The notes below the pieces were generated by a model, which did not search any database, was not told where the DNA came from, and worked only from the letters and a program-made list of their open reading frames with translations. Positions 1-58,988 of a stretch of 58,988 bases of DNA are shown piece after piece; the stretch's first letter is position 1; each line of letters opens with the position of its first letter. Location: positions 1 to 58,988 of the forward strand of contig LGEZ01000013.1 of the NCBI GenBank assembly GCA_001508005.1, given 5' to 3'. Made by a program: the position numbers and the translations under genes. The stretch comes from Clostridia bacterium 41_269 (lineage in GTDB: Bacteria; Bacillota; DTU086).

Positions 1-77
1 AGTACAACATCGCCAGCGTCATCAACAAGGCATACCTCATGACAATACTTGGCCACATCAACGCCACCATAGAACAT
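1..77 (-). mobile_element. IS110-family transposase, N-terminal fragment (runs off window)
   Basis: Reading the minus strand from an ATG at 77 gives MFYGGVDVAKYCHEVCLVDD, then AGDVV, before the window ends. The GVDVAK start with its first acidic residue is the typical beginning of the IS110-family DEDD (RuvC-like) transposase/recombinase. An AGGG lies about 8 bases upstream of the ATG. Only about 25 codons are present; the catalytic remainder and the C-terminal Ser domain lie outside. The longer plus-strand open frame at 39-353 is antisense to this gene and its upstream end and is not considered real. Confidence 0.8.
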
Positions 78-104
78 TCTATATCCCTATTTTCATTGAA
101 TTTA

Positions 105-290
105 GGCAGGGTTCTCGCAACCCTTACGAGCCACTCAACCTTGCGCATAACTCGCGGCATACAGCAAGCTGTATCCACAACGTGCTCATTCGAGTCCTCT
201 CGTATGGTCGGGGCTTTACTCTTTACTTCAGCACAGCGAAAGCTTCCTAAGGAGGTTGAGCGAAGCCCCCTGCCTTTACGAGGATATTTA
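105..290 (-). ncRNA. Putative IS110 bridge (seek) RNA region
   Basis: In IS110-group elements the non-coding end upstream of the transposase encodes a bridge RNA with successive internal-loop stem-loops that pair with target and donor DNA. Here the minus-strand RNA can form two large stem-loops. The first is closed by GGGGCTT/AAGCCCC (263-269 with 210-216) and encloses about 45 nt. The second is closed by ACGAG/CTCGT (199-203 with 126-130) and encloses about 68 nt, including a small ATACAG-CTTG-CTGTAT hairpin. An AGGGTT/AACCCT hairpin follows before the transposase start. The architecture fits; loop-to-target pairing cannot be checked because the other end is missing. Confidence 0.5.
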
Positions 291-382
291 TCCGAGTTGC
301 CCCGGGAATTCCTATGTGGTTGTCAAGGATTAAGTCTATTGGCTTGGAGCTAATTAAAACTAAAGTACAAGGAGGGAAAGAC

Positions 383-1312
383 ATGAAAATACTTGTCACA
401 GGTGGATGCGGTAATATTGGGCCCCATGTAGTTAAGTCATTGAAGGACAAGGGTCATGAGATTAGAGTGGTGGATATAAATGAAGAGGGACTAAAAAAAT
501 TGGCTGCACCTGGAATTGAAACTTTGGCTGGTGATATTTCAGATAAAGATTTTATTTATGAAGCAGTTAAAGGAATGGATGCGGTAATTCATCTAGCATG
601 GAGTTTTTCAAACAACATTTTAGAACTCTTTGACGTTGATGTAAGAGGTTATGCCTACATACTGGATGCAGCGGAAAAGTATAATGTGGAACATGTTATT
701 AATGCCAGCACAGCAGTGGTATATGGAAAACCTCAGTACAGCCCAGTGGATGAAAATCATCCCCGCATAGTAGAAAGGGCTAGAAAACCAATGTATGCTC
801 TCGCAAAATTTGTTACAGAAAAACTGGGAACAATTTATGCTTTAGAAAAGGATATGGCAGTCAATACAATTATGATCTGGTATGCATATGGAGATGAAAT
901 TGGAGGCAAACACCTACGCAATATGGTAAAAAGCGCAATAGTAGAAGGAAAAATTGTTGTGCCCAAGGACTGTGGAGGAAGTTTTCTCCAGCTTGATGAC
1001 CTTGTAACAGGTATAGAAGGAATATTCAAACATAAACCCAAGGGGGAATTGTTTAACCTAGCTACTATCTATTTAACCTGGGAAGAGCTTGCTCAATTAA
1101 TTGTCGAAAGAGCAAATCCCAGTGCAAAAGTTATTGCAGTACCCAAAGAAGAATGGACAGGAAGTACTTTCTTAACAGATGACTGGGAATTCAGTGTTAA
1201 AAAAGCAGAAGAAATGCTGGGATATAAAACACGTTTTTCCAGAGAAGAAGCTATAAATCACTTAGGTAAAGCACTGGAAGCATGTATCGCTGAGGTTAAA
1301 GCCAGTCTTTAA
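383..1312 (+). CDS. NAD(P)-dependent epimerase/dehydratase (extended SDR)
   Basis: A 309-aa extended short-chain dehydrogenase. The N-terminus has the Rossmann motif TGGCGNIG (residues about 6-13). An acidic residue after beta-2 (VVDIN) suggests NAD binding. The active-site region shows ASTAVVYG and the YxxxK pair as YALAK. The start at 383 is chosen because AAGGAGGGAAAGAC sits just upstream; a frame open from 314 has no ribosome site and lies in the IS end. Such proteins act on nucleotide-sugars or related carbonyls, but the substrate cannot be told. The gene stands alone; the IS110 end lies directly upstream and may have replaced or altered its promoter. A bidirectional terminator follows. 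Confidence 0.85.
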   Translation: MKILVTGGCGNIGPHVVKSLKDKGHEIRVVDINEEGLKKLAAPGIETLAGDISDKDFIYEAVKGMDAVIHLAWSFSNNILELFDVDVRGYAYILDAAEKYNVEHVINASTAVVYGKPQYSPVDENHPRIVERARKPMYALAKFVTEKLGTIYALEKDMAVNTIMIWYAYGDEIGGKHLRNMVKSAIVEGKIVVPKDCGGSFLQLDDLVTGIEGIFKHKPKGELFNLATIYLTWEELAQLIVERANPSAKVIAVPKEEWTGSTFLTDDWEFSVKKAEEMLGYKTRFSREEAINHLGKALEACIAEVKASL

Positions 1313-1318
1313 TTAAAA

Positions 1319-1352
1319 TTAAAAGGGGGTGGGTTTAAACCACCCCTTTAAT
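1319..1352. terminator. Bidirectional terminator between epimerase and thiE paralogue
   Basis: A hairpin with arms AAAGGGG-TGG and CCACCCCTTT around a GTTTAAA loop lies between convergent genes. It is followed by T-rich DNA on both strands (TTTAATTTTATT on plus, TTTTAATTTTAATT on minus). The stop codon of the minus-strand gene lies inside the loop. Confidence 0.8.
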
Positions 1353-1970
1353 TTTATTCTTTAACTGCAGAGCAGTTTTTCTGGGATCTGGAGATTCCAA
1401 AATTGCAGACATTACCGCAATATTGTCTACTCCCACATTTAAAACCTTATGGACATTTGTTATATTAATACCTCCAAGGGCAAAAATAGGCACCTTAATT
1501 CTAGCTTTAATCTCAGACAACACCTCTATGCCCTTGGGCACCAATCCGGGCTTTGATTTTGTCTCAAAAATGTGGCTGAAAATTATGTAATCGGCCCCTT
1601 CACGCTGAGCCCTTTCCGCTTCTTCAATGTTGTGAGTGGATACACCAATTATTTTTTCATCCCCTAAAAGGCCGCGCACTGTTTTTAGAGGCAAAGAAAC
1701 CTGCCCTAAATGAACTCCATCAGCTCCTACAGCCATTGCCACATCGACCCTATCATTTATTAGAAATAAAACATTTGGGAACTCCCTTAACACTTCTTTT
1801 AATTTTAGAGCCATGCTGTAAACATCAAAAGCCGTGCTGTTTTTTTCCCTAAGCTGAACAATATCTACTCCACCCGCTGCCGCTTCCCTTACCACAGCCT
1901 CAAGGGGGCGCCCTTTAGTTAGTGAAGCACTGGCTATGAGGTACAGCTTCTGCTTCATGTTTTGTCTCAT
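1335..1970 (-). CDS. Thiamine-phosphate synthase family protein (ThiE/TenI paralogue)
   Basis: A 211-aa TIM-barrel protein of the ThiE/TenI family. Seen motifs are VQLREKN (about residue 38), LINDRVDVAMAVGADGVHLGQ (about 70-90, here cited as one region) and the phosphate-binding FALGGIN (about 163). The family joins HMP-PP to thiazole phosphate (ThiE) or aromatises the thiazole (TenI). It is the last gene of the purine operon: its ATG overlaps the yerC stop by 4 bases (ATGA). A second, more canonical ThiE with the TDTGP segment lies at 30926-31561 inside a thiamine salvage cluster. This copy has KPGL in the matching loop, so it could be TenI-like. Purine and thiamine synthesis share AIR as precursor, which makes the location sensible. 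Confidence 0.8.
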   Translation of the reverse strand: MRQNMKQKLYLIASASLTKGRPLEAVVREAAAGGVDIVQLREKNSTAFDVYSMALKLKEVLREFPNVLFLINDRVDVAMAVGADGVHLGQVSLPLKTVRGLLGDEKIIGVSTHNIEEAERAQREGADYIIFSHIFETKSKPGLVPKGIEVLSEIKARIKVPIFALGGINITNVHKVLNVGVDNIAVMSAILESPDPRKTALQLKNKIKGVV

Positions 1971-2290
1971 TCCTGCTCCCTGCCCTTTTTCTTACTTTTT
2001 TGTTCTAACTTTTTTAATATTATTTTATAGCCATCTGCCCCATAATCCAGCGCTCTTTTAACCCGGCTTATTGTTGCTGTACTTGCCCCTGTAATCTTTG
2101 ATATGTCAGAATAGGTCTTATTTTCCATCAACAATTTGGCTACTTCCAGCCTCTGAGCTAAAGATTTTATTTCGCTAACAGTGCAGATATCCTCAAAAAA
2201 TCGGTAGCATTCTTCTTTATTTTCCAGCAGAAGAATTGCATCAAAAAGGGCATCCACAGACTTATCTGCCCATTTGCTTTGATAAACCAA
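1967..2290 (-). CDS. yerC: YerC/YecD-family TrpR-like DNA-binding protein
   Basis: A small protein (107 aa from the TTG at 2290) of the TrpR-related YerC/YecD family. It has the family core EECYRFFEDICT followed by a helix-turn-helix around SDISKITGASTATISRVKR. The TTG start is preferred because AGGAGG lies 8 bases before it; the frame is open to a TTG at 2311 without such a site. The C-terminus is Lys-rich. It lies between purD (about 30 bases upstream) and the thiE paralogue (4-base overlap). Its operator is not known; co-transcription with the pur genes suggests, but does not prove, a regulatory link to purine or amino acid supply. Confidence 0.8.
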   Translation of the reverse strand: MVYQSKWADKSVDALFDAILLLENKEECYRFFEDICTVSEIKSLAQRLEVAKLLMENKTYSDISKITGASTATISRVKRALDYGADGYKIILKKLEQKSKKKGREQE

Positions 2291-2321
2291 AGAACAAACC
2301 TCCTCTGCCAAAAACAGGCTT

Positions 2322-3605
2322 CTAAAGCAGCCCCAATCTCCTTAAAGCTTTTTCCCCAATGTCTCTGCGGTAGTGCATATTCTCAAATTGAACCCTGCCA
2401 ATTACACCGTAAGCTTTATCTAAAGCTTCTTTAAGAGTCTTACCCTTTGCTGTAATTCCCAAAACCCTGCCCCCTGCCGTAACAATTTCTCCATCAGCTT
2501 TTTTTGTGCCTGCATGAAAAATAAAAACATCCTCACCAAAATTATTTTCCAGGCCTTTTATAACTTTCCCTTTTTCATACTTTCCAGGATAACCCTTTGA
2601 TGCCAGCACCACACATGCACTGGGATATTCGCTCCAGCTTAACTGAATTTCATGCAATCTTTTCTCCACGACAGCATTCATAATATCCACCAAATCATTT
2701 TTTAATCGAAATAAAACTGGCTGCGCTTCAGGATCCCCAAACCTTACATTAAATTCCAAAACCATAGGGCCTTCATTGGTAATCATCAATCCTGCATAAA
2801 GTACCCCTTTATATTCTATACCCTTTTCTTTAAGCCCCTTAATCGTTGGCTTTAAAATATTCTCCACAACCCTTTTATGAATTTCTTCAGTATAAACAGG
2901 TGCAGGGGAATAAGCTCCCATTCCTCCGGTGTTAGGACCCTTATCACCATCAAATACAGCTTTATGATCTTGGGAAGAAACCATGGGAATAATGGTTTCC
3001 CCATCCACAAAGGACAGTATGCTGACTTCTTCACCGTATAAACGTTCCTCAATAACAATTTTTTCCCCTGCAGTTCCAAAAACTTTTCTTTCCATAATAT
3101 TAGAAACTGCATTTAAAGCTTCTTCTTTAGAAGAAGCAACCACAACCCCTTTTCCTGCAGCAAGACCATCAGCTTTTACCACAAAAGATTCTTTCTGACT
3201 TTTAAGAATATATTCTTTTGCATCAGTGGAATTATCAAAAACTTCAAATGGGGCAGTGGGAATGCCATATTCTTTCATAAAATTTTTTGCAAATACTTTG
3301 CTGCCTTCCAGCATAGCAGCTTCTCTTAATGGACCAAAAATCTTAAACCCCTCTCTTTCAAAGATATCTACAATCCCTTCTACTAATGGAGCTTCAGGCC
3401 CCACCACAGTTAAATCAATTTCCTCTCTCTTTACCAGATCCAATAGACTATTTAAGTCCAAAGGATCTATGGGTACACAGTGAGCAAGCTTTTCGATACC
3501 TGCATTTCCTGGGGCACAAAAAATCTTTTTAACCTTAGGGCTCTGGGAAATCTTCCATACTATTGCATGCTCTCTTCCGCCCCCACCAACAACCAAGACC
3601 TTCAT
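2322..3605 (-). CDS. purD: Phosphoribosylamine-glycine ligase (GAR synthetase)
   Basis: 427 aa, full length for the family. PurD makes GAR from phosphoribosylamine, glycine and ATP, the second step of purine synthesis. The N-domain begins with VVGGGGREHA; VGPEAPLVEGI follows near residue 70. The ATP-grasp region carries VKADGLAAGKGVVVA (about 143-157), and the metal-binding segment reads EFNVRFGDPEAQ. The ATG at 3605 follows GGGGGTGTATGGATT. It is the last purine-pathway gene of the operon, 31 bases after purH. Confidence 0.97.
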   Translation of the reverse strand: MKVLVVGGGGREHAIVWKISQSPKVKKIFCAPGNAGIEKLAHCVPIDPLDLNSLLDLVKREEIDLTVVGPEAPLVEGIVDIFEREGFKIFGPLREAAMLEGSKVFAKNFMKEYGIPTAPFEVFDNSTDAKEYILKSQKESFVVKADGLAAGKGVVVASSKEEALNAVSNIMERKVFGTAGEKIVIEERLYGEEVSILSFVDGETIIPMVSSQDHKAVFDGDKGPNTGGMGAYSPAPVYTEEIHKRVVENILKPTIKGLKEKGIEYKGVLYAGLMITNEGPMVLEFNVRFGDPEAQPVLFRLKNDLVDIMNAVVEKRLHEIQLSWSEYPSACVVLASKGYPGKYEKGKVIKGLENNFGEDVFIFHAGTKKADGEIVTAGGRVLGITAKGKTLKEALDKAYGVIGRVQFENMHYRRDIGEKALRRLGLL

Positions 3606-3636
3606 AATCCATACACCCCCAATGCTGCTGAAAACT

Positions 3637-5175
3637 TTAATGCTTAAAATGCCTCATTCCTGTAAATACCATTGCTATTCCATATTTATCGGCAGCCTCA
3701 ATAGATTCTTCATCCCTAATGGAACCACCAGGCTGAATAATAGCTTTTATTCCAAATTTAGCAGCCAGTTCAACAGTATCTTTAAATGGGAAAAAGGCAT
3801 CAGAAGCCAGTACCGCCCCCTCAGCCTTGTCCATTGCTTGGTTCAATGCAATATTAGCAGATCCAACTCTGTTCATCTGACCAGCACCTATGCCTAGAGT
3901 AACAGAATCTTTAGCTACCACAATGGCATTTGATTTTACATGCTTCACAATTTTCCATGCAAAAAGCAAATCTTTTATTTCATCCTCATCGGGCTTTCTT
4001 TTTGTAACAACTTTCCATTGGTCAGGCTGAACAATTTCCGTATCCAGATCCTGTACAAGAAATCCCCCACTTACTTTTTTAATATCATATCCGGTATCCT
4101 TATCCTTCCACCATCCGCATTCAATCACCCTTAAATTGGGCTTCTTAGAAAAAACTTCTAAAGCTTCGGAGGAAAAAGCTGGAGCTATAACAGCTTCAAG
4201 GAATATTTCAATCATTTTAGAAGCTGTTTCGGCATCAACCTCTCTATTGAGCCCCACAATGCCTCCATAAGCAGAAAGGGGATCAGCATTAAAAGCACGC
4301 TCGTATGCATTTTTCAGATCTTTTCCCAAAGCTGCTCCGCATGGATTGTTATGCTTAATAATAACAGCAGCAGGCTCTTCAAATTCTTTAACAGTGGATA
4401 GAGCAGCTTCAAGATCTATGATGTTGTTAAAAGAAAGTTCTTTACCTTGATGCTGTTTTGAACCACCTACAGTGCCTTCTCCCAAAGTGTCATCGCTGTA
4501 GAATGATGCTTTTTGATGGGGATTCTCTCCATAGCGCAGCTTTTGAATCAACTTACCAGAAACAGTAAATACTTTTCCGAAGGAATCTTTATCTTTTAAA
4601 TTGGAAAAATATTTAACTATAAAACTGTCGTATTGAGCGGTATGTGCAAAGGCTTCCAAGGCCAATTCTAAACGATAATCTTCGTCTACTTTTTTATCCT
4701 TTAGTTTTTCTATAATTTCCTCATATCTGTCGGGATTAACCACCACAAGAACATATTGAAAGTTTTTCGCTGCTGCCCTTATCATAGCAGGCCCGCCAAT
4801 ATCTATATTTTCTACAGCTTCTTCAAGGGTAACATCAGGTCTGCTGACTGTTTCTTTAAAAGGATATAAATTCACAGCAACCACATCAATAGGGATTATT
4901 CCATTTTCTTTCAATTCATTAATATGAGCTTCTGTCCTTTTTGCAAGTATTCCCCCATGAATTTTGGGATGAAGAGTTTTCACCCTCCCATCAAGAATTT
5001 CAGGAAATCCTGTTATTTCACTTACATATGTAACATCAATACCATTTTCTTTAAGGGTTTTATACGTACCGCCCGTAGAAACTATTTCATAACCTAGAGA
5101 AGAAAGCCCCCTAGCAAAATCTACAATTCCTTTTTTATTGGAAACACTTAAAAGAGCTCTACCTTTTTCCATCAT
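3637..5175 (-). CDS. purH: Bifunctional AICAR transformylase / IMP cyclohydrolase
   Basis: 512 aa. The N-terminal MGS-like cyclohydrolase domain (about 1-190; [36 protein letters not shown]) closes FAICAR to IMP. The C-terminal transformylase domain uses 10-formyl-THF and has the KHNNPCGAA motif near residue 273. The start overlaps the purN stop by 4 bases (ATGATGG), and GAGGAGG lies just upstream, so translation is probably coupled. The 10-formyl-THF cofactor links this gene to fhs and the 5-formyl-THF cyclo-ligase elsewhere in the window. Confidence 0.97.
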
Positions 5176-5786
5176 CTAACCTCCTCTTTAAGAATTCTAA
5201 CTTTTCTCCCCTGCAGTACTACCCTCCCCTGGGCTATCAATCTCACCACTTGGGGATAAAGGCGGTGTTCTTGCTCAAGTATTCTGGCTGACAGGCTTTC
5301 CACTGTATCGTCATCATATACAGGAACAACCCGCTGGGCAATAATGGGGCCAGTATCAACACCCGCATCCACAAAATGCACAGTACAGCCGGTATATTTT
5401 ACTCCATAATCTAGGGCTTGTTTTTGAGCATTGAGCCCAGGAAAAGCAGGTAGAAGGGAAGGATGAATGTTTATAATTCGATTATGAAAGCGGTTTACGA
5501 ATTTTTCACTCAAAATCCTCATAAATCCAGCAAGGCAGATGAGGTCTACATTTATCTTTTCTAAAATATCCCCCACTGCCATATCATAGGTTTCCCTATC
5601 CGGATACCTTTCAGGGGGGATAAAATAATCTTTTATCCCGTGCTTTCTTGCCCTTTCTAAAGCTAAAGCATCCTCTTTATTGCTGAGAACAGCTACTATT
5701 TCAGCACAAAGTTCCCCCTTTTCCATACTGTCAATAAGAGCCTGGAGATTAGATCCCCTTCCTGAAGCCATTACAGCAATGCGCAC
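5172..5786 (-). CDS. purN: Phosphoribosylglycinamide formyltransferase (10-formyl-THF dependent)
   Basis: 204 aa with a GTG start at 5786 after [15 protein letters not shown] (residues 9-17) forms the phosphate-binding loop. The catalytic Asn-His-Asp set is visible as [12 protein letters not shown] (about 105-116) and the Asp of [10 protein letters not shown]. The enzyme formylates GAR to FGAR. It is packed 20 bases after purM and overlaps purH. Confidence 0.96.
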
Positions 5787-5805
5787 CCGGTAAACCCCCT
5801 TCTTT

Positions 5806-6864
5806 TTAAATTATTTCTACACCCTTTTCTCCTGAAACTATCCTGCCAATATTAAAGGCTTTCTCTCCATATTTCTTCAGCAAATCGAGGGTTTTATCTC
5901 CATCCCGGGCATTAACAATAAGAACCAGGCCAATTCCATTGTTGAAAGTTCTATGCATTTCATGATCATCAACATTACCCAGTTTTTTGATCCAATCAAA
6001 CACCACAGGACGCTCCCACGAGCCTCCATTTATTATGGCTCGACAGCCTTCAGGAAGAATGCGAATTAAATTTTCAATTAAACCTCCTCCCGTAATGTGA
6101 GCCATACCAGATATAGAAACCTCATCTAAAACTCTTAGTACAGATGAAACATAAATTTTCGTAGGTTTTAAAATTTCTTCTGCAATGGTACATCCCAAAT
6201 CAGAAATATATGTATCAACATCATAGCCATGAATCTCAAATAAAATTTTTCTCACCAGTGAATATCCATTGCTGTGCAGCCCTGAAGAACCTAAACCAAT
6301 AATCAGATCTCCCGGCTTAATACTGCTTCCGTCTATAATCTTTTCTCTCTCTACAATGCCCACAGCAAAACCGGCTATATCATATTCATCTTCATCATAC
6401 ATACCGGGCATTTCTGCCGTTTCTCCACCTATGAGAGCACATCCTGCTTCCCTGCATCCCTCACTTATTCCCTTAACAATTAAAGCCACTTTCTCCGGAT
6501 TCATCTTTCCCACAGCAATATAATCTAAAAAAAATAATGGAGCGGCACCACAAACAAGAATGTCGTTGACGCACATAGCTACAGCATCAATACCCACTGT
6601 ATCGTGCTTGTCTGCCATAGAAGCAACTTTAAGCTTGGTGCCCACTCCGTCAGTTCCAGCTACCAAAACAGGATTCTTAAACTTACTAATATTAAACTTT
6701 CCCATATTTAGGGAAAAAAAGCCTCCAAAGCCCCCAAGATCTGCCAGCACTTCAGGACCCCATGTACTTTTTACGTATTCCTTCATCAATTCAACAGCTT
6801 TATTTCCTGCATCAATATCAACTCCAGCAGATTTGTAGTCAACCTTTTGAGACAACCCCAGCAC
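5806..6864 (-). CDS. purM: Phosphoribosylformylglycinamidine cyclo-ligase (AIR synthetase)
   Basis: 352 aa, normal length. Starts at a GTG (6864) just after a GGAAAAGGG site. The N-terminus [12 protein letters not shown] is the family signature; [12 protein letters not shown] (about 70-81) and GGETAEMPG (about 148) belong to the ATP and substrate sites. It converts FGAM to AIR, the branch intermediate shared with thiamine pyrimidine synthesis. It sits between purF and purN in pathway-gene order. Confidence 0.97.
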
Positions 6865-6882
6865 CCCTTTTCCAGGTTGTTC

Positions 6883-8295
6883 TTAAAATATTTTTTCATG
6901 GTATTGCGGTATTTCGGTAAGATAATCACCATTAAAACATGCCACACAGATTTTTTCTTTAGGCAGTCCCACTGCTTTTATAAGGCCCTCTAAACTAAGG
7001 TAATGAAGGCTGTCTGCACCTATATGCATGCATATCTCATCTATGCTTTTTTGAGCGGCAATAAGTTCTTCGCGGGATGAAGTATCAATGCCGTAATAGC
7101 AGGGATATTTTATTGGTGGAGAGCTTGCCATCATATGAACTTCTTTGGCCCCTGCTTCTCTTACAAGCTGAACAATTTTTCTGCTTGTGGTTCCCCTAAC
7201 TATGGAATCATCTATCATTATAACCCGTTTCCCATTCAGTATCTCCCTTACAGGATTCAGTTTAAGCCGAACCCCAAGATCTCTCATTTTTTGGGTAGGC
7301 TGAATAAATGTTCTTCCCACATATCGATTTTTAATAAGACCGGGCATGTACGGTAAATTTGCTTCCTGTGCATAACCTATAGCTGCTGAAGTTCCCGAAT
7401 CCGGAACGGAAATAACCATATCAGCATCTATTTTTGCTTCCTTTGCAAGCTGCCTGCCCAATTCCAACCGCACTAAATTTACATTTTTCCCATCAATATT
7501 ACTATCAGGTCTTGCAAGATAAACATATTCAAAAACACACAGCCCCTGCCTTTCTCTATTTTCAATAAAAATGGAATCAATCCCATTTTCATCAATTACC
7601 ACAATTTCTCCAGGTTTAATATCCCGAACAAATTTAGCCCCTACGGTATTAAGGGCACAGGTTTCCGAAGCAACCACTGGGGATCCATCCAGATCTCCTA
7701 AACAAAGAGGTCTAAAACCATATGAGTCCCTAACAGCTATCAGCTTATCCTGAGTCATAATAATTAAAGAATAAGCTCCTTCCAGTGTGGAAACCACTTT
7801 TTTTACAGCAGAAAGCACATCTTTTTCCTCACAGCGTGCAATTAGATTCGCAATTATTTCCGTATCACTGGTAGACTGAAAAATTGCTCCTTTTTCTCCC
7901 AGCTTATTTTCTAATTCATTGGAATTAACAAGATTACCATTATGAGCAAAAGCAGCCATTCCCCAATAATATCTAAATACCATAGGCTGCGCATTAATAA
8001 TAGAACTGGACCCTGTTGTTGAATAGCGAACATGCCCCACAGCTATTTTCCCTTTTAATTCCTTCAGAATGCTTTCATTAAAAACTTCTGTAACAAGCCC
8101 CATGCCTTTATAAACTTTAATATCCTTTCCATTGCTTACTCCTATTCCTGCACTTTCCTGGCCTCGATGCTGCAGTGCATGAAGCCCGTAATAAGTTATG
8201 CGGGATACCCTTCTACCGGGCCCATAAATTCCAAAAATACCGCACTCATCTCTAACCTTATCTTCCTCAAAATCAAAAATTAAAGCATCAGACAT
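6883..8295 (-). CDS. purF: Amidophosphoribosyltransferase (Fe-S type)
   Basis: 470 aa. It is the committed step of purine synthesis (PRPP plus glutamine to phosphoribosylamine). The class II glutaminase nucleophile is Cys18 ([10 protein letters not shown]), so the first 17 residues are a propeptide expected to be cleaved. The PRTase motif is [14 protein letters not shown]. Cys residues in [16 protein letters not shown] and CVACF match the four ligands of the B. subtilis-type 4Fe-4S cluster, an oxygen-sensitive form. The ATG at 8295 follows GGGGGGCGATTGA. The gene overlaps purL by 16 bases. Confidence 0.97.
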
Positions 8296-10487
8296 TCAAT
8301 CGCCCCCCGCCAGGCTTTTTCCATCTTAGCAATGCTGAGATTAATAATCTCATCAGAAAATTCACTAACTTTTATTTTAAGCTCCCTTCCTCCGACCTCA
8401 CCAATTAAACTTGTGGGTACACCAAATTTTTCTGCAAGGCTTAACATATCCTCTTTTTTATTCTTGTCAACAGTTACAATTATTCTAGATTGAGTCTCCC
8501 CAAAAAGAAGTTCAGGAAGCTCAAGATTTTCTTTAACTAAATTAATGTCTGCCCCAATATTTCCACTTATGCAGGATTCTGCTAAGGCAACAGCCAGTCC
8601 CCCTTCTGAACAATCATGGGCACTTTTAATTAAATTAGTTCTAATGGCTTCAAGGCACAGATCTTGTACTGCCTTTTCTTTTTTAAGATCTAAAACTGGC
8701 ACCCTTCCCGTTTCCAGCCCATGGACTACCTCCAAATACATACTTGCACCAAGTTCGGGCTCCGTCTTTCCAAGAAGAAAAATAAGATCGCCTTCTTCTT
8801 TAAATCCCTGGCTTCTAATATGGCTGATGTCCTCAATCAATCCTACCATTCCCACAATGGGAGTAGGATAAATGGCACCCCTTTCACTTTCATTATAGAA
8901 ACTCACATTACCGCTTATAACAGGCGTTCCAAGAGCTTCTGCAGCCTCGCTCATACCTTTAATTACCTGTTCAAACTGCCAATAAATTTCTGGTTTTTCT
9001 GGATTTCCAAAATTCAAACAGTCCGTTAAAGCTATGGGACGGGCGCCTGCACAGACAACATTGCGCGCTGCCTCAGCTACGGCAATGGAACCGCCCATAC
9101 GGGGATCCAAATAGCAGTACTTACCGTTGCCGTCCATAGATGCTGCTATAGCCTTATTTGTTCCTTTAATGCGTAAAACAGCTGCATCAGAACCAGGTCT
9201 GACTGCAGTATTAATTCTCACCATATGATCATACTGCCTGTATACCCATTCTTTACTGGCAATGGAAGGAGATGAAAGGAGATCAATAAGCACTTTATTC
9301 ATATCCTCAGGAATCGGAAGTTTACGCCAATCAAAACTTTCAGCTTCTTTAAGGTAGGAGGGCTCTTTTTTCTCAGGACTGTAAACGGGGCACATTTCAG
9401 TAAGAGCTCGGGCTGGTATTTCTGCTTCTACTTTGCTTCCATTTTTCACCCTGAGAATACCATCACTGGTAACGTATCCTATGACTACTGCTTCAAGATC
9501 CCACTTTTTGAATACTTTTTCTACTTCTTTTTCCTTACCCTTTTGTGGAATAACAAGCATTCTTTCCTGGCTTTCAGAAAGCATAATTTCATAAGGTGTC
9601 ATGCCTTTTTCTCTAAGGGGCACTCTGTTCACATCAATTTCCATACCCAATCCTGCCCTTGAAGCAGTTTCACTTGTAGCCCCTGTAATACCTGCAGCTC
9701 CCAAATCCTGCATCCCCACTATATATCCTGCCCTAGTTACTTCAAGGCAGGCTTCCAAAAGCAGCTTTTCCATAAAGGGATCTCCCACCTGAACCGAAGG
9801 TCTTTTGCTTTCGGATTCAGAGCTGAGCTCTTCTGAAGCAAATGTAGCTCCATGGATACCATCTCTACCCGTTCTTGCTCCTACCAGCATTACAGGATTT
9901 CCTACTCCTTCTGCTTTTCCCCTTGTGAGATCATCACGGTTTAGAATTCCTATGCACATAGCATTTACTAAAGGATTGCCTTCATAGCTCTTATTGAAAT
10001 AGACCTCTCCCCCAACAGTGGGTATCCCCATGCAGTTTCCATACCAAGCAATTCCACTAACAACACCGTTAAAAAGATACCTAACCCTTGGGCTATCAAG
10101 TCTGCCGAATCTCAATGAATTTAGCAAAGCAATGGGTCTTGCACCCATACAAAGTATATCTCTAATTATTCCCCCAACTCCCGTAGCAGCTCCCTGAAAA
10201 GGTTCTATAGCAGAAGGATGATTATGGCTCTCAACTTTAAAAACCACAGCCTTACCATTACCTATATCAACTGCTCCTGCGTTTTCTCCAGGTCCGCATA
10301 TTACCCGCTCCCCTTTGGTTGGAAACATCTTTAAAGCCTTTTTAGAATTTTTATAACTGCAGTGCTCTGACCACATAACAGCAAACATTCCCAATTCCAA
10401 ATAATTGGGTTCCCGCCCCAGTATTTTTTTTATCAGCTCATATTCGTTTTTCCTAAGCCCCATTTCTTTCCAGGTTTCACTTTTCAC
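8280..10487 (-). CDS. purL: FGAM synthase, large subunit
   Basis: 735 aa, the small Gram-positive type PurL that works with separate PurS and PurQ. Seen are [12 protein letters not shown] near the N-terminus, the ATP-site [14 protein letters not shown] and the second-half [16 protein letters not shown]. It converts FGAR to FGAM using ammonia from PurQ. I place the start at the GTG 10487, because GGAGAGG lies 7 bases before it; an in-frame GTG at 10496 is too close to that site. The start region overlaps the purQ stop. Confidence 0.96.
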
Positions 10488-10489
10488 AG

Positions 10490-11188
10490 TTAGCACCTCT
10501 CCTTTAGCCAGAAAACTATGGATTCAAAAATCTTTCTTCCGTCAACTCCAGACATAATCTCTTCAGCACATCTCTCAGGATGGGGCATCATACCAAGGAT
10601 ATTGCCATCTCGATTGGTTATACCCGCTATATTATTTAAGGAACCATTGGGATTATACTGCGGGGTTACTTCACCAGTGGGCCCACAGTATCTAAAAATC
10701 ACCTGCCCGCTTTCTTCCAACTCCTTAAGGGTATTCTCATCGACGTAATAGTTGCCAGCAGCATGGGCTATGGGGATTTTCAGAACTTCCCCTGGTGAGC
10801 ATAAACAAGTATAAGGGGTTTTTTCATTTTCCACCCTTAAATAAGTATCATGACATCTAAATTGAAGGCTGTCGTTTTTTCTCATAGCTCCAGAAAGAAG
10901 TCCAGCTTCCAATAAAATCTGAAAACCGTTGCAGATGCCCAGTACAAGACCTCCTTTTAATGCATAATCTGTTACTGCTTCCATAATAGGAGAAAATCTT
11001 GCTATGGCTCCTTCTCGCAAATAATCCCCATAGGAAAACCCACCTGGAAGAATTATGCAGTCATATCCCTTTACTGATTTATCCTTATGCCATAAATAAT
11101 CAGCTTTAAAACCCAATACCCTCTCCACCACATGCTTAACATCAGCATCGCAGTTTGAACCGGGAAAAACAACTATGCCAAATTTCAT
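10490..11188 (-). CDS. purQ: FGAM synthase, glutaminase subunit
   Basis: 232 aa class I glutamine amidotransferase. The N-terminus is [14 protein letters not shown]; the nucleophile Cys is in [10 protein letters not shown]; the His/Glu pair is in [10 protein letters not shown]. It supplies ammonia to PurL. GGAGGTAGAGAC precedes the ATG, and the start overlaps the purS stop by 4 bases (ATGA). Confidence 0.97.
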
Positions 11189-11445
11189 GTCTCTACCTCC
11201 ACAAGCTCATAGGAATACTGCTCAATTACCGGATTGGCCAGAAGCCTACTGCACATCTCGTCTACTCTTTTTCCCACTGTTTCAGCATCTTCCCCTTCAA
11301 TGTAAAGCTCCATATATTTACCAATTCTTACACTCTGAACTTCTTTATAATTCATTGCATGAAGAGCCTTACCCACTGCATTTCCCTGGGGATCAAGTAC
11401 TTCCTCCTTAAGGGTAACATAAATTTTAGCCAAGAACACACCCAT
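11185..11445 (-). CDS. purS: FGAM synthase, PurS subunit
   Basis: 86 aa, typical size. The family core [18 protein letters not shown] is near the N-terminus. PurS is a small dimer that bridges PurQ and PurL. The start codon directly follows the purC stop (TAAATG) with GGAGG only 3 bases away. The GTG at 11439, 9 bases from the same site, is an equally good start and would shorten the protein by two residues. Confidence 0.94.
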
Positions 11446-12162
11446 TTACCTCCTCGTCTCAAGTCTTTTTAAAACCTCCCGATAAGCCTCTTCAATACGA
11501 CCTAAATCCCTGCGGAATCTATCTTTATCAAGCTTTTCCATGGTTTTGGCATCCCACAACCTGCAACTGTCGGGAGAAATTTCATCTGCCAAAACAACTT
11601 CGTCCTTACTGTCTATCCCAAACTCCAACTTAAAATCTGCGAGGATAATCCCAACACTTTCAAAAAGTCTAATCAGCGCATCATTTACCGCAAAAGAATA
11701 TTCCTTTGCTTTTTCTATGTGCTGCCTTTCAGCCAATTCAAAAGCTTCAATATGATATTCATTGATCATGGGATCCCTAAGTTCATCATTTTTATAGTAA
11801 AGTTCCAGTATGGGTTTTTTAAGCTTAATACCTTCTTCTATTCCCATACGCTTGGCAAGGCTTCCAGCAGTCCAATTCCTCACCACAAATTCCACAGGAA
11901 TTATTTTAACTGCTTTTACAAGCATCTCTGTAGTACTTATCTTTTTTATGAAATGTGTTGGAATGTTTTCTTTTTCAAGATACTCAAAAAGCAAAACAGA
12001 GATGGCTAGATTCAGCGCCCCCTTTTCCCTGATCCTACCCTTTTTCTGACCATCAAAAGCCGTGGCATCATCTTTAAATTCCAGCAAAAGTTCATGGGGG
12101 TTATTGGTAGAATATACTTTTTTAGCCTTTCCTTCATGCAGCAGCTGAAGTTTTTGAACCAA
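11446..12162 (-). CDS. purC: SAICAR synthetase
   Basis: 238 aa. The N-terminus QLLHEGKAKKVY is the PurC signature; EFVVRNWTAGSLAKR and DFKLEFG are further family motifs. It couples CAIR to aspartate. A TTG start at 12162 follows an AGGGAAAAGGAAA site. The gene abuts purS and follows purB by 27 bases. Confidence 0.96.
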   Translation of the reverse strand: MVQKLQLLHEGKAKKVYSTNNPHELLLEFKDDATAFDGQKKGRIREKGALNLAISVLLFEYLEKENIPTHFIKKISTTEMLVKAVKIIPVEFVVRNWTAGSLAKRMGIEEGIKLKKPILELYYKNDELRDPMINEYHIEAFELAERQHIEKAKEYSFAVNDALIRLFESVGIILADFKLEFGIDSKDEVVLADEISPDSCRLWDAKTMEKLDKDRFRRDLGRIEEAYREVLKRLETRR

Positions 12163-12189
12163 TTTCCTTTTCCCTCCTATAATTTAAAA

Positions 12190-13485
12190 TCAATCAAGTC
12201 CTGCCCGTTTAAAAATGTAATCAATATTTTTTGTGTGATAATCAAAATCAAAGAGGCTGTCTATTTCTTTCTCCGATAAGTACTTTGCTATATCCTTATC
12301 ATTCATGATAAGATCCTTAAAATTCTTCCCTTTTTCCCAAGCCTCTAAAGCATTGCGCTGAACAAGAGAATAAGCATCTTCTCTTAAAAGGCCCTTTTCA
12401 ATTAGTGCAAGGAGTATTCTCTGGGAAAAAATAAGCCCTCCAGTAAGGTTTAAATTTTTCATCATTCTTTCAGGGTAAACATTCAAGTTTTCAACTATTT
12501 CCGTAAACTTTACAAGCATATAATGAAGAAGTATGGTGCTGTCAGGAATAATTATTCTTTCTACGGAAGAATGGCTTATATCCCTTTCATGCCACAGCGA
12601 TACATTTTCCATAGCTGCTAGGGCATTCCCTCTAATTACTCTTGCCAAACCCGATATTCTCTCACAGGTTATAGGATTCCTCTTATGAGGCATAGCCGAA
12701 GATCCTTTCTGTCCCCTTGAGAACATTTCTTCCACTTCAAGGATTTCCGTGCGCTGCAGGTTTCGAATTTCCGTTGCAAACTTTTCCAAGGAGCTGGCAG
12801 AAACCGCCAACGATGCCATGTATTCTGCATGGCGGTCTCTCTGGATAATTTGGGTTGAAACCTCTGCAGGTTTTAAACCTAGTTTTCTGCAAACATATTC
12901 CTCAACCCTTGGATCTATATTAGCAAAAGTACCCACAGCTCCCGAAATCTTGCCCACACTGATATTTTCTCCTGCTCTTTTTACCCTTTGAATATTACGC
13001 TCTATTTCCTTGTACCACAAAGCCATTTTAAGACCAAAGGTTATGGGTTCTGCATGGACACCGTGACTACGGCCTATCATTAGAGTATATTTGTGCTTCC
13101 TTGCCTGTTTGGCCACAGCTTCTTTAAGCTTCTCCATACAAGATAATATTAAACTTGTCGCCTCTTTCATTTGGAGAGCAAGGGCTGTGTCAAGCACATC
13201 TGATGAAGTCATTCCCATGTGAATATATTTTGAAGACTCTCCAACTCTTTCAGCAACAGCAGTTAAAAAAGCTATAACATCATGTTTGGTCGTTTTTTCG
13301 ATCTCTTTAATCCTTGAAATTTCAAAGCCTGCTTTCTTCTTAATCTCCTCCAAAGCTCTTGGGGGTATCTTTCCCAATTCAGCCATTGCTTCACAGACAG
13401 CTATCTCCACTTCAAGCCATTTTTTGAAACGATACTCCTCGGACCATATGGCACTCATTTCAGGTAGACTGTACCGCTCTATCAA
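12190..13485 (-). CDS. purB: Adenylosuccinate lyase
   Basis: 431 aa of the fumarase/aspartase superfamily. The signature SSAMPHKRNPI is present near residue 264, the catalytic-base region SHGVHAEP near 139, and MTSSDVLDTALA near 92. It releases fumarate from both SAICAR and adenylosuccinate. A TTG start at 13485 lies 8 bases after AGGAGG. It is second in the operon, 94 bases downstream of purE. Confidence 0.96.
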   Translation of the reverse strand: MIERYSLPEMSAIWSEEYRFKKWLEVEIAVCEAMAELGKIPPRALEEIKKKAGFEISRIKEIEKTTKHDVIAFLTAVAERVGESSKYIHMGMTSSDVLDTALALQMKEATSLILSCMEKLKEAVAKQARKHKYTLMIGRSHGVHAEPITFGLKMALWYKEIERNIQRVKRAGENISVGKISGAVGTFANIDPRVEEYVCRKLGLKPAEVSTQIIQRDRHAEYMASLAVSASSLEKFATEIRNLQRTEILEVEEMFSRGQKGSSAMPHKRNPITCERISGLARVIRGNALAAMENVSLWHERDISHSSVERIIIPDSTILLHYMLVKFTEIVENLNVYPERMMKNLNLTGGLIFSQRILLALIEKGLLREDAYSLVQRNALEAWEKGKNFKDLIMNDKDIAKYLSEKEIDSLFDFDYHTKNIDYIFKRAGLD

Positions 13486-13579
13486 AAGACAAACCTCCTC
13501 ATATATATCCTATTTAGCTCATAAAAGTGCAGCACCCAGGTGTTTTAGATCAACCTGGGTACAACAAAAAAGTAAACAG

Positions 13580-14110
13580 CTAGTTTTTCTTCTCCTTATT
13601 TTTCAGATATCCTTCAATTCCCAAACGCGATAATAAATCATTCTTTTCTTTTACCTTATTGGCCATCTTTCTTCTGAAATCCAGAAGTTTTTCCTTAACT
13701 GCAGGAAATTCCAAAGCTAGTATTTGAGCAGCAAAAATGCCCGCATTTTTTGCACCATCAATGGCCATTGCAGCAACGGGAATTCCCCCAGGCATCTGCA
13801 CAATGGAATAAAGAGAGTCTATCCCTCCAAGAGAAAGAGTTTTTATGGGTACTCCTATAACAGGAAGGTGAGTATATGAAGCAATAACTCCCGGAAGATG
13901 GGCAGCACCTCCTGCTCCGGCTATTATAACTTTTATACCCCTATCCGCAGCATTTTTAGCAAATGTCTCTGTCTCTTCAGGAGTTCTGTGAGCCGAAGTA
14001 ATGATAACTTCATAGCTTATACCCAGTTCGTCCAGCACCGATGCAGCTTCACGCATAACTGGAAGATCGCTGTCGCTGCCCATAACAATGGATACCAGAG
14101 CATCTTTCAC
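13580..14110 (-). CDS. purE: N5-carboxyaminoimidazole ribonucleotide mutase / AIR carboxylase
   Basis: 176 aa with a GTG start (14110) after GGGGGTG. GSDSDLPVM, ITSAHRTPEE and QMPGGIPVAAMAI are the PurE motifs, and the protein looks like class I. Class I enzymes use N5-CAIR made by PurK. No purK lies in this otherwise complete operon, so either purK is elsewhere or AIR is carboxylated directly at the high CO2 of an anaerobic life. The C-terminus carries a Lys-rich tail of about 25 residues. It is the first gene of the operon, behind the attenuator leader. Confidence 0.94.
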   Translation of the reverse strand: MKDALVSIVMGSDSDLPVMREAASVLDELGISYEVIITSAHRTPEETETFAKNAADRGIKVIIAGAGGAAHLPGVIASYTHLPVIGVPIKTLSLGGIDSLYSIVQMPGGIPVAAMAIDGAKNAGIFAAQILALEFPAVKEKLLDFRRKMANKVKEKNDLLSRLGIEGYLKNKEKKN

Positions 14111-14257
14111 AGAAACACCCCCTTTTTAAAATTAGGTCCCAAGAAAAAAAGCAAAAAACCCAGCGGGTAGGGGAAAATTCTACCCGGCTGGGGTTATATC
14201 CCAAACGCAGGGCTAACTAGCTCTACACTGGGAAATAATTGTTTAAAAATACTTACC
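14111..14257 (-). promoter_or_regulatory. Purine-operon leader RNA with attenuator
   Basis: About 147 nt lie between the predicted start site and the purE GTG. Going downstream: a hairpin closed by CCCA/TGGG (14232-14200) with an inner AGAGCT/AGCCCT arm; a TTGGG-ATATAA-CCCCA segment; then a strong hairpin (14192-14159) followed by T6 and a second T7. The TGGG strand can pair either with the upstream CCCA or with the first bases of the terminator arm, so the folds exclude each other, as in a riboswitch or attenuator. I could not match it to the purine, PRPP, ZTP or THF riboswitch consensus. The ligand is unknown. Confidence 0.6.
14153..14192 (-). terminator. Attenuator hairpin upstream of purE
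   Basis: On the minus strand CCCAGC-GGGTAG and its partner form a 12-bp stem with one bulged base, immediately followed by TTTTTT. It lies 43 bases before the purE start, so it must be read through for expression of the operon. Confidence 0.75.
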
Positions 14258-14263
14258 AAAAAT

Positions 14264-14292
14264 AATATAACAAAGCCCCCTATGGATGTCAA
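14264..14292 (-). promoter_or_regulatory. Sigma-A promoter of the purine operon
   Basis: On the minus strand a perfect TTGACA (14292-14287), a 17-base spacer and TATATT (14269-14264). It lies just after the guaA stop codon, so the pur operon is transcribed separately from guaA-hpt. No inverted repeat resembling a PurR operator is apparent. Confidence 0.8.
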
Positions 14293-14300
14293 TTTTTTTA

Positions 14301-15845
14301 CTACTCCCATTCAATGGTGGCAGGAGGTTTGGTAGTTATATCATAAAGAACGCGGTTTACATTTTCCACTTCATTTACAATTCTTGAAGATATGCGCTCC
14401 AAAAGATCGTATGGAAGCCTTGCCCAATCAGCAGTCATAGCATCTTCACTTATAACCGCTCTAACAATGACAGGATAGGCATAAGTTCTCTCATCTCCCA
14501 TTACCCCTACGCTTTTAACATCCAAAAGAACTGCAAAAGCCTGCCATATTTTTTGGCTTAATCCTGCCTTTTCAATTTCCTCAGTAACTATGGCATCAGC
14601 TTTTCTGAGAATATTTAATTTTTCTCTTGTAACTTCTCCCACAACCCTAACAGCAAGACCTGGTCCTGGAAAAGGCTGACGCCATATAATTTCCTTTGGC
14701 AGTCCCAATTCCATACCAACCTTCCTGACTTCATCTTTAAAAAGATTCCTTAAAGGTTCAATAAGCTTTAAACGCATGTCTTTGGGAAGGCCTGCCACAT
14801 TATGATGGCTTTTGATTCTAGAAGCAGTATGAGTACCGCTTTCAATAACATCAGAATAAAGGGTCCCCTGGACCAGAAAACCTACTTCTCCAAGTTTTTT
14901 TGCTTCTTCTTCAAATATTCTTACAAATTCTTCTCCTATAATTTTTCTCTTTTCCTCAGGATCCTTTACCCCTTTCAACCTTTTCAGAAACCTTTCCTCA
15001 GCATCCACATAATGAAAATCCATCTTGAATTGTTCTTTAAAGGTTTTTATTACCTGTTCCACTTCTCCCTGCCGCAAGAGACCATGGTTTACAAAAATAC
15101 AGGAAAGCTGATTGCCCACAGCTTTATGAACCAAAACAGCTGCTACTGAAGAATCTACACCGCCGCTTAAAGCACATAGGACTCTTCTATTGCCTACTGT
15201 CTCCCTGATCCTTTCTATTTCCTCTTCAATAAAATTCTCCATTGTCCATTCTCCACGGCATCCGCAGACTTTAAAAATAAAATTTCTCAACATCTGTTCC
15301 CCATAAGGAGTATGCTTCACTTCCGGATGAAACTGAACACCATATAACTTCTTTTCTGGATTGGACATGGACGCCACAGGCAAATTTGACTTTGAGGTTA
15401 TCATAAAACCAGGAGGAGGAGATTTTATATAATCCCCGTGGCTCATCCAACACTCCTGTTCTTCTGGTAAACCATCAAAAATTTCATCTTTTTGCAAAAC
15501 AGTTATCTTTGTCCTTCCATATTCGGAATTCTTTCCCTGTTCCACAATTCCACCCAAATCATATGCCATCAACTGCATACCATAACAAATACCTAAAACA
15601 GGGATACCCAAATCATAAATTCTTTTGTCCATTCGGGGAGCCTTCTCATCCCTTACGCTTGACGGACCCCCACTTAAAATAATCCCTTTAGGATTGAAAG
15701 ATTTAATTTTTTCCACATCTGCATAATAGGGCAGCATTTCGCAGTAAACATTGTTTTCCCTTATTCTTCTAACAATAAGCTGATTGTACTGCCCACCAAA
15801 ATCCAATACTAATATGGTCTCATGCTGTTCATTTGGTTTATTCAC
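14301..15845 (-). CDS. guaA: GMP synthase (glutamine-hydrolysing)
   Basis: 514 aa, full length. The N-terminal class I amidotransferase has GICYGMQLM (nucleophile Cys) and GVQFHPEV. The ATP-pyrophosphatase domain has the P-loop [11 protein letters not shown] (about residue 229), and the C-terminal dimerisation domain ends KPPATIEWE. It converts XMP to GMP. A GTG start overlaps the end of hpt by 8 bases, so the two are co-transcribed and probably coupled. Confidence 0.97.
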
Positions 15846-16395
15846 GGCTTTTCCCCACCACTTCTTTTTTTAAACAAGCTATGTAAGGCAGATTTCTAAA
15901 CTTTTGGTCATAATCAAGGCCATACCCCACAACAAAAACATTATCAATGGTAAAACCTTTATAATTTATAGGGACTTCTACTTTTCTAGCTTGGGGCTTG
16001 TCTAACAGCACACATGTCTTTATTCCTGCTGGGCCTCTGGACTTTAAATTTTCAAGAAGATATTTAAGCGTAAGCCCCGTATCAACTATATCCTCAACCA
16101 AAAGCAAATTCTTATCCTTAACACTAATATCTAAATCCTTTATAATTTTCACTTCTCCTGAAGATTGGGTCGCAGAACCGTAACTGGAAACCGCTATAAA
16201 ATCAACCGTTACAGGCAGCTTAATCTGCCTTACCAGATCAGCAGCAAAAATAAAGGCTCCCTTAAGAATACCTATAACAGTTAAATTTTCTCCTTTATAA
16301 TCCTCAGTAATCTGCATCCCTATTTCCTTGATTCTATTCTTTATCTGTTCCTCTGTAAACAGTATTTTAGATATACTACCCCCCATATCAGCCAT
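15838..16395 (-). CDS. hpt: Hypoxanthine phosphoribosyltransferase (copy 1)
   Basis: 185 aa PRTase for purine salvage (hypoxanthine/guanine to IMP/GMP). The PRPP-binding motif reads [12 protein letters not shown] (about 103-114), and the C-terminal [18 protein letters not shown] is typical of bacterial Hpt. The ATG at 16395 follows GGGGGC. It is paired with guaA. A second hpt lies at 54599-55117 with a very different surrounding (twin small RNAs). Confidence 0.95.
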
Positions 16396-16501
16396 AGAAA
16401 TGCCCCCTATAAACCAAACCCATTTTTTAACCTTTTAAAAAATTTTTACTATTTTTCCATTCTCCCTTTAGAATACTCAATCAAAACCATCTTAAAAATT
16501 T

Positions 16502-16534
16502 TAAAACAAAATGCTGGGTTTTAGAAACCCAGCA
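16502..16534 (-). terminator. Terminator downstream of the membrane-anchored protein gene
   Basis: A perfect hairpin TGCTGGGTTT/AAACCCAGCA with a 3-base loop, followed on the minus strand by TTTTGTTTTAAAATTTTT. Confidence 0.85.
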
Positions 16535-16536
16535 CC

Positions 16537-17220
16537 TTAAGAACTCCTTGGTGGAATAATTTCTTCACCTTTATTAAAATCCCTAAGGCCAATGTTTATT
16601 TCTAAAACGGCACTGGGATTTTCTTTACCCTCAGCCCTTACTACAGCTTTTCGCACATAATCTCCACCCTTATCTATCCAAAGCTTATAGGAAAAACCCT
16701 GCCAATGCATTTTAAGCACCCTATTTTCAACATTGGGCTCAATACTTAAAACATGACAAAGGATGCCATTTATTTTTTCTTTTCCATTATAATTCACCTG
16801 TTCCGGTATTACAAAATTAAAATTAGAAAGGGGATTAACTTCCGTCATAAACTGCTCCATTTTCATAATATTGTTGTCTTCCAGCACCATCCACTTATCA
16901 TCTTTTTTTTCTCTAAAATAAGTAGTATCACCAATTTGGTAAATTTCTACATTTTGGCTCAACATTTTTCCCTTCAAATGAAAATTGCCTTTGCGATCTT
17001 TTGCCCCCTTGAGATCGCTGAGCAGCCTTTTGTTTCCATCAACATATAATTGAGTTTTGATGCTGAAGTTATAACTTTGAGCTTTTAAAGTATTTTCAAG
17101 AGCATTCTTAAGTAGATCCTGAGGAACTACTTTTGTACTATAATGACGGTAAGCAGCAGCTCCCACCACTGCCAACAGCAAAACCACAAAAGAAATAATC
17201 AATTTTTTATTTTTAACCAT
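16537..17220 (-). CDS. Membrane-anchored lipoprotein-like protein of unknown function
   Basis: About 227 aa from the ATG at 17220 (MVKNKK; the frame is open four codons further). One hydrophobic N-terminal segment (LIISFVVLLLAVVGAAA) with no lipobox Cys suggests a signal anchor. The rest is beta-rich with repeated Gln/Lys/Tyr patterns (SYNFSIKTQLYVDG, GDTTYFREKKDDKWMVLE, ILCHVLSIEP). This resembles the LolA/LppX-like fold found in secreted Firmicute proteins of unknown role. It ends in a clear terminator. No function is proposed. Confidence 0.7.
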   Translation of the reverse strand: MVKNKKLIISFVVLLLAVVGAAAYRHYSTKVVPQDLLKNALENTLKAQSYNFSIKTQLYVDGNKRLLSDLKGAKDRKGNFHLKGKMLSQNVEIYQIGDTTYFREKKDDKWMVLEDNNIMKMEQFMTEVNPLSNFNFVIPEQVNYNGKEKINGILCHVLSIEPNVENRVLKMHWQGFSYKLWIDKGGDYVRKAVVRAEGKENPSAVLEINIGLRDFNKGEEIIPPRSS

Positions 17221-17311
17221 CAGCGGTCCCACTTCCTTCCCCAGTGTATTAAAACAAAGTCATTAAATTTTTACTTAAATGGGACCGCAAATATTTTAGG
17301 TAAAAAATACC

Positions 17312-18310
17312 TTAAACTATTTTCTCAACTACAGCATCAGCAAATTGAGAAGTAGATGCTTGTCCTCCTAAATCCTTAGTTAAAACCTTACCTTCTTTTA
17401 AAACTTCTTGAAGCGCATTGATAATCTTTGCTGCAGCTTCTTCCTCATTTATATGTTTAAGCATCAGCACAGCAGAAAGCATCATTGCCATAGGATTAGC
17501 AACATTTTTACCAGCATACTTGGGAGCCGTTCCGTGAACAGGTTCAAACAATGCATATTCATCACCTATATTCGCCCCCGGAGCAACTCCAAGTCCACCA
17601 ACCAATCCAGCACAAAGGTCAGATAAAATGTCACCGTATAAATTAGGCATAACCAATACATCATACAGTTCTGGCTTCTGCACCAACTGCATTGCCATAT
17701 TATCAACTATTCTATCTTCGAATTCAATTTCAGGGTAATCTTCGGCAACCCTGCGGGCAACCTCTAAAAAAAGCCCATCAGTATATTTCATTATGTTTGC
17801 TTTGTGTACAGCAGTGACTTTTTTACGGCCTTCTTTTTTAGCATATTCAAATGCAAACCTTACAATTCTCTCACTACCCTTGCGGGTAATTATCTTTATA
17901 CTTTCTGCAGCATCTTCCCCAACCATATGTTCAACTCCAGCATAAAGGTCTTCGGTATTTTCCCTCACCACTACCAGATCAACATCCTGATATCTTGATT
18001 TTATACCTTCATAGGAACGAGCAGGCCTCAAATTAGCATACAAATCCAGCTCTTTCCTTAAAGCTACATTAATGCTCCTATATCCCGAACCTACAGGTGT
18101 TGTAAGGGGACCTTTGAGGGCTACTTTATTTTTCTTAATAGACTCAATAACATTTTCTGGAAGAGGTGTTCCCTCGCTTTCTAAGGCAGCTTCACCAGCT
18201 TTCACTTTTTCCCATTTGATCTCGACACCAGTAGCTTCAACAACTTTAAGCGTTGCTTCTGTAATTTCAGGCCCTATACCATCTCCTGGAATAAGGGTAA
18301 TGTGATGCAT
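17312..18310 (-). CDS. Isocitrate/isopropylmalate dehydrogenase family protein (NAD-type)
   Basis: 332 aa from the ATG at 18310, chosen because GGAGGTTAAGCTG precedes it. [12 protein letters not shown] is the N-terminal signature. The substrate loop [19 protein letters not shown] carries the Ser and Arg residues typical of isocitrate-type members. The metal/NAD segment includes [17 protein letters not shown] and [14 protein letters not shown]. It is most likely an NAD-dependent isocitrate dehydrogenase; homoisocitrate or 3-isopropylmalate cannot be excluded. No leu or TCA genes are adjacent. Confidence 0.88.
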
Positions 18311-18397
18311 CAGCTTAACCTCCTTCACTAATCGTATCCATCAATCCCTTTTAAAAACACCTGGTTATAATTCTACAGAATATTAATAATTCCTTTA

Positions 18398-18423
18398 AAA
18401 AAAAACCCGCCTAATAAGGCGGG
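18398..18423 (-). terminator. Terminator of groESL
   Basis: CCCGCC-TAATAA-GGCGGG hairpin followed on the minus strand by nine T's, about 30 bases after the groEL stop. Confidence 0.9.
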
Positions 18424-18452
18424 CAAAGATTCATTAATTTACTATTTGCTTT

Positions 18453-20075
18453 TTAGAAATCATTAGGACCTGGGCCTACGCCAGCGTCATGCTTTTTATA
18501 TTCTTCAGGTTTTTCTGCCACCAACACCTCTGTGGTGAGAAGCATAGCAGCTATACTTGCAGCATTTTGAAGTGCAGATCTGGTAACCATTGCCGGGTCT
18601 ATAATACCTGCCTTAATCATATCTTCATATTCGCCCGTTGCAGCATTGTAACCAACATTGGGCTCAAGGGTTTTTACCTTTTCTACAACTACTGAACCTT
18701 CTACACCTGCATTATTTGCAATCTGGCGAAGAGGTTCTTCCAAAGCCTTAATCACAATATTGCGGCCGGTCATTTCATCTGGATCATCAAAGTGAAGCTT
18801 CTCTAGTGCTGGAAGAATATTGATAAGAGCTGTACCTCCACCTGCTACAATACCCTCTTCCACTGCTGCACGGGTAGCAGATAAGGCATCTTCAATACGC
18901 AGTTTCTTTTCCTTCATTTCCGTTTCTGTAGCTGCGCCTACGCCAATAACTGCAACCCCACCAGCAAGTTTAGCCATTCTTTCCTGAAGCTTTTCCTTTT
19001 CATATTCGCTGTCTGCTTCTTCAAGCTGCTTTTTAATCTGAGCAATTCTTGCCTCTATATCTTGCTGGGTGCCATAACCTTCTACAATTGTTGTTTCCTC
19101 TTTACCCACACGTACCTTTTTAGCTCTTCCCAGCATATCCAATGTAGCATTTTCAAGCTTAAATCCTTTTTCTTCGCTTATTACCTGTCCACCTGTAAGG
19201 ATTGCAATGTCCTCCAGCATTGCCTTTCTTCTATCTCCGAAGCCAGGAGCTTTAACAGCTACACACTCAAGGGTTCCTCTCAGCTTGTTAACAACTAGGG
19301 TTGCCAAGGCCTCTCCTTCTACATCCTCAGCTATAACCACCAAAGGCTTTCCTGCCTGAGTAATTTTTTCAAGAACAGGAAGGAGTTCCTGTACGCTGGA
19401 AATCTTCTTATCCGTAATCAAAATGTATGGCTCTTCAAGCTCAGCTTCCATTTTCTCCTGATTGGTAATCATGTATGGTGAAATATAGCCGCGGTCGAAC
19501 TGCATACCTTCAACTACTTCAAGGGTTGTGCCTATTGTCTGAGACTCTTCAACGGTAATTACACCATCTTTACCCACTTTTTCCATAGCATCGGCAATAA
19601 GAGCTCCAATTTCTGGGTCATTAGCAGAAATAGAAGCAACCTGACTGATGGCCTCTTTGCTTTCAATGGGATTAGAAATCTTCTTCAGTTCCTCAACAGC
19701 AGCCCTAACAGTTTTTTCTATTCCTCTCTTCAAGCTCATGGGGTTGGCGCCTGCTGCCACGTTCTTAAGTCCTTCCTTTATCATAGCGCGGGCAAGAACA
19801 CATGCGGTTGTAGTTCCGTCTCCTGCAACATCATTTGTCTTTGTTGCAACTTCTTTTACCAACTCAACACCCATATTTTCAAATTTATCTTCAACATCGA
19901 TTTCACGGGCTATGGTTACTCCGTCGTTGGTAATAACTGGGGAACCGAATTTTTTCTCCAATACAACATTTCTTCCTTTGGGTCCTAAGGTCACACAAAC
20001 AGCATCAACCAATTTATCAACCCCGCGTTCCATTGCCCGACGAGCTTCTTCGCTGTAAAGTAGTTCCTTTGGCAT
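18453..20075 (-). CDS. groEL: Chaperonin GroEL
   Basis: 540 aa 60-kDa chaperonin. Typical sequences are [14 protein letters not shown] near residue 32, the ATP loop [12 protein letters not shown] (about 85-96), and a C-terminus that ends in VGPGPNDF rather than the Gly-Met repeat common in other bacteria. It forms the folding chamber with GroES, 34 bases upstream in the same operon. GAAGGAGGGG lies before the ATG. Confidence 0.98.
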
Positions 20076-20109
20076 ATGTACCCCTCCTTCATATAGTTAT
20101 AGTGGTAAA

Positions 20110-20388
20110 TTATTCAATTACAGCAAGGATATCGCTATCACAGCTTAGAATTAAATACTCTTCTCCCTTATACTTGATTTCTGTACCTCCATACTTGGAA
20201 TATATAACCTTATCTCCCACTTTAATTTCAAAACCAGCTTTCTCAGCTACTTCCGGACCCACAGCCACAACTTCTCCCTGTTGAGGTCTTTCTTTAGCAG
20301 TGTCTGGCAGTACAATACCGCTCTCAGTTTTTTCTTCTGCCTCAATAACTTTTACTACCACTCGATCAGCTAAGGGTTTAATATTCAT
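20110..20388 (-). CDS. groES: Co-chaperonin GroES
   Basis: 92 aa from the ATG at 20388 ([14 protein letters not shown]). The frame is open upstream, but AAGGAGG lies 7 bases before this ATG and the length then fits the family. [24 protein letters not shown] contains the mobile loop. It caps GroEL. The operon is controlled by the CIRCE operator just upstream. Confidence 0.97.
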
Positions 20389-20435
20389 TCTTATGACCTC
20401 CTTTGCTTTTTTTAATTCCATTATTTTTATTGTTA

Positions 20436-20462
20436 TTAGCACTCATTATCTGCGAGTGCTAA
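20436..20462. promoter_or_regulatory. CIRCE operator (HrcA binding site)
   Basis: A perfect TTAGCACTC-N9-GAGTGCTAA inverted repeat, 48 bases before the groES start. HrcA represses groESL here in most Firmicutes. A plausible minus-strand promoter upstream is TTGCAA-17-TAATAT (about 20500-20470), which would put the operator at the transcription start. Confidence 0.97.
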
Positions 20463-20739
20463 CACTCATGTATAATATTAGTAACCAAGATTAATATTTG
20501 CAACTCCCTGCTGCGCTTTAATCCCAGGAGTAAATGCTAAAAATTTATAAATTTAAGCAAAAATCTTAATATTACTTGATAAAACAAACTTTTTTGAAAA
20601 TAAATCCTTTAAAAATAATCTCCAATTTTTTTAGTAAATATACCCTAACTTCATAAGTCAATATTAAGTCTTTGGAAGATAAAACTTGAATACAATTAAT
20701 ATAATACTGTTACATAATCAAAGATGAGGAGAGGACAGG

Positions 20740-21585
20740 ATGCCCTGGGGATTAGTTCTTGGAAGTGGAGGACTGCGGGGAGCTGCCCATGTGGGGTTTT
20801 TAAAGGTATTGGAAGAAAACAATATTCGTCCCCACTTAATTGTTGGAACCAGTGCTGGAGCTGTAGTTGCCGCTCTTTATTCCTCCGGCCTTTCTCTTTC
20901 TAAAATTGAACAGCAGATTTCAAAGATTTATAAAACCCTATCATACAGTTCAATATTGGATAAATTAGCAGGTTCTCAAATTCTAACAAAAACAAGGTTT
21001 GATCAAATCCCCATAGGGTTTTTATCAGGAAACACAGCAGAATTTATTTTGAAACGTCTGCTTAAAAATAAAGAATTCTCCCAATTATCAATTCCCTGTT
21101 CAATAGTAGCAACAGATCTAAACAGCGGAGAAACTGTAGTCTTTTCTAATAAAAAGCATATTCCCAGAAGCAAAAACACTATTTATATTGAAGGAGTAAA
21201 AGTTGCTGATGGAGTTAGAGCAAGTATCAGCATACCAGTAATTTTTGAACCTAAAAAAATTTTTGATAGACTGCTGATAGATGGAGGCGTTACCAACAGT
21301 GTCCCTGTAGATATTGCAATGGATATGGGTGCTGAAAAAATTATTGCAGTGGATATTGACATAAGTGAGAATTATCCCGAAAATCTATTTGGCGTGCTTC
21401 TTAAAACAATAGATATAATGTCTTTCAGTATTAATAATTTAAAACCTTATAAAGCTGACTTGACCATCAAACCCCATATGCCCCACGTAGGTTTATTGGA
21501 TGTGAATAAAATTCCAGATTTAATGGAGGCAGGTAAAAAGGCAGCAGTAAGAAATTTGGAAAAAATAAAAAAAATTGTAAGTTAA
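20740..21585 (+). CDS. Patatin-like phospholipase family protein (RssA-like)
   Basis: 281 aa serine acyl hydrolase. It has the oxyanion loop GSGGLRGAAHVG (about 8-19), the nucleophile elbow GTSAG (about 38-42) and the catalytic Asp in DGGVTNSVP (about 185). These are the three hallmarks of the patatin fold with a Ser-Asp dyad. No signal peptide is visible, so it is probably cytoplasmic or membrane-associated. It is a single-gene unit, divergent from groESL and convergent with the 5-formyl-THF cyclo-ligase. GAGGAGAGGACAGG precedes the ATG. The natural lipid substrate is unknown. Confidence 0.9.
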   Translation: MPWGLVLGSGGLRGAAHVGFLKVLEENNIRPHLIVGTSAGAVVAALYSSGLSLSKIEQQISKIYKTLSYSSILDKLAGSQILTKTRFDQIPIGFLSGNTAEFILKRLLKNKEFSQLSIPCSIVATDLNSGETVVFSNKKHIPRSKNTIYIEGVKVADGVRASISIPVIFEPKKIFDRLLIDGGVTNSVPVDIAMDMGAEKIIAVDIDISENYPENLFGVLLKTIDIMSFSINNLKPYKADLTIKPHMPHVGLLDVNKIPDLMEAGKKAAVRNLEKIKKIVS

Positions 21586-21595
21586 CTTGGATTTC

Positions 21596-22156
21596 TTATG
21601 TGCATTTAATGATTTCATTTTCTGTAATTATGATATTTACTCTATGATCATGCTCTTCCTGAGGAATAGTAGGAAATATTTGAAAACTATAAGCCAGGGC
21701 TATGGTAACAGTTGCTGGAGAAAGACTGTTAAGAAAACGATCATAATAAGCTAAACCGTAGCCCAATCGGTTTCCTCTTCTGTCAAAAGCTATTCCTGGA
21801 ACAATAACCAAATCAAGTTTTTTTACATCAATTATGTTTTTAGTTTTCTTAGGTTCCAAAATACCCATGGTGCCGGGCTCCAGTTCTTCAAAACTTTCTA
21901 TTTTTATGGGAAGAAGAGTAAAGTTAGAACCACATACAGGAACAGCAACATTTTTCCCTTCTTGAAAAGCTCTAGAAATAATACTTCTTGTTTCCACCTC
22001 ATTCTGAAAATCTACATATGTCATTATGGTAGCTGCACTTTGATAATGATGGGTTTTAAATAACTTTTGATGGATTTTTGCACTTTTTTCCATAACTTCT
22101 TCTCTACTCATATTGGAACGTATATTTAAAACCTTCTGCCTTATAACATTTTTCAT
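21596..22156 (-). CDS. 5-formyltetrahydrofolate cyclo-ligase
   Basis: 186 aa. It converts 5-formyl-THF to 5,10-methenyl-THF with ATP. The C-terminal motif PGIAFDRRGNRLGYGLAYYDRFL is intact, and the N-terminal helix has VRQ/RQKVLNIR-type basic residues. The ATG at 22156 (second codon of the frame) follows GGAGGGAATTTTTG. It sits 24 bases after the radical SAM gene in a minus-strand series with tsaD. It supports the folate C1 genes purN, purH, fhs and metF in the window. Confidence 0.92.
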   Translation of the reverse strand: MKNVIRQKVLNIRSNMSREEVMEKSAKIHQKLFKTHHYQSAATIMTYVDFQNEVETRSIISRAFQEGKNVAVPVCGSNFTLLPIKIESFEELEPGTMGILEPKKTKNIIDVKKLDLVIVPGIAFDRRGNRLGYGLAYYDRFLNSLSPATVTIALAYSFQIFPTIPQEEHDHRVNIIITENEIIKCT

Positions 22157-22179
22157 CAAAAATTCCCTCCAAACTAAAC

Positions 22180-23520
22180 TTACATGAGCATTACAGGCAC
22201 ATCAATGAAACCTGTAATCTCTGAAAAATACCTTCCTTCAAGATCCATTCCCTTCACATCAAAAATTTCGTTGGGGATCATTATAAGCTGATAATTAAAT
22301 TTATCCACAGCTTCTTTTCTCATGTATTTAAGTTCCTCAATTATATCCCTTACAGTCAGCAAACCAGAACAGCTTATATTTCCTCCAAAAAATCTCGACC
22401 TTACAGCTCTAACCTCAACTGAACAGGAAAAACCTAATTTTTTTAAAGCCAACTTTACCCTTTTAAAACCAGCTTGAGAAGTTAAAATTAATGTTTTACC
22501 CTCGTTAGCTAGAAGCTGTTCTTTCATCCTAAAAGCTCGCTGGGGATCAAAATCATAAAACATTATCACCCCCGGGGATGAATTTTTTCTTTTAGGAATA
22601 ATGCTCCTTAAAATATTTCTTCCCCGTCTATACTCCACTTCAGGATTCTCTAATGCGTATAATTTTTGAAAGGCATCTACCCGGGACCAAGGCTCAGAAC
22701 CATTTATACTGCGTATTTCATCCCCAGCCCTCAAACCTCCTTTAAAAGCTGGGCTTTTATATATTACCCCTTCTACATATGCCTTTAAATTATCAATTTC
22801 CCCTGGCTCCAGCACTATGGGTAATCCAAAACTGCTTTTTTTCCCACTTATTAAAGTTTTTAATTTGGCAGCAGCCTCATTAAAACTGTGGCGAACTCCA
22901 AGAGGAGAATATTTTGTTACTCCAGGCGGAATTACTCTTAAATAAAGAGCATTGGTTTCTGCAACCGCTTTTATTGTACTTTCAATTTCTTCCCAACCTG
23001 TTACGCCGAGCAGAGGAACCAAACTGCAGCCAAAGGCAATCTCAGCACTGCTTAAATACTCTAAAGCCTTGGTAATTTTATACCATATTTCCTCTCTTAT
23101 AGTCCCTAAAACTCCCGGACTGTTTACCGAAACAACAAATTCCAGAGGCTTCAGCATTTTTAAAAATGCAGCTGTATTTTTATCTATTAAAGTTCCATTG
23201 GTAGTTATTTGAATTATTGTTTCAGGTAGTTTTTTGCGTATAACTTTCAGAATGTCTTTAAACTGTGGATTTAAAAGGGGTTCTCCCTCTACAATGCGAG
23301 TGGCGGATTCTCCAATTACAACCTTCCTTTTAGAATCTACAAAATCCAGCAAAAAAGAAACATCATCAACTGTAAGATCCGGTATCCTGTAAACTTTTAT
23401 TCCCGGAGGATTACCCCTATGGCTGCAGTATATACAGCTTAAATTGCACCGGGAAGTAAGGGGAATAGTATTATGTAAACCAACACTGCTGACTATAATT
23501 TCCTCAATTTTTTCCATCAT
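22180..23520 (-). CDS. Radical SAM protein with internal PDZ and C-terminal DUF512-like region
   Basis: 446 aa. The N-terminus carries the radical SAM cluster motif CNLSCIYC (CxxxCxxC, about residues 24-31), followed by a TIM-barrel-like region (EGEPLLNP, QITTNGTLID). Near 250-300 lies a PDZ-like segment (GVIYKSPAFKGGLRAGDEIRSING). The last about 130 residues (VIMFYDFDPQRAFRMKEQLL, RFFGGNISCSGLLTVRDI) resemble the DUF512 C-terminal domain. In the common DUF512 family the PDZ is at the N-terminus before the radical SAM domain; here the order appears changed. Substrate unknown. Confidence 0.75.
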   Translation of the reverse strand: MMEKIEEIIVSSVGLHNTIPLTSRCNLSCIYCSHRGNPPGIKVYRIPDLTVDDVSFLLDFVDSKRKVVIGESATRIVEGEPLLNPQFKDILKVIRKKLPETIIQITTNGTLIDKNTAAFLKMLKPLEFVVSVNSPGVLGTIREEIWYKITKALEYLSSAEIAFGCSLVPLLGVTGWEEIESTIKAVAETNALYLRVIPPGVTKYSPLGVRHSFNEAAAKLKTLISGKKSSFGLPIVLEPGEIDNLKAYVEGVIYKSPAFKGGLRAGDEIRSINGSEPWSRVDAFQKLYALENPEVEYRRGRNILRSIIPKRKNSSPGVIMFYDFDPQRAFRMKEQLLANEGKTLILTSQAGFKRVKLALKKLGFSCSVEVRAVRSRFFGGNISCSGLLTVRDIIEELKYMRKEAVDKFNYQLIMIPNEIFDVKGMDLEGRYFSEITGFIDVPVMLM

Positions 23521-23585
23521 ATGCTCACCGGATATTCACAATGCAGCAAAAATAAAAAACATTTTACAGACACAGGACATACAAG

Positions 23586-23615
23586 TTATCAACAGAGTTA
23601 TCCACATTATCCACA
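23586..23615 (+). promoter_or_regulatory. Cluster of three DnaA boxes
   Basis: Within 30 bases there are TTATCAACA (23586-23594), TTATCCACA (23598-23606) and TTATCCACA (23607-23615), all in the same orientation; the last two are perfect consensus DnaA boxes placed end to end. They lie in the 119-base gap between tsaD and the radical SAM gene. There is no dnaA/dnaN nearby, so this is not the usual oriC; it may be a DnaA-titrating or regulatory cluster. Confidence 0.7.
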
Positions 23616-23639
23616 GAAAACACACCCTTTGAGTTATGT

Positions 23640-24656
23640 TTATTTTAATTCAACATCAGCTTCAGCATTAAGAAACAGATCAGAACATCTGCCTTTTTGA
23701 AGCTGATAATATGCAGCACATGCAATCATTGCTGCATTATCGGTACACAGAATGGGAGGGGGAACAATGAGTTTTAGTCCTCTCTTCTCTGCTGACAATG
23801 CCATTTCTGCCCTTAATTTTTTGTTTGCTGCAACGCCTCCCACAAGAATGATAGTACTAACTTTTCTTTCTAAAGCTGCTCTTATAGTTTTTTCCACAAG
23901 TACTTCCACAACAGCTTCTTGAAAGGCTGCCGCGGTATCTTCAAAAGAAACTTCTTCATTCCTTCGTTTTGCGTTATGAAGATAATTTAATACAGCAGAT
24001 TTCAAACCGCTGAAGCTGAAATCATAACTTCCTTCTTCCAACCATGCCCTAGGAAATTTAATTTTTTGAGCATTTCCCTTTCGAGCCAGTTTCTCAATTT
24101 CAGGGCCTCCAGGATACCCCAACCCCATTGCCCGGGCAACTTTATCAAAAACTTCCCCAGCAGCATCATCCCTCGTCTGCCCAATTATTTTATAATCGCC
24201 GTGATCTTTTATATAAATAATACTGGTGTGCCCCCCTGATACCACAAGACTCATAAAAGGAAATTCCACTTCTTCTCCAGTAAGAAACCCAGCATATATA
24301 TGCCCTACCAAATGATTAACACCGATAAGGGGCACTCCAAGAGCATAAGCTGCAGCCTTACCAAAGGACAATCCCACAAGCAGAGCTCCCACAAGTCCTG
24401 GTCCATGGGTTACAGCCACTGCATCAATATCGCTGAGATCGCAGCCTGCTTCTAAAAAAGCTTTCCTTACAACAGGAACAATATTTTCCATATGCTTTCT
24501 TGAGGCTATTTCAGGAACAACGCCCCCAAATTCTTTATGATATTGAACCTGAGAAGAAACAATATTGGACAATATATACTTACCATCTGCTACTATGGCA
24601 GCTGAAGTCTCATCACAGGAAGTCTCTATTGCAAGTATTTTTTTTTCATTCAACAT
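23640..24656 (-). CDS. tsaD: tRNA N6-threonylcarbamoyladenosine synthase, TsaD subunit
   Basis: 338 aa ASKHA-fold protein that transfers the threonylcarbamoyl group to A37 of ANN-decoding tRNAs, with TsaB and TsaE. AIETSCDETSAAIV is the N-terminal phosphate loop, the metal-binding HxxxH is in VNHLVGHIYAG (about residue 112), and VVSGGHTS follows. Its partners tsaB and tsaE lie 3-4 kb away (27698-28860), separated by kimA and its riboswitch, although these genes are usually contiguous in Firmicutes. Confidence 0.96.
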   Translation of the reverse strand: MLNEKKILAIETSCDETSAAIVADGKYILSNIVSSQVQYHKEFGGVVPEIASRKHMENIVPVVRKAFLEAGCDLSDIDAVAVTHGPGLVGALLVGLSFGKAAAYALGVPLIGVNHLVGHIYAGFLTGEEVEFPFMSLVVSGGHTSIIYIKDHGDYKIIGQTRDDAAGEVFDKVARAMGLGYPGGPEIEKLARKGNAQKIKFPRAWLEEGSYDFSFSGLKSAVLNYLHNAKRRNEEVSFEDTAAAFQEAVVEVLVEKTIRAALERKVSTIILVGGVAANKKLRAEMALSAEKRGLKLIVPPPILCTDNAAMIACAAYYQLQKGRCSDLFLNAEADVELK

Positions 24657-24807
24657 TTATATCACCAGTACAAAATAGTATTTGGTATCCCATTTAAATT
24701 AAAAATATTATAACTTATCATTCCAGCTCTAGCAATTATCTACTGCAAAACAAAAATATGATGTTTCTTCAAGGAACTAAACAGTTTAATAATTTTTTAA
24801 AAGAAAG

Positions 24808-26664
24808 CTAAACTTTATGGGGCACCACAATTACATTAAAGTCTTTTTGACGGAAATGATCGTACAATATTTTTCCAGTTTGGCCATGCAGTAATCGAGC
24901 AGCAATGGGATTTCTAGGAATAAACTCGGGAATAACCAAAGTAATAATATCCTGGGGATGTCGGCGGCGAAGATCATCCATATATCTGTCCAGCGGCTCT
25001 ATAACAGACCGGTATGGACTGTCAAGAATATCTAGGGAAATCTTATTTTCTACCCATATAGAAAACTCTCTCTTTAATTCTTCTACCTTTGTCTCTCCTT
25101 CTTGGTGTACATCCACGTGAACAGCTCTCAGGTGCACCTGAGGACCCACCAAAGTTAATATATACTGAACAGCTGTACGAGCAACGCTGGTTGTACCCCC
25201 CAAAAGAAGAACAACTTGGTGCTCTTTAGATTGAGGAGTAATAGGTGTATGATATCCAACCTTTAGATCATTCCTTATGTGCTCATAATGTCTGTGAATC
25301 AACAGCATAAGCAGTATACCCGCTGGTATAACCAAAATAACTATCCATGCTCCCTGCACAAATTTAGTTACAATTATAACAACCGTTACAACACCGGTTA
25401 CTATGGCTCCTAAACCGTTTACTGCTATTTTCTTCCATACATTCTCTCTGTCACGTAAATTCAACCAATGTATAACCATCCCCATTTGTGATAGTGTAAA
25501 AGACGTGAATACCCCCACAGCATATAATGGTAAAAGAGCATGGGTTGTGCCCCTAAAAATAACTATTAATAAAGAAGCAAGTACAGCCAGCATTATAATG
25601 CCGTTACTGAATACCAAACGATCTCCTCTGGCAGCCATGGAACGAGGTAAGAACTTATCTCGTGAAAGCAGTGAACATACGCGGGGAAAATCAGCAAAGC
25701 TTGTATTTGCTGCCAGTATTAATATAAGCATAGTAAAAAGTTGGTGAACAGCATATAAAGGGTTTTCACGCCCATAAACCTGGGATGCAATCTGACTCAT
25801 CACAGTTTCTTCATGGCTGGGAACAATATGCAGTTTTGATGAAAGGATCCCCATACCAAGAAGCATGGCACTAAGAAGCAGAGCCATAGCAAGCATGGTT
25901 TTTCTTGCATTTTGAGCTTCTGGGGGTTTGAATGCCTTAACACCATTGCTTATGGCTTCTACCCCTGTAAGGGAAGTACAGCCGGCAACAAAAGCTCTCA
26001 TTAGAATGAATAGAGATACTGCTTCATCAGTACTTATCTCCATTTCACTCACTGCCGTTTCAACGTTCGCAAAATCACCAAAAAAAACCCTAGTAATTCC
26101 AACTCCGATCATAAGCATGGTACTGACGATAAATACAAAAGTAGGAATAGAAAAAACAGTTCCTGTCTCTCTAACACCGCGCAGGTTAATAATTGTTATA
26201 AACAAAACTGCAAGTAAAGCTAATTCTACTCGAAACGGAAACAAAACCGGATACAAAGAAGATATGGCAGCTATACCCGCTGACACAGAAACCGCAACGG
26301 TAAGGATATAGTCGGTCAGCAGAGCCGAGCCGGCAATTAATGCAGGTATCATACCGAGGTTTTCCTTGGCTACAACGTAAGCACCGCCACCGTTGGGATA
26401 TGCAGCAATAACCTGTCTGTAGCTGGCTGTCAGAATGGCCAGCAAAATTACTATGGCAACATGAATGGGCAGTGAAAAGCCAACTGCCCCTACAGCTACA
26501 AGTACCCACAAAATTTCTTCGGGTCCGTAGGCAACAGAAGAAAGAGCATCCGAAGAAAATATTGCCAAAGCCTTAGCATTGGTAAGACGTTCCTGTACTT
26601 CAACATAATAGGGTAAAGGTTTTCCTATGATTAAGCGCTTTAAAAGAGCTTTCCAGCGGTTCAT
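24808..26664 (-). CDS. kimA: KimA-type potassium uptake permease (APC superfamily)
   Basis: 618 aa with about 12 membrane segments (residues about 30-460) and a cytoplasmic C-terminal domain of about 150 residues. FLSSDALSSVAYG-like and AYPNGGGAYVVAKENLG motifs match KimA (YdaO) of B. subtilis, a high-affinity K+/H+ symporter. Its expression and activity are both reduced by c-di-AMP. The presence of a c-di-AMP riboswitch directly upstream makes this assignment strong. The C-terminal region has a USP-like fold (VVLLLGGTTSVARTAV). AAGGGGAGC precedes the ATG. Confidence 0.92.
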   Translation of the reverse strand: MNRWKALLKRLIIGKPLPYYVEVQERLTNAKALAIFSSDALSSVAYGPEEILWVLVAVGAVGFSLPIHVAIVILLAILTASYRQVIAAYPNGGGAYVVAKENLGMIPALIAGSALLTDYILTVAVSVSAGIAAISSLYPVLFPFRVELALLAVLFITIINLRGVRETGTVFSIPTFVFIVSTMLMIGVGITRVFFGDFANVETAVSEMEISTDEAVSLFILMRAFVAGCTSLTGVEAISNGVKAFKPPEAQNARKTMLAMALLLSAMLLGMGILSSKLHIVPSHEETVMSQIASQVYGRENPLYAVHQLFTMLILILAANTSFADFPRVCSLLSRDKFLPRSMAARGDRLVFSNGIIMLAVLASLLIVIFRGTTHALLPLYAVGVFTSFTLSQMGMVIHWLNLRDRENVWKKIAVNGLGAIVTGVVTVVIIVTKFVQGAWIVILVIPAGILLMLLIHRHYEHIRNDLKVGYHTPITPQSKEHQVVLLLGGTTSVARTAVQYILTLVGPQVHLRAVHVDVHQEGETKVEELKREFSIWVENKISLDILDSPYRSVIEPLDRYMDDLRRRHPQDIITLVIPEFIPRNPIAARLLHGQTGKILYDHFRQKDFNVIVVPHKV

Positions 26665-26727
26665 TTTTTCAACAGCTCCCCTTCAGTTTTGTGCTTAATG
26701 TTTTTTAAATAAAATAAAAAAACCCCC

Positions 26728-26870
26728 ACAGGGAAGTTTTTCTCCCCTTGCCTTCCGACAGCCTACTAAGTTAGCTGCGGTTCGGGCCGGCAAGGAAAGC
26801 CCTTACGCCTTTTTGGCAAGATTCACCCCATTTTTGGACCCCCACTTTCTTAAAGAAATTGGACCAAAAA
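26728..26870 (-). ncRNA. c-di-AMP riboswitch (ydaO/yuaA type)
   Basis: The minus-strand leader of kimA contains the conserved blocks of the ydaO motif in order: GGGGTGAAT, a variable arm, AAGGGCTTTCCT, then GCCCGAACC-GCAGCTAAC-TTAGTAGGC. It is followed by GGGGAG-AAAAA-CTTCCC and a run of seven T's about 60 bases before the kimA ATG, consistent with ligand-induced termination. High c-di-AMP (signalling ample K+) would shut off kimA. Confidence 0.9.
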
Positions 26871-26893
26871 ATTGTTAAATGTTTGTAAAACTT

Positions 26894-26922
26894 AATATAG
26901 TACCTATAAAACAGTTGATCAA
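26894..26922 (-). promoter_or_regulatory. Promoter of kimA
   Basis: TTGATC, 17-base spacer, TATATT on the minus strand, just upstream of the riboswitch. The rest of the gap to 27120 is AT-rich without other recognisable signals. Confidence 0.65.
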
Positions 26923-27120
26923 ACCCCATTTAAGCTCTTTTTACAGCAGACAAAGGAAGCTAAAAGCAAAATGAATAGAAATTATTTTTAAATATCGTTC
27001 TCAAGCACTCTAGCAATCGCAAACTCATCCACATCGAGAAAAAAGCCAAATATTCTCTAATTTCTTCAAATTTGTTATATGTTTTCCCTTACCCTTAGCC
27101 ATTATTCATGTATAAGCACT

Positions 27121-27146
27121 AAAAAACCAGGCTTTAAAAAGCCTGG
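27121..27146 (-). terminator. Terminator after rimI
   Basis: CCAGGCTTT-AA-AAAGCCTGG hairpin followed on the minus strand by TTTTTT. It ends the long acpS-to-rimI gene series and insulates kimA. Confidence 0.88.
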
Positions 27147-27196
27147 TACTTACTAACCAATTCAGCCGTTAAGCCCGCACCCCATTATTCCATAAG

Positions 27197-27697
27197 CTAA
27201 AAATAATCATTATTGTCCTTCCCAATGGGCTTAAACATAACAATGGCATCCTCCCGAGAATCACTGTAGTATTCCTTCCTTACACCTATATTTTTAAACC
27301 CCATTCTCCTATAAAGCTTCTGTGCAGACAAATTTGATACCCTCACTTCCAAAACCAGTTTTTCTGCCCCAAATTTTCCAGCATAATCAGCAGCAAACTT
27401 TAGCATTTTTTCTGCTATCCTTTTCCCTCGATATTCTGGAGCTACTGCTATGGTTGTTATATGCCCTTCATCAATTACAATCCACATACCTATGTAACCA
27501 ATTACACAACCCTTTAACGTACATACAAAATAATGAGCAAAATCATTAAAAAGAAGTTCATTTAAATAAGCTTGCTTAGACCATGGGGAAGGGAAAGATA
27601 CTTCTTCAATCTTCAATACCTCATCTAGATGCTCAGGCATCATAGGTTGAATGGTCAAACTGTCCAAAATTCTTTTATCCTCCTGATTTAAACTCAT
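27197..27697 (-). CDS. rimI: Ribosomal protein S18-alanine N-acetyltransferase
   Basis: 166 aa GNAT. The acetyl-CoA loop reads VAPEYRGKRIAEKML (about 86-100) and the C-terminal LYRRMGFKNIGVRKEYY is typical of RimI. It probably acetylates the S18 N-terminus, and related enzymes may modify other N-termini. It directly follows tsaB (TAAATG junction), the usual tsaE-tsaB-rimI order. Confidence 0.92.
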   Translation of the reverse strand: MSLNQEDKRILDSLTIQPMMPEHLDEVLKIEEVSFPSPWSKQAYLNELLFNDFAHYFVCTLKGCVIGYIGMWIVIDEGHITTIAVAPEYRGKRIAEKMLKFAADYAGKFGAEKLVLEVRVSNLSAQKLYRRMGFKNIGVRKEYYSDSREDAIVMFKPIGKDNNDYF

Positions 27698-28405
27698 TTA
27701 GTTTGAACACTTCCCCTTTCTTTTTTCTTCAGCTGCAGAAGCTCTAATATAAAAGGGAACCAATTCTTCCAGCTTATCAATACAACCTTTCTTTAATTTT
27801 TCCATACCAAGACACCCTATTGTAGAGGCTTTTGGAATTCTGTGCTCCTTGGGAGCAATTTTTAAGCCTGCTCCCAATCTTTTAAGCATATTTTCATTAA
27901 ACATATCTAAGGCATCGCCAAGTAAAGTAATTTTTCTTTTATCAAACTTTTCCAGAAGCAAAACCAGTTTTTCGGGGCTTACAGCCAAGTATGGAGAAAT
28001 TCTTTCTAGACCACAAGCTGAATTAATGTATACTGCTGCATATACTTCATTGCTTTTTGAATATATAACAGGACATATAAGGCCGCCGATGTAGGGCAAA
28101 TTTGCCGCTAATCCATCTAAAGTAGAAACACCAACAACTGGTTTTTCTGTAAAAAAAGCGAGTCCTTTAACGGTAGCAAGGCCTATTCTTAAGCCCGTAA
28201 AGGAACCAGGACCTATGGCCACTGCAAACGCGTCAATATCCGAAAGTTTAAGATCTGAATATTTTAAAAGCTCATCAATAAGGGGCATCAGACGTTCTGA
28301 ATGAGTTTTTGAGGTGTTTAAAAAAAATTCTGAAACCACCTTTTCCTCATTTACCACCGCAACGCTGGCAACACTGGTTGCACTGTTTACCGCAAGAACG
28401 TACAT
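27698..28405 (-). CDS. tsaB: tRNA threonylcarbamoyladenosine synthesis protein TsaB
   Basis: 235 aa, a TsaD-like ASKHA protein that lacks the metal HxxxH and acts as scaffold for TsaD. MYVLAVNSATSVASVAV and the IGPGSFTGLRIGLATVKGLA signature (about 67-86) are present. GGGAGCTGGAAAGAAA precedes the ATG, which overlaps the tsaE end by 19 bases. Confidence 0.95.
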   Translation of the reverse strand: MYVLAVNSATSVASVAVVNEEKVVSEFFLNTSKTHSERLMPLIDELLKYSDLKLSDIDAFAVAIGPGSFTGLRIGLATVKGLAFFTEKPVVGVSTLDGLAANLPYIGGLICPVIYSKSNEVYAAVYINSACGLERISPYLAVSPEKLVLLLEKFDKRKITLLGDALDMFNENMLKRLGAGLKIAPKEHRIPKASTIGCLGMEKLKKGCIDKLEELVPFYIRASAAEEKRKGKCSN

Positions 28406-28860
28406 TTTCTTTCCAGCTCCCTAGTAATATGAGTATAATTACTGCTGTTAGAGCTAATTTTTACCATGCGTTTTTCATCTCCAAGTTTTTCAATCTTTAT
28501 ATTCATATAATCAGCAATTAAATATTCCTTTATCCTATCTGCCCATTCAATTACCGTAACGCCCTGCCCATAAAGATATTCATCGAGACCCAGTTCAAAA
28601 ATTTCAGCGGGATCATCAAGACGATAAACATCAACATGATATAGAGGAAATTTTCCTTTATATTCTTTTATAAGGGTAAAAGTAGGACTGGTAACATGTT
28701 CTTTAACTCCCAGTCCCTTGGCAATTCCCCCAGCCAATACTGTTTTACCTGCTCCTAGTTCCCCAGATAGGCACACAATATTTCCTTCATTTAAAAGGCT
28801 TCCAAGAATTTCTCCTAGTTTTTTCATCGCTTCAGCATCTTTTATAATAAAGGACAACAA
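28387..28860 (-). CDS. tsaE: tRNA threonylcarbamoyladenosine synthesis ATPase TsaE
   Basis: 157 aa from a TTG at 28860. The P-loop is LSGELGAGKT (about 32-41), and switch residues are in HVDVYRL; the catalytic region TVIEWADRI is typical. I choose the TTG because GTGGGGG lies 9 bases before it and the length then fits the family. The frame is open to an ATG at 28953 overlapping the upstream UDG stop (ATGGTAG); that start would add 31 residues with no family match and has no clear ribosome site. TsaE drives the TsaBD cycle by ATP hydrolysis. Confidence 0.9.
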   Translation of the reverse strand: MLSFIIKDAEAMKKLGEILGSLLNEGNIVCLSGELGAGKTVLAGGIAKGLGVKEHVTSPTFTLIKEYKGKFPLYHVDVYRLDDPAEIFELGLDEYLYGQGVTVIEWADRIKEYLIADYMNIKIEKLGDEKRMVKISSNSSNYTHITRELERKCTFLR

Positions 28861-28946
28861 AGGACATTTCCCCCACAAGCTAATTTTTTTTCCAGCAAAC
28901 AATATTGTTTCTTTATTGTTTCTTTCAAAAAAGGAACCAAAATAAA

Positions 28947-29561
28947 CTACCATCCTAAGGTCAGCTGTTCAACACTCACTTCCCTATAGACCTTCATTAA
29001 GCTTTTAAAATCTTCCCAAACAAGCCTTTTTTTAGCAGGATCCCTCAACAAAGCCGCTGGATGAAAAGTAGGAAGAATTTTTATACCGTTCCGCTCAAAC
29101 CACTTTCCCCTAATAGTGGTAATTCTAACCTGAGGATTAATCAAAGTCTTTGCTGCAAGAGCCCCCAAACACACAATAATTGAAGGTTTAATTATTTTTA
29201 TCTGAGCTTCCAAATATTTTCTGCAGGCATCCACTTCATCGGGCTTAGGGAGTCGATTGTTTGGGGGCCTGCACTTAACCACATTGGCTATATATACATC
29301 ACTACGGTTTATTCCTGCAGCGGCAAAAATTTTGTCCAACAACTGGCCTGCTGCTCCCACAAAGGGTCTACCCATTTCATCTTCCTGTTTGCCCGGTCCT
29401 TCCCCAACAAACATCAGCCTTGCGGAAGGATTTCCTTCTCCAAATACTACATTTTCAGCCCCTGCTCTCAACCGGCATTTGCTGCATTTTAGGCAGATTT
29501 CTCTAAGTTCTTCTAAACTTTCATATTCAATCAAATCTGCTACATAGTCCCACATACCCAT
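28947..29561 (-). CDS. Uracil-DNA glycosylase, family 4 (Fe-S)
   Basis: 204 aa from the ATG at 29561, chosen because GGAGG lies 7 bases upstream. It has the family-4 features: the ICLKCSKCRL cysteine pair and two further Cys (VKCRPP and VDACRK) for a 4Fe-4S cluster, the GEGPGKQEDEMGRPFVG active-site loop (about 52-68) and the C-terminal HPAALLR motif. It removes uracil from DNA during base-excision repair. It is co-directional with tsaE. Confidence 0.92.
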   Translation of the reverse strand: MGMWDYVADLIEYESLEELREICLKCSKCRLRAGAENVVFGEGNPSARLMFVGEGPGKQEDEMGRPFVGAAGQLLDKIFAAAGINRSDVYIANVVKCRPPNNRLPKPDEVDACRKYLEAQIKIIKPSIIVCLGALAAKTLINPQVRITTIRGKWFERNGIKILPTFHPAALLRDPAKKRLVWEDFKSLMKVYREVSVEQLTLGW

Positions 29562-29599
29562 CAAGCAACCTCCAAACAACCATTTTAAAAATTAAGCTT

Positions 29600-30082
29600 T
29601 TAGCGACGGGGAATGAAGCGCAAAAGTATAAAAGCCAGCGTAGCTCCTGCGGCACTGCTCACCATAAATGGCACTACAAAAGCAAAAGCAGCCACTTCTT
29701 GACCTAAAAAAAATTTAGCAATGGGAAAAGATAAAAGAGCTCCAATTATTCCTGTTCCAATAACTTCACCTATAACAGCAGCAATATCTTTTTTAAAGAT
29801 ATAGTACATGAATCCAGCAAGGAGTGCTCCTACAATTCCCCCAGGAAATGCAAAGATTGTGCCCAAGCCAAATAAATTTCTCAGAATACCAATAACCAAT
29901 GCCACTAGCCCTGCTTCCCATGGCCCCAGTAAAACTGCGGACAATACATTTATGGCATGCTGCATAGGATATGCTTTCGCTGGTCCAGCTGGAAACCAAA
30001 TCACATGGGCTGTAATAGTTCCAATGGCAACAAAGAGAGCCATTAAAGCAAGCTTCCTCGTAGTAAACATTTTCGAACCCAT
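29600..30082 (-). CDS. thiW: ThiW, substrate-binding membrane component of a thiazole (HET) ECF transporter
   Basis: 160 aa with about five membrane helices. MALFVAIGTITAHVIWFPAG and the FAFPGGIVGALLAGF segment are typical of ThiW, an S component thought to import the thiazole moiety of thiamine. It needs the shared ECF energising module, not encoded here. The gene touches thiM and thiE, matching a thiazole salvage role: uptake, phosphorylation, joining. Confidence 0.92.
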   Translation of the reverse strand: MGSKMFTTRKLALMALFVAIGTITAHVIWFPAGPAKAYPMQHAINVLSAVLLGPWEAGLVALVIGILRNLFGLGTIFAFPGGIVGALLAGFMYYIFKKDIAAVIGEVIGTGIIGALLSFPIAKFFLGQEVAAFAFVVPFMVSSAAGATLAFILLRFIPRR

Positions 30083-30929
30083 TAAACCGCCCTTCCTTTC
30101 TCCTTAATAAATTTGGTTACTTTTCCCCTTTGGACAACATCTCCATATTCCAACAGATATAAAGCATCATATAGGGCAGGTAGAAAAGTACCTGGACCCC
30201 TACTTGCCTCAGCAGCCAATTCTCCTGCAATGCCAAAACTTACAACAGCACCCAATGCAGCATCCAAATAATTGTCTGAAACAGCTGCAAAGGCGCCCAT
30301 AACCGAACTAAGCATACATCCCATCGCTGTTACCTTAGCCATAAGGGGATGCCCATTACCCACAGCAAAAACAAATTCTCCATCAGAAACAAAATCCCTC
30401 GGTCCGGTTATGCATATTATACAGGAAAACCTTTTCGCTGTCTTTAGGGCAAGGTCTGCTTTTTCATCATCAGAATATCCTTCAGTTAAAGCCTCAACTC
30501 CTTTTATTTCTGCCTTTTTACCATTTAAGAAAGCAATTTCTGAAAGGTTGCCCTTTATAATATCCACTTTTAGATCTTCCAGTAGCCTAAAAATATTTCT
30601 GCTCCTTGCCCTGCTCGCTCCGGCTCCCACAGGGTCAAGAATAATAGGAATACCTTTAATTTCTGCAGCCTTGCCTGCTGCTAACATAGAATCTACTCTT
30701 TCAGGGCTCAAAGTACCTGTATTCAAAACTAGAGCCTGGCTTCTTTTGACAACATCTTCAACCTCGTTGATATCAGAGGACATAACTGGAAGTGCTCCAA
30801 TGCTTAACAAAACATTAGCTGAGGGATTGGAAGCAACCACATTTGTAATATTGTGCACCAAGGTTTATCCTTTTTAATCAGCAAAAGCAGCTCTGCCAGT
30901 TTGTTTAAGAGATGCTCCAATATATTCAT
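30082..30929 (-). pseudogene. thiM: Hydroxyethylthiazole kinase with an apparent frameshift
   Basis: The main frame (30861-30082, 259 aa) encodes nearly all of ThiM: VHNITN, DPVGAGASRAR (about 95), TGPRDFVS and the MGCMLSS motif (Cys, about 186). It has no start with a ribosome site and begins inside the conserved KPLVHNITN segment; an in-frame TAA lies two codons before. The missing N-terminus is present in another frame: an ATG at 30929 overlapping the thiE stop (ATGA) reads MNILEHLLNKLAELLLLIKK and then KP. One extra base at CCTTGGTG (30863-30858) would join both. This is either a real 1-base deletion or a sequence error. Confidence 0.8.
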
Positions 30930-31561
30930 CTCCTGTAACGCTTAAAAATTTCAACTAATTCTCGGGTTTCTTTAGTTATATCTTCTGCTTTTGTAATTGC
31001 TGTTACAACGGCAATGCTATGAGCACCAGCTTTTAAAACATCCGCAGCATTATGCTTGTTTATTCCACCAATAGCAACCACTGGTATATTAATTTTTTCA
31101 ACTACTTCAGCTATACCTTCTGGACCGACCAAAGGACCTGTATCAGTTTTTGTCGAAGTTTTAAATATGGGACCTAAACCGACATAGTCTACTCCAAGTT
31201 CTTCGGCAAAAGCAGCCTCTTCTGCATTATCCACTGAAAGCCCTATTATGGCATCTTCTCCTAAGAGGCGCCTGGCATCTTCAATGGGAAAATCATCCTG
31301 GCCCAAATGTACACCATCAGCCTCAACAGCCATAGCCACATCAACCCTATCATTAATGATAAGGATAACCCCATATTCCTTTGTAATTCTGCGCACTTCT
31401 TTCCCTAAAGCCACTAATTCTCTGGTAGACATGTTTTTTTCCCGCAGCTGAACTGTATTAATTCCTCCCTCAACGGCTTTTGTCACTACTTCCAGGGTAC
31501 TTCTTCCCACTGAAAGCTCCTGTCCTGTTACAAGATATACTCCCAAATCAGTCAATGCCAA
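30926..31561 (-). CDS. thiE: Thiamine-phosphate synthase
   Basis: 211 aa TIM barrel. VQLREKNM (about 37), LIINDRVDVAMA, GVHLGQDDFPIEDAR, the TDTGP phosphate loop (about 138) and VAIGGINKHN are all present, the full ThiE set. It joins HMP-PP with thiazole phosphate. A TTG start at 31561 follows GGGGGTG. It overlaps the predicted thiM start by 4 bases. No TPP riboswitch is visible in the short gap before it, so thiamine control of this cluster is not apparent. Confidence 0.94.
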   Translation of the reverse strand: MALTDLGVYLVTGQELSVGRSTLEVVTKAVEGGINTVQLREKNMSTRELVALGKEVRRITKEYGVILIINDRVDVAMAVEADGVHLGQDDFPIEDARRLLGEDAIIGLSVDNAEEAAFAEELGVDYVGLGPIFKTSTKTDTGPLVGPEGIAEVVEKINIPVVAIGGINKHNAADVLKAGAHSIAVVTAITKAEDITKETRELVEIFKRYRR

Positions 31562-31590
31562 ATTTTACACCCCCAAATTCTTCCCTCATT

Positions 31591-32787
31591 TCATTGTAAC
31601 TTGTCATCACTGGCATTGTAAACCATTCTTCCGTTTATCCAAACCATTTCAACTCTGCTCGTTATATCAAAAGGATCACCGCTCCACACAACAATATCCG
31701 CATCCAAGCCCGGCCACAAACTTCCAATACGGTGTGACAAGCCTAAAATTTCTGCAGCATTAAAAGTAACAGCTTTTAAAGCCTCTTCTTTTGGAAGCCC
31801 TTCCCTTACTGATAGAGCAGCGCACAGCATAAGGTGTTTTATAGAAATTTCAGGATGATCTGTAGTAAGAGCGAACCTCACACCCGCTTTAAATAAAACA
31901 GCTGGGGTCTTTTCTGTTAGCTCTCCCAGCTCTTGTTTAACCTTACCAAGGAGCATAGGTCCATAAACCACAGGAATGCCGCGCTTTGCAATTTCACTAG
32001 CAACAAAATGCCCTTCGGTACAGTGATCAAGTACAATAGGTAAATGGAACTCTTCTGCTATCCTAATCGCTGTCATAATATCATCTGCTCTGTGAGCATG
32101 CACTCTTAGGGGTATCTCTCCCTTTAAAACTTTTACAAAAATTTCATTTTTTATATCTTCAGTGCCAAATGCTCTCCTATCCTTTTCCTCCTTCCAATGC
32201 ACTGCCTGAATAAAACTTTCCCGCAGTAAAGCAGCAATTGCCATTCTTGTAGCGGGAGATTTTTTTCTGTTACCATATTCCTTTTTAGGATTTTCCCCAA
32301 AAGCCACTTTTAAGCCAGCATTATCTCTTATAACCATAGTATCAACAATATCTCCAGCAGTCTTTAATACCACACCCAATCCCCCTACAACATTGGAACT
32401 GCCTGGTAAACAGCAAACACACGTGATACCATTTTCCCGAGCAGATCGGAAGCCTATATCCCTGGGATTAATGGCATCAATAGCCCTCAGATGGGGCATT
32501 ACAGGACTGCTGATTTCGTTTGTATCATCTCCTTCTTTAGATTTCCCTTCCTCATAAATTCCCAAATGGGTGTGGGCATCTATCAATCCAGGCGTTACCA
32601 CTTTCCCCTTCAAATCTATTACCTCAGAACATTTTATAGAGGGGTTCAATCCGGGTCCCACTGCATAAATTTTGGAATCAGAAACAGCAATCCATCCTGG
32701 ATCATAAACTGGAAATTCTCCCTCTGAACTTGGTTTTTCCCTATGGCAGTATACCGTGAGTATTCTGCCGTTCACTAATGCAAACAT
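31591..32787 (-). CDS. Metal-dependent amidohydrolase (imidazolonepropionase-like)
   Basis: About 398 aa from the ATG at 32787 (GGGGGAATTTTG upstream). Metal ligands are visible: HxH in DAHTHLG (about 70-76), His in RVHAHRADD (about 236), DHCTEGH (about 261) and the Asp of TTDHPEIS (about 322). The C-terminus reads DADIVVWSGDPFD, typical of cytosolic amidohydrolases that cleave amide or cyclic-amide bonds. Substrate unknown. It lies 12 bases after the amidotransferase-like hydrolase, so the pair may process a common nitrogen compound. Confidence 0.85.
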   Translation of the reverse strand: MFALVNGRILTVYCHREKPSSEGEFPVYDPGWIAVSDSKIYAVGPGLNPSIKCSEVIDLKGKVVTPGLIDAHTHLGIYEEGKSKEGDDTNEISSPVMPHLRAIDAINPRDIGFRSARENGITCVCCLPGSSNVVGGLGVVLKTAGDIVDTMVIRDNAGLKVAFGENPKKEYGNRKKSPATRMAIAALLRESFIQAVHWKEEKDRRAFGTEDIKNEIFVKVLKGEIPLRVHAHRADDIMTAIRIAEEFHLPIVLDHCTEGHFVASEIAKRGIPVVYGPMLLGKVKQELGELTEKTPAVLFKAGVRFALTTDHPEISIKHLMLCAALSVREGLPKEEALKAVTFNAAEILGLSHRIGSLWPGLDADIVVWSGDPFDITSRVEMVWINGRMVYNASDDKLQ

Positions 32788-32798
32788 CAAAATTCCCC

Positions 32799-33503
32799 CT
32801 AATCTCTGCTAGAAGAAGCCTCTATAAAAGCCTTAAATAGTCTCAATGATGCTTTATCCCAAAAAGCCAAATGCTCCGGATGCCATTGGACCCCAATAAC
32901 AAATTTATGTTTTGAAGATTCTATGGCTTCAATAATTCCGTCTGCTGCTAAAGCTGATATACAAAACCCTGGAGCTGCCTCTTTAACAGCCTGGTGATGG
33001 AATGTATTCACATTAATTTTGGACTTTTTGTATATTTTACCAAGCTTTGTGCCTGGAACAATTTCAATAGTGTGTGTTGGATGCCATCGGGGAGCTTCCT
33101 GCATATGTTTGATAACGCCAGGCACCTCATCATTAATATCCTGAAAAATGCTTCCTTCAGCCGCTATATTCAAAACCTGCATACCCCTGCAAATTCCCAG
33201 AATAGGCTTATTTAAAGCCATAAATTTGCGCACTATCTTCATTTCAAAAACATCCCGCTCAGGGGTAATTTCTCTGGTACCTCTGGGCTGTTCTCCAAAA
33301 AAAAGGGGGTCCACATCAACTCCACCTGTAAGAAGAAGCCCATCAAGGATTTCGCTGTATTTATCTATTAAATCATCATGGGTAATTACAGGCAGTATAA
33401 AAGGTATACCCGAACTGCACTCTATGACCCTCACATAATAATGGGATAAAACAAACTTACCTGCCGAATAGTCCATATGGCAGGTAATCCCGATTACTGG
33501 CAT
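32799..33503 (-). CDS. Class I glutamine amidotransferase-like hydrolase (PuuD family)
   Basis: 234 aa from the ATG at 33503 (MPVIGITCHM), the family N-terminus; a frame open from 33536 has no ribosome site. The triad is visible: nucleophile Cys in GICRGMQVLN (about 106), and His/Glu in GVQWHPEHL. The family includes gamma-glutamyl-GABA hydrolase (PuuD) and other gamma-glutamyl hydrolases. The specific substrate is not clear; no putrescine genes are nearby. Confidence 0.82.
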   Translation of the reverse strand: MPVIGITCHMDYSAGKFVLSHYYVRVIECSSGIPFILPVITHDDLIDKYSEILDGLLLTGGVDVDPLFFGEQPRGTREITPERDVFEMKIVRKFMALNKPILGICRGMQVLNIAAEGSIFQDINDEVPGVIKHMQEAPRWHPTHTIEIVPGTKLGKIYKKSKINVNTFHHQAVKEAAPGFCISALAADGIIEAIESSKHKFVIGVQWHPEHLAFWDKASLRLFKAFIEASSSRD

Positions 33504-33577
33504 ACAGCCATCACCATGAAAAAAGCTTTCTCTCATAAATCATATGTTGTTACATAAAAAAAATTTGATAAAAAGAC

Positions 33578-33928
33578 TCAAATATCAATAAGCCCTAAAC
33601 TTATTTCTATAGCATGATTAACTTTCTGCATGGTTTCATCGTCCAGCAAAGCAAGCTTTTTCTTAAGCCTACTTTTATCAATGGTCCTAATTTGTTCCAG
33701 CAAAATAACAGAATCCTTTTCCAAACCCCCCTTTTTTTCATCGATTTCTACATGGGTAGGAAGCTTTGCTTTCTGAATCTGAGAAGTTATTGCAGCCACC
33801 ACAGTGGTAGGACTGTACTGATTGCCAATGTCATTTTGTATAATTAGTACAGGCCTAGTTCCTCCCTGTTCTGAACCTATTACAGGATTTAGTTCTGCAT
33901 AATAAATTTCTCCCCTTCTAACATTCAT
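33578..33928 (-). CDS. mazF: MazF/NdoA-type toxin endoribonuclease
   Basis: 116 aa from the ATG at 33928 ([20 protein letters not shown]), with GGAGTGTTAGGGGC before it. [16 protein letters not shown] and TVVAAITSQ are typical of the B. subtilis EndoA branch. It cleaves single-stranded mRNA at short specific sites and is held inactive by the antitoxin encoded 4 bases upstream. The alr-antitoxin-mazF order is common in Firmicutes. Confidence 0.93.
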
Positions 33929-33932
33929 GCCC

Positions 33933-34205
33933 CTAACACTCCGCCAATTTCTTTTCATAATATTTTTGAACTTCATCTTCTGCTTCATAGTTTTCCTTAG
34001 CTAAGGATAAATTAATCTGCGCCATTTCTTGGTATCCTTTCTTCATCTGTTCCCGCAAAATACGCTTTTTTCTTTCATGAATATAAAGCTTCATCGCCTC
34101 CCTAATAAATTCACTCCTGTTTCTTTTTTCAAGGGAAACTAGCCCATCTACCTCCTTTAGGAGACTTTCGGGTAAGCTGATCATAATTCTTTTCACGCCC
34201 GGCAC
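33933..34205 (-). CDS. mazE: MazE-type ribbon-helix-helix antitoxin
   Basis: 90 aa from a GTG at 34205 (AGGGGGTGCTGTT before it); an open frame runs to 34241. [18 protein letters not shown] and [13 protein letters not shown] form the RHH DNA-binding domain. The acidic and Lys-rich tail ([16 protein letters not shown] onward) resembles the MazF-binding end of EndoAI. It pairs with the following mazF. Confidence 0.88.
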
Positions 34206-34358
34206 AACAGCACCCCCTAGATTGCAGCCACTGGTTAACAAACATAGTTATAAAACATTATAGCTTAATTTTTTTTTAAAATGCAAGCCTAGTAATAGCT
34301 ATCAAAATTTCAACAGCATCTGCTGTAAATAACAATTTTTTATAGTTCTATTTCATCC

Positions 34359-35501
34359 TTAAAGAATCCCCTTTTGGTGAGAAAGATATCTGCGGGGTAC
34401 CCTCTCACTAATCATGCAGATGACTTCATAATTTATGGTTCCTATCCAGCGGGCAATATCTTCCGCCGTTATTTCTTCAGCTCCCTGTCTGCCGATAAAC
34501 ACTGCCTCATCTCCAATTTTCACATCTGGAACAGAACTTACGTCAACCATCAGTTGATCCATGCAGACCCTTCCAATAATAGGCACCCGTTTACCGCCGA
34601 CTAAGACATATCCTTTGTTGGATAAAAGCCAGCTGTATCCATCAGCATATCCAATGGGCAGAACCGCCACCAGGCTGTCCTTTTTTAAAGTATAGGTACA
34701 GCCATAGCTGATACTGCTTCCTGCTTTCATCCTTTTAACTGAAGCTACCTGAGCCTTTAAGCTCAATGCTGGCTTAAGGGAAATTTTCGATTTATCAACC
34801 TCATCCGAAGGATAAAGACCATATAAAATTATTCCTGGACGAACCATATCCAAGTGAGTTTCAGGTATATCCATAAGCGCTGCACTGTTGGCAGCATGTT
34901 TTATGGGAATATCAATTCCCGTTTCTCGAAGCTTTTCTAAAAACCAGCAAAACTTCTTTAACTGCTCTAAAGTATAAGTTTTATCTTTCGTATCTGCGCT
35001 GGCAAAATGTGTGTATATACCTTCTATAAAAATTCCAGGCAGTTCCGCAATTTTCTCTACTATTTCAACACTCTTTTCTTCAGCAGGGAATCCCAGCCTT
35101 CCCATACCTGTATCAATTTTTATGTGAATTTTTGCCTTTTTCCCCTGCCTTAGAGCTGCTTCGGACAAAAAATTTGCATGATCTAAATCAAATATGGTTT
35201 GGATCAGATCATACTCTACCACCATTCCAAGATCTGAAACGGGGGTATAACCTAGAATAACGATGGGAACATTAAAACCTTTTAACCGCAGCTTAACTGC
35301 TTCATCAAGAATTGCAACTCCAAGATATCGTGCTCCATTTTCCAAAAAAACCCTGCCTGCTTCATAAACTCCATGCCCATAGGCATTTGCCTTAACCACT
35401 GCCATAATCTGGGATTTACTGTTTACAATACGCCTAACCTCACGTATATTATGTGCTAAATTATCAAGATTAATCTCAGCCCAAGCAGGACGAGCTATCA
35501 A
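34359..35501 (-). CDS. alr: Alanine racemase
   Basis: 380 aa PLP enzyme that makes D-alanine for cell wall synthesis. The PLP-Lys is in VKANAYGHG (Lys39 type); the catalytic Tyr lies in ISYGCTYT (about 263); VCMDQLMVDVS is the C-domain motif. A TTG start at 35501 follows GGGGTGG. About 120 bases without other features separate it from the toxin-antitoxin pair. Confidence 0.96.
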   Translation of the reverse strand: MIARPAWAEINLDNLAHNIREVRRIVNSKSQIMAVVKANAYGHGVYEAGRVFLENGARYLGVAILDEAVKLRLKGFNVPIVILGYTPVSDLGMVVEYDLIQTIFDLDHANFLSEAALRQGKKAKIHIKIDTGMGRLGFPAEEKSVEIVEKIAELPGIFIEGIYTHFASADTKDKTYTLEQLKKFCWFLEKLRETGIDIPIKHAANSAALMDIPETHLDMVRPGIILYGLYPSDEVDKSKISLKPALSLKAQVASVKRMKAGSSISYGCTYTLKKDSLVAVLPIGYADGYSWLLSNKGYVLVGGKRVPIIGRVCMDQLMVDVSSVPDVKIGDEAVFIGRQGAEEITAEDIARWIGTINYEVICMISERVPRRYLSHQKGIL

Positions 35502-35521
35502 GTATAACCACCCCTGTCCCT

Positions 35522-37090
35522 CTAATTATTTTCATTATTTTCCATTTGTAATATAGCCATGGGCAGTACTTTTAAAATATCGCCGGCAGTCATTCCCCTT
35601 AATCCTATTTTCTCAACAAGCATATCGCCAGCAAGACCGTGCACAAAAACCCCAGCAACTGCAGCTGCCTCCGGTTTCATGCCTTGTGCCCAAAATCCAG
35701 CAATTATCCCTGTTAAAACATCACCTGTACCGCCTGTGGCCATACCTGGGTTGCCGGTATCATTAATAAAAACTTCTCCTTTTGGAGTTGCAACAATAGT
35801 CCCTGCGCCTTTCAAAACTACAATAACATTCCATTCCTCAGCAGCTTTAACTGCGGTACTGAGCCTATTTTCCTGAATTTTTGAAACGCTGCTGTTGGTC
35901 AACCGTGCCATCTCCCCTGGATGGGGAGTTATTATTACAGGCACATTAATTTTTGAGAACAGTGACACATCTCTGCTCAAAGCATTTAATGCATCAGCAT
36001 TAATTACTAAAGGAGCTTTAACTTGGGGAAGAAATTCTTTAAGCATAGCAAGAATGGTTCGGCTGGTAGACAACCCAGGACCAATGGCAATTACATCTGC
36101 TTCACTGCAGATTTCCAGCATTGCATCAACAGCTTCTATTCCCAAAACCCTTTCCTCTGTTTCAGGTAGAGGAAAAGTCATAACTTCTGTCAATTTATTT
36201 TCTAAAATTGGATTAATGGATCTGGGAACTGCCGCTGTAACCAATCCAGCACCGCTTCTCAAAGCAGCTTCTGCTGCCATAGCAACAGCTCCGGACATTC
36301 CTTCGGAACCACCGATTACACACACCCGACCAAAAGTCCCTTTATGGCTTTCAGGATCCCTTTTTTCAAAAAAAGCCCTGCACATTTCCCCAGTAATTAA
36401 ATTAAAAGGAAGTTCTGCTTTTCTCAGCAAATTCTTGGGAAAAGAAATATCTACCAATAAAATTTCCCCAGCATATTTTCGCCCGGGAAAAAGATAAAGA
36501 CCCAACTTAGGAAACCCCAGCGTATAAGTCTTTACAGCTTTAATGCATGGTCCATCGGCTTTACCCGTATCCGCTTCAAGCCCTGAAGGAAGGTCCACAG
36601 AAACAATGGGCTTACCTGATCTATTAAGCCTGTCAATAACTTGTGCCGCCAGACCAGACGCCTTCCCTCTGAAGCCTGTACCAAAAATAGCATCAACTAC
36701 TAGATCTGCATAAAGAAGGGATATATCAACCCTTTGAAGGTCCCTGGCATCGGAAATAACACTTGTGGTAATCCCCATAGCTTCCAAAATATTCAGATTT
36801 ACCAAAGCATCGCCGGTTATTTCCTCTTTTGGCCTTAATAAAAAAACCCTCACATCTGCTCCCCTATTGGCTAAATGCCTTGCAGCAACAAAACCATCTC
36901 CACCGTTGTTGCCTTTTCCAGAAAAAATCAGTACCCTTTTATTAGAAGGGTTGCCTTGGAAAAAATCATTGATAATACCCTCAGCAATCCCTCTTCCCGC
37001 ATTTTCCATTAATATAAGGGAAGAGATACCAAACCTGCTCGATGCCAGTTCATCAAGCTTCTTCATTTCAGAAGCCGTTACCAGTTTCAA
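35522..37090 (-). CDS. nnrD: Bifunctional NAD(P)H-hydrate epimerase / ADP-dependent dehydratase
   Basis: 522 aa from a TTG at 37090, chosen because GGGGGAGAG lies 4 bases upstream; the frame is open 13 codons further. The N-terminal NnrE (YjeF_N) domain covers about 1-215 (SGKGNNGGDGFVAARHL). The C-terminal NnrD kinase-like dehydratase has INADALNAL, THPGEMARL and GTGDVLTGIIAG. It repairs damaged NAD(P)H hydrates. It overlaps acpS by 23 bases. Confidence 0.94.
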   Translation of the reverse strand: MKLVTASEMKKLDELASSRFGISSLILMENAGRGIAEGIINDFFQGNPSNKRVLIFSGKGNNGGDGFVAARHLANRGADVRVFLLRPKEEITGDALVNLNILEAMGITTSVISDARDLQRVDISLLYADLVVDAIFGTGFRGKASGLAAQVIDRLNRSGKPIVSVDLPSGLEADTGKADGPCIKAVKTYTLGFPKLGLYLFPGRKYAGEILLVDISFPKNLLRKAELPFNLITGEMCRAFFEKRDPESHKGTFGRVCVIGGSEGMSGAVAMAAEAALRSGAGLVTAAVPRSINPILENKLTEVMTFPLPETEERVLGIEAVDAMLEICSEADVIAIGPGLSTSRTILAMLKEFLPQVKAPLVINADALNALSRDVSLFSKINVPVIITPHPGEMARLTNSSVSKIQENRLSTAVKAAEEWNVIVVLKGAGTIVATPKGEVFINDTGNPGMATGGTGDVLTGIIAGFWAQGMKPEAAAVAGVFVHGLAGDMLVEKIGLRGMTAGDILKVLPMAILQMENNENN

Positions 37091-37475
37091 AATTCTCTCC
37101 CCCCTCAATAGCCGCCACTGCAACCGCATACTCCCGGCAGTGGGAAAGGCTTAAATGTATGCGGACTACGCCTTTTTTCTCAGCAGTTTCTTTAGCTTTT
37201 CCCCTAAGCTTTACTTGAGGCTGCCCCCTCTTCCCTTCAAAAATTTCCACATCAAGCCAGCTGTTTTGGCCCAAACCAGTTCCTAAGGCTTTAAATACTG
37301 CCTCCTTTGCAGCAAAACGTGCCGCTAAAGAAGCCGCAAACCCCTTTCCTTTTTTATAAGCATATTCAATTTCCTCGGCATGAAAAATCTTTGTCAAAAA
37401 TTTATCTCCATAACGCTCAATGACCTCAGCAACCCTGCTTATTTGTATAATATCTACCCCTATACCTTTAAGCAT
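37068..37475 (-). CDS. acpS: Holo-[acyl-carrier-protein] synthase
   Basis: 135 aa from the ATG at 37475 (MLKGIGVDIIQISR), preceded by GGAGAAGATAAG. GVDI (Mg-binding Asp) and FAAKEAVFKALG (Glu and Lys) are the catalytic elements of the AcpS-type phosphopantetheinyl transferase. It activates ACP for fatty acid synthesis. It is the first gene of the minus-strand series ending at rimI. Confidence 0.95.
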   Translation of the reverse strand: MLKGIGVDIIQISRVAEVIERYGDKFLTKIFHAEEIEYAYKKGKGFAASLAARFAAKEAVFKALGTGLGQNSWLDVEIFEGKRGQPQVKLRGKAKETAEKKGVVRIHLSLSHCREYAVAVAAIEGGENFETGNGF

Positions 37476-37514
37476 CTTATCTTCTCCTATATAAAAAATA
37501 ATGGTTAAAATCAA

Positions 37515-37797
37515 TCTCTACCAAATTAATCGCCTTTCCTAAAAATTATATACCTTTTCCCATATTCTGATAAGAAAAACCTTCTAATTTAAAAATTATT
37601 AGTAGTACTGTTTTTCCACTCCCGCTCCCCCTATAATTTCAGCAGTGAAACCTAAAATTTTCCCCAACCGCCGAAAAAAACTATTAATTTTCTTTAAAAA
37701 TAATTAAATTATCATTAAGAATAAAAAAACGCAAAAGCAAATAAAGAAGCAGAAATTTTCCAGAAATTTTCTAGGATTTAAGAGGAGGTTTCTCATA
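37515..37797. other. Intergenic region between divergent acpS and acyl-CoA synthetase-like gene
   Basis: 283 bases, AT-rich. A TATAAT lies at about 37631 on the plus strand without a clear -35 partner. I see no riboswitch, tRNA or repeat. Promoters for both directions must lie here. Confidence 0.5.
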
Positions 37798-39471
37798 GTG
37801 AGCTATTACTTCAACAGAAAAGAACAAACCCTTAAAGAGCATAAAGTTCTTTCCCATGAATCAGCAAAAAATTCTCTTTCTTTGAATAAAGATACTAAGA
37901 TAAATCTTGCCTATGAATGTATTGATAAGCACGCACAGGGAAAATCAAAATATAAAAAAGCTCTTATCTGCATAAGCAAAAATAATACTGTTGAATTAAC
38001 TTTTAACGAATTGAAAAACTATACTGATCAATTTGCAACTTTCCTTTTAAAAAACGGCCTTAATAAGGGAGAAAAGGTACTCCTCTGGATGCCCCGTATT
38101 GCAGAACTTTATATCGCTTTAATGGGAATTATAAAAGCTGGTGGAGTACCCGTACCTTTGTCAGAATTTTTAAGCAGCAGACTGGTTTTAGAAATTTTAG
38201 AAAAAACACCCTGGGAAAAAGCTTATATGGTTACCACTCATGATTTTTTAAGCACCCTATCTAATTTACCTGAAAAATATAAAATTGTCGTTATAAATAG
38301 AGCTGACGATTTTCCAGATACCAGCATTTTATCATTCAAAATAATGGAAGATTACGCTGTGGATAAAGATTCTGTAAATGGGGCTAATTTTTCCGATGAG
38401 CTTATTGTTCATTATGCACTGGATAATTTTAAAAATCCAAGAACAATGACTTACAAGCAGAATCAAATAATGTTAATGCGCCATTTTGGTGAATTGATCT
38501 TTAATAATATAAGAGAAGAAGATGTTTTTTGGAGCACTGTTGATTTGGGATGGGCAGCGGGAACTTTGTATGGAATTTTTACCCCTTGGATTTTTGGAGC
38601 AACAATAGTATCCGCAGATACAACCTCAACTTTATCTTCATGGGAAAAAACCATTGAAAAATACAAAGTTAACATTATGTACACCACACCGGCTATGATC
38701 CGAAAAATAATAACAAAAAACATTACCAAAACAGGAAACCTTAAAACTTTAAGGCACATCTGCTGTACTGGAGAACCCATGGGTGCCGAAATAATAAAAT
38801 GGGTTTTAAAAAATCTTAGAATTCCCATTAACAGCAGTTGGTTTGCTGAAGAAATTGGTGTGCCTGCCATAAGCAGTACCTTCACTTCACCTTTAAGACT
38901 GGGCTGTATGGGCAAACCTCTGCCTGGTATAGAAGCGGCTGTCTTCGATGATAAGGGGAACCAGCTTAAACCTTATCAAATAGGAAAGTTAGGAATAAGG
39001 TGTTCCTTTGAAAACCACACTTATGATGAAAACAGCACTGCTGAAAAAACATCATGGGTTTTAACAGACTGCTTAGCTTACATTGATAATGAAGGCTGCT
39101 TTTGGTATGAAGGAAAGGAAGAAAGTCTTAAAAAATCTATTTCAAAAGCAGATAATCTTAACGAATCTCAGCTGGAAGCACACCTTTTAAAACATCCTGC
39201 TGTGGAAGAAGCTGGAATTATCGTGAAAAGCAGAGAGGAAGGAGAAAAAGCTGTTAAGGTATTTATTTCCCTTAAAGATAGAAATCAGTGGAGTACTGAA
39301 CTTGAAAGGGAACTCACCAATTATCTGCAGAAGAAATTAAAAAATGAAACAACAAAAATTGAAATAGAAATAAGGGATAAACTGCCTATGACAAAAAGCG
39401 GTAAAATACTTCGCAACATCTTATCAGCCTGGGATCGTGAAAGCAGTTTAAGAAGGGTAAACAATTTTTGA
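37798..39471 (+). CDS. Degenerate acetyl-CoA synthetase-like (ANL superfamily) protein
   Basis: 557 aa, recognisable as AcsA-like from FWSTVDLGWAAGTLYGIF, CTGEPMGAEIIKWVL and the C-terminal PMTKSGKILRNIL with the catalytic Lys. Key motifs are altered. The P-loop TSGTTGxPKG site reads YALDNFKNPRTMTYK near residue 206. The YGxTE-type motif reads SWFAEEIG. The usual R/TGD and GRxDD hinge segments read TDCLAYID and YEGKEESLKK. It is probably not a normal adenylating enzyme; it may bind a ligand or use another chemistry. A GTG start follows AGGAGG. It is translationally coupled to the next gene (4-base overlap). Confidence 0.75.
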   Translation: MSYYFNRKEQTLKEHKVLSHESAKNSLSLNKDTKINLAYECIDKHAQGKSKYKKALICISKNNTVELTFNELKNYTDQFATFLLKNGLNKGEKVLLWMPRIAELYIALMGIIKAGGVPVPLSEFLSSRLVLEILEKTPWEKAYMVTTHDFLSTLSNLPEKYKIVVINRADDFPDTSILSFKIMEDYAVDKDSVNGANFSDELIVHYALDNFKNPRTMTYKQNQIMLMRHFGELIFNNIREEDVFWSTVDLGWAAGTLYGIFTPWIFGATIVSADTTSTLSSWEKTIEKYKVNIMYTTPAMIRKIITKNITKTGNLKTLRHICCTGEPMGAEIIKWVLKNLRIPINSSWFAEEIGVPAISSTFTSPLRLGCMGKPLPGIEAAVFDDKGNQLKPYQIGKLGIRCSFENHTYDENSTAEKTSWVLTDCLAYIDNEGCFWYEGKEESLKKSISKADNLNESQLEAHLLKHPAVEEAGIIVKSREEGEKAVKVFISLKDRNQWSTELERELTNYLQKKLKNETTKIEIEIRDKLPMTKSGKILRNILSAWDRESSLRRVNNF

Positions 39472-40385
39472 TCATTTATATGCTTAAATATATTACAAAG
39501 GATTGCATATTAACGGCTGATAGGGTTGGTATTTTTGAAAAAATTAGGAAAAATAATTTAAATGCGGACGAACTAGATCTTAAATTGATTGAGTTTTTGA
39601 ATAACTATTATGATGAAGACAGTCCTAACTCTTTTCCTCCCCATTTGGGAAATAAATCTCGAAAAGCAGTAAAAATTACCGCCTTAATTACAGCAGTGGT
39701 TTTCTCCCTCCTTTTTTTGAACAGCTGGTTTAGAGCCATTATTTGGCCTCTTCCTCAGCAGGAGCAGCATGCGTTAAAAGAATTTCACATAAACAGTACC
39801 GAGTTGGAAAAAATTAAAAAAACTGTGGTTTCAGTGGAAAGCTGGAGCATCTCAGGGATCTCCAATGCTGTAAAAACAGGAACAGGATTTAATATTGATC
39901 CTTATGGACATATTCTAACAAACAAACACATTGTCCAAAATTCCTCCCATATTAGAGTTCGCTTTCCAGAAGAAAGAAATTTTAATAATTTAAGCTGTAA
40001 AATCAGCAAAGATGCAGATTTAGCTTTAATAAAAATCAACCCTAAAGTCCTTAGCCATAAACTGCCTTATTTAAAATTTGCTGAAAAAAACCCTTCTATA
40101 GGTGAAAGCATATTTATAATTGGAAATCCCCACAGGTTGGATAGGGTTATAGAAACAGGCAGAGTAATAGGTTATTTTACTCTTCCCAATTCTGAACAAA
40201 CCGTAATGGCAGTGTCAGCGTCAGCTGAACCTGGCAGCAGCGGAAGCCCTGTTTTTAACAGCAGTGGTCGTATAGTGGGAATCATTTATGCCTCCTTGAT
40301 GGGAAATGCAGCAAAAGGAAAGGAAACCATCAGCCTTGCAGTTCCCCTGTCCCAAATTAATGAATTTTTAGAAAAAAGCAAATAA
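39468..40385 (+). CDS. Membrane-anchored trypsin-like serine protease
   Basis: 305 aa. An N-terminal cytoplasmic stretch of about 65 residues is followed by one membrane segment (ITALITAVVFSLLFLNSWF, about 69-87) and an extracytoplasmic S1C/HtrA-like protease domain. The triad is visible: His in LTNKHIV, Asp in DADLALIKI and Ser in EPGSSGSPVF. No PDZ domain follows. A TTG at 39468 overlaps the previous stop; an ATG at 39480 is the alternative. The cytoplasmic head, the TM segment and the coupling to a degenerate synthetase suggest a two-gene module. Confidence 0.82.
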   Translation: MIIYMLKYITKDCILTADRVGIFEKIRKNNLNADELDLKLIEFLNNYYDEDSPNSFPPHLGNKSRKAVKITALITAVVFSLLFLNSWFRAIIWPLPQQEQHALKEFHINSTELEKIKKTVVSVESWSISGISNAVKTGTGFNIDPYGHILTNKHIVQNSSHIRVRFPEERNFNNLSCKISKDADLALIKINPKVLSHKLPYLKFAEKNPSIGESIFIIGNPHRLDRVIETGRVIGYFTLPNSEQTVMAVSASAEPGSSGSPVFNSSGRIVGIIYASLMGNAAKGKETISLAVPLSQINEFLEKSK

Positions 40386-40495
40386 TACATACTTAATAAT
40401 TCAAAAAAAGAGTATAATATAAATAAACAGAGCTTTTTCATTTTTTCGTAAAGCTTTTTTAATTTTATTTCAATAAGATACCCATTTAGGAGTGC

Positions 40496-41842
40496 ATGTT
40501 TATGATCAAGACCTTAAGTCTGTCAGTACTACTTTCCATACTGCAGCTACTGCTTATAAATAAATTAGCCGGCTTTTCAAATTTCAGTATTTTTATAGGT
40601 TTTCTTTTTATCAATTTTACTATCACAGCCATTTTTACCGGCTGGCTGTCGGCAGATCTTTTCGATAAAAAAGAAGAAAAAGAACAGGAAAGTGCTTATA
40701 AAGATAATGATGAGGACATATTCCTTTCAACCGATCCCACAGTAAGAGTCGCCCATGAAACACTTCAGTACATGCGCCGAGGGCTGAATGAAGTAACAGC
40801 CAGAAAAACAGCGGAAATTATTCAAAAAATATGTGAAATACCCGCCATTGCAATTACCGATAGAGAAAAAGTGTTAGCATATCTTGGTGCTGGATGTGAA
40901 AACCATAAACCGGGAGATCGGATTTTAACTGAAGCTACCAAGTATGTAATAGCCACAGGGGAACATAAAATTGTTCATTCTACAGAAGAATTAAACTGTA
41001 CAAAAACCGACTGCAAGTGTCCCCTATCGGCAGGTGTTATAGCCCCCCTTAAGCTAAGAGAAGAAGTCGTGGGAACATTAAAGCTCTACCAGACAGAAGA
41101 TGGACAACTGGCACCCAATATTGTACGTCTAACACTGGGATTGGCCCAGCTTTTAAGCATGCAGATTGAGCTTGCTGAGCTCGACCGACAGCGCCAGCTG
41201 GTTACAGAAGCTAGATTGGATGCACTGCATGCTCAAATTAATCCCCACTTCTTATTTAACACATTAAACACCATAATCATGTATATACGTAAAGATCCAG
41301 ATAAATCCCGTGAACTGCTCATTCGTTTAGCAGAATTCTTCAGAAAAACCTTAAACCGTCAAGGACACTTTATAACTTTAAAGGAAGAGCTTGATTGTGT
41401 TAGAACTTATTTTGTCCTGGAAAAAGCTAGGTTTGGAGAAAAAATAAGATTAATAGAGGACATAGATCCTGAACTTTTAGAGTACCCCATTCCAGTTTTC
41501 AGCATACAACCTTTGGTTGAAAATGCAATTAAACATGGTATAACCCCTAAAAACGGCAATGGAACCATTACCATAAGAGCAAAACAAAAGGGAAACGACC
41601 TTCACTTAAGCATCATCGATACTGGGGTAGGGATACCTCCAAACAAACTAGATAAAGTCCTGCAGCCGGGTTACGGATCCGGGAATGGAGTTGGTCTCAG
41701 CAATGTAAATCTCCGACTTCAAAGTTTATATGGGGAAGATCGAGGGCTGAAAATAGTAAGTTCTGTTGGAAAAGGAACAGCAATACATATGTATATTCCA
41801 TTAAAGGAAAGGGAAGCCCACAGGGCTTCATCCCTCAGCTAA
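40496..41842 (+). CDS. LytS-like sensor histidine kinase (GAF-HisKA_3 type)
   Basis: 448 aa. Two N-terminal membrane segments (about 5-22, 30-50) replace the usual multi-helix 5TM sensor of LytS. A GAF-like domain follows (about 85-225) with a cysteine group CTKTDCKCPL that might bind a metal or sense redox. The His box is HAQINPHFLFNTLN (about 243-256); N and G boxes are ENAIKHG, DTGVGIP and GNGVGLSNV. No LytTR response regulator is adjacent, so it is an orphan here. TTAGGAGTGC precedes the ATG at 40496; an ATG at 40502 is also possible. Confidence 0.87.
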   Translation: MFMIKTLSLSVLLSILQLLLINKLAGFSNFSIFIGFLFINFTITAIFTGWLSADLFDKKEEKEQESAYKDNDEDIFLSTDPTVRVAHETLQYMRRGLNEVTARKTAEIIQKICEIPAIAITDREKVLAYLGAGCENHKPGDRILTEATKYVIATGEHKIVHSTEELNCTKTDCKCPLSAGVIAPLKLREEVVGTLKLYQTEDGQLAPNIVRLTLGLAQLLSMQIELAELDRQRQLVTEARLDALHAQINPHFLFNTLNTIIMYIRKDPDKSRELLIRLAEFFRKTLNRQGHFITLKEELDCVRTYFVLEKARFGEKIRLIEDIDPELLEYPIPVFSIQPLVENAIKHGITPKNGNGTITIRAKQKGNDLHLSIIDTGVGIPPNKLDKVLQPGYGSGNGVGLSNVNLRLQSLYGEDRGLKIVSSVGKGTAIHMYIPLKEREAHRASSLS

Positions 41843-41855
41843 GCTGAATACAAAT

Positions 41856-41890
41856 AAGCACCGGCTTGTAGTGCCGGTGCTTATATTTTT
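41856..41890. terminator. Bidirectional terminator between lytS-like gene and serC
   Basis: AAGCACCGGC-loop-GCCGGTGCTT, a 10-bp perfect stem between convergent genes, followed by ATATTTTTA on the plus strand and ATTTGTATT on the minus strand. Confidence 0.85.
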
Positions 41891-42977
41891 ATCCATGTTT
41901 TTTTGCAAAATCATTCATAAACTCCGCCAAGGCTAAACAGCCTTCCTTACTCATAGCATTATAGATTGATGCTCTTATCCCACCAACAGAGCGGTGTCCT
42001 TTTAAACCCACAAGACCATTTTCTGCTGCTTCCTTTACAAAAACTTTTTCCAAATTCTCATTTGGAAGTCTAAAAGTTACATTCATAGTGGAACGATACT
42101 CTTTTTTTGCATGCCCCCTATAAAAGCCGCCGCTTTTATCAATTGCCTCATAAATGTAGGAAGCCTTTTCTTCATTTCTTTCTTTCATAGCTTTAAGTCC
42201 CCCATTTTCTTTAATCCATTTAAGAACAAGATTTACAACATAAATATTGAAACATGGAGGTGTATTATAAAGGGACCTCTTTTCAGCATGAAGATCATAG
42301 CGAAGCATAGAAGGCAGATTTTCAGGAACCTTTTCCAGCATATCCTTTCGTATAATTACCAATGTAACCCCTGCTGGACCAAGATTTTTCTGAGCTCCCG
42401 CATATATAAGGGCAAACTTAGATACATCAAAAGGATAGGACATGATATCACTTGACATGTCAGCTACCAGAGGAATATTGCCAAAATCAGGAAATGTTTT
42501 CCACTGAGTTCCATAAACTGTGTTATTGGATGTAATATGAACATATGCAGGGGAATCGCTCAATTGAATTTCATCCATACTTACTATACGGTCGTAATTT
42601 GTGTCCTTTGAAGATCCTGCTATATGAGCTTTTCCAATTTTTGCTGCCTCTTTATAGGCTTTTTCAGCAAAATATCCCGTTAATATGTAGTCTGCTGTCA
42701 TTCCTTCAGAAAGAAAATTAAGAGGAACCATTGCAAACTGCAAACTTGCGCCTCCCTGCAGAAAAAGAACCTGATAATCTTCTCCAATTCCTAGCAGCTC
42801 TTTAACCAAATCTTCTGCTTCAAAGATAATTTCTTCAAACTCTTTGGAACGGTGGCTGATTTCCATTACGGACATACCTGTACTCTTATAATTAAGGAGT
42901 TCCCCTTGGACCTGTTCCAAGACCGGCAAAGGTAAGGTAGCAGGACCAGGATTAAAATTATATACCCGCTGCAGCAC
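41889..42977 (-). CDS. serC: Phosphoserine aminotransferase
   Basis: 362 aa PLP enzyme. It converts 3-phosphohydroxypyruvate to phosphoserine using glutamate. YNFNPGPATLPLPVL is the N-terminal signature, the PLP-Lys is in YAGAQKNLGPAGVT (about 191-204), and RSVGGIRASIYNA closes the fold. A GTG start follows GGAGGGATAAATT. The 118-base gap to the LonB-like gene downstream on the plus axis has no clear signal except an AT-rich promoter-like region. Confidence 0.96.
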   Translation of the reverse strand: MLQRVYNFNPGPATLPLPVLEQVQGELLNYKSTGMSVMEISHRSKEFEEIIFEAEDLVKELLGIGEDYQVLFLQGGASLQFAMVPLNFLSEGMTADYILTGYFAEKAYKEAAKIGKAHIAGSSKDTNYDRIVSMDEIQLSDSPAYVHITSNNTVYGTQWKTFPDFGNIPLVADMSSDIMSYPFDVSKFALIYAGAQKNLGPAGVTLVIIRKDMLEKVPENLPSMLRYDLHAEKRSLYNTPPCFNIYVVNLVLKWIKENGGLKAMKERNEEKASYIYEAIDKSGGFYRGHAKKEYRSTMNVTFRLPNENLEKVFVKEAAENGLVGLKGHRSVGGIRASIYNAMSKEGCLALAEFMNDFAKKHG

Positions 42978-43095
42978 AATTTATCCCTCCAATGTCTATT
43001 TAAATATATTTAAATATAAATTTCTATATAATACTAACATAATCACCAACTGCTGGGAATATGGCTGTTCCCTCAAAAAGAATAATAATTAATCC

Positions 43096-45588
43096 CTATA
43101 ACTTCATTTCAATTGAGCTCTCTTTTGCTGCAGCTGCTTCCTTTTCCCCTTCTTCTTCATCTTCTCCTTCGCCGAACCTGCGCAAATCTTCAGCCATCTG
43201 CTGCAGCTTTTTATCAACCAGCCAATTTATTGTACCTTCGGGATAGGAACCATCGGGACCCCTTTCACCAGCCTCAACCCCAGTAAGAATTTCTATTCCT
43301 TCGTCAATGGTATCAATAGCCCATATATGAAACTTACCTTTCTCGACTGCATCAATTACTTCGTCTTTAAGCATGAGATTTTTTACATTTCGCTTAGGAA
43401 TTATTACACCCTGTCTGCCCGTCAATCCTTTCAGCTTACATGTAAGGTAAAAACCTTCAATTTTTTCATTTACCCCACCTATAGGCTGTATTTCTCCAAA
43501 CTGGTTGACGGAACCTGTAACAGCTATGCCTTGATTTATGGGAACCCCGGATAGTTCTGACAGAAGTGCATAAAGTTCTGCAGAAGAAGCACTATCTCCC
43601 TCAACGCCGTCATAAAGTTGTTCAAAAGTAATGCTCGCTGTTAAAGATAGGGGCTTATCCTTTGCGTATCTGCCGGCAAGAAAACCGCTTAGGATAAGTA
43701 TACCTTTGGAATGGATGGGACCGCTCATTTCTGTTTCCCGTTCTATATTAATTATCCCCCGCTGGCCTAGATGAACCCTTGCCGTTATCCTGTTGGGTTT
43801 GCCAAAGGCATAGTCACCCATCTGAAGCACAGCAAGACCATTAACCTGCCCCACCGCTTCTCCATCAACATTTAAAATAATGCTGCCCTTTGCTATTTCC
43901 TCTTGGATCTTTTCTTCAACCAAATTGGAGCGGAATATTTTTTCCTCTATGGCTTTCATCACATCAAGCTTAGTAATATATTCATTTCCATTCTGTGCCG
44001 CCCAGTAGTCGGCTTCTACCAAAAGCTCTGTGATTTTATGGAAGCGTGCGGAAAGCTTTTCCTGATCTGAAGCAAGTCTTGAGCTGTATTCAATAATTTT
44101 TGCCATTGCTGGAGCCTCTAAATGCCTCAGATTATTTTCAGTACAATAACGGCAGACAAAAGCAGCATATTCCTCAAGGCGGGTTTTGTCTCTCTGCATC
44201 TCATAGTCGAAATCTACTCTTACCTTAAAAAGCTTTTTAAAATCCTCATCATAAGCATACATGAGATGATATAAATAGGCGTTTCCAATCATAATTACTT
44301 TCAATTTAACATCTATGGGCTCCGGCTTTAACGTAGCAAAGGCTATGGCACTGTACTGTTCACCCAAATTCTCAATCCATGCCTTCTGGGTTTTTAAAGT
44401 TCTCTTCAAAGCCTGCCAAGCTCCAGGATTAGCAAGTATATCCGCTGCTTGTATTATTAGATACCCTCCATTGGCTAAATGAACTGCCCCAGGTTTAATA
44501 AGTGTAAAGTCTGTAACCATTGTACCGAACGAACTTTTATGCTCCACTCTTCCCATGAGGTTATAATATGTGGGATTTCTTTCAATAACTACAGGTGCCC
44601 CCTTTGTTTTTCCATTATCCACTAACACGTTAACCTCATATCTCTTAAATTTCTGCTGCTGGTCCCTATGCATGGGTTCAGACCCGCTCTGCCCTTCGTC
44701 CTCAATTCTAAAATCATCGAGGTTTTCAATTACATCTTCTAAAACCTGATCCAAATAATTAACAACTTTTGGGAAATCCCTATACTTATCTTTCATAAGG
44801 TTAATTAAATAACCCGCAGCATAAAGACCAGTTTCCTGTTCCAGTTTTTTAAGCTCCGTACGCATCATCTTTTCCACATGGCGCAGCTTTCTTAATATCT
44901 CATTTACCTCAGCCTGAACCTCTTGGGCTCTGGCATTAATTTCCTTTTGGATGTCTTCGGGGAGCTTTAAGAATTCTTCCTTGGGCATGGGTTTACCTTC
45001 TTCATCAGTGGGAACCGTAAAAATTCCTGTGGGTGTTTTTTGTATGGAAAAGCCCCTTTCCTTAGCCATGTTTTCCATGCTATACCATAAATCTGACATC
45101 TGAGCGTCATATTTCCTTATTATCTGATTGCGCCTTTCTTCATAGTCATCGCTGTCAAATCTGCTTTTTATTTCGCTTTTTAAGTCTTGAATCAGTTCCT
45201 GCATATCACTTTTAAAAATAGGGCCCTGCCCGCTCTTAAGCTCCAATGAAAGGGGATGATCGGGCTGCTCAAAATTATAAACATAGCACAGATCTCCAGG
45301 GGTTTCTTCCTTTTCTGCTATTTCTTTTACTTTAGTTTCAGCATAGGTAGTTTTACCGGTTCCTGCAGGACCAGTAAGAAAAAGATTATAACCTGCCTGC
45401 TTTACCTTTAATCCAAAATCCATAGCCTTAACTGCACGTTCCTGACCTATTACACCCCCTGAAAGGGGAGATATTTCTGATGTATTACTGAATTCAAAAA
45501 CATTAGGATCGCATTTTGCTGCTAACTTTTCAGCAGATAACTTCTTTTTCTCTATTTTATCAGCATCTATCTTTTTTAAATTCCCCAT
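43096..45588 (-). CDS. ATP-dependent Lon-like protease (LonB/LonC type, AAA_32)
   Basis: 830 aa from the ATG at 45588 (GGAGGAGGGG upstream; an open frame runs to 45645). The Walker A is GPAGTGKTTYAE (about 72-83), followed by a long helical insert (about 150-300) typical of this family. The C-terminal Lon protease domain has the catalytic Ser in EGDSASSAE and Lys in GGVNEKIEGF. No N-terminal substrate domain of LonA is present. It ends with an acidic/Ala-rich tail (EGEDEEEGEKEAAAA). It is thought to degrade unfolded or specific proteins. It is followed upstream by a macro-domain gene. Confidence 0.9.
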   Translation of the reverse strand: MGNLKKIDADKIEKKKLSAEKLAAKCDPNVFEFSNTSEISPLSGGVIGQERAVKAMDFGLKVKQAGYNLFLTGPAGTGKTTYAETKVKEIAEKEETPGDLCYVYNFEQPDHPLSLELKSGQGPIFKSDMQELIQDLKSEIKSRFDSDDYEERRNQIIRKYDAQMSDLWYSMENMAKERGFSIQKTPTGIFTVPTDEEGKPMPKEEFLKLPEDIQKEINARAQEVQAEVNEILRKLRHVEKMMRTELKKLEQETGLYAAGYLINLMKDKYRDFPKVVNYLDQVLEDVIENLDDFRIEDEGQSGSEPMHRDQQQKFKRYEVNVLVDNGKTKGAPVVIERNPTYYNLMGRVEHKSSFGTMVTDFTLIKPGAVHLANGGYLIIQAADILANPGAWQALKRTLKTQKAWIENLGEQYSAIAFATLKPEPIDVKLKVIMIGNAYLYHLMYAYDEDFKKLFKVRVDFDYEMQRDKTRLEEYAAFVCRYCTENNLRHLEAPAMAKIIEYSSRLASDQEKLSARFHKITELLVEADYWAAQNGNEYITKLDVMKAIEEKIFRSNLVEEKIQEEIAKGSIILNVDGEAVGQVNGLAVLQMGDYAFGKPNRITARVHLGQRGIINIERETEMSGPIHSKGILILSGFLAGRYAKDKPLSLTASITFEQLYDGVEGDSASSAELYALLSELSGVPINQGIAVTGSVNQFGEIQPIGGVNEKIEGFYLTCKLKGLTGRQGVIIPKRNVKNLMLKDEVIDAVEKGKFHIWAIDTIDEGIEILTGVEAGERGPDGSYPEGTINWLVDKKLQQMAEDLRRFGEGEDEEEGEKEAAAAKESSIEMKL

Positions 45589-45655
45589 TATACCCCTCCT
45601 CCGGTTTATAACTATTGAATAATGTGCTTTTCCTTTCGTCTCCAACTCATCATTT

Positions 45656-46144
45656 TTATGCCGATTTTCCTTTCAAATCATAGACAAAAACGGGTACTCC
45701 TTTTTTTACTAAGGTATCCATGATTATGGGTTCCACTTTATCCCATGTTCCTCCCGCAAGCCCACAGCCAATTCGAGGCATGTGCACTGACGCATTAAGT
45801 TCTAAAGCTTTTTTCGCAACCTCCTCAAGACATAACTGCAGCGCCTCGTACCTTATGGGAGGAATGCCTCCCACAGGTTTAATATCCCTCTGGGCAATCA
45901 TATTAGCCACCCAAATATCATCCTCCACTCTTACAAACCTAGTTTTTCCAAGCTCAAAACCTAATTCCCTCCCTCCCCTATACCAACGCCTATAATCCTC
46001 TTCAGGCTTTTTCCATCTTCGAGATAAGGCAAGCACAAAACCAGCACCCCATGCTCCCACATCATTGCAGATATGAGCAATGATTTTATTTCCTTCTGTC
46101 TGGGGTTTTGTAGCATCACCTACCAAATAAGTTATTTTCCCCAT
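45656..46144 (-). CDS. Macro-domain protein (ADP-ribose-binding, Poa1/TARG1-like)
   Basis: 162 aa, a single macro domain: ITYLVGDATKP, IAHICNDVGAWGAGFVLALSRRW, and the phosphate loop PRIGCGLAGGTWDKV (about 122-136). Proteins of this group bind ADP-ribose and may remove it from proteins or hydrolyse O-acetyl-ADP-ribose. GGGGGAATCCAT precedes the ATG. It lies two genes from a sirtuin, whose product is O-acetyl-ADP-ribose. Confidence 0.88.
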   Translation of the reverse strand: MGKITYLVGDATKPQTEGNKIIAHICNDVGAWGAGFVLALSRRWKKPEEDYRRWYRGGRELGFELGKTRFVRVEDDIWVANMIAQRDIKPVGGIPPIRYEALQLCLEEVAKKALELNASVHMPRIGCGLAGGTWDKVEPIIMDTLVKKGVPVFVYDLKGKSA

Positions 46145-46195
46145 ATGGATTCCCCCGTCCTAAAACTGGATTAAACTTTATCTATCATTTTGCCG

Positions 46196-46594
46196 TTAAC
46201 TATCTCCGATTATTTTCACCCAAACCTTACGGTGTCGAGGGCCGTCAAATTCAGCCAAAAAAATGCCCTGCCATGTCCCAAGAACAATACTTCCACCATC
46301 TATAATAAAATACTCACTGGAACCAATAAGTGTGGATTTTATATGGGCAGGACTATTTCCTTCTCTATGCTGATAATCCATATGATCCGGCACAATTTTT
46401 TTTAGCATGGCACTAATATCCCGTATAACATCAGGATCAGCATTTTCATTTACCATTAAACCACATGTTGTATGTGGAACAAACACCACGCATAAACCTC
46501 TTTTTATTCCACTTCTGTAAACGATATCCTTGATTTTTTTTGTAATATCAATAAATTCCTCTTTTTTTGAGGTTTTTACTTCAATCTCAAACAT
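46196..46594 (-). CDS. YjbQ family protein (UPF0047)
   Basis: 132 aa from the ATG at 46594 (AGGTGGTGAATTAT upstream). VFVPHTTCGLMVNENADPDV and EGNSPAHIKSTLIG and the GTWQGIFLAEFDGPR end are the complete family signature. Some members show weak thiamine-phosphate synthase activity; the true role is not settled. Between the sirtuin and the macro-domain gene. Confidence 0.9.
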   Translation of the reverse strand: MFEIEVKTSKKEEFIDITKKIKDIVYRSGIKRGLCVVFVPHTTCGLMVNENADPDVIRDISAMLKKIVPDHMDYQHREGNSPAHIKSTLIGSSEYFIIDGGSIVLGTWQGIFLAEFDGPRHRKVWVKIIGDS

Positions 46595-46628
46595 ATAATT
46601 CACCACCTTTTCCTGCAGTAAAAATTAA

Positions 46629-47408
46629 TTAAGATAATTTTTTCTCTAGAGCGAGTTTTACAATTCTGCTCATTATCTCCCCTGCCTTGCCCCTCAGCAC
46701 CACATCGGCTTCAGCATCCAAATAAGTAGGTGTCATGTTTATAACAATTATGGGTGTACCTGCTTCTAAAGCATATTTTGGAATGTTTGCAGCTGGATAA
46801 ACCCTTAAGCTCGAACCTACAACAATAAACAGATCGCAGTTTCTCGCTCTATAACAGGCCTCTTCCAAAACATTTATAGGAAGCACTTCCCCAAAAAAAA
46901 CTACGCCCGGTTTTAAAATTCCCCCACAGTGATCGCACTTGGGTATTTCTTCCTTAAAAAGTTTGTTTTTAATACGCTCCGTTTCATAGAGCTGATCACA
47001 GTTCATGCACTTCACCCTGCGCATATTCCCATGCAGTTCAAATATGAAATCATCAGGAATACCCGATTCTTGATGAAGACCGTCTATATTCTGGGTTATA
47101 ACCCCATAAAGGCAGCCATGGGCAAATAAATCTGCAATGGCTTTATGGGCAGCATTGGGTTCAGCATGAAACTGTAAAAAAGTTTCCCTTAACATTGCCC
47201 ACACCTTTTTTCTGGCTTGAGATGAGCTCATAAAATACTGATAGGTAAATAATTCTGGATCATATCTGCTCCAAATCCCCCCAGGACTCCGAAAATCAGG
47301 AATTCCGGATTCTGTACTCACTCCTGCTCCTGTAAAAACAACAATTTTTTGAGCCTTTGCAGTTAACTCAGCTGCTTTATTAAGATCCTTGTGCTCCATT
47401 TCATCCAA
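46629..47408 (-). CDS. cobB: NAD-dependent protein deacylase (sirtuin)
   Basis: 259 aa Sir2. GAGVSTESGIPDFRSPGG (about 28-45), TQNIDGLHQESG with the catalytic His in ELHGN, two zinc Cys pairs (CMNC and CDHC) and GSSLRVYPAAN are all present. It removes acyl groups from Lys and makes O-acetyl-ADP-ribose. The start is a TTG at 47408 (GGGGTG upstream) or the ATG at 47399. It is the first gene of the sirtuin-YjbQ-macro-Lon series. Confidence 0.95.
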   Translation of the reverse strand: MDEMEHKDLNKAAELTAKAQKIVVFTGAGVSTESGIPDFRSPGGIWSRYDPELFTYQYFMSSSQARKKVWAMLRETFLQFHAEPNAAHKAIADLFAHGCLYGVITQNIDGLHQESGIPDDFIFELHGNMRRVKCMNCDQLYETERIKNKLFKEEIPKCDHCGGILKPGVVFFGEVLPINVLEEACYRARNCDLFIVVGSSLRVYPAANIPKYALEAGTPIIVINMTPTYLDAEADVVLRGKAGEIMSRIVKLALEKKLS

Positions 47409-47540
47409 TCACAACACCCCTCTTAAATATGCATTACCCTTTATAAAAAAATGCATTATAAAGTATTTCGGTAATTTTAATATTTTTCCTATTTTCCTGC
47501 CCTTTAAAATCTTGAATATTGTATTCTTTTAATTTAAGTA

Positions 47541-47570
47541 TTGTTTTATTAGGTTTTTTTAAGCTATAAT
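47541..47570 (+). promoter_or_regulatory. Promoter of the glutamate synthase operon
   Basis: TTGTTT, 18-base spacer, TATAAT, about 30 bases before the ANTAR-type hairpins. Predicted start near 47577 gives a leader of about 260 nt. The part of the leader between the terminator and the gene (47690-47825) shows nothing I recognise. Confidence 0.6.
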
Positions 47571-47600
47571 CAATTTAACTTCATATTCTGGTTTATTAAC

Positions 47601-47685
47601 GCGGGCAGCGGCGTCCGCATCCATCGCAGACAACGGCGTCTTTAATTCACGGAGTTTTTCCGTGAAAAAGGCGCCTTTTGTTTTT
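47601..47685 (+). promoter_or_regulatory. ANTAR-type double hexaloop hairpin with overlapping terminator
   Basis: Hairpin 1: GCGGGC-AGCGGC-GTCCGC (47601-47618), a 6-bp stem with hexaloop AGCGGC. Hairpin 2: AGAC-AACGGC-GTCT (47628-47641), hexaloop AACGGC. Both loops have A at position 1 and G at position 4, the ANTAR-target rule. A terminator (GGCGTCTTT... with ...AAAGGCGCC, 47635-47675, plus inner TTCACGGA/TCCGTGAA) followed by TTTTGTTTTT uses the same bases as hairpin 2. An ANTAR regulator binding hairpins 1 and 2 would therefore prevent termination. The regulator is not in the window. Confidence 0.82.
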
Positions 47686-47837
47686 ATTCATAGCCACCTA
47701 AGGAAGTAAGCCCAGGAACAGCTGAAGCTTAGAAAAACAAAAACTTAAATGGGCTGAATCACAAAATGCAGCTTCATAATTGGTGAGTAGAACGGTTATT
47801 TCACAACAATCAAATTCATTCTGGGAGGATGAAAGAT

Positions 47838-48920
47838 ATGGATAGCAAAAACTTTAGAATTCCCTCTGGATGTTCAATATGCGGAATTATGAATAAAAAG
47901 GGCCGAGTATTTTCGGGAAATGATATTATCCAGTCCATTGCACTGATGCATGAACGCTCAAACGGACTGGGGGGAGGCTTTGCAGCATATGGGATTTATC
48001 CTGAATACAAAAATTATTATGCTTTTCATCTTTTTTACAGCGATAAAAATGCAAAAGAAGAAACAGAACATTTTCTGCACCAGCATTTCGATGTTATTCT
48101 TGGAGAAAAAATACCCACCAGAAAGATAAAAAGCATAAAAAACCCTCCCCTTATTTGGAGATATTTTTTAAAACCCGACAGCAAAAGAATTTTGCTATCC
48201 GACATTGAAGAAGAAAACGATTATGTCTTTTCATGCGTTATGAAAATAAATACCTACATTAAAGGAGCATATGTTTTTTCAAGCGGTAAAAATATGGGAG
48301 CTTTTAAAGGAGTTGGCTACCCTGAAGATATTGGAGATTTTTACCGCCTTGATGAATACAAAGGATATATTTGGACTGCCCATGGAAGATTTCCTACCAA
48401 TACCCCTGGCTGGTGGGGAGGTGCTCATCCTTTTACTCTTCTGGATTGGTCGGTAGTTCATAACGGAGAAATTTCATCTTATGATACCAACAGAAGATTT
48501 TTAGAAATGTATGGTTATAAATGCGCTCTACAAACAGATACCGAAGTGATAACCTATACCTTTGATTACTTGGTACGAAAGCAGGGTTTGTCATTGGAGA
48601 CTGCTGTAAAAATAGTTGCCCCTCCCTTTTGGTCTGAAATAGAACGGCTGCCTAAAAAAGAGGCAGATTTTTTAAGAACATTGAGATATGTCTACTCAAG
48701 TCTTCTAATAAATGGACCCTTTTCAATTATTTTAGGTATGAGCAATGGAATGCTGGCATTAAACGATAGAATAAAGCTCAGACCCCTCACAGCAGCTGTT
48801 CATGGTGAATTCCTTTATGTTGCAAGTGAGGAATCTGCAATAAGAGAAATCTGTCCCCAACCACACCGCGTTTGGGCACCAAAGGGCGGTGAGCCGGTGA
48901 TAGGATTTTTAGAAAAATAA
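47838..48920 (+). CDS. Glutamate synthase, class II glutaminase-domain subunit
   Basis: 360 aa from the ATG at 47838 (GGGAGGATGAAAGAT upstream). It has a Cys near the N-terminus in GCSICGIMNKKG and the class II glutaminase residues GRFPTNTPGWWGGAHPF, VHNGEISS and LQTDTEVITY. It releases ammonia from glutamine for the neighbouring synthase subunit. In bacteria such as E. coli this domain is the N-terminus of GltB; here the three GltB domains are separate genes, as in archaea and some Clostridia. Confidence 0.9.
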   Translation: MDSKNFRIPSGCSICGIMNKKGRVFSGNDIIQSIALMHERSNGLGGGFAAYGIYPEYKNYYAFHLFYSDKNAKEETEHFLHQHFDVILGEKIPTRKIKSIKNPPLIWRYFLKPDSKRILLSDIEEENDYVFSCVMKINTYIKGAYVFSSGKNMGAFKGVGYPEDIGDFYRLDEYKGYIWTAHGRFPTNTPGWWGGAHPFTLLDWSVVHNGEISSYDTNRRFLEMYGYKCALQTDTEVITYTFDYLVRKQGLSLETAVKIVAPPFWSEIERLPKKEADFLRTLRYVYSSLLINGPFSIILGMSNGMLALNDRIKLRPLTAAVHGEFLYVASEESAIREICPQPHRVWAPKGGEPVIGFLEK

Positions 48921-48965
48921 TACATAAAAAAGGCTTCTAATCACTTATTCGAAGAGGTGTTGTCT

Positions 48966-50468
48966 ATGGCTTTGAGCTTTAAAATGCCAGAATTTTTAAT
49001 TAAAAGACAGGTTGAAACCTGCAGTAAATGCTTGTTATGTGTTAAACAGTGCGCCAATAAGGTGCACTATTACGATGAAAAAAATGATAGTTTTTTAACT
49101 GCGGATGAAAACTGTGTAGGATGCCACCGCTGCGCAGTCATCTGTCCCACAAGATCAATTTATATTTTAAAATATCCCCTAGAATTTCGCAGAAACGCAT
49201 ACTGGACAGAAGAAACCATCAAGCAAATCTACAAGCAGGCAGAAAGTGGGGGGATACTTCTAGCTGGAACAGGTACCGATAGGGATTACCCCATTTATTG
49301 GGATAAAATACTAATTAATGCAAGCCAGGTTACCAACCCTTCTATAGATCCTTTGAGGGAACCTATGGAGCTCAAAACTTTCCTGGGCCGCAGACCTAAA
49401 GCTATAACAGTTGAAGGGAAAGAAATAAAAGAAGAAATTCCCCCTAAATTGGAGCTAGAAGTCCCCATTATGTTTGCTGCAATGTCCTTCGGAGCAATAA
49501 GCCTCAATGCAGTAAAATCACTGGCTAAAGCAGCACAAAAAAAAGGCACTTATTATAATACAGGAGAAGGGGGACTTCATCGAGATCTCTATCAGTACGG
49601 CAGCAATACTACTGTCCAGGTAGCTTCGGGAAGATTTGGAGTTCATCCTGACTATCTAAATGCAGGAGCAGCAATTGAAATCAAGATCGGACAGGGAGCA
49701 AAACCTGGTATAGGAGGTCATCTACCAGGAGAAAAAGTCGGTGAGGAAGTATCCAAAACCAGAATGATCCCCTTGGGCAGCGACGCCATTTCCCCTGCTC
49801 CCCATCATGATATATATTCCATAGAAGATCTGCGCCAGCTGATATTTTCTCTAAAGGAAGCCACTGATTATAAAAAACCGGTGGGAGTAAAAATTGCCGC
49901 AGTGCACAATATTGCCGCCATAGCATCGGGAATAGCAAGAGCAGGAGCTGATTTTATCGTTATAGATGGTTTCCGAGGTGGAACAGGAGCAGCCCCTCAG
50001 CGAACCAGAGACAATGTAGGGATTCCCATTGAACTTGCCCTCGCAGCCGTAGACAGCAGGCTTAGGGATGAAAGCATACGAAATGAAGTATCCCTTGTGG
50101 TATCTGGAGGAATACGAAATAGTGCAGATGTAATAAAAGCAATAGCGTTGGGAGCCGACGCAGTCTACATTGGTACCGCTGCACTTATAGCGCTGGGCTG
50201 CCATATGTGTCAAAAATGCTATACAGGTAAATGCAACTGGGGTATTGCCACTCAAGATCCCCAACTGACCAAACGCCTTGATCCTGAAATTGGTGCACAA
50301 AGGGCAGCAAATCTAATAAAAGCATGGAAACACGAAATAAAAGACATGCTCGGAGGTATGGGCATCAACGCCATAGAAAGCCTTCGGGGAAATAGGCTGA
50401 TGCTTAGGGGAATTGGGTTGACGGATACGGAACTGAAAATTCTTGGGATTAAAGCTGCAGGTGAATAA
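48966..50468 (+). CDS. Glutamate synthase, FMN/Fe-S synthase subunit with ferredoxin domain
   Basis: 500 aa from the ATG at 48966. The N-terminus (about 18-70) has two 4Fe-4S motifs (CSKCLLCVKQC and CVGCHRCAVIC). The FMN TIM barrel follows (EGGLHRD, KIGQGAKPGIGGHLPG, SPAPHHDIYSIEDL, DGFRGGTGAAP) and the 3Fe-4S cluster CHMCQKCYTGKC near 415-426. It makes two glutamates from 2-oxoglutarate and ammonia; the added ferredoxin domain suggests reduced ferredoxin rather than NADPH as electron donor, in keeping with an anaerobe. Confidence 0.93.
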   Translation: MALSFKMPEFLIKRQVETCSKCLLCVKQCANKVHYYDEKNDSFLTADENCVGCHRCAVICPTRSIYILKYPLEFRRNAYWTEETIKQIYKQAESGGILLAGTGTDRDYPIYWDKILINASQVTNPSIDPLREPMELKTFLGRRPKAITVEGKEIKEEIPPKLELEVPIMFAAMSFGAISLNAVKSLAKAAQKKGTYYNTGEGGLHRDLYQYGSNTTVQVASGRFGVHPDYLNAGAAIEIKIGQGAKPGIGGHLPGEKVGEEVSKTRMIPLGSDAISPAPHHDIYSIEDLRQLIFSLKEATDYKKPVGVKIAAVHNIAAIASGIARAGADFIVIDGFRGGTGAAPQRTRDNVGIPIELALAAVDSRLRDESIRNEVSLVVSGGIRNSADVIKAIALGADAVYIGTAALIALGCHMCQKCYTGKCNWGIATQDPQLTKRLDPEIGAQRAANLIKAWKHEIKDMLGGMGINAIESLRGNRLMLRGIGLTDTELKILGIKAAGE

Positions 50469-50503
50469 AGATTAAATAGATTAAAGCTTTTGGAGGGTGA
50501 GTC

Positions 50504-51247
50504 ATGGCAGTATCTATAAATTATAAGGGACTTAACTTTAGGCAGGCTGGAGAACTTCTAAAAAAAGCCGCTGCTGATGGAGAAAAACAAATAAATCTCT
50601 TCAATGTAAATGGACAAAGATATATAGCTGCTGGTTTAAAAGGAAACTTTTTTATAAACATTCACGGCACTCCAGGTAATGATCTGGCAGCTTATATGGA
50701 CGGACCAGAAATCTTTGTCATGGGGAATGCCCAAGATGGTTGCTGCAACACGATGAACAGCGGCAGGGTAATCATCAATGGTAGTGTAGGCGATATAGCT
50801 GGTTATGCTATGCGTGGTGGAGAACTTTTTATCAAAGGAAATGCAGGATACAGAACGGGAATACACATGAAAGAATATGGAGATACCGTACCGGTGCTCG
50901 TTATTGGAGGTAGAACGGGTGATTTTTTAGGCGAATATATGGCTGGGGGAATAATAATTGTGTTGGGATTGGGTATGGAACCTTGTGATGAAATTGTTGG
51001 AAACTTCTGCGGTACTGGGATGCATGGAGGAGTTATGTATATTAGGGGTAAAATAAACCCTCATAAATTAGGAAAAGAAGTAAAATCAGTAGAAATGGAA
51101 GAAAAAGATTATATCCTTTTGGAAAAATATTTAAAACAGTTCTGCGCTTATTTCAATGAAAGTCTCCATATAATTGAAGAAAGCAGCTTTCAAAAAATCG
51201 TACCCTTCAACAAACGCCCCTATGGAAATTTATATACTCCCCATTAA
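50504..51247 (+). CDS. Glutamate synthase, GXGXG structural subunit
   Basis: 247 aa beta-helix domain with repeated G-rich turns (GNAQDGCCNTMNSGRVIINGSVGD, GNAGYRTGIHMKEY, CGTGMHGGVMYIRG). In GltB this C-terminal domain holds the ammonia channel together. GGAGGGTGAGTC precedes the ATG. It completes the three-gene enzyme; no small NADPH subunit (GltD) is present. Confidence 0.9.
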   Translation: MAVSINYKGLNFRQAGELLKKAAADGEKQINLFNVNGQRYIAAGLKGNFFINIHGTPGNDLAAYMDGPEIFVMGNAQDGCCNTMNSGRVIINGSVGDIAGYAMRGGELFIKGNAGYRTGIHMKEYGDTVPVLVIGGRTGDFLGEYMAGGIIIVLGLGMEPCDEIVGNFCGTGMHGGVMYIRGKINPHKLGKEVKSVEMEEKDYILLEKYLKQFCAYFNESLHIIEESSFQKIVPFNKRPYGNLYTPH

Positions 51248-51264
51248 AACTTTAAAGAGAACTA

Positions 51265-51541
51265 CAGACTGCCAACAACACTTTTTTACATAAATCTTGG
51301 CAGATCTCTGCTGCAGCTTGTAAAAAATGACTTAATGAAAGTTGGCTGACAGCATTTGTCAGAACGCAAACTAAACCGAGAGGGGCAAAAATTAGGAAGT
51401 AATCACCAGTACCAACTGGAACATGGCTGCCGGATTTGAGCGGCCAGGTCTTACCTTACAAAATGGGAGTATAAGAGCCAGAAATTTCCAACATAGACCT
51501 CTGTCAGCAAGCCAGAATCCCCTTACGGGAAGGGGATTCTG
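51265..51541 (+). ncRNA. Structured repeat element, copy B (candidate non-coding RNA)
   Basis: The 300-base gap between the glutamate synthase genes and fhs holds an element with a partner at 58818-58988. Shared blocks, in order: CAGACTG, TAAATCTT, CTCTGCTGCAG, CTTAA.GAA, GGCT..CAGC, CGRGAGG, TAGGA, CCAACTG and GAATTTG-like. Copy B can form CTGACA-TGTCAG (about 51346-51362), GCCG-CGGC (about 51433-51448) and ends with a 12-bp hairpin (51513-51541, loop ACGGG) that lacks a T-run. The layout, a stand-alone multi-hairpin RNA with a GC hairpin at its end, recalls the HEARO/omega-RNA class of IscB/IsrB elements without their ORF. The class is a guess. Confidence 0.55.
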
Positions 51542-51549
51542 CTAAAAAA

Positions 51550-53232
51550 TTAAAAAAGTCCCCTTATAGTTCCATCCGCATCAATATCCATTTTACAGGC
51601 AGCAGGTTTTTTGGGCAGCCCAGGCATTGTCATAATATCCCCTGTAACAGGCACAATAAATCCCGCACCGGCAGATAATCTAACTTCCCTTACATTAATG
51701 GTAAATCCTCTAGGGCGGCCTATTTTCGCAGGATCATCAGAAAGGGAATATTGAGTTTTAGCCATACATATGGGTAGTTTTCCATATCCCATATGTTCAA
51801 ATTTCTCTATTTGATTTAAAGCTGTAGGGCTGTAGTCAACTCCATCAGCGCCATAAATCTCCTTTGCTATAATTTCAATTTTCTCTTTTATGGGAAGCTC
51901 TAAATCATAAAGCAGTCTAAAATCTTCACCTTTATTTTCTAAAATATCAAGCAATTTTTCTGCCAGTTCAAGACCTCCCTTACTGCCTTTTTCCCAGACT
52001 TCTGATACTGCAGCAGGCACTCCAATTTGAGAACACATATCTAGAAGGCAATCCAATTCCCTTTCACTATCTTCTGGGAAATGGTTTATAGCAACAACAG
52101 CAGAAAGACCAAACTTTTGAATATTCTCCACATGTTTTTTAAGATTTTCAAATCCTTTTTTAAGAACAGAAAGGTTTTCTTCTCCAAGGCATTCCCTGCT
52201 AATTCCCCCATGAAACTTTAAAGCTCTAACCGAAGCTACAACAACAACTCCACTGGGTCTAAGCCCTCCATATCTGCATTTAAGATTAAAGAATTTTTCT
52301 GCTCCCAGATCTGCCCCAAAACCTGCCTCTGTAACTACATAATCTGCCAGCTTCAAAGCCATTTTAGTAGCAATTATGCTGTTGCAGCCGTGGGCAATGT
52401 TGGCAAAGGGACCTCCGTGAATAAAAGCAGGGTTATTTTCCAGCGTTTGCACCAAATTCGGTTTAATAGCATCCTTCATAAGGACTGCCATGGCACCATG
52501 AGCTTCCAATTGCGCTGCTGTAACAGGTTTATCATCATATGTATATCCCACCACTATCCTTCCCATGCGTTCCTTTAGATCCTCAAGATTTAACGAAAGG
52601 CATAGGATAGCCATAATTTCTGAAGCTACTGAAATATCAAACCCTGTCTCTCGGGGTACTCCGTTTTTAGGCCCTCCTAATCCACAAACAACAAATCTTA
52701 GAGCCCTATCATTTAGGTCCAATACTCTGCGGAATACTATTTTCCGAGGATCAATATTTAATTCATTTCCCTGATGTATATGGTTATCTATCATTGCTGC
52801 CAGGAGATTGTGAGCATAGGTTACAGCATGAATATCGCCTGTAAAATGAAGATTTATATCTTCCATGGGAACAACCTGAGAATATCCCCCTCCAGCTGCT
52901 CCCCCTTTAATTCCAAAATTAGGGCCTAAAGAAGGCTCCCTTAAAGCTACCACGGCTTTTTTTCCCAAACGATTTAGAGCATCAGTCAGCCCTATGCTGT
53001 TTGTGGTTTTACCCTCGCCTGCAGGGGTAGGAGTAATGGCTGTAACCAATATGAGCTTACCATCAGGCGTTTTTTCCAAACGCTTCATTAAATCCAAGGA
53101 AACCTTTGCTTTATATTTTCCAAAAAGCTCCAGGTCATCTCCTTTAATCCCCAGATTTTCTGCAATTTCCATTATAGGCTTTTTCTTTGCCTTTAGAGCT
53201 ATTTCTATATCACTGGGAATGGGTCTTTCCAT
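51550..53232 (-). CDS. fhs: Formate-tetrahydrofolate ligase
   Basis: 560 aa from the ATG at 53232 (ACAGGGGGAGTAAAA upstream; open frame to 53295). The ATP loop is [16 protein letters not shown] (about 69-84); [22 protein letters not shown] and the [10 protein letters not shown] segment are intact. It activates formate as 10-formyl-THF, the entry step of the methyl branch of the Wood-Ljungdahl pathway and a C1 source for purH/purN. It directly follows the metF-like gene (31 bases). Confidence 0.97.
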
Positions 53233-53263
53233 TTTTACTCCCCCTGTCTGCATTATTTTGTCC

Positions 53264-54184
53264 TTATGGTCTTGGTAGTAAGCCTGCCCTTTCAACTATT
53301 TCGGGAACCACTTCTTCCCATCCTACAGCCATAATATGTACACCATGCACGCCTTCGATTGTTTTAAGCCAATGTATCTGCTCCACAGCTAATTTGATAC
53401 CTTCTTTGGCTGGTTCCTTAGCCCGTTCCATTCTCCTAATAATTGTCTCTGGTATTCCAATTCCGGGAATATTGTCCTGCATGTAGCGGGCTACTTTAGA
53501 AGATTTTAAAGGCATAAGTCCGGCAAGAAAATATGCTTGGGAGCTTAACTCCATATCCCTTACTTGAGACATCCATTTTTCAAATTTTTTCATATCATAT
53601 ATGCATTGTGTTTGAATAAAATCTGCCCCTGCCCGGATTTTTTTCTCCAGCCGCATCAAATTCATCTCTTCAGGCTGCAGAAAAGGGCTTGCCACAGCAC
53701 CTATAAAAAAACAGGGGGCAGTACCTTGAATTAATTCTCCATTAATGAATTCTTTTTTATCCCTCATATTTTTAACTGCTTGTATAAGCTGTATAGAATC
53801 TAAATCATATACTCCCTTACTTTCGGGATGATTTCCAATTATCTGATGATCACCACTCATACAAACAACATTTTTAATACCAAGACTGTATGCCCCCAAG
53901 AGATCGCTCTGCAGGCCAATTCTGTTGCGGTCGCGTACTGTCATCTGTATAACAGGTTCCATTTCCACATCCAAAACATGTACCGCTGACGCAATACTGG
54001 ACAGGCGAACCACAGCCGTTTGATTATCCGTAATATTGGCAGCATCAATAAAACCTTTGAGCATACGCGCCTTATTTTTTACAATAGAGGCGTCGGCATT
54101 TTTCGGCGGGCCGATTTCAGCAGTTACCACGAAATGCCCATCCTTAAGGAGCTTTTCTAATCTGCTGTCGGTCTTTAGAGACAC
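53264..54184 (-). CDS. metF: Methylenetetrahydrofolate reductase family protein (MetF-like)
   Basis: About 306 aa from a GTG at 54184 (9 bases after a G6 run); an in-frame GTG at 54193 is the alternative. [15 protein letters not shown] at the N-terminus, [23 protein letters not shown] near the centre, and [18 protein letters not shown] are typical of MetF TIM barrels that use FAD to reduce methylene-THF. Next to fhs it fits folate C1 metabolism of acetogenic type. The partner MetV and carbonyl-branch genes are not in the window. Confidence 0.85.
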
Positions 54185-54369
54185 AATTTTCACACCCCCC
54201 TATTTAAATCGTTTTTCCTTATTTTACCAATTAATTTTATAAAAATTTAACTTTTTTTCTTCTCCAATGAGATAATATATCCCTTCAGTCCCTTAATTGT
54301 TTAGAAAAACTATACTAAATTTTATTTAAAAAATAATAAAGGGCAACACATTATGCCTTAACAAAAAAT

Positions 54370-54528
54370 AAAAAAATTAAAGCTCCGAGTGATCTTCCCG
54401 GTCCTTACCACTACTCTGGACTTTTCCGGGTTCCCGCTTCTTCCAGTTCACTTTTACTGGACAGAAACGATTTTTCCGGAAAAACCCATTACCTTCGTGG
54501 TAATTCCCTTTCTGACCTCTCGGAGCTT
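54370..54528 (-). ncRNA. Twin small RNA, copy 1 (novel family candidate)
   Basis: A minus-strand RNA of about 159 nt with its own promoter and terminator. Helices in order: P1 GCTCCGAG/CTCGGAGC closing the molecule and followed by T7 and T6 runs; an inner GGTC/GACC; P2 TTACCAC/GTGGTAA flanked by GAA/AGTA, which resembles a loop E (bulged-G) motif; GGGTT/AACCC; CGTTTC/GAAGCG; and CCAGT/ACTGG at the tip. Copy 2 keeps the same helices with paired base changes. The promoter start site coincides with the first base of P1. It lies downstream of hpt and 190 bases upstream of metF. Confidence 0.8.
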
Positions 54529-54534
54529 GATTTA

Positions 54535-54594
54535 ATAATAACACCTAAATTTACTTTTGTAAAGCAATTTTTAAAAAGTATACCGGTATACTTT
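54535..54594 (-). promoter_or_regulatory. Promoter and upstream palindrome of small RNA copy 1
   Basis: TTTACA (54563-54558), 17-base spacer, TATTAT (54540-54535). Twelve bases upstream of the -35 is a perfect palindrome AAGTATAC-CG-GTATACTT (54576-54593). It starts 6 bases after the hpt stop codon. Copy 2 has the same arrangement with the same 12-base gap. Confidence 0.82.
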
Positions 54595-54598
54595 AAAT

Positions 54599-55117
54599 TT
54601 AATCATTCACAGCCATTATATAGGGCAGATTTCTATATTTTTCTTCCCTGTCTAGGCCATATCCCACTACAAAATCTTCTCCAATTTCGAAACCTTTGTA
54701 ATCAATGTTTAAATTGGCTATTCTCTGGGCAGCCCGATCTAGAAACGCGCATATTTTTATGCTGGCCGGCCCTCTCTCCTTCAATATCCTCAATAAATAG
54801 TGAAGGGTAAGCCCTGTATCCACTATATCTTCTAAAATTAACACATGCTCATTGTGAATGTCTAAATCTAAATCCTTCGTTATTCTCACAACACCTGTTT
54901 GAGTTGCAGGTCCATAGCTGGCAATAGCTAAAAAATCAATTCTATGGGGGATGGTAAGATGTCTTGTTAAATCCACCATAAAATAAACGGCCCCTCTAAG
55001 AACTGTTATTATTATTGGATTTAATCCTTCATAGTCTCTAGAAATCTGCTCTGCCAATTCTTCAACCCTTTTTCTGATTTCTTTTTCAGGAATAATTATC
55101 TTCCCTTTTTGATCCAT
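54599..55117 (-). CDS. hpt: Hypoxanthine phosphoribosyltransferase (copy 2)
   Basis: 172 aa PRTase. The PRPP motif is [12 protein letters not shown] (about 93-104); the C-terminal VVGYGLDREEKYRNLPYI is the Hpt type, close to copy 1 at 15838-16395. AAAAAAGGAG precedes the ATG. It is exactly bracketed by the twin small-RNA genes: copy 2 ends 29 bases before its start, and the palindrome of copy 1 follows its stop by a few bases. It may be read from the copy 2 promoter by read-through. Confidence 0.94.
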   Translation of the reverse strand: MDQKGKIIIPEKEIRKRVEELAEQISRDYEGLNPIIITVLRGAVYFMVDLTRHLTIPHRIDFLAIASYGPATQTGVVRITKDLDLDIHNEHVLILEDIVDTGLTLHYLLRILKERGPASIKICAFLDRAAQRIANLNIDYKGFEIGEDFVVGYGLDREEKYRNLPYIMAVND

Positions 55118-55145
55118 CTTATAAAAATACTCCTTTTTTAAGGTT

Positions 55146-55297
55146 AAAAAAATCAGCCCCGAGTGATCTTCCCGGTCCTTATCACTACTCTAGATCTTCC
55201 CGGGTTCCCACTCCTTCCAGCCCACAACTCTGGATAGAAGTGATTTTCCGGGAGACCCAGCCCTTCGTGATAATTTCCTTTCCGACCTCTCGGGGCT
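55146..55297 (-). ncRNA. Twin small RNA, copy 2 (novel family candidate)
   Basis: About 152 nt, the paralogue of 54370-54528. P1 is GCCCCGAG/CTCGGGGC (compare GCTCCGAG/CTCGGAGC: a T-A pair has become C-G). P2 is TTATCAC/GTGATAA (compare TTACCAC/GTGGTAA). The next helix is CACTTC/GGAGTG (compare CGTTTC/GAAGCG), and the tip is CCAG/CTGG. CCGGGAAGATC occurs twice on the 3' side. The RNA ends in P1 plus TTTTTTT. It lies directly upstream of hpt, so it could also act as a leader. Confidence 0.8.
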
Positions 55298-55303
55298 AAT
55301 TTT

Positions 55304-55361
55304 AGTATATCAAGATTAAATTAATTTGTAAAGAACATTACAAAAAGTATACCGTATACTT
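55304..55361 (-). promoter_or_regulatory. Promoter and upstream palindrome of small RNA copy 2
   Basis: TTTACA (55332-55327), 17-base spacer, TATACT (55309-55304). Twelve bases upstream is AAGTATAC-C-GTATACTT (55345-55361), the same half-sites as copy 1 with a 1-base centre instead of 2. The likely start is about 55297. Confidence 0.82.
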
Positions 55362-55376
55362 CAAAAGTCTTAAAAT

Positions 55377-56387
55377 TTATTCACTATCAGCTTCATCGGG
55401 ATTAATGCCGAACTTTTCTAAAAGCTTTTTATAATCCTTTCGATAAAAGAGTTTAATATTAACATCGGGATACAGTCTCTTTAGTTCCCTTACTTTTCGG
55501 TTTTTCTTGGTAACCAGCTCCTGCTTCATAGTTGTAAGCTCTATATAAAGATCAAAATCTGGGAAATAAAAATCAGGAGTAAAGGCGCTTTCTATATTGC
55601 CTTCACTATCCCATTTAAGGGGAAAAGTAGTGGGCTCATAAAGATATTTGATTTTATAATAATCCAATATTCGGGCAAATTCTTCTTCACTTTTATTAGC
55701 AAATTTCTTAGGTTTCTCCCTATAATCTCCTTCAGCTGACGTCTCATAACCTGCAGCAATCTTTTCTTTTTCTTTTGCAGCTTCTTCTACTTTCGCAAGA
55801 ACTTTTTCAAATCTTTTTCGTGAAATAAGCTTCTTCTGCTTTAGAAAATGGAGTATGAGCTCCGCAGCCTCACCCAATGACATTCTTGTGGTGTTTATAG
55901 TTAGGTCATAAATCTCAGGATCATTCCAGTCGCCCCGATGAAAGTAATAAGTATAAGCTTCCCGCTCCGCATCTTTTTCATTTATCAGCCTTAAAGCAGT
56001 GGCCTTATCCACATTAAACCTTTTCTGAATATTTGAAGACCTTGCTTCAATGGAAGCAACAATTTTAATGTGAACAGCATCCTTGCTGCCCTTAAAAAGA
56101 AACTGACCTCCGCGTCCCAGCAGAATAACAGGTTTATTTTGCGAAAGGTCAGTTATCGTCTTTTTCAAAGTATTGACATATTCCACTCTTTCTTTTTCTA
56201 GTCCATCAACATTCCTAGGAGAAATTTCATTTATCCAATCAAGGCGCATTTCAGGCAGCTCATGTTCCCCTATATACTTATGAAGGGTTTTTTTATTCAA
56301 CAGTAAAAATCCAGTTGCTTCTGAAAGTATTTCAGCGACAAACTCTCCACGGCTCCCAAACTGCCTTGATACGGTTATTACAGCCAT
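55377..56387 (-). CDS. Cytidylate-kinase-like protein fused to a PD-(D/E)XK-like domain
   Basis: 336 aa. Residues about 1-190 match the cytidylate-kinase-like family: ITVSRQFGSRGEFVAEIL (P-loop region, but without the usual GK[ST]), ILLGRGGQFL, HIKIVASIEAR and YDLTINTTRMS. Residues about 195-235 are a charged linker. The rest reads EEEFARILDYYKIKYLYEPTTFPL, TPDFYFPDFDLYIELTTMKQ and KNRKVRELKRLYP, the layout of a PD-(D/E)XK nuclease, with PD...ELT, so the last Lys is replaced by Thr. The fusion's role is unknown. It stands upstream of the small-RNA/hpt module. Confidence 0.75.
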   Translation of the reverse strand: MAVITVSRQFGSRGEFVAEILSEATGFLLLNKKTLHKYIGEHELPEMRLDWINEISPRNVDGLEKERVEYVNTLKKTITDLSQNKPVILLGRGGQFLFKGSKDAVHIKIVASIEARSSNIQKRFNVDKATALRLINEKDAEREAYTYYFHRGDWNDPEIYDLTINTTRMSLGEAAELILHFLKQKKLISRKRFEKVLAKVEEAAKEKEKIAAGYETSAEGDYREKPKKFANKSEEEFARILDYYKIKYLYEPTTFPLKWDSEGNIESAFTPDFYFPDFDLYIELTTMKQELVTKKNRKVRELKRLYPDVNIKLFYRKDYKKLLEKFGINPDEADSE

Positions 56388-56696
56388 AATTATCCTCCAA
56401 TATCATTTATTTCTCCCAGCTAATATTAATTATAAATCTAAAAATTTCTTTTATAAACACTTCCAAAATCATTTCAGCAGAGCAAATTAAAAATTCATAA
56501 CCTATAGTTCATTATACAAAATTTTAGCTGAAAAACCGGCAGTTAATGACATTATTTTAAATATCGATTTGGCCTATCATTAATGTTAAATTACTTGTAC
56601 TGTGATAAAAATAGTTTTTATAATAAATTCATATTTATAAATTTTCGGAAGAAGAATAAAGTACTAAGTTTAAGCGATAAGGAAAGGAAGGTATTT
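56388..56696. other. Intergenic region before the MATE pseudogene
   Basis: 309 AT-rich bases between divergent units. I see no RNA gene, repeat or clear promoter. A GGAAAGGAAGG ribosome site precedes the pseudogene ATG. Confidence 0.5.
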
Positions 56697-58102
56697 ATGG
56701 CAAATAATAATGCTCATGAACTCGGTCTTGTACCCACGGGACGTCTGCTGTGGAAATTCTCGTGGCCTTCAATTTTAGCCATGATGTGCAACTCCCTTCA
56801 TAACATAATAGATAGGGCATTTGTTGGACACGGTGTAGGACCTATTGCCATTGCTGCTACAACTGTTGCTTTTCCAATACTTTTTATGGGAATATCCCTT
56901 TTAATAGGGTAGGAACAACTGCTTTAATTTCTATACGCCTTGGTGAACAGAAAAAAGAAAAAACAGAATTGGTAGCAGCTAATGCAATAACACTGCTGGT
57001 TCTGCTGCCCCTTTGTTTATCGATTATCTATTTAACCCATACAGAACCAATACTGACTTTTTTCGGAGCAAGCCCTGAAGTAATGCCCTATGCGCGCGAT
57101 TTTACTACAATCATTATATTGGGTTCAGTATTCGGAAGTATTGGAATGGGAGTTAATAATTTTATTAGAGCTGAAGGTAATCCCATTATGGCAATGTCTA
57201 CCTAGATTCTGGGGACCATTATAAATATTATTCTAAACTACCTGTCTATTTTTAACTACCTGTCTATTTTTAAAATGGGAATGGACATCAAAGGATCAGC
57301 CCTTGCTACAGTATTGGGACAGCTTTTTGCAACAATATGGATGCTAAACTATTACTTTACCGGCAGAAGCCTTATAAAACTTAAATTAAAAAATTTCATG
57401 CCCAAAATTCCCATATTACTGAGCATAATATCCATAAGGATTCGCTCCTTTTTCTATGCAGCTGGCTTCTTGCATACAGCAGCTAATTTAAAAAAGTCTG
57501 TTCTTAAATACAGTGGAGATTTGGGACTGTTTGCAGTGGGAATTATAATGAGCATAGGCACATTAACGTTTATGCCTATTTTGGGCATTAGTCAGGGAGC
57601 ACAACCCATAAGTGGTTATAATTATGGGGCCAGATAGTTCAACCGTGTTAAAGAAACATTGAAAAAAGCAATCATAGCCAGCACATTTGTTACCACTGCA
57701 GGATTTTTAGCTGTACATTTGTGGCCAGAGAAAAAAGCAGGACTTTTTACAGAAGGCAATGCAGAGCTGACAAAAATGACTGCCGATGCCATGCAGGTAT
57801 TTTTTGCAATGACTTTTGTAATAGGTTTTCAAATCGTATGCTCCCAATATTTTCAGGCAGTTGGAAAGGCTCTGCAGGCTGCAGTACTAAGTTTGTCCAG
57901 GCAGTTTTTGCTTTTCATACCTCTACTTCTTATTTTGCCCCGTTTTTGGGGCATAGAAAGTGTATGGAGAATTGCCCCCATTGCAGATGCTATATCAGTT
58001 GTATTAACTGAAGTCTTCATCATAAATGAATTAAGGCTTCTTCCACAAGAAAAATATTCTTCCACTCTGAGCAAAGAAAAAATTTCTTTTAAAAAACTAT
58101 AA
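56697..58102 (+). pseudogene. MATE-family multidrug/Na+ antiporter, inactivated
   Basis: The ATG at 56697 opens a MATE protein (RLLWKFSWPSILAMMCNSLHNIIDRAFVG), but the frame is broken. A missing base near 56908 causes a TAG at 56910. In the next frame TAG codons occur at 57203 and 57635; the last replaces the Gln expected in YNYGARQ (CAG to TAG). An 18-bp tandem duplication (57236-57271) repeats six residues. The MATE motif GISQGAQPISGYNYGAR and the C-terminal helices are otherwise recognisable. With one frameshift and two stops it is a pseudogene. Confidence 0.9.
57236..57271. repeat. 18-bp tandem duplication inside the MATE pseudogene
   Basis: AACTACCTGTCTATTTTT occurs twice in direct succession (57236-57253 and 57254-57271). 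It keeps frame but duplicates NYLSIF in a region that is fixed in length in MATE proteins, so it is probably a recent slippage event after loss of selection. Confidence 0.95.
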
Positions 58103-58267
58103 AAAAACCAGAAGAATTAATATGAGAATTTTATATGCTTTACCGTTTAAAAGGGTACTCTAACTGTATTTTTTGAATAGGGCTTTTGCGAAAATAATTA
58201 TATAGGATAGAATAAGTATATGTACGGGGTAATTAATTAACACAAAAAAACTATGGTGGTGTTATTG

Positions 58268-58792
58268 TTGATACCCAATATTATTACTGCAATTAGATTT
58301 ATCCTAATTCCCATATTTATTTTTTTTATGTCCATAAGGCAGTTTAATTGGGCGGTCACTGTTTTTCTACTGGCTGTATTCAGCGATTTTATGGACGGTT
58401 ATCTTGCAAGAAAATATAAAATGGTAACAAAATGGGGAAAGCTTATGGACCCTCTAGCAGATAAGCTTCTGCAGATTTCTGGGTTAATAATGATCGGATT
58501 TACAGGATTGATCAAAAACATAATTCCCATTTTATTAATAGTCGGCGGAAAAGAAATATTAATGTTTATCGGCAGCGTAATTCTTTTAAGAAAAGGAATC
58601 GTGGTTTCTTCCAATTGGTATGGTAAGGTTTCCACAGTTATTATTTACGCTGCCATAATACTATCCATTTTTGCCCCTGAATATGGGAAATATCTGCTTT
58701 CCATTGTTGTTTTAGGAGCACTTTTCTCCCTTTTTATGTATTTTAAAACTTACAGCCGTCATTTTGAATTTTTAGTTTTCCACAGACATTAA
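58268..58792 (+). CDS. pgsA: CDP-alcohol phosphatidyltransferase (PgsA-like)
   Basis: 174 aa with about 5 membrane segments. The CDP-alcohol motif D-x2-DG-x2-AR-x8-G-x3-D-x3-D is complete (DFMDGYLAR...GKLMDPLADK, about 38-64). It probably makes phosphatidylglycerol phosphate. The start is placed at the TTG 58268, since GGTGGTG lies 6 bases upstream and IPNIITAIRF is the family N-terminus; an ATG at 58253 in frame has no ribosome site. Confidence 0.88.
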   Translation: MIPNIITAIRFILIPIFIFFMSIRQFNWAVTVFLLAVFSDFMDGYLARKYKMVTKWGKLMDPLADKLLQISGLIMIGFTGLIKNIIPILLIVGGKEILMFIGSVILLRKGIVVSSNWYGKVSTVIIYAAIILSIFAPEYGKYLLSIVVLGALFSLFMYFKTYSRHFEFLVFHRH

Positions 58793-58816
58793 AAAAATCG
58801 GCTTAAATAAGCCGAT
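58789..58816. terminator. Terminator-like hairpin after pgsA
   Basis: ATCGGCTT-AAAT-AAGCCGAT, an 8-bp stem right after the pgsA stop. The T-run follows it on the minus strand (seven T's) and is short on the plus strand, so it best ends transcripts coming from the right. Confidence 0.65.
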
Positions 58817-58817
58817 T

Positions 58818-58988
58818 CAGACTGTAGACAAACCTTCTTAGTAAATCTTAGGTAGGTCTCTGCTGCAGTTTGCGAAACAACTTAACGAACGCTGGCTATC
58901 AGCTCTTAGCGAAGCGTAAGGCAAAACCGGGAGGCGCGAATAGGATGTGAGCGCCAGCCCCAACTGAGACAGGACGTCGAATTTGGGG
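58818..58988 (+). ncRNA. Structured repeat element, copy C (candidate non-coding RNA; cut by window end)
   Basis: The partner of 51265-51541. Same block order: CAGACTG, TAAATCTTA, CTCTGCTGCAG, CTTAACGAA, GGCTATCAGC, CGGGAGG, TAGGA, CCAACTG, GAATTTGGGG. Copy C has a GGCGC/GCGCC stem around GAATAGGATGTGA that is weak in copy B. It continues past the window, so an attached ORF to the right cannot be excluded. Confidence 0.55.

Follow-up and report, generated by a model that had tools for sequence, protein, structure and literature searches.

The window, the whole stretch of 58,988 nucleotides from Clostridia bacterium 41_269 that was analysed here, contains three consecutive genes for a split glutamate synthase (gltABC), and a structured leader stands in front of them (Table 1). 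An earlier note on this DNA had read the downstream genes in this way, and the Pfam domains of the three products bear it out. The start of gltA lies more likely at 47838, 10 nt after GGGAGG. Because the next gene upstream is encoded on the minus strand, the plus-strand terminator must be an attenuator in the gltABC leader.

Table 1. Features of the gltABC leader, the operon and the divergent upstream gene (window coordinates).
Feature	Position	Strand	Remarks
Divergent upstream gene, sirtuin-like NAD-dependent deacylase	46629-47408	-	ORF; family by sequence reading only
Weak -35 TTGTTT	47541-47546	+	18 nt 5' of TATAAT; read by eye
Putative -10 box TATAAT	47565-47570	+	read by eye from sequence; tentative
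Hairpin P1	47601-47618	+	GCGGGC-AGCGGC-GTCCGC; 6 bp; hexaloop AGCGGC with A1, G4
P1-P2 linker	47619-47627	+	ATCCATCGC; 9 nt
Hairpin P2 (antiterminator)	47628-47641	+	AGAC-AACGGC-GTCT; 4 bp; hexaloop AACGGC with A1, G4
Intrinsic terminator	47635-47685	+	stem 47635-47675 with 2-nt bulge, then T-run; sequence and folding (z -6.7)
Terminator 5' arm	47635-47643, 47646-47653	+	GGCGTCTTT, bulge AA, TTCACGGA
Terminator loop, 3' arm and T-run	47659-47666, 47667-47675 (3' arm)	+	loop GTTTT, then TCCGTGAA, AAAGGCGCC, T-run TTTTGTTTTT
gltA-like glutaminase subunit of split glutamate synthase	47829-48920	+	GATase_2/6/7 (Pfam); class II; ORF
gltB-like FMN synthase subunit, 4Fe-4S N-terminus	48957-50468	+	Glu_synthase E 2e-143
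gltC-like GXGXG subunit	50504-51247	+	GXGXG E 5.5e-31

Direct reading of the bases confirmed that both hairpins carry the hexaloops described earlier, with A1 and G4 in place, and each loop is closed by a C-G pair. The re-use of hairpin 2 bases by the terminator, which had also been claimed, was found as well: the overlap starts at 47635, where GGC from the P2 loop forms the first three bases of the terminator 5' arm, and it takes up the entire 3' arm of P2. In folding calculations the minimum free energy structure of the full leader consisted of P1 and the terminator (-38.6 kcal/mol, z -5.2 against shuffles), and the terminator on its own reached -25.1 kcal/mol, a value equalled in 0 of 200 shuffles. 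When the terminator 3' arm was removed the leader folded into P1 and P2, so that P2 and the terminator are mutually exclusive. The combination of P1, P2 and an overlapping terminator occurs once in the 59-kb window; 40 dinucleotide shuffles produced no instance, and searches of the window with any of the 15 alternative letter pairs in place of A1 and G4 gave no such triple. A generic terminator scan misses this terminator because its stem carries the 2-nt bulge. Transcription is predicted from the putative -10 box to start at about 47577; a thresholded promoter scan reported no sigma-70-type promoter above threshold and did not pick up this TATAAT. The arrangement corresponds to the dual-hexaloop element defined by Ramesh et al. 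2012 (PMC3369931), with stems of at least 3 bp (6 and 4), a short linker (9 nt) and a terminator overlapping P2, and the two further marks of this class, an ANTAR protein in the same genome and retention of A1 and G4 in homologous leaders, are present too.

Searching the genome (1.67 Mb in 30 contigs, 95.5% complete) yielded two ANTAR response-regulator genes (E 5e-20 and 1.6e-18), one intact on contig 13 and one frameshifted on contig 30; the ANTAR-domain protein on which the earlier reading depended is thus encoded twice. The intact protein has 195 aa with a receiver and an ANTAR domain, and its closest solved structure is EutV (6wsh, E 3.5e-31). Walshe et al. (PMC8934654) listed which residues of EutV contact the RNA, either at its backbone or at the flipped G4, and 9 of these 11 contact residues are identical in the intact protein (R142, K143, K147, K149, E160, Y164, R168, M172 and N173), R175 and R177 being replaced by H and S. 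As in EutV-type regulators, the receiver Asp occurs together with the G4-contacting residues R142, K149, E160 and Y164. The receiver retains the phospho-acceptor D55 as well as S82 and K104, so that the protein is probably a phosphorylation target; neither the kinase nor an EutW-like partner was seen beside the gene. Directly upstream lies hcp (hydroxylamine reductase/prismane; L004:5769-7391), for which no hexaloop leader of its own was found, and about 1.8 kb downstream lies an FMN-binding GltB-like gene. On contig 30 both the ANTAR gene and a divergent asnB carry frameshifts (L003:7270-7632 and 7998-9317), and this branch may be decaying, perhaps recently, or misassembled. A clean dual-hexaloop leader nevertheless stands before each of these two genes.

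Pattern searches and local scans of the genome revealed at least four elements beyond the glt leader, and there may be more. A loose double-loop pattern was uninformative, with about 580 matches per strand and equally many in the control. Dual A1/G4 elements with overlapping terminators were found on the minus strand of contig 6 before amtB-glnK (ggtgcAGTGCTgcacc, aaaagcAAAGGCgttttt), on contig 30 before the asnB fragment (ggggcAGTGGCgtcct, gggcAGCGGGgccc) and on the minus strand of contig 30 before the frameshifted ANTAR gene (cacaccAACGATggtgtg, gggacAAAGGCgtccc), the names amtB, glnK and asnB having been assigned by reading translations. On contig 13 a single hexaloop (gggcAACGGTgccc) with an overlapping terminator precedes the GltB-like gene downstream of the intact ANTAR gene. 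Further copies had been anticipated, for example before amtB, and the contig 6 element is one of this kind. That the elements on gltABC, amtB-glnK, the asnB fragment, the ANTAR gene and the GltB-like gene make up a nitrogen regulon is well supported.

For relatives we collected 102 loci of the glutaminase gene (gltA) and scanned 500 nt upstream of each. An A1/G4 hexaloop overlapped by a terminator was found in 31 of these 102 leaders, compared with 0-4 for each of the other 15 letter pairs, so that the loop letters are retained in homologous leaders as the earlier note had required; in the other direction, 70 of the 102 leaders had no recognisable element. Nearly all collected elements (92 of 93) are closed by C-G. 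As pairing was a search criterion, counts of stem covariation are partly circular, and we therefore rely on the letter-pair and reversed-pattern controls. The glt leader cannot be traced in close kin, as no gltA match was obtained in the three nearest genomes, which belong to the same genus or family. One relative (G050) has a conserved dual element with ANTAR genes on both sides of its glt genes, and another (G035) has an ANTAR gene immediately upstream of gltA. The presence of an ANTAR gene does not by itself separate glt leaders, being seen with 28 of 28 that have an element vs 17 of 20 that do not; a separation came only from the unbiased pattern test across whole genomes described below.

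We conclude that the element is very probably an ANTAR-dependent antitermination leader of the gltABC operon, as proposed earlier; the ANTAR genes in the genome and the A1/G4 loops of homologous leaders support that proposal. With the regulator inactive, P1 would form first in the nascent RNA, followed by the terminator, so that RNA polymerase would halt at about 47680. An active ANTAR response regulator would bind the A1/G4 hexaloops and keep P2 closed, which would withhold the terminator 5' arm and let transcription proceed into gltA. The same regulator would probably act on at least four more leaders, those of amtB-glnK, the asnB fragment, the frameshifted ANTAR gene and the GltB-like gene, and this nitrogen-assimilation regulon would presumably be turned on at nitrogen shortage. 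The RNA anatomy, the exclusivity by folding, the conservation of the loop letters, the ANTAR genes with EutV contact residues and the content of the regulon are seen in the sequences; from these we infer regulator binding, antitermination and signal. Against it stand the P2 stem of only 4 bp, the frameshifted branch on contig 30 and the gltA leaders that have no element.

As a constitutive attenuator the terminator, which is strong alone, might merely reduce gltABC expression, with hexaloops that are there by coincidence. This appears very improbable in view of the shuffles (0 of 40) and the letter-pair controls (0 of 15), the four comparable elements that this genome has on nitrogen genes and the conservation of loop letters across the 102 leaders. 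A different leader-RNA mechanism, such as a glutamine or other riboswitch, a T-box or a leader peptide, could be suspected from an otherwise unexplained untranslated stretch of 145 nt between the terminator and gltA. We give this hardly any credence, as the region 47560-47840 matched no Rfam family at E up to 1 and only unrelated ones on the minus strand at E up to 10, no covariance model of a known leader RNA (glutamine riboswitch, T-box or others) matched the glt leader, and in folding the 145-nt stretch was no more stable than its shuffles.

If ANTAR antitermination is accepted, nitrogen limitation as its signal is moderately probable. This estimate is based on the regulon content and on NitR of Clostridium saccharobutylicum, an ANTAR antiterminator through which nitrogen limitation induces GS/GOGAT genes (Stutz 2007, cited in PMC6316151), and it is not higher because hcp stands directly before the intact regulator gene and no kinase was seen. 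The regulator might instead answer to nitrosative or N-oxide stress, or to an unlinked histidine kinase with another input, as the neighbouring hcp and the retained receiver residues would allow. However, the targets are ammonium uptake, PII and the synthesis of asparagine and glutamate, which a nitrogen supply signal fits better, and the NitR precedent (PMC6316151) points the same way; we therefore consider such another signal unlikely.

Antitermination of gltABC by an ANTAR regulator makes the glt leader an instance of an already known kind, and the novelty implied by the earlier note was too strong: such elements had been reported for the glutamate synthase genes of Desulfotomaculum reducens by Ramesh 2012 (PMC3369931), where nitrogen regulons are also given for other anaerobes, including D. 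acetoxidans, and control of GS/GOGAT by NitR is recorded in PMC6316151. Like the eut leaders of Enterococcus faecalis (PMC3369931, PMC8934654), the glt leader has two A1/G4 hexaloops, a short linker (9 nt, within the 5-12 nt range of the eut leaders; PMC3369931) and a terminator overlapping P2, and its receiver-ANTAR regulator shares most RNA-contact residues with EutV. Unlike the eut system, it controls glutamate synthase and ammonium uptake and not ethanolamine use, and no EutW-like partner is seen beside the regulator gene. The likeness to the predictions for D. reducens and D. acetoxidans (PMC3369931) extends to the kind of element, the kind of gene and the Gram-positive anaerobic hosts, whereas here an ANTAR gene is itself part of the regulon, and one member has a single hexaloop. 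With NitR it has in common the predicted ANTAR antitermination on GS/GOGAT-type genes (PMC6316151). Our analysis adds an ANTAR nitrogen regulon in a little-sampled lineage of Bacillota and supports RNA-level control of ammonium assimilation there. The comparison with single-hexaloop leaders, however, matters more than the glt leader itself.

Most of the positive leaders outside the lineage of the window have one hexaloop only, with the consensus GAAC-AAAGGC-GTTC. A strict filter asked for a closing pair of C-G or G-C, a terminator overlapping the hairpin and a -10 box located 3-14 nt before it; the count for A/G was then 22, vs 0-1 for any of the remaining 15 letter pairs. Among 92 distinct elements from gltA leaders and pattern searches, 57 had a -10-like box just upstream and P1 was present in 0 of these 57; in the elements lacking a close box it was present in 7 of 35. 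A -10-like box was about 2-6 times commoner at the element position than at shifted positions, and 18 of the 24 elements with an exact TATAAT also had TTGACA (at most 1 mismatch) at 16-18 nt. Since the -10 box is close upstream and P1 is absent, the transcript should start at or beside the hairpin, leaving no room for P1. Downstream of the single hexaloop, a second one was not enriched. Among the genes behind the elements are gltA, gltB, glnA (with an ANTAR gene behind it), gdhA, type III glutamine synthetase, argG, purF, PII, amtB, nifH, asnB and amino-acid ABC transporters, names that were mostly read from translation starts without a family search.

Co-occurrence was studied in 298 genomes from the phylum of one single-hexaloop genome, with a pattern search ignoring gene context. 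Terminator-bearing elements (50) occurred in 36 of the 298 genomes, and 34 of these 36 had an ANTAR gene, compared with a base rate of 148 of 298 (Fisher p 1.2e-9, a value inflated by shared ancestry). Matches without a terminator, which served as an internal control in the same genomes, showed no association (ANTAR gene in 20 of 33 genomes, p 0.20). The single-hexaloop leaders of other Clostridia share with the glt leader the C-G closed A1/G4 hexaloop, the terminator overlap, the nitrogen genes and an ANTAR gene in the genome; they differ in the absence of P1, in a hairpin 3-15 nt after the -10 box and, often, in an ANTAR protein of an Asp-less, His164/Glu168 type. On these sequence grounds it seems likely that a second, widespread ANTAR antitermination architecture exists on nitrogen genes of Clostridia, in which a single C-G closed A1/G4 hexaloop at the transcript 5' end is overlapped by a terminator without any P1; one member would be found in the present genome, and an Asp-less, glnA-linked ANTAR protein would often be the partner.

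According to Walshe et al. 2022 (PMC8934654) one hexaloop is the minimal binding site; the authors expected natural single sites in settings free of the time limit that a transcribing polymerase imposes, and called for bioinformatic work. If our reading is true, it answers their question whether single hexaloops serve as natural antitermination sites, and the idea that beating RNA polymerase takes two hexaloops would be contradicted by natural leaders that have a terminator and one hexaloop. Such leaders would also offer a short, testable RNA for ANTAR biochemistry. No report of the single-hexaloop class was found in the literature searched, which covered few subscription journals. What is new here, provisionally, is the use by many Clostridia of a single 5'-end hexaloop with terminator overlap in front of nitrogen genes.

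In single-hexaloop genomes the ANTAR gene usually lies behind glnA, unlike the intact ANTAR gene here, which lies behind hcp. In most of these glnA-linked proteins (L130-L144, L251-L266) the receiver Asp is replaced, mostly by Asn and otherwise by Val, Ala or Leu. At the positions of EutV R142, Y164 and R168 the subfamily has Ile/Leu, His and Glu, and K149, E160 and M172 are almost always retained. P1 was absent in 18 elements from genomes known to have the Asp-less, His164/Glu168 type. A strict pairing of this type with single hexaloops was considered and rejected, as an Asp-bearing, Tyr-type ANTAR protein accompanies the single hexaloops of Thermoanaerobacterium and others. It was already known that Asp-less receivers are enriched among ANTAR proteins in general (PMC4395418); a glnA-linked ANTAR protein without a phospho-acceptor poses the concrete question of its switch. 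One might speculate that glutamine synthetase (GlnA) is the sensor partner of the subfamily. In one genome two copies of the conserved element ctccaaaacAAAGGCgttttgggg lie about 2.8 kb from each other (L227:591 and, on the minus strand, L227:3396), before a gene for a membrane protein starting MQVVLTILGA and before a carboxylase-like gene, and the ANTAR protein of this genome has Met at the position of Tyr164.

Two minor observations concern the window itself. Between 47709 and 47775, within the 145-nt stretch before gltA, which has no Rfam match and in nested folding shows no excess stability, the perfect stems AGCCCA/UGGGCU and UGAAGCU/AGCUUCA could cross to form an H-type pseudoknot with an A-rich loop, which may be due to chance. 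The sole Rfam match in the window is a c-di-AMP riboswitch (ydaO/yuaA type) at 26745-26875 on the minus strand, which reaches the gathering score.

Follow-up and report, generated by a model that had tools for sequence, protein, structure and literature searches.

A family of free-standing, structured noncoding RNAs with a dedicated operator is represented by two copies around the hypoxanthine phosphoribosyltransferase gene (hpt) of Clostridia bacterium 41_269, and we are confident that this family is genuine. The window analysed here is the whole 58,988-nucleotide stretch of contig LGEZ01000013.1 from this genome (G000). The RNA is real and is conserved within its bacterial family; at the level of sequence, comparison of its copies establishes a common RNA family, a covarying fold, autonomy and a common operator. 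With it, a poorly known lineage of Clostridia gains a new RNA family that covaries strongly and whose promoter-operator unit is conserved.

Two RNA units flank hpt

Both RNAs lie on the minus strand where the original prediction had placed them, copy 1 at 54370-54528 and copy 2 at 55147-55298, with hpt (54599-55117, minus strand; 197.8 bits against TIGR01203, cut-off 150) between them as a neighbour. Each consists of a rod of helices P1 to P8 followed by a T-run, the helical core occupying 54380-54528 in copy 1 and 55154-55298 in copy 2. The aligned cores are 81% identical, and the covariance-model hits score 156 and 156.8 bits, respectively.

The same order of elements is found at both copies: operator, 12 bp, TTTACA, 17 bp containing an extended -10 TG, the -10 hexamer, 5-6 bp and then P1. 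At copy 1 the operator is AAGTATACCGGTATACTT, a perfect 18-bp palindrome (54576-54593), with the -35 TTTACA at 54558-54563 and the -10 TATTAT at 54535-54540, both on the minus strand. At copy 2 the operator is the 17-bp AAGTATACGGTATACTT (55345-55361), with TTTACA at 55327-55332 and TATACT at 55304-55309 (minus strand). The palindromes and the TTTACA-17-TATNNT promoters that had been predicted are present at both copies, and the TG extension is an addition to that description. The first base of P1 falls 6 nt (copy 1) or 5 nt (copy 2) past the -10, in agreement with the earlier placing of the predicted start at the first bases of P1. A spacing of exactly 12 bp between operator and -35, also claimed, holds for the window copies and for six of the seven copies overall, and fails at the G003:C128 copy, which has 11.

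Seven copies in four related genomes

We searched 61 genomes at the DNA level and 399 genomes of the phylum with a covariance model, R1. Seven copies of the RNA were found, two in the window genome and five in three members of the same family (G001, G002 and G003), which we take to come from anaerobic digesters. G001 carries two copies around hpt in a window-like arrangement, G002 has one ahead of a cytidylate-kinase-like gene, and of the two in G003 one follows hpt and the other lies elsewhere. The model gave no credible match beyond these four genomes among the 399, and scanning GTDB genomes for an exact pattern gave matches solely in the same three relatives. The G003:C128 copy has an apical insertion of about 60 nt and was left out of the model; it still scores 110 bits (E 1e-21). 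All seven copies have the operator, the promoter, the P1 start 5-6 nt after the -10 and the fold in common, and AAGTATACCGGTATACTT recurs without change at one G001 copy, at the G002 copy and at the G003:C70 copy.

Several candidates were rejected. A weak match in G018 (E 0.58) resembles a chance match and is not accompanied by a complete operator, and a 29-base DNA match in G007 lacks both operator and rod. Pattern matches in IMG/VR (L171-L173) were also attributed to chance: the three are near-identical versions of a single coding-like region that folds differently and gets no covariance-model score. Phage and plasmid records gave no match to the RNA.

A covarying rod with a conserved basal half

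Separate folding of each of the seven sequences gives the same rod P1-P8, with energies of -61 to -78 kcal/mol. Copy 1 folds at -69.6 kcal/mol (z -8.3) and copy 2 at -75.1 kcal/mol (z -6.6), and in neither case did any of 200 shuffles reach that stability. Aligned by hand, the helices comprise 46 pairs with 98.4% of cells standard, 16 of the pairs (31 cells) showing changes on both sides; as the alignment was drawn up from the individual folds, it is biased towards the fold. None of 2000 per-pair column shuffles matched the percentage paired, the number of pairs with both-side changes or the number of such cells. Extra pair types were reached in 169 of the 2000 and are not exceptional. When the partner strand is slid by one or two positions, pairing falls to 29-51%. 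RNAalifold applied to plain MAFFT alignments recovered the same helices, with 16 compensatory pairs for seven sequences and 14 for six. The covariation proposed earlier as a check is strong over the seven copies, which, coming from one family, represent few independent events.

The three helix changes reported earlier between the window copies were recovered as U-A to C-G in P1, C-G to U-A in P4 and G-C to A-U in P7, and P7 has additional one-sided changes (U-G/C-G and U-A/U-G). Two copies depart from a continuous helix strand, G001b by a bulged A in P6 and G002 by an extra base in P7. These irregularities are real and not helices misread.

Conservation declines from the base of the rod to its tip, where length and sequence differ widely between copies. 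Most conserved positions are in internal loops, and conservation is lowest in the apical loop. The conserved basal half comprises P1/P2, a purine-rich symmetric loop (RGAAA/GGGAA), an RAA/GGA loop and a GAA/AGUA loop-E-like (bulged-G) motif. Invariant stretches are CCGAG-A-GGU, GAAAGG, the GAA and AGUA strands, and the 17-nt CCGGGAAGATCACTCGG, which makes up the 3' strand of P3-P1 including an internal loop (minus strand, 54385-54401 in copy 1 and 55159-55175 in copy 2). The GAA/AGUA motif, which had been described as kept between the window copies, is invariant in all seven; on the minus strand its AGUA side is at 54412-54415 and its GAA side at 54494-54496 in copy 1, and at 55186-55189 and 55264-55266 in copy 2. 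With conservation of this kind, the base of the rod probably presents something to a partner, putatively a protein.

The same loops could serve a base-pairing sRNA, whose purine-rich segments (AAAGG, GGGAA and GAAGG) would pair with pyrimidine stretches in mRNAs while the RNA is controlled by the same factor. Many nutrient-controlled sRNAs act by base pairing with target mRNAs and duplicated sRNAs are common; the present RNA is stand-alone, promoter-driven, roughly of sRNA size and a member of a regulon. However, the rod is very stable, its conserved purines occupy short internal loops and several of them face each other, possibly as G-A pairs, and inspection of the copies revealed no exposed, conserved single-stranded seed. 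We regard base pairing as a doubtful explanation, yet one to be taken seriously.

The adjoining gene varies

In all seven copies promoter and RNA form one unit, whereas the adjoining gene varies: metF lies downstream of three, hpt of two, a cytidylate-kinase-like gene of one and a convergent DUF2512 gene of one, the isolated copy in G003. A copy with a convergent gene downstream cannot be a leader, and the varying neighbour, together with the lack of an ORF conserved among the seven copies, argues that the RNA is neither a leader nor a coding RNA. The copies do not share a position upstream of one gene or pathway, as leaders or riboswitches would. They have instead what is expected of a free-standing structured noncoding RNA, namely a conserved promoter of their own, a predicted start at P1 and a covarying structure. 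The original prediction of a regulated pair of structured RNAs, or leaders, is borne out as regards a structured pair with a shared operator, but the leader option is not supported, as the neighbours differ. The suggested tie to purine salvage (hpt) or folate is not supported either, given the G002 copy, which precedes the cytidylate-kinase-like gene, and the isolated copy in G003. The hpt neighbourhood looks like inherited synteny combined with local duplication.

We also weighed a cis-acting leader or attenuator of hpt (copy 2) or metF (copy 1), for example a metabolite-sensing one in which P1 and the T-run form a terminator. Copy 2 ends about 35 nt ahead of hpt in G000 and G001, where the T-run is close behind P1, and the 3' strand could form an alternative small hairpin (CCGGG/CUCGG) before the T-run. 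Against this, and besides the change of downstream gene and the convergent copy that had already weakened the idea, hpt and metF occur in G002 without adjoining RNA, and the T-run after P1 is absent in G002 and weak in G003. Both of these genomes have terminator-like hairpins farther downstream, the isolated G003 copy possessing its own. A leader function is therefore improbable.

Other features were noted nearby. The gene at 55377-56387 encodes a cytidylate-kinase-like protein (PF13189) whose additional, conserved C-terminal region has no Pfam name. At 56583-58102 a MATE-type transporter-like gene is split into ORF fragments in different frames, reflecting either a decayed gene or assembly errors; its neighbour in G001 is an intact ORF of 463 aa. 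The presence of fhs and metF nearby suggests acetogenesis in the lineage.

The operator marks a wider candidate regulon

In G000 and G001 the operator, again 12 bp from a -35, is found as well ahead of a zinc-ribbon-like gene of 55 aa that lies upstream of nadD, and the nadD region of G002 has two tandem operator sites, 20 bp apart, with a 12-bp gap. In G003:C221 (L051:265-3927) two tandem Nramp-family genes each follow operator-12-TTGACG, the second having a double operator, 21 bp apart. The 55-aa CxxC...CxxC proteins (L054:613-906 in G000:C23 and L053:3681-3985 in G001:C11) matched no Pfam family.

Outside the family, the pattern GTATACTT-N12-TTKAC-N18-TANNNT gave 17 matches in the 399 genomes; the reversed control gave 2 in all. 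With the gap left free between 7 and 17, the sites outside the family peak at 12 (15 of 51 distinct sites against 4.6 expected, p ~3e-5, an approximate value that assumes a flat expectation and counts related genomes as independent). Named from a reading of their translations rather than from Pfam, the genes behind these operators include glnA, two ANTAR-type response regulators close to glutamine synthetase or pyrG, a PurE-like gene with biotin carboxylase (accC) behind it, a second biotin carboxylase, pckA, dapF and LL-diaminopimelate aminotransferase. From its gene content the regulon looks like anabolic carbon/nitrogen control. In L122, L123, L124 and L125 (G112, G076 and G048) the operator module precedes PurE-like, DUF-like and biotin carboxylase genes or biotin carboxylase directly, and G112 and G076 have a further site ahead of a very small hydrophobic ORF that carries TKK close to its end. 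The RNA was not found when the loci with these distant operators were searched with R1.

That the palindrome lies at a single, constant distance ahead of the -35 suggests that the operator-binding factor is an activator, although a factor bound there could be a repressor instead. We could not match the factor to anything described. A PadR-family gene with a Cys-rich N terminus (L054:101-490, G000:C23) diverges from the nadD-side operator; it is probably not the regulator, being missing from the equivalent place in G001. A CcpN-like HTH-CBS protein is encoded in G000, G001 and G002 and also in G076. There was none for G003 among the matches listed, and CcpN is therefore kept as a lead only. A scripted search for further CcpN-like proteins returned nothing, and the literature offered nothing usable on the operator letters or on a CcpN operator consensus. 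The operator defines a candidate phylum-wide regulon that takes in the promoters of glnA, the ANTAR regulators, biotin carboxylase and pckA, and the identity of its factor would reveal the signal that makes the RNA.

A model for the function of the RNA

Our best guess is a nutrient-controlled, protein-binding noncoding RNA; taken as a whole chain of steps this is tentative, and we put it at a little under an even chance. Each unit would be a gene in its own right, encoding a structured noncoding RNA about 150 nt long. A dimeric transcription factor would bind AAGTATAC-(C)GGTATACTT on the upstream side of a promoter with a weak -35 (TTTACA) and an extended -10, and its position makes activation probable. 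Transcription is predicted to start at about the first base of P1, and the RNA would fold into one rod, P1-P8. Within the window's genus, the transcript would be terminated by P1 and the T-run; the terminator-like hairpins of G002 and G003 are farther downstream. The purine internal loops of the basal half might then be offered to a protein as a decoy or a scaffold. The RNA would be made under a nutrient signal sensed by the transcription factor, and two copies may supply dosage.

A bolder reading is possible, though we think it rather unlikely. Here the RNA would be a new class of noncoding RNA in which the stack of purine internal loops and the bulged-G motif make up a receptor dedicated to a single protein or ligand. 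Its expression on demand would depend on a phylum-wide, undescribed carbon/nitrogen activator binding AAGTATAC-N0-2-GTATACTT at a constant 12 bp from the -35.

Comparison with known RNA families

The original prediction did not recognise the RNA family, and the comparison with Rfam bears this out. Among the Rfam 15 families, the one match to reach its gathering threshold is a c-di-AMP riboswitch at another place in the window (RF00379, 26745-26875, minus strand; 38.4 bits, gathering score 38). At a lax threshold the best E-value for the RNA loci is 3.3, and nothing was found on the homologous loci at E 0.5.

6S RNA (RF00013) is similar in that it is a free-standing rod of about 150-190 nt with helix-closed ends, sometimes present in duplicate. 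The length, long rod and closing helix would be accounted for if the RNA were a divergent 6S RNA, imitating an open promoter and binding RNA polymerase. The minimum-free-energy folds contain only short internal loops and lack the large central bubble, and each of the four genomes has a separate 6S RNA locus (79-115 bits, gathering score 46.4), RF00013 matching this one locus per genome and none of the present RNA loci. This identity is largely refuted and we consider it extremely unlikely.

T-box leaders, with their bulged-G (loop E, sarcin-ricin) motif, resemble the present RNA in its AGUA/GAA internal loop. The strand order in the T-box specifier loop is the opposite, Rfam gave no T-box match, and the present RNA does not lie upstream of an aminoacyl-tRNA synthetase gene.

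The CsrA decoys of the CsrB/RsmZ type are likewise structured, factor-activated and free-standing with several GGA motifs, and a CsrA-sequestering RNA, in which GGA loops titrate CsrA, would be in keeping with the single csrA gene in each of the four genomes and with the 6-10 GGA triplets per copy, several of them unpaired. A passage in PMC8501984 on B. subtilis SR1 provides a precedent for an sRNA whose pairing is promoted by CsrA. CsrB and RsmZ have repeated hairpins, whereas the present RNA is a single rod with its GGAs in internal loops and helices and outside hairpin loops. Moreover, GGA shows no consistent enrichment against dinucleotide shuffles: p ranges from 0.01 to 0.87 among the copies, and in most of them the count is near the shuffle mean. 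CsrA sequestration is thus very unlikely.

SR1 itself, a CcpN-controlled sRNA, is alike in being an sRNA under a metabolic regulator, and the wider regulon described here includes pckA, a CcpN target according to Servant et al. 2005 as cited in a passage of PMC2358912. SR1 differs in encoding the peptide SR1P, whereas the present RNA has no conserved ORF and no sequence or structural match to it, and CcpN is a repressor, unlike the activator that we propose.
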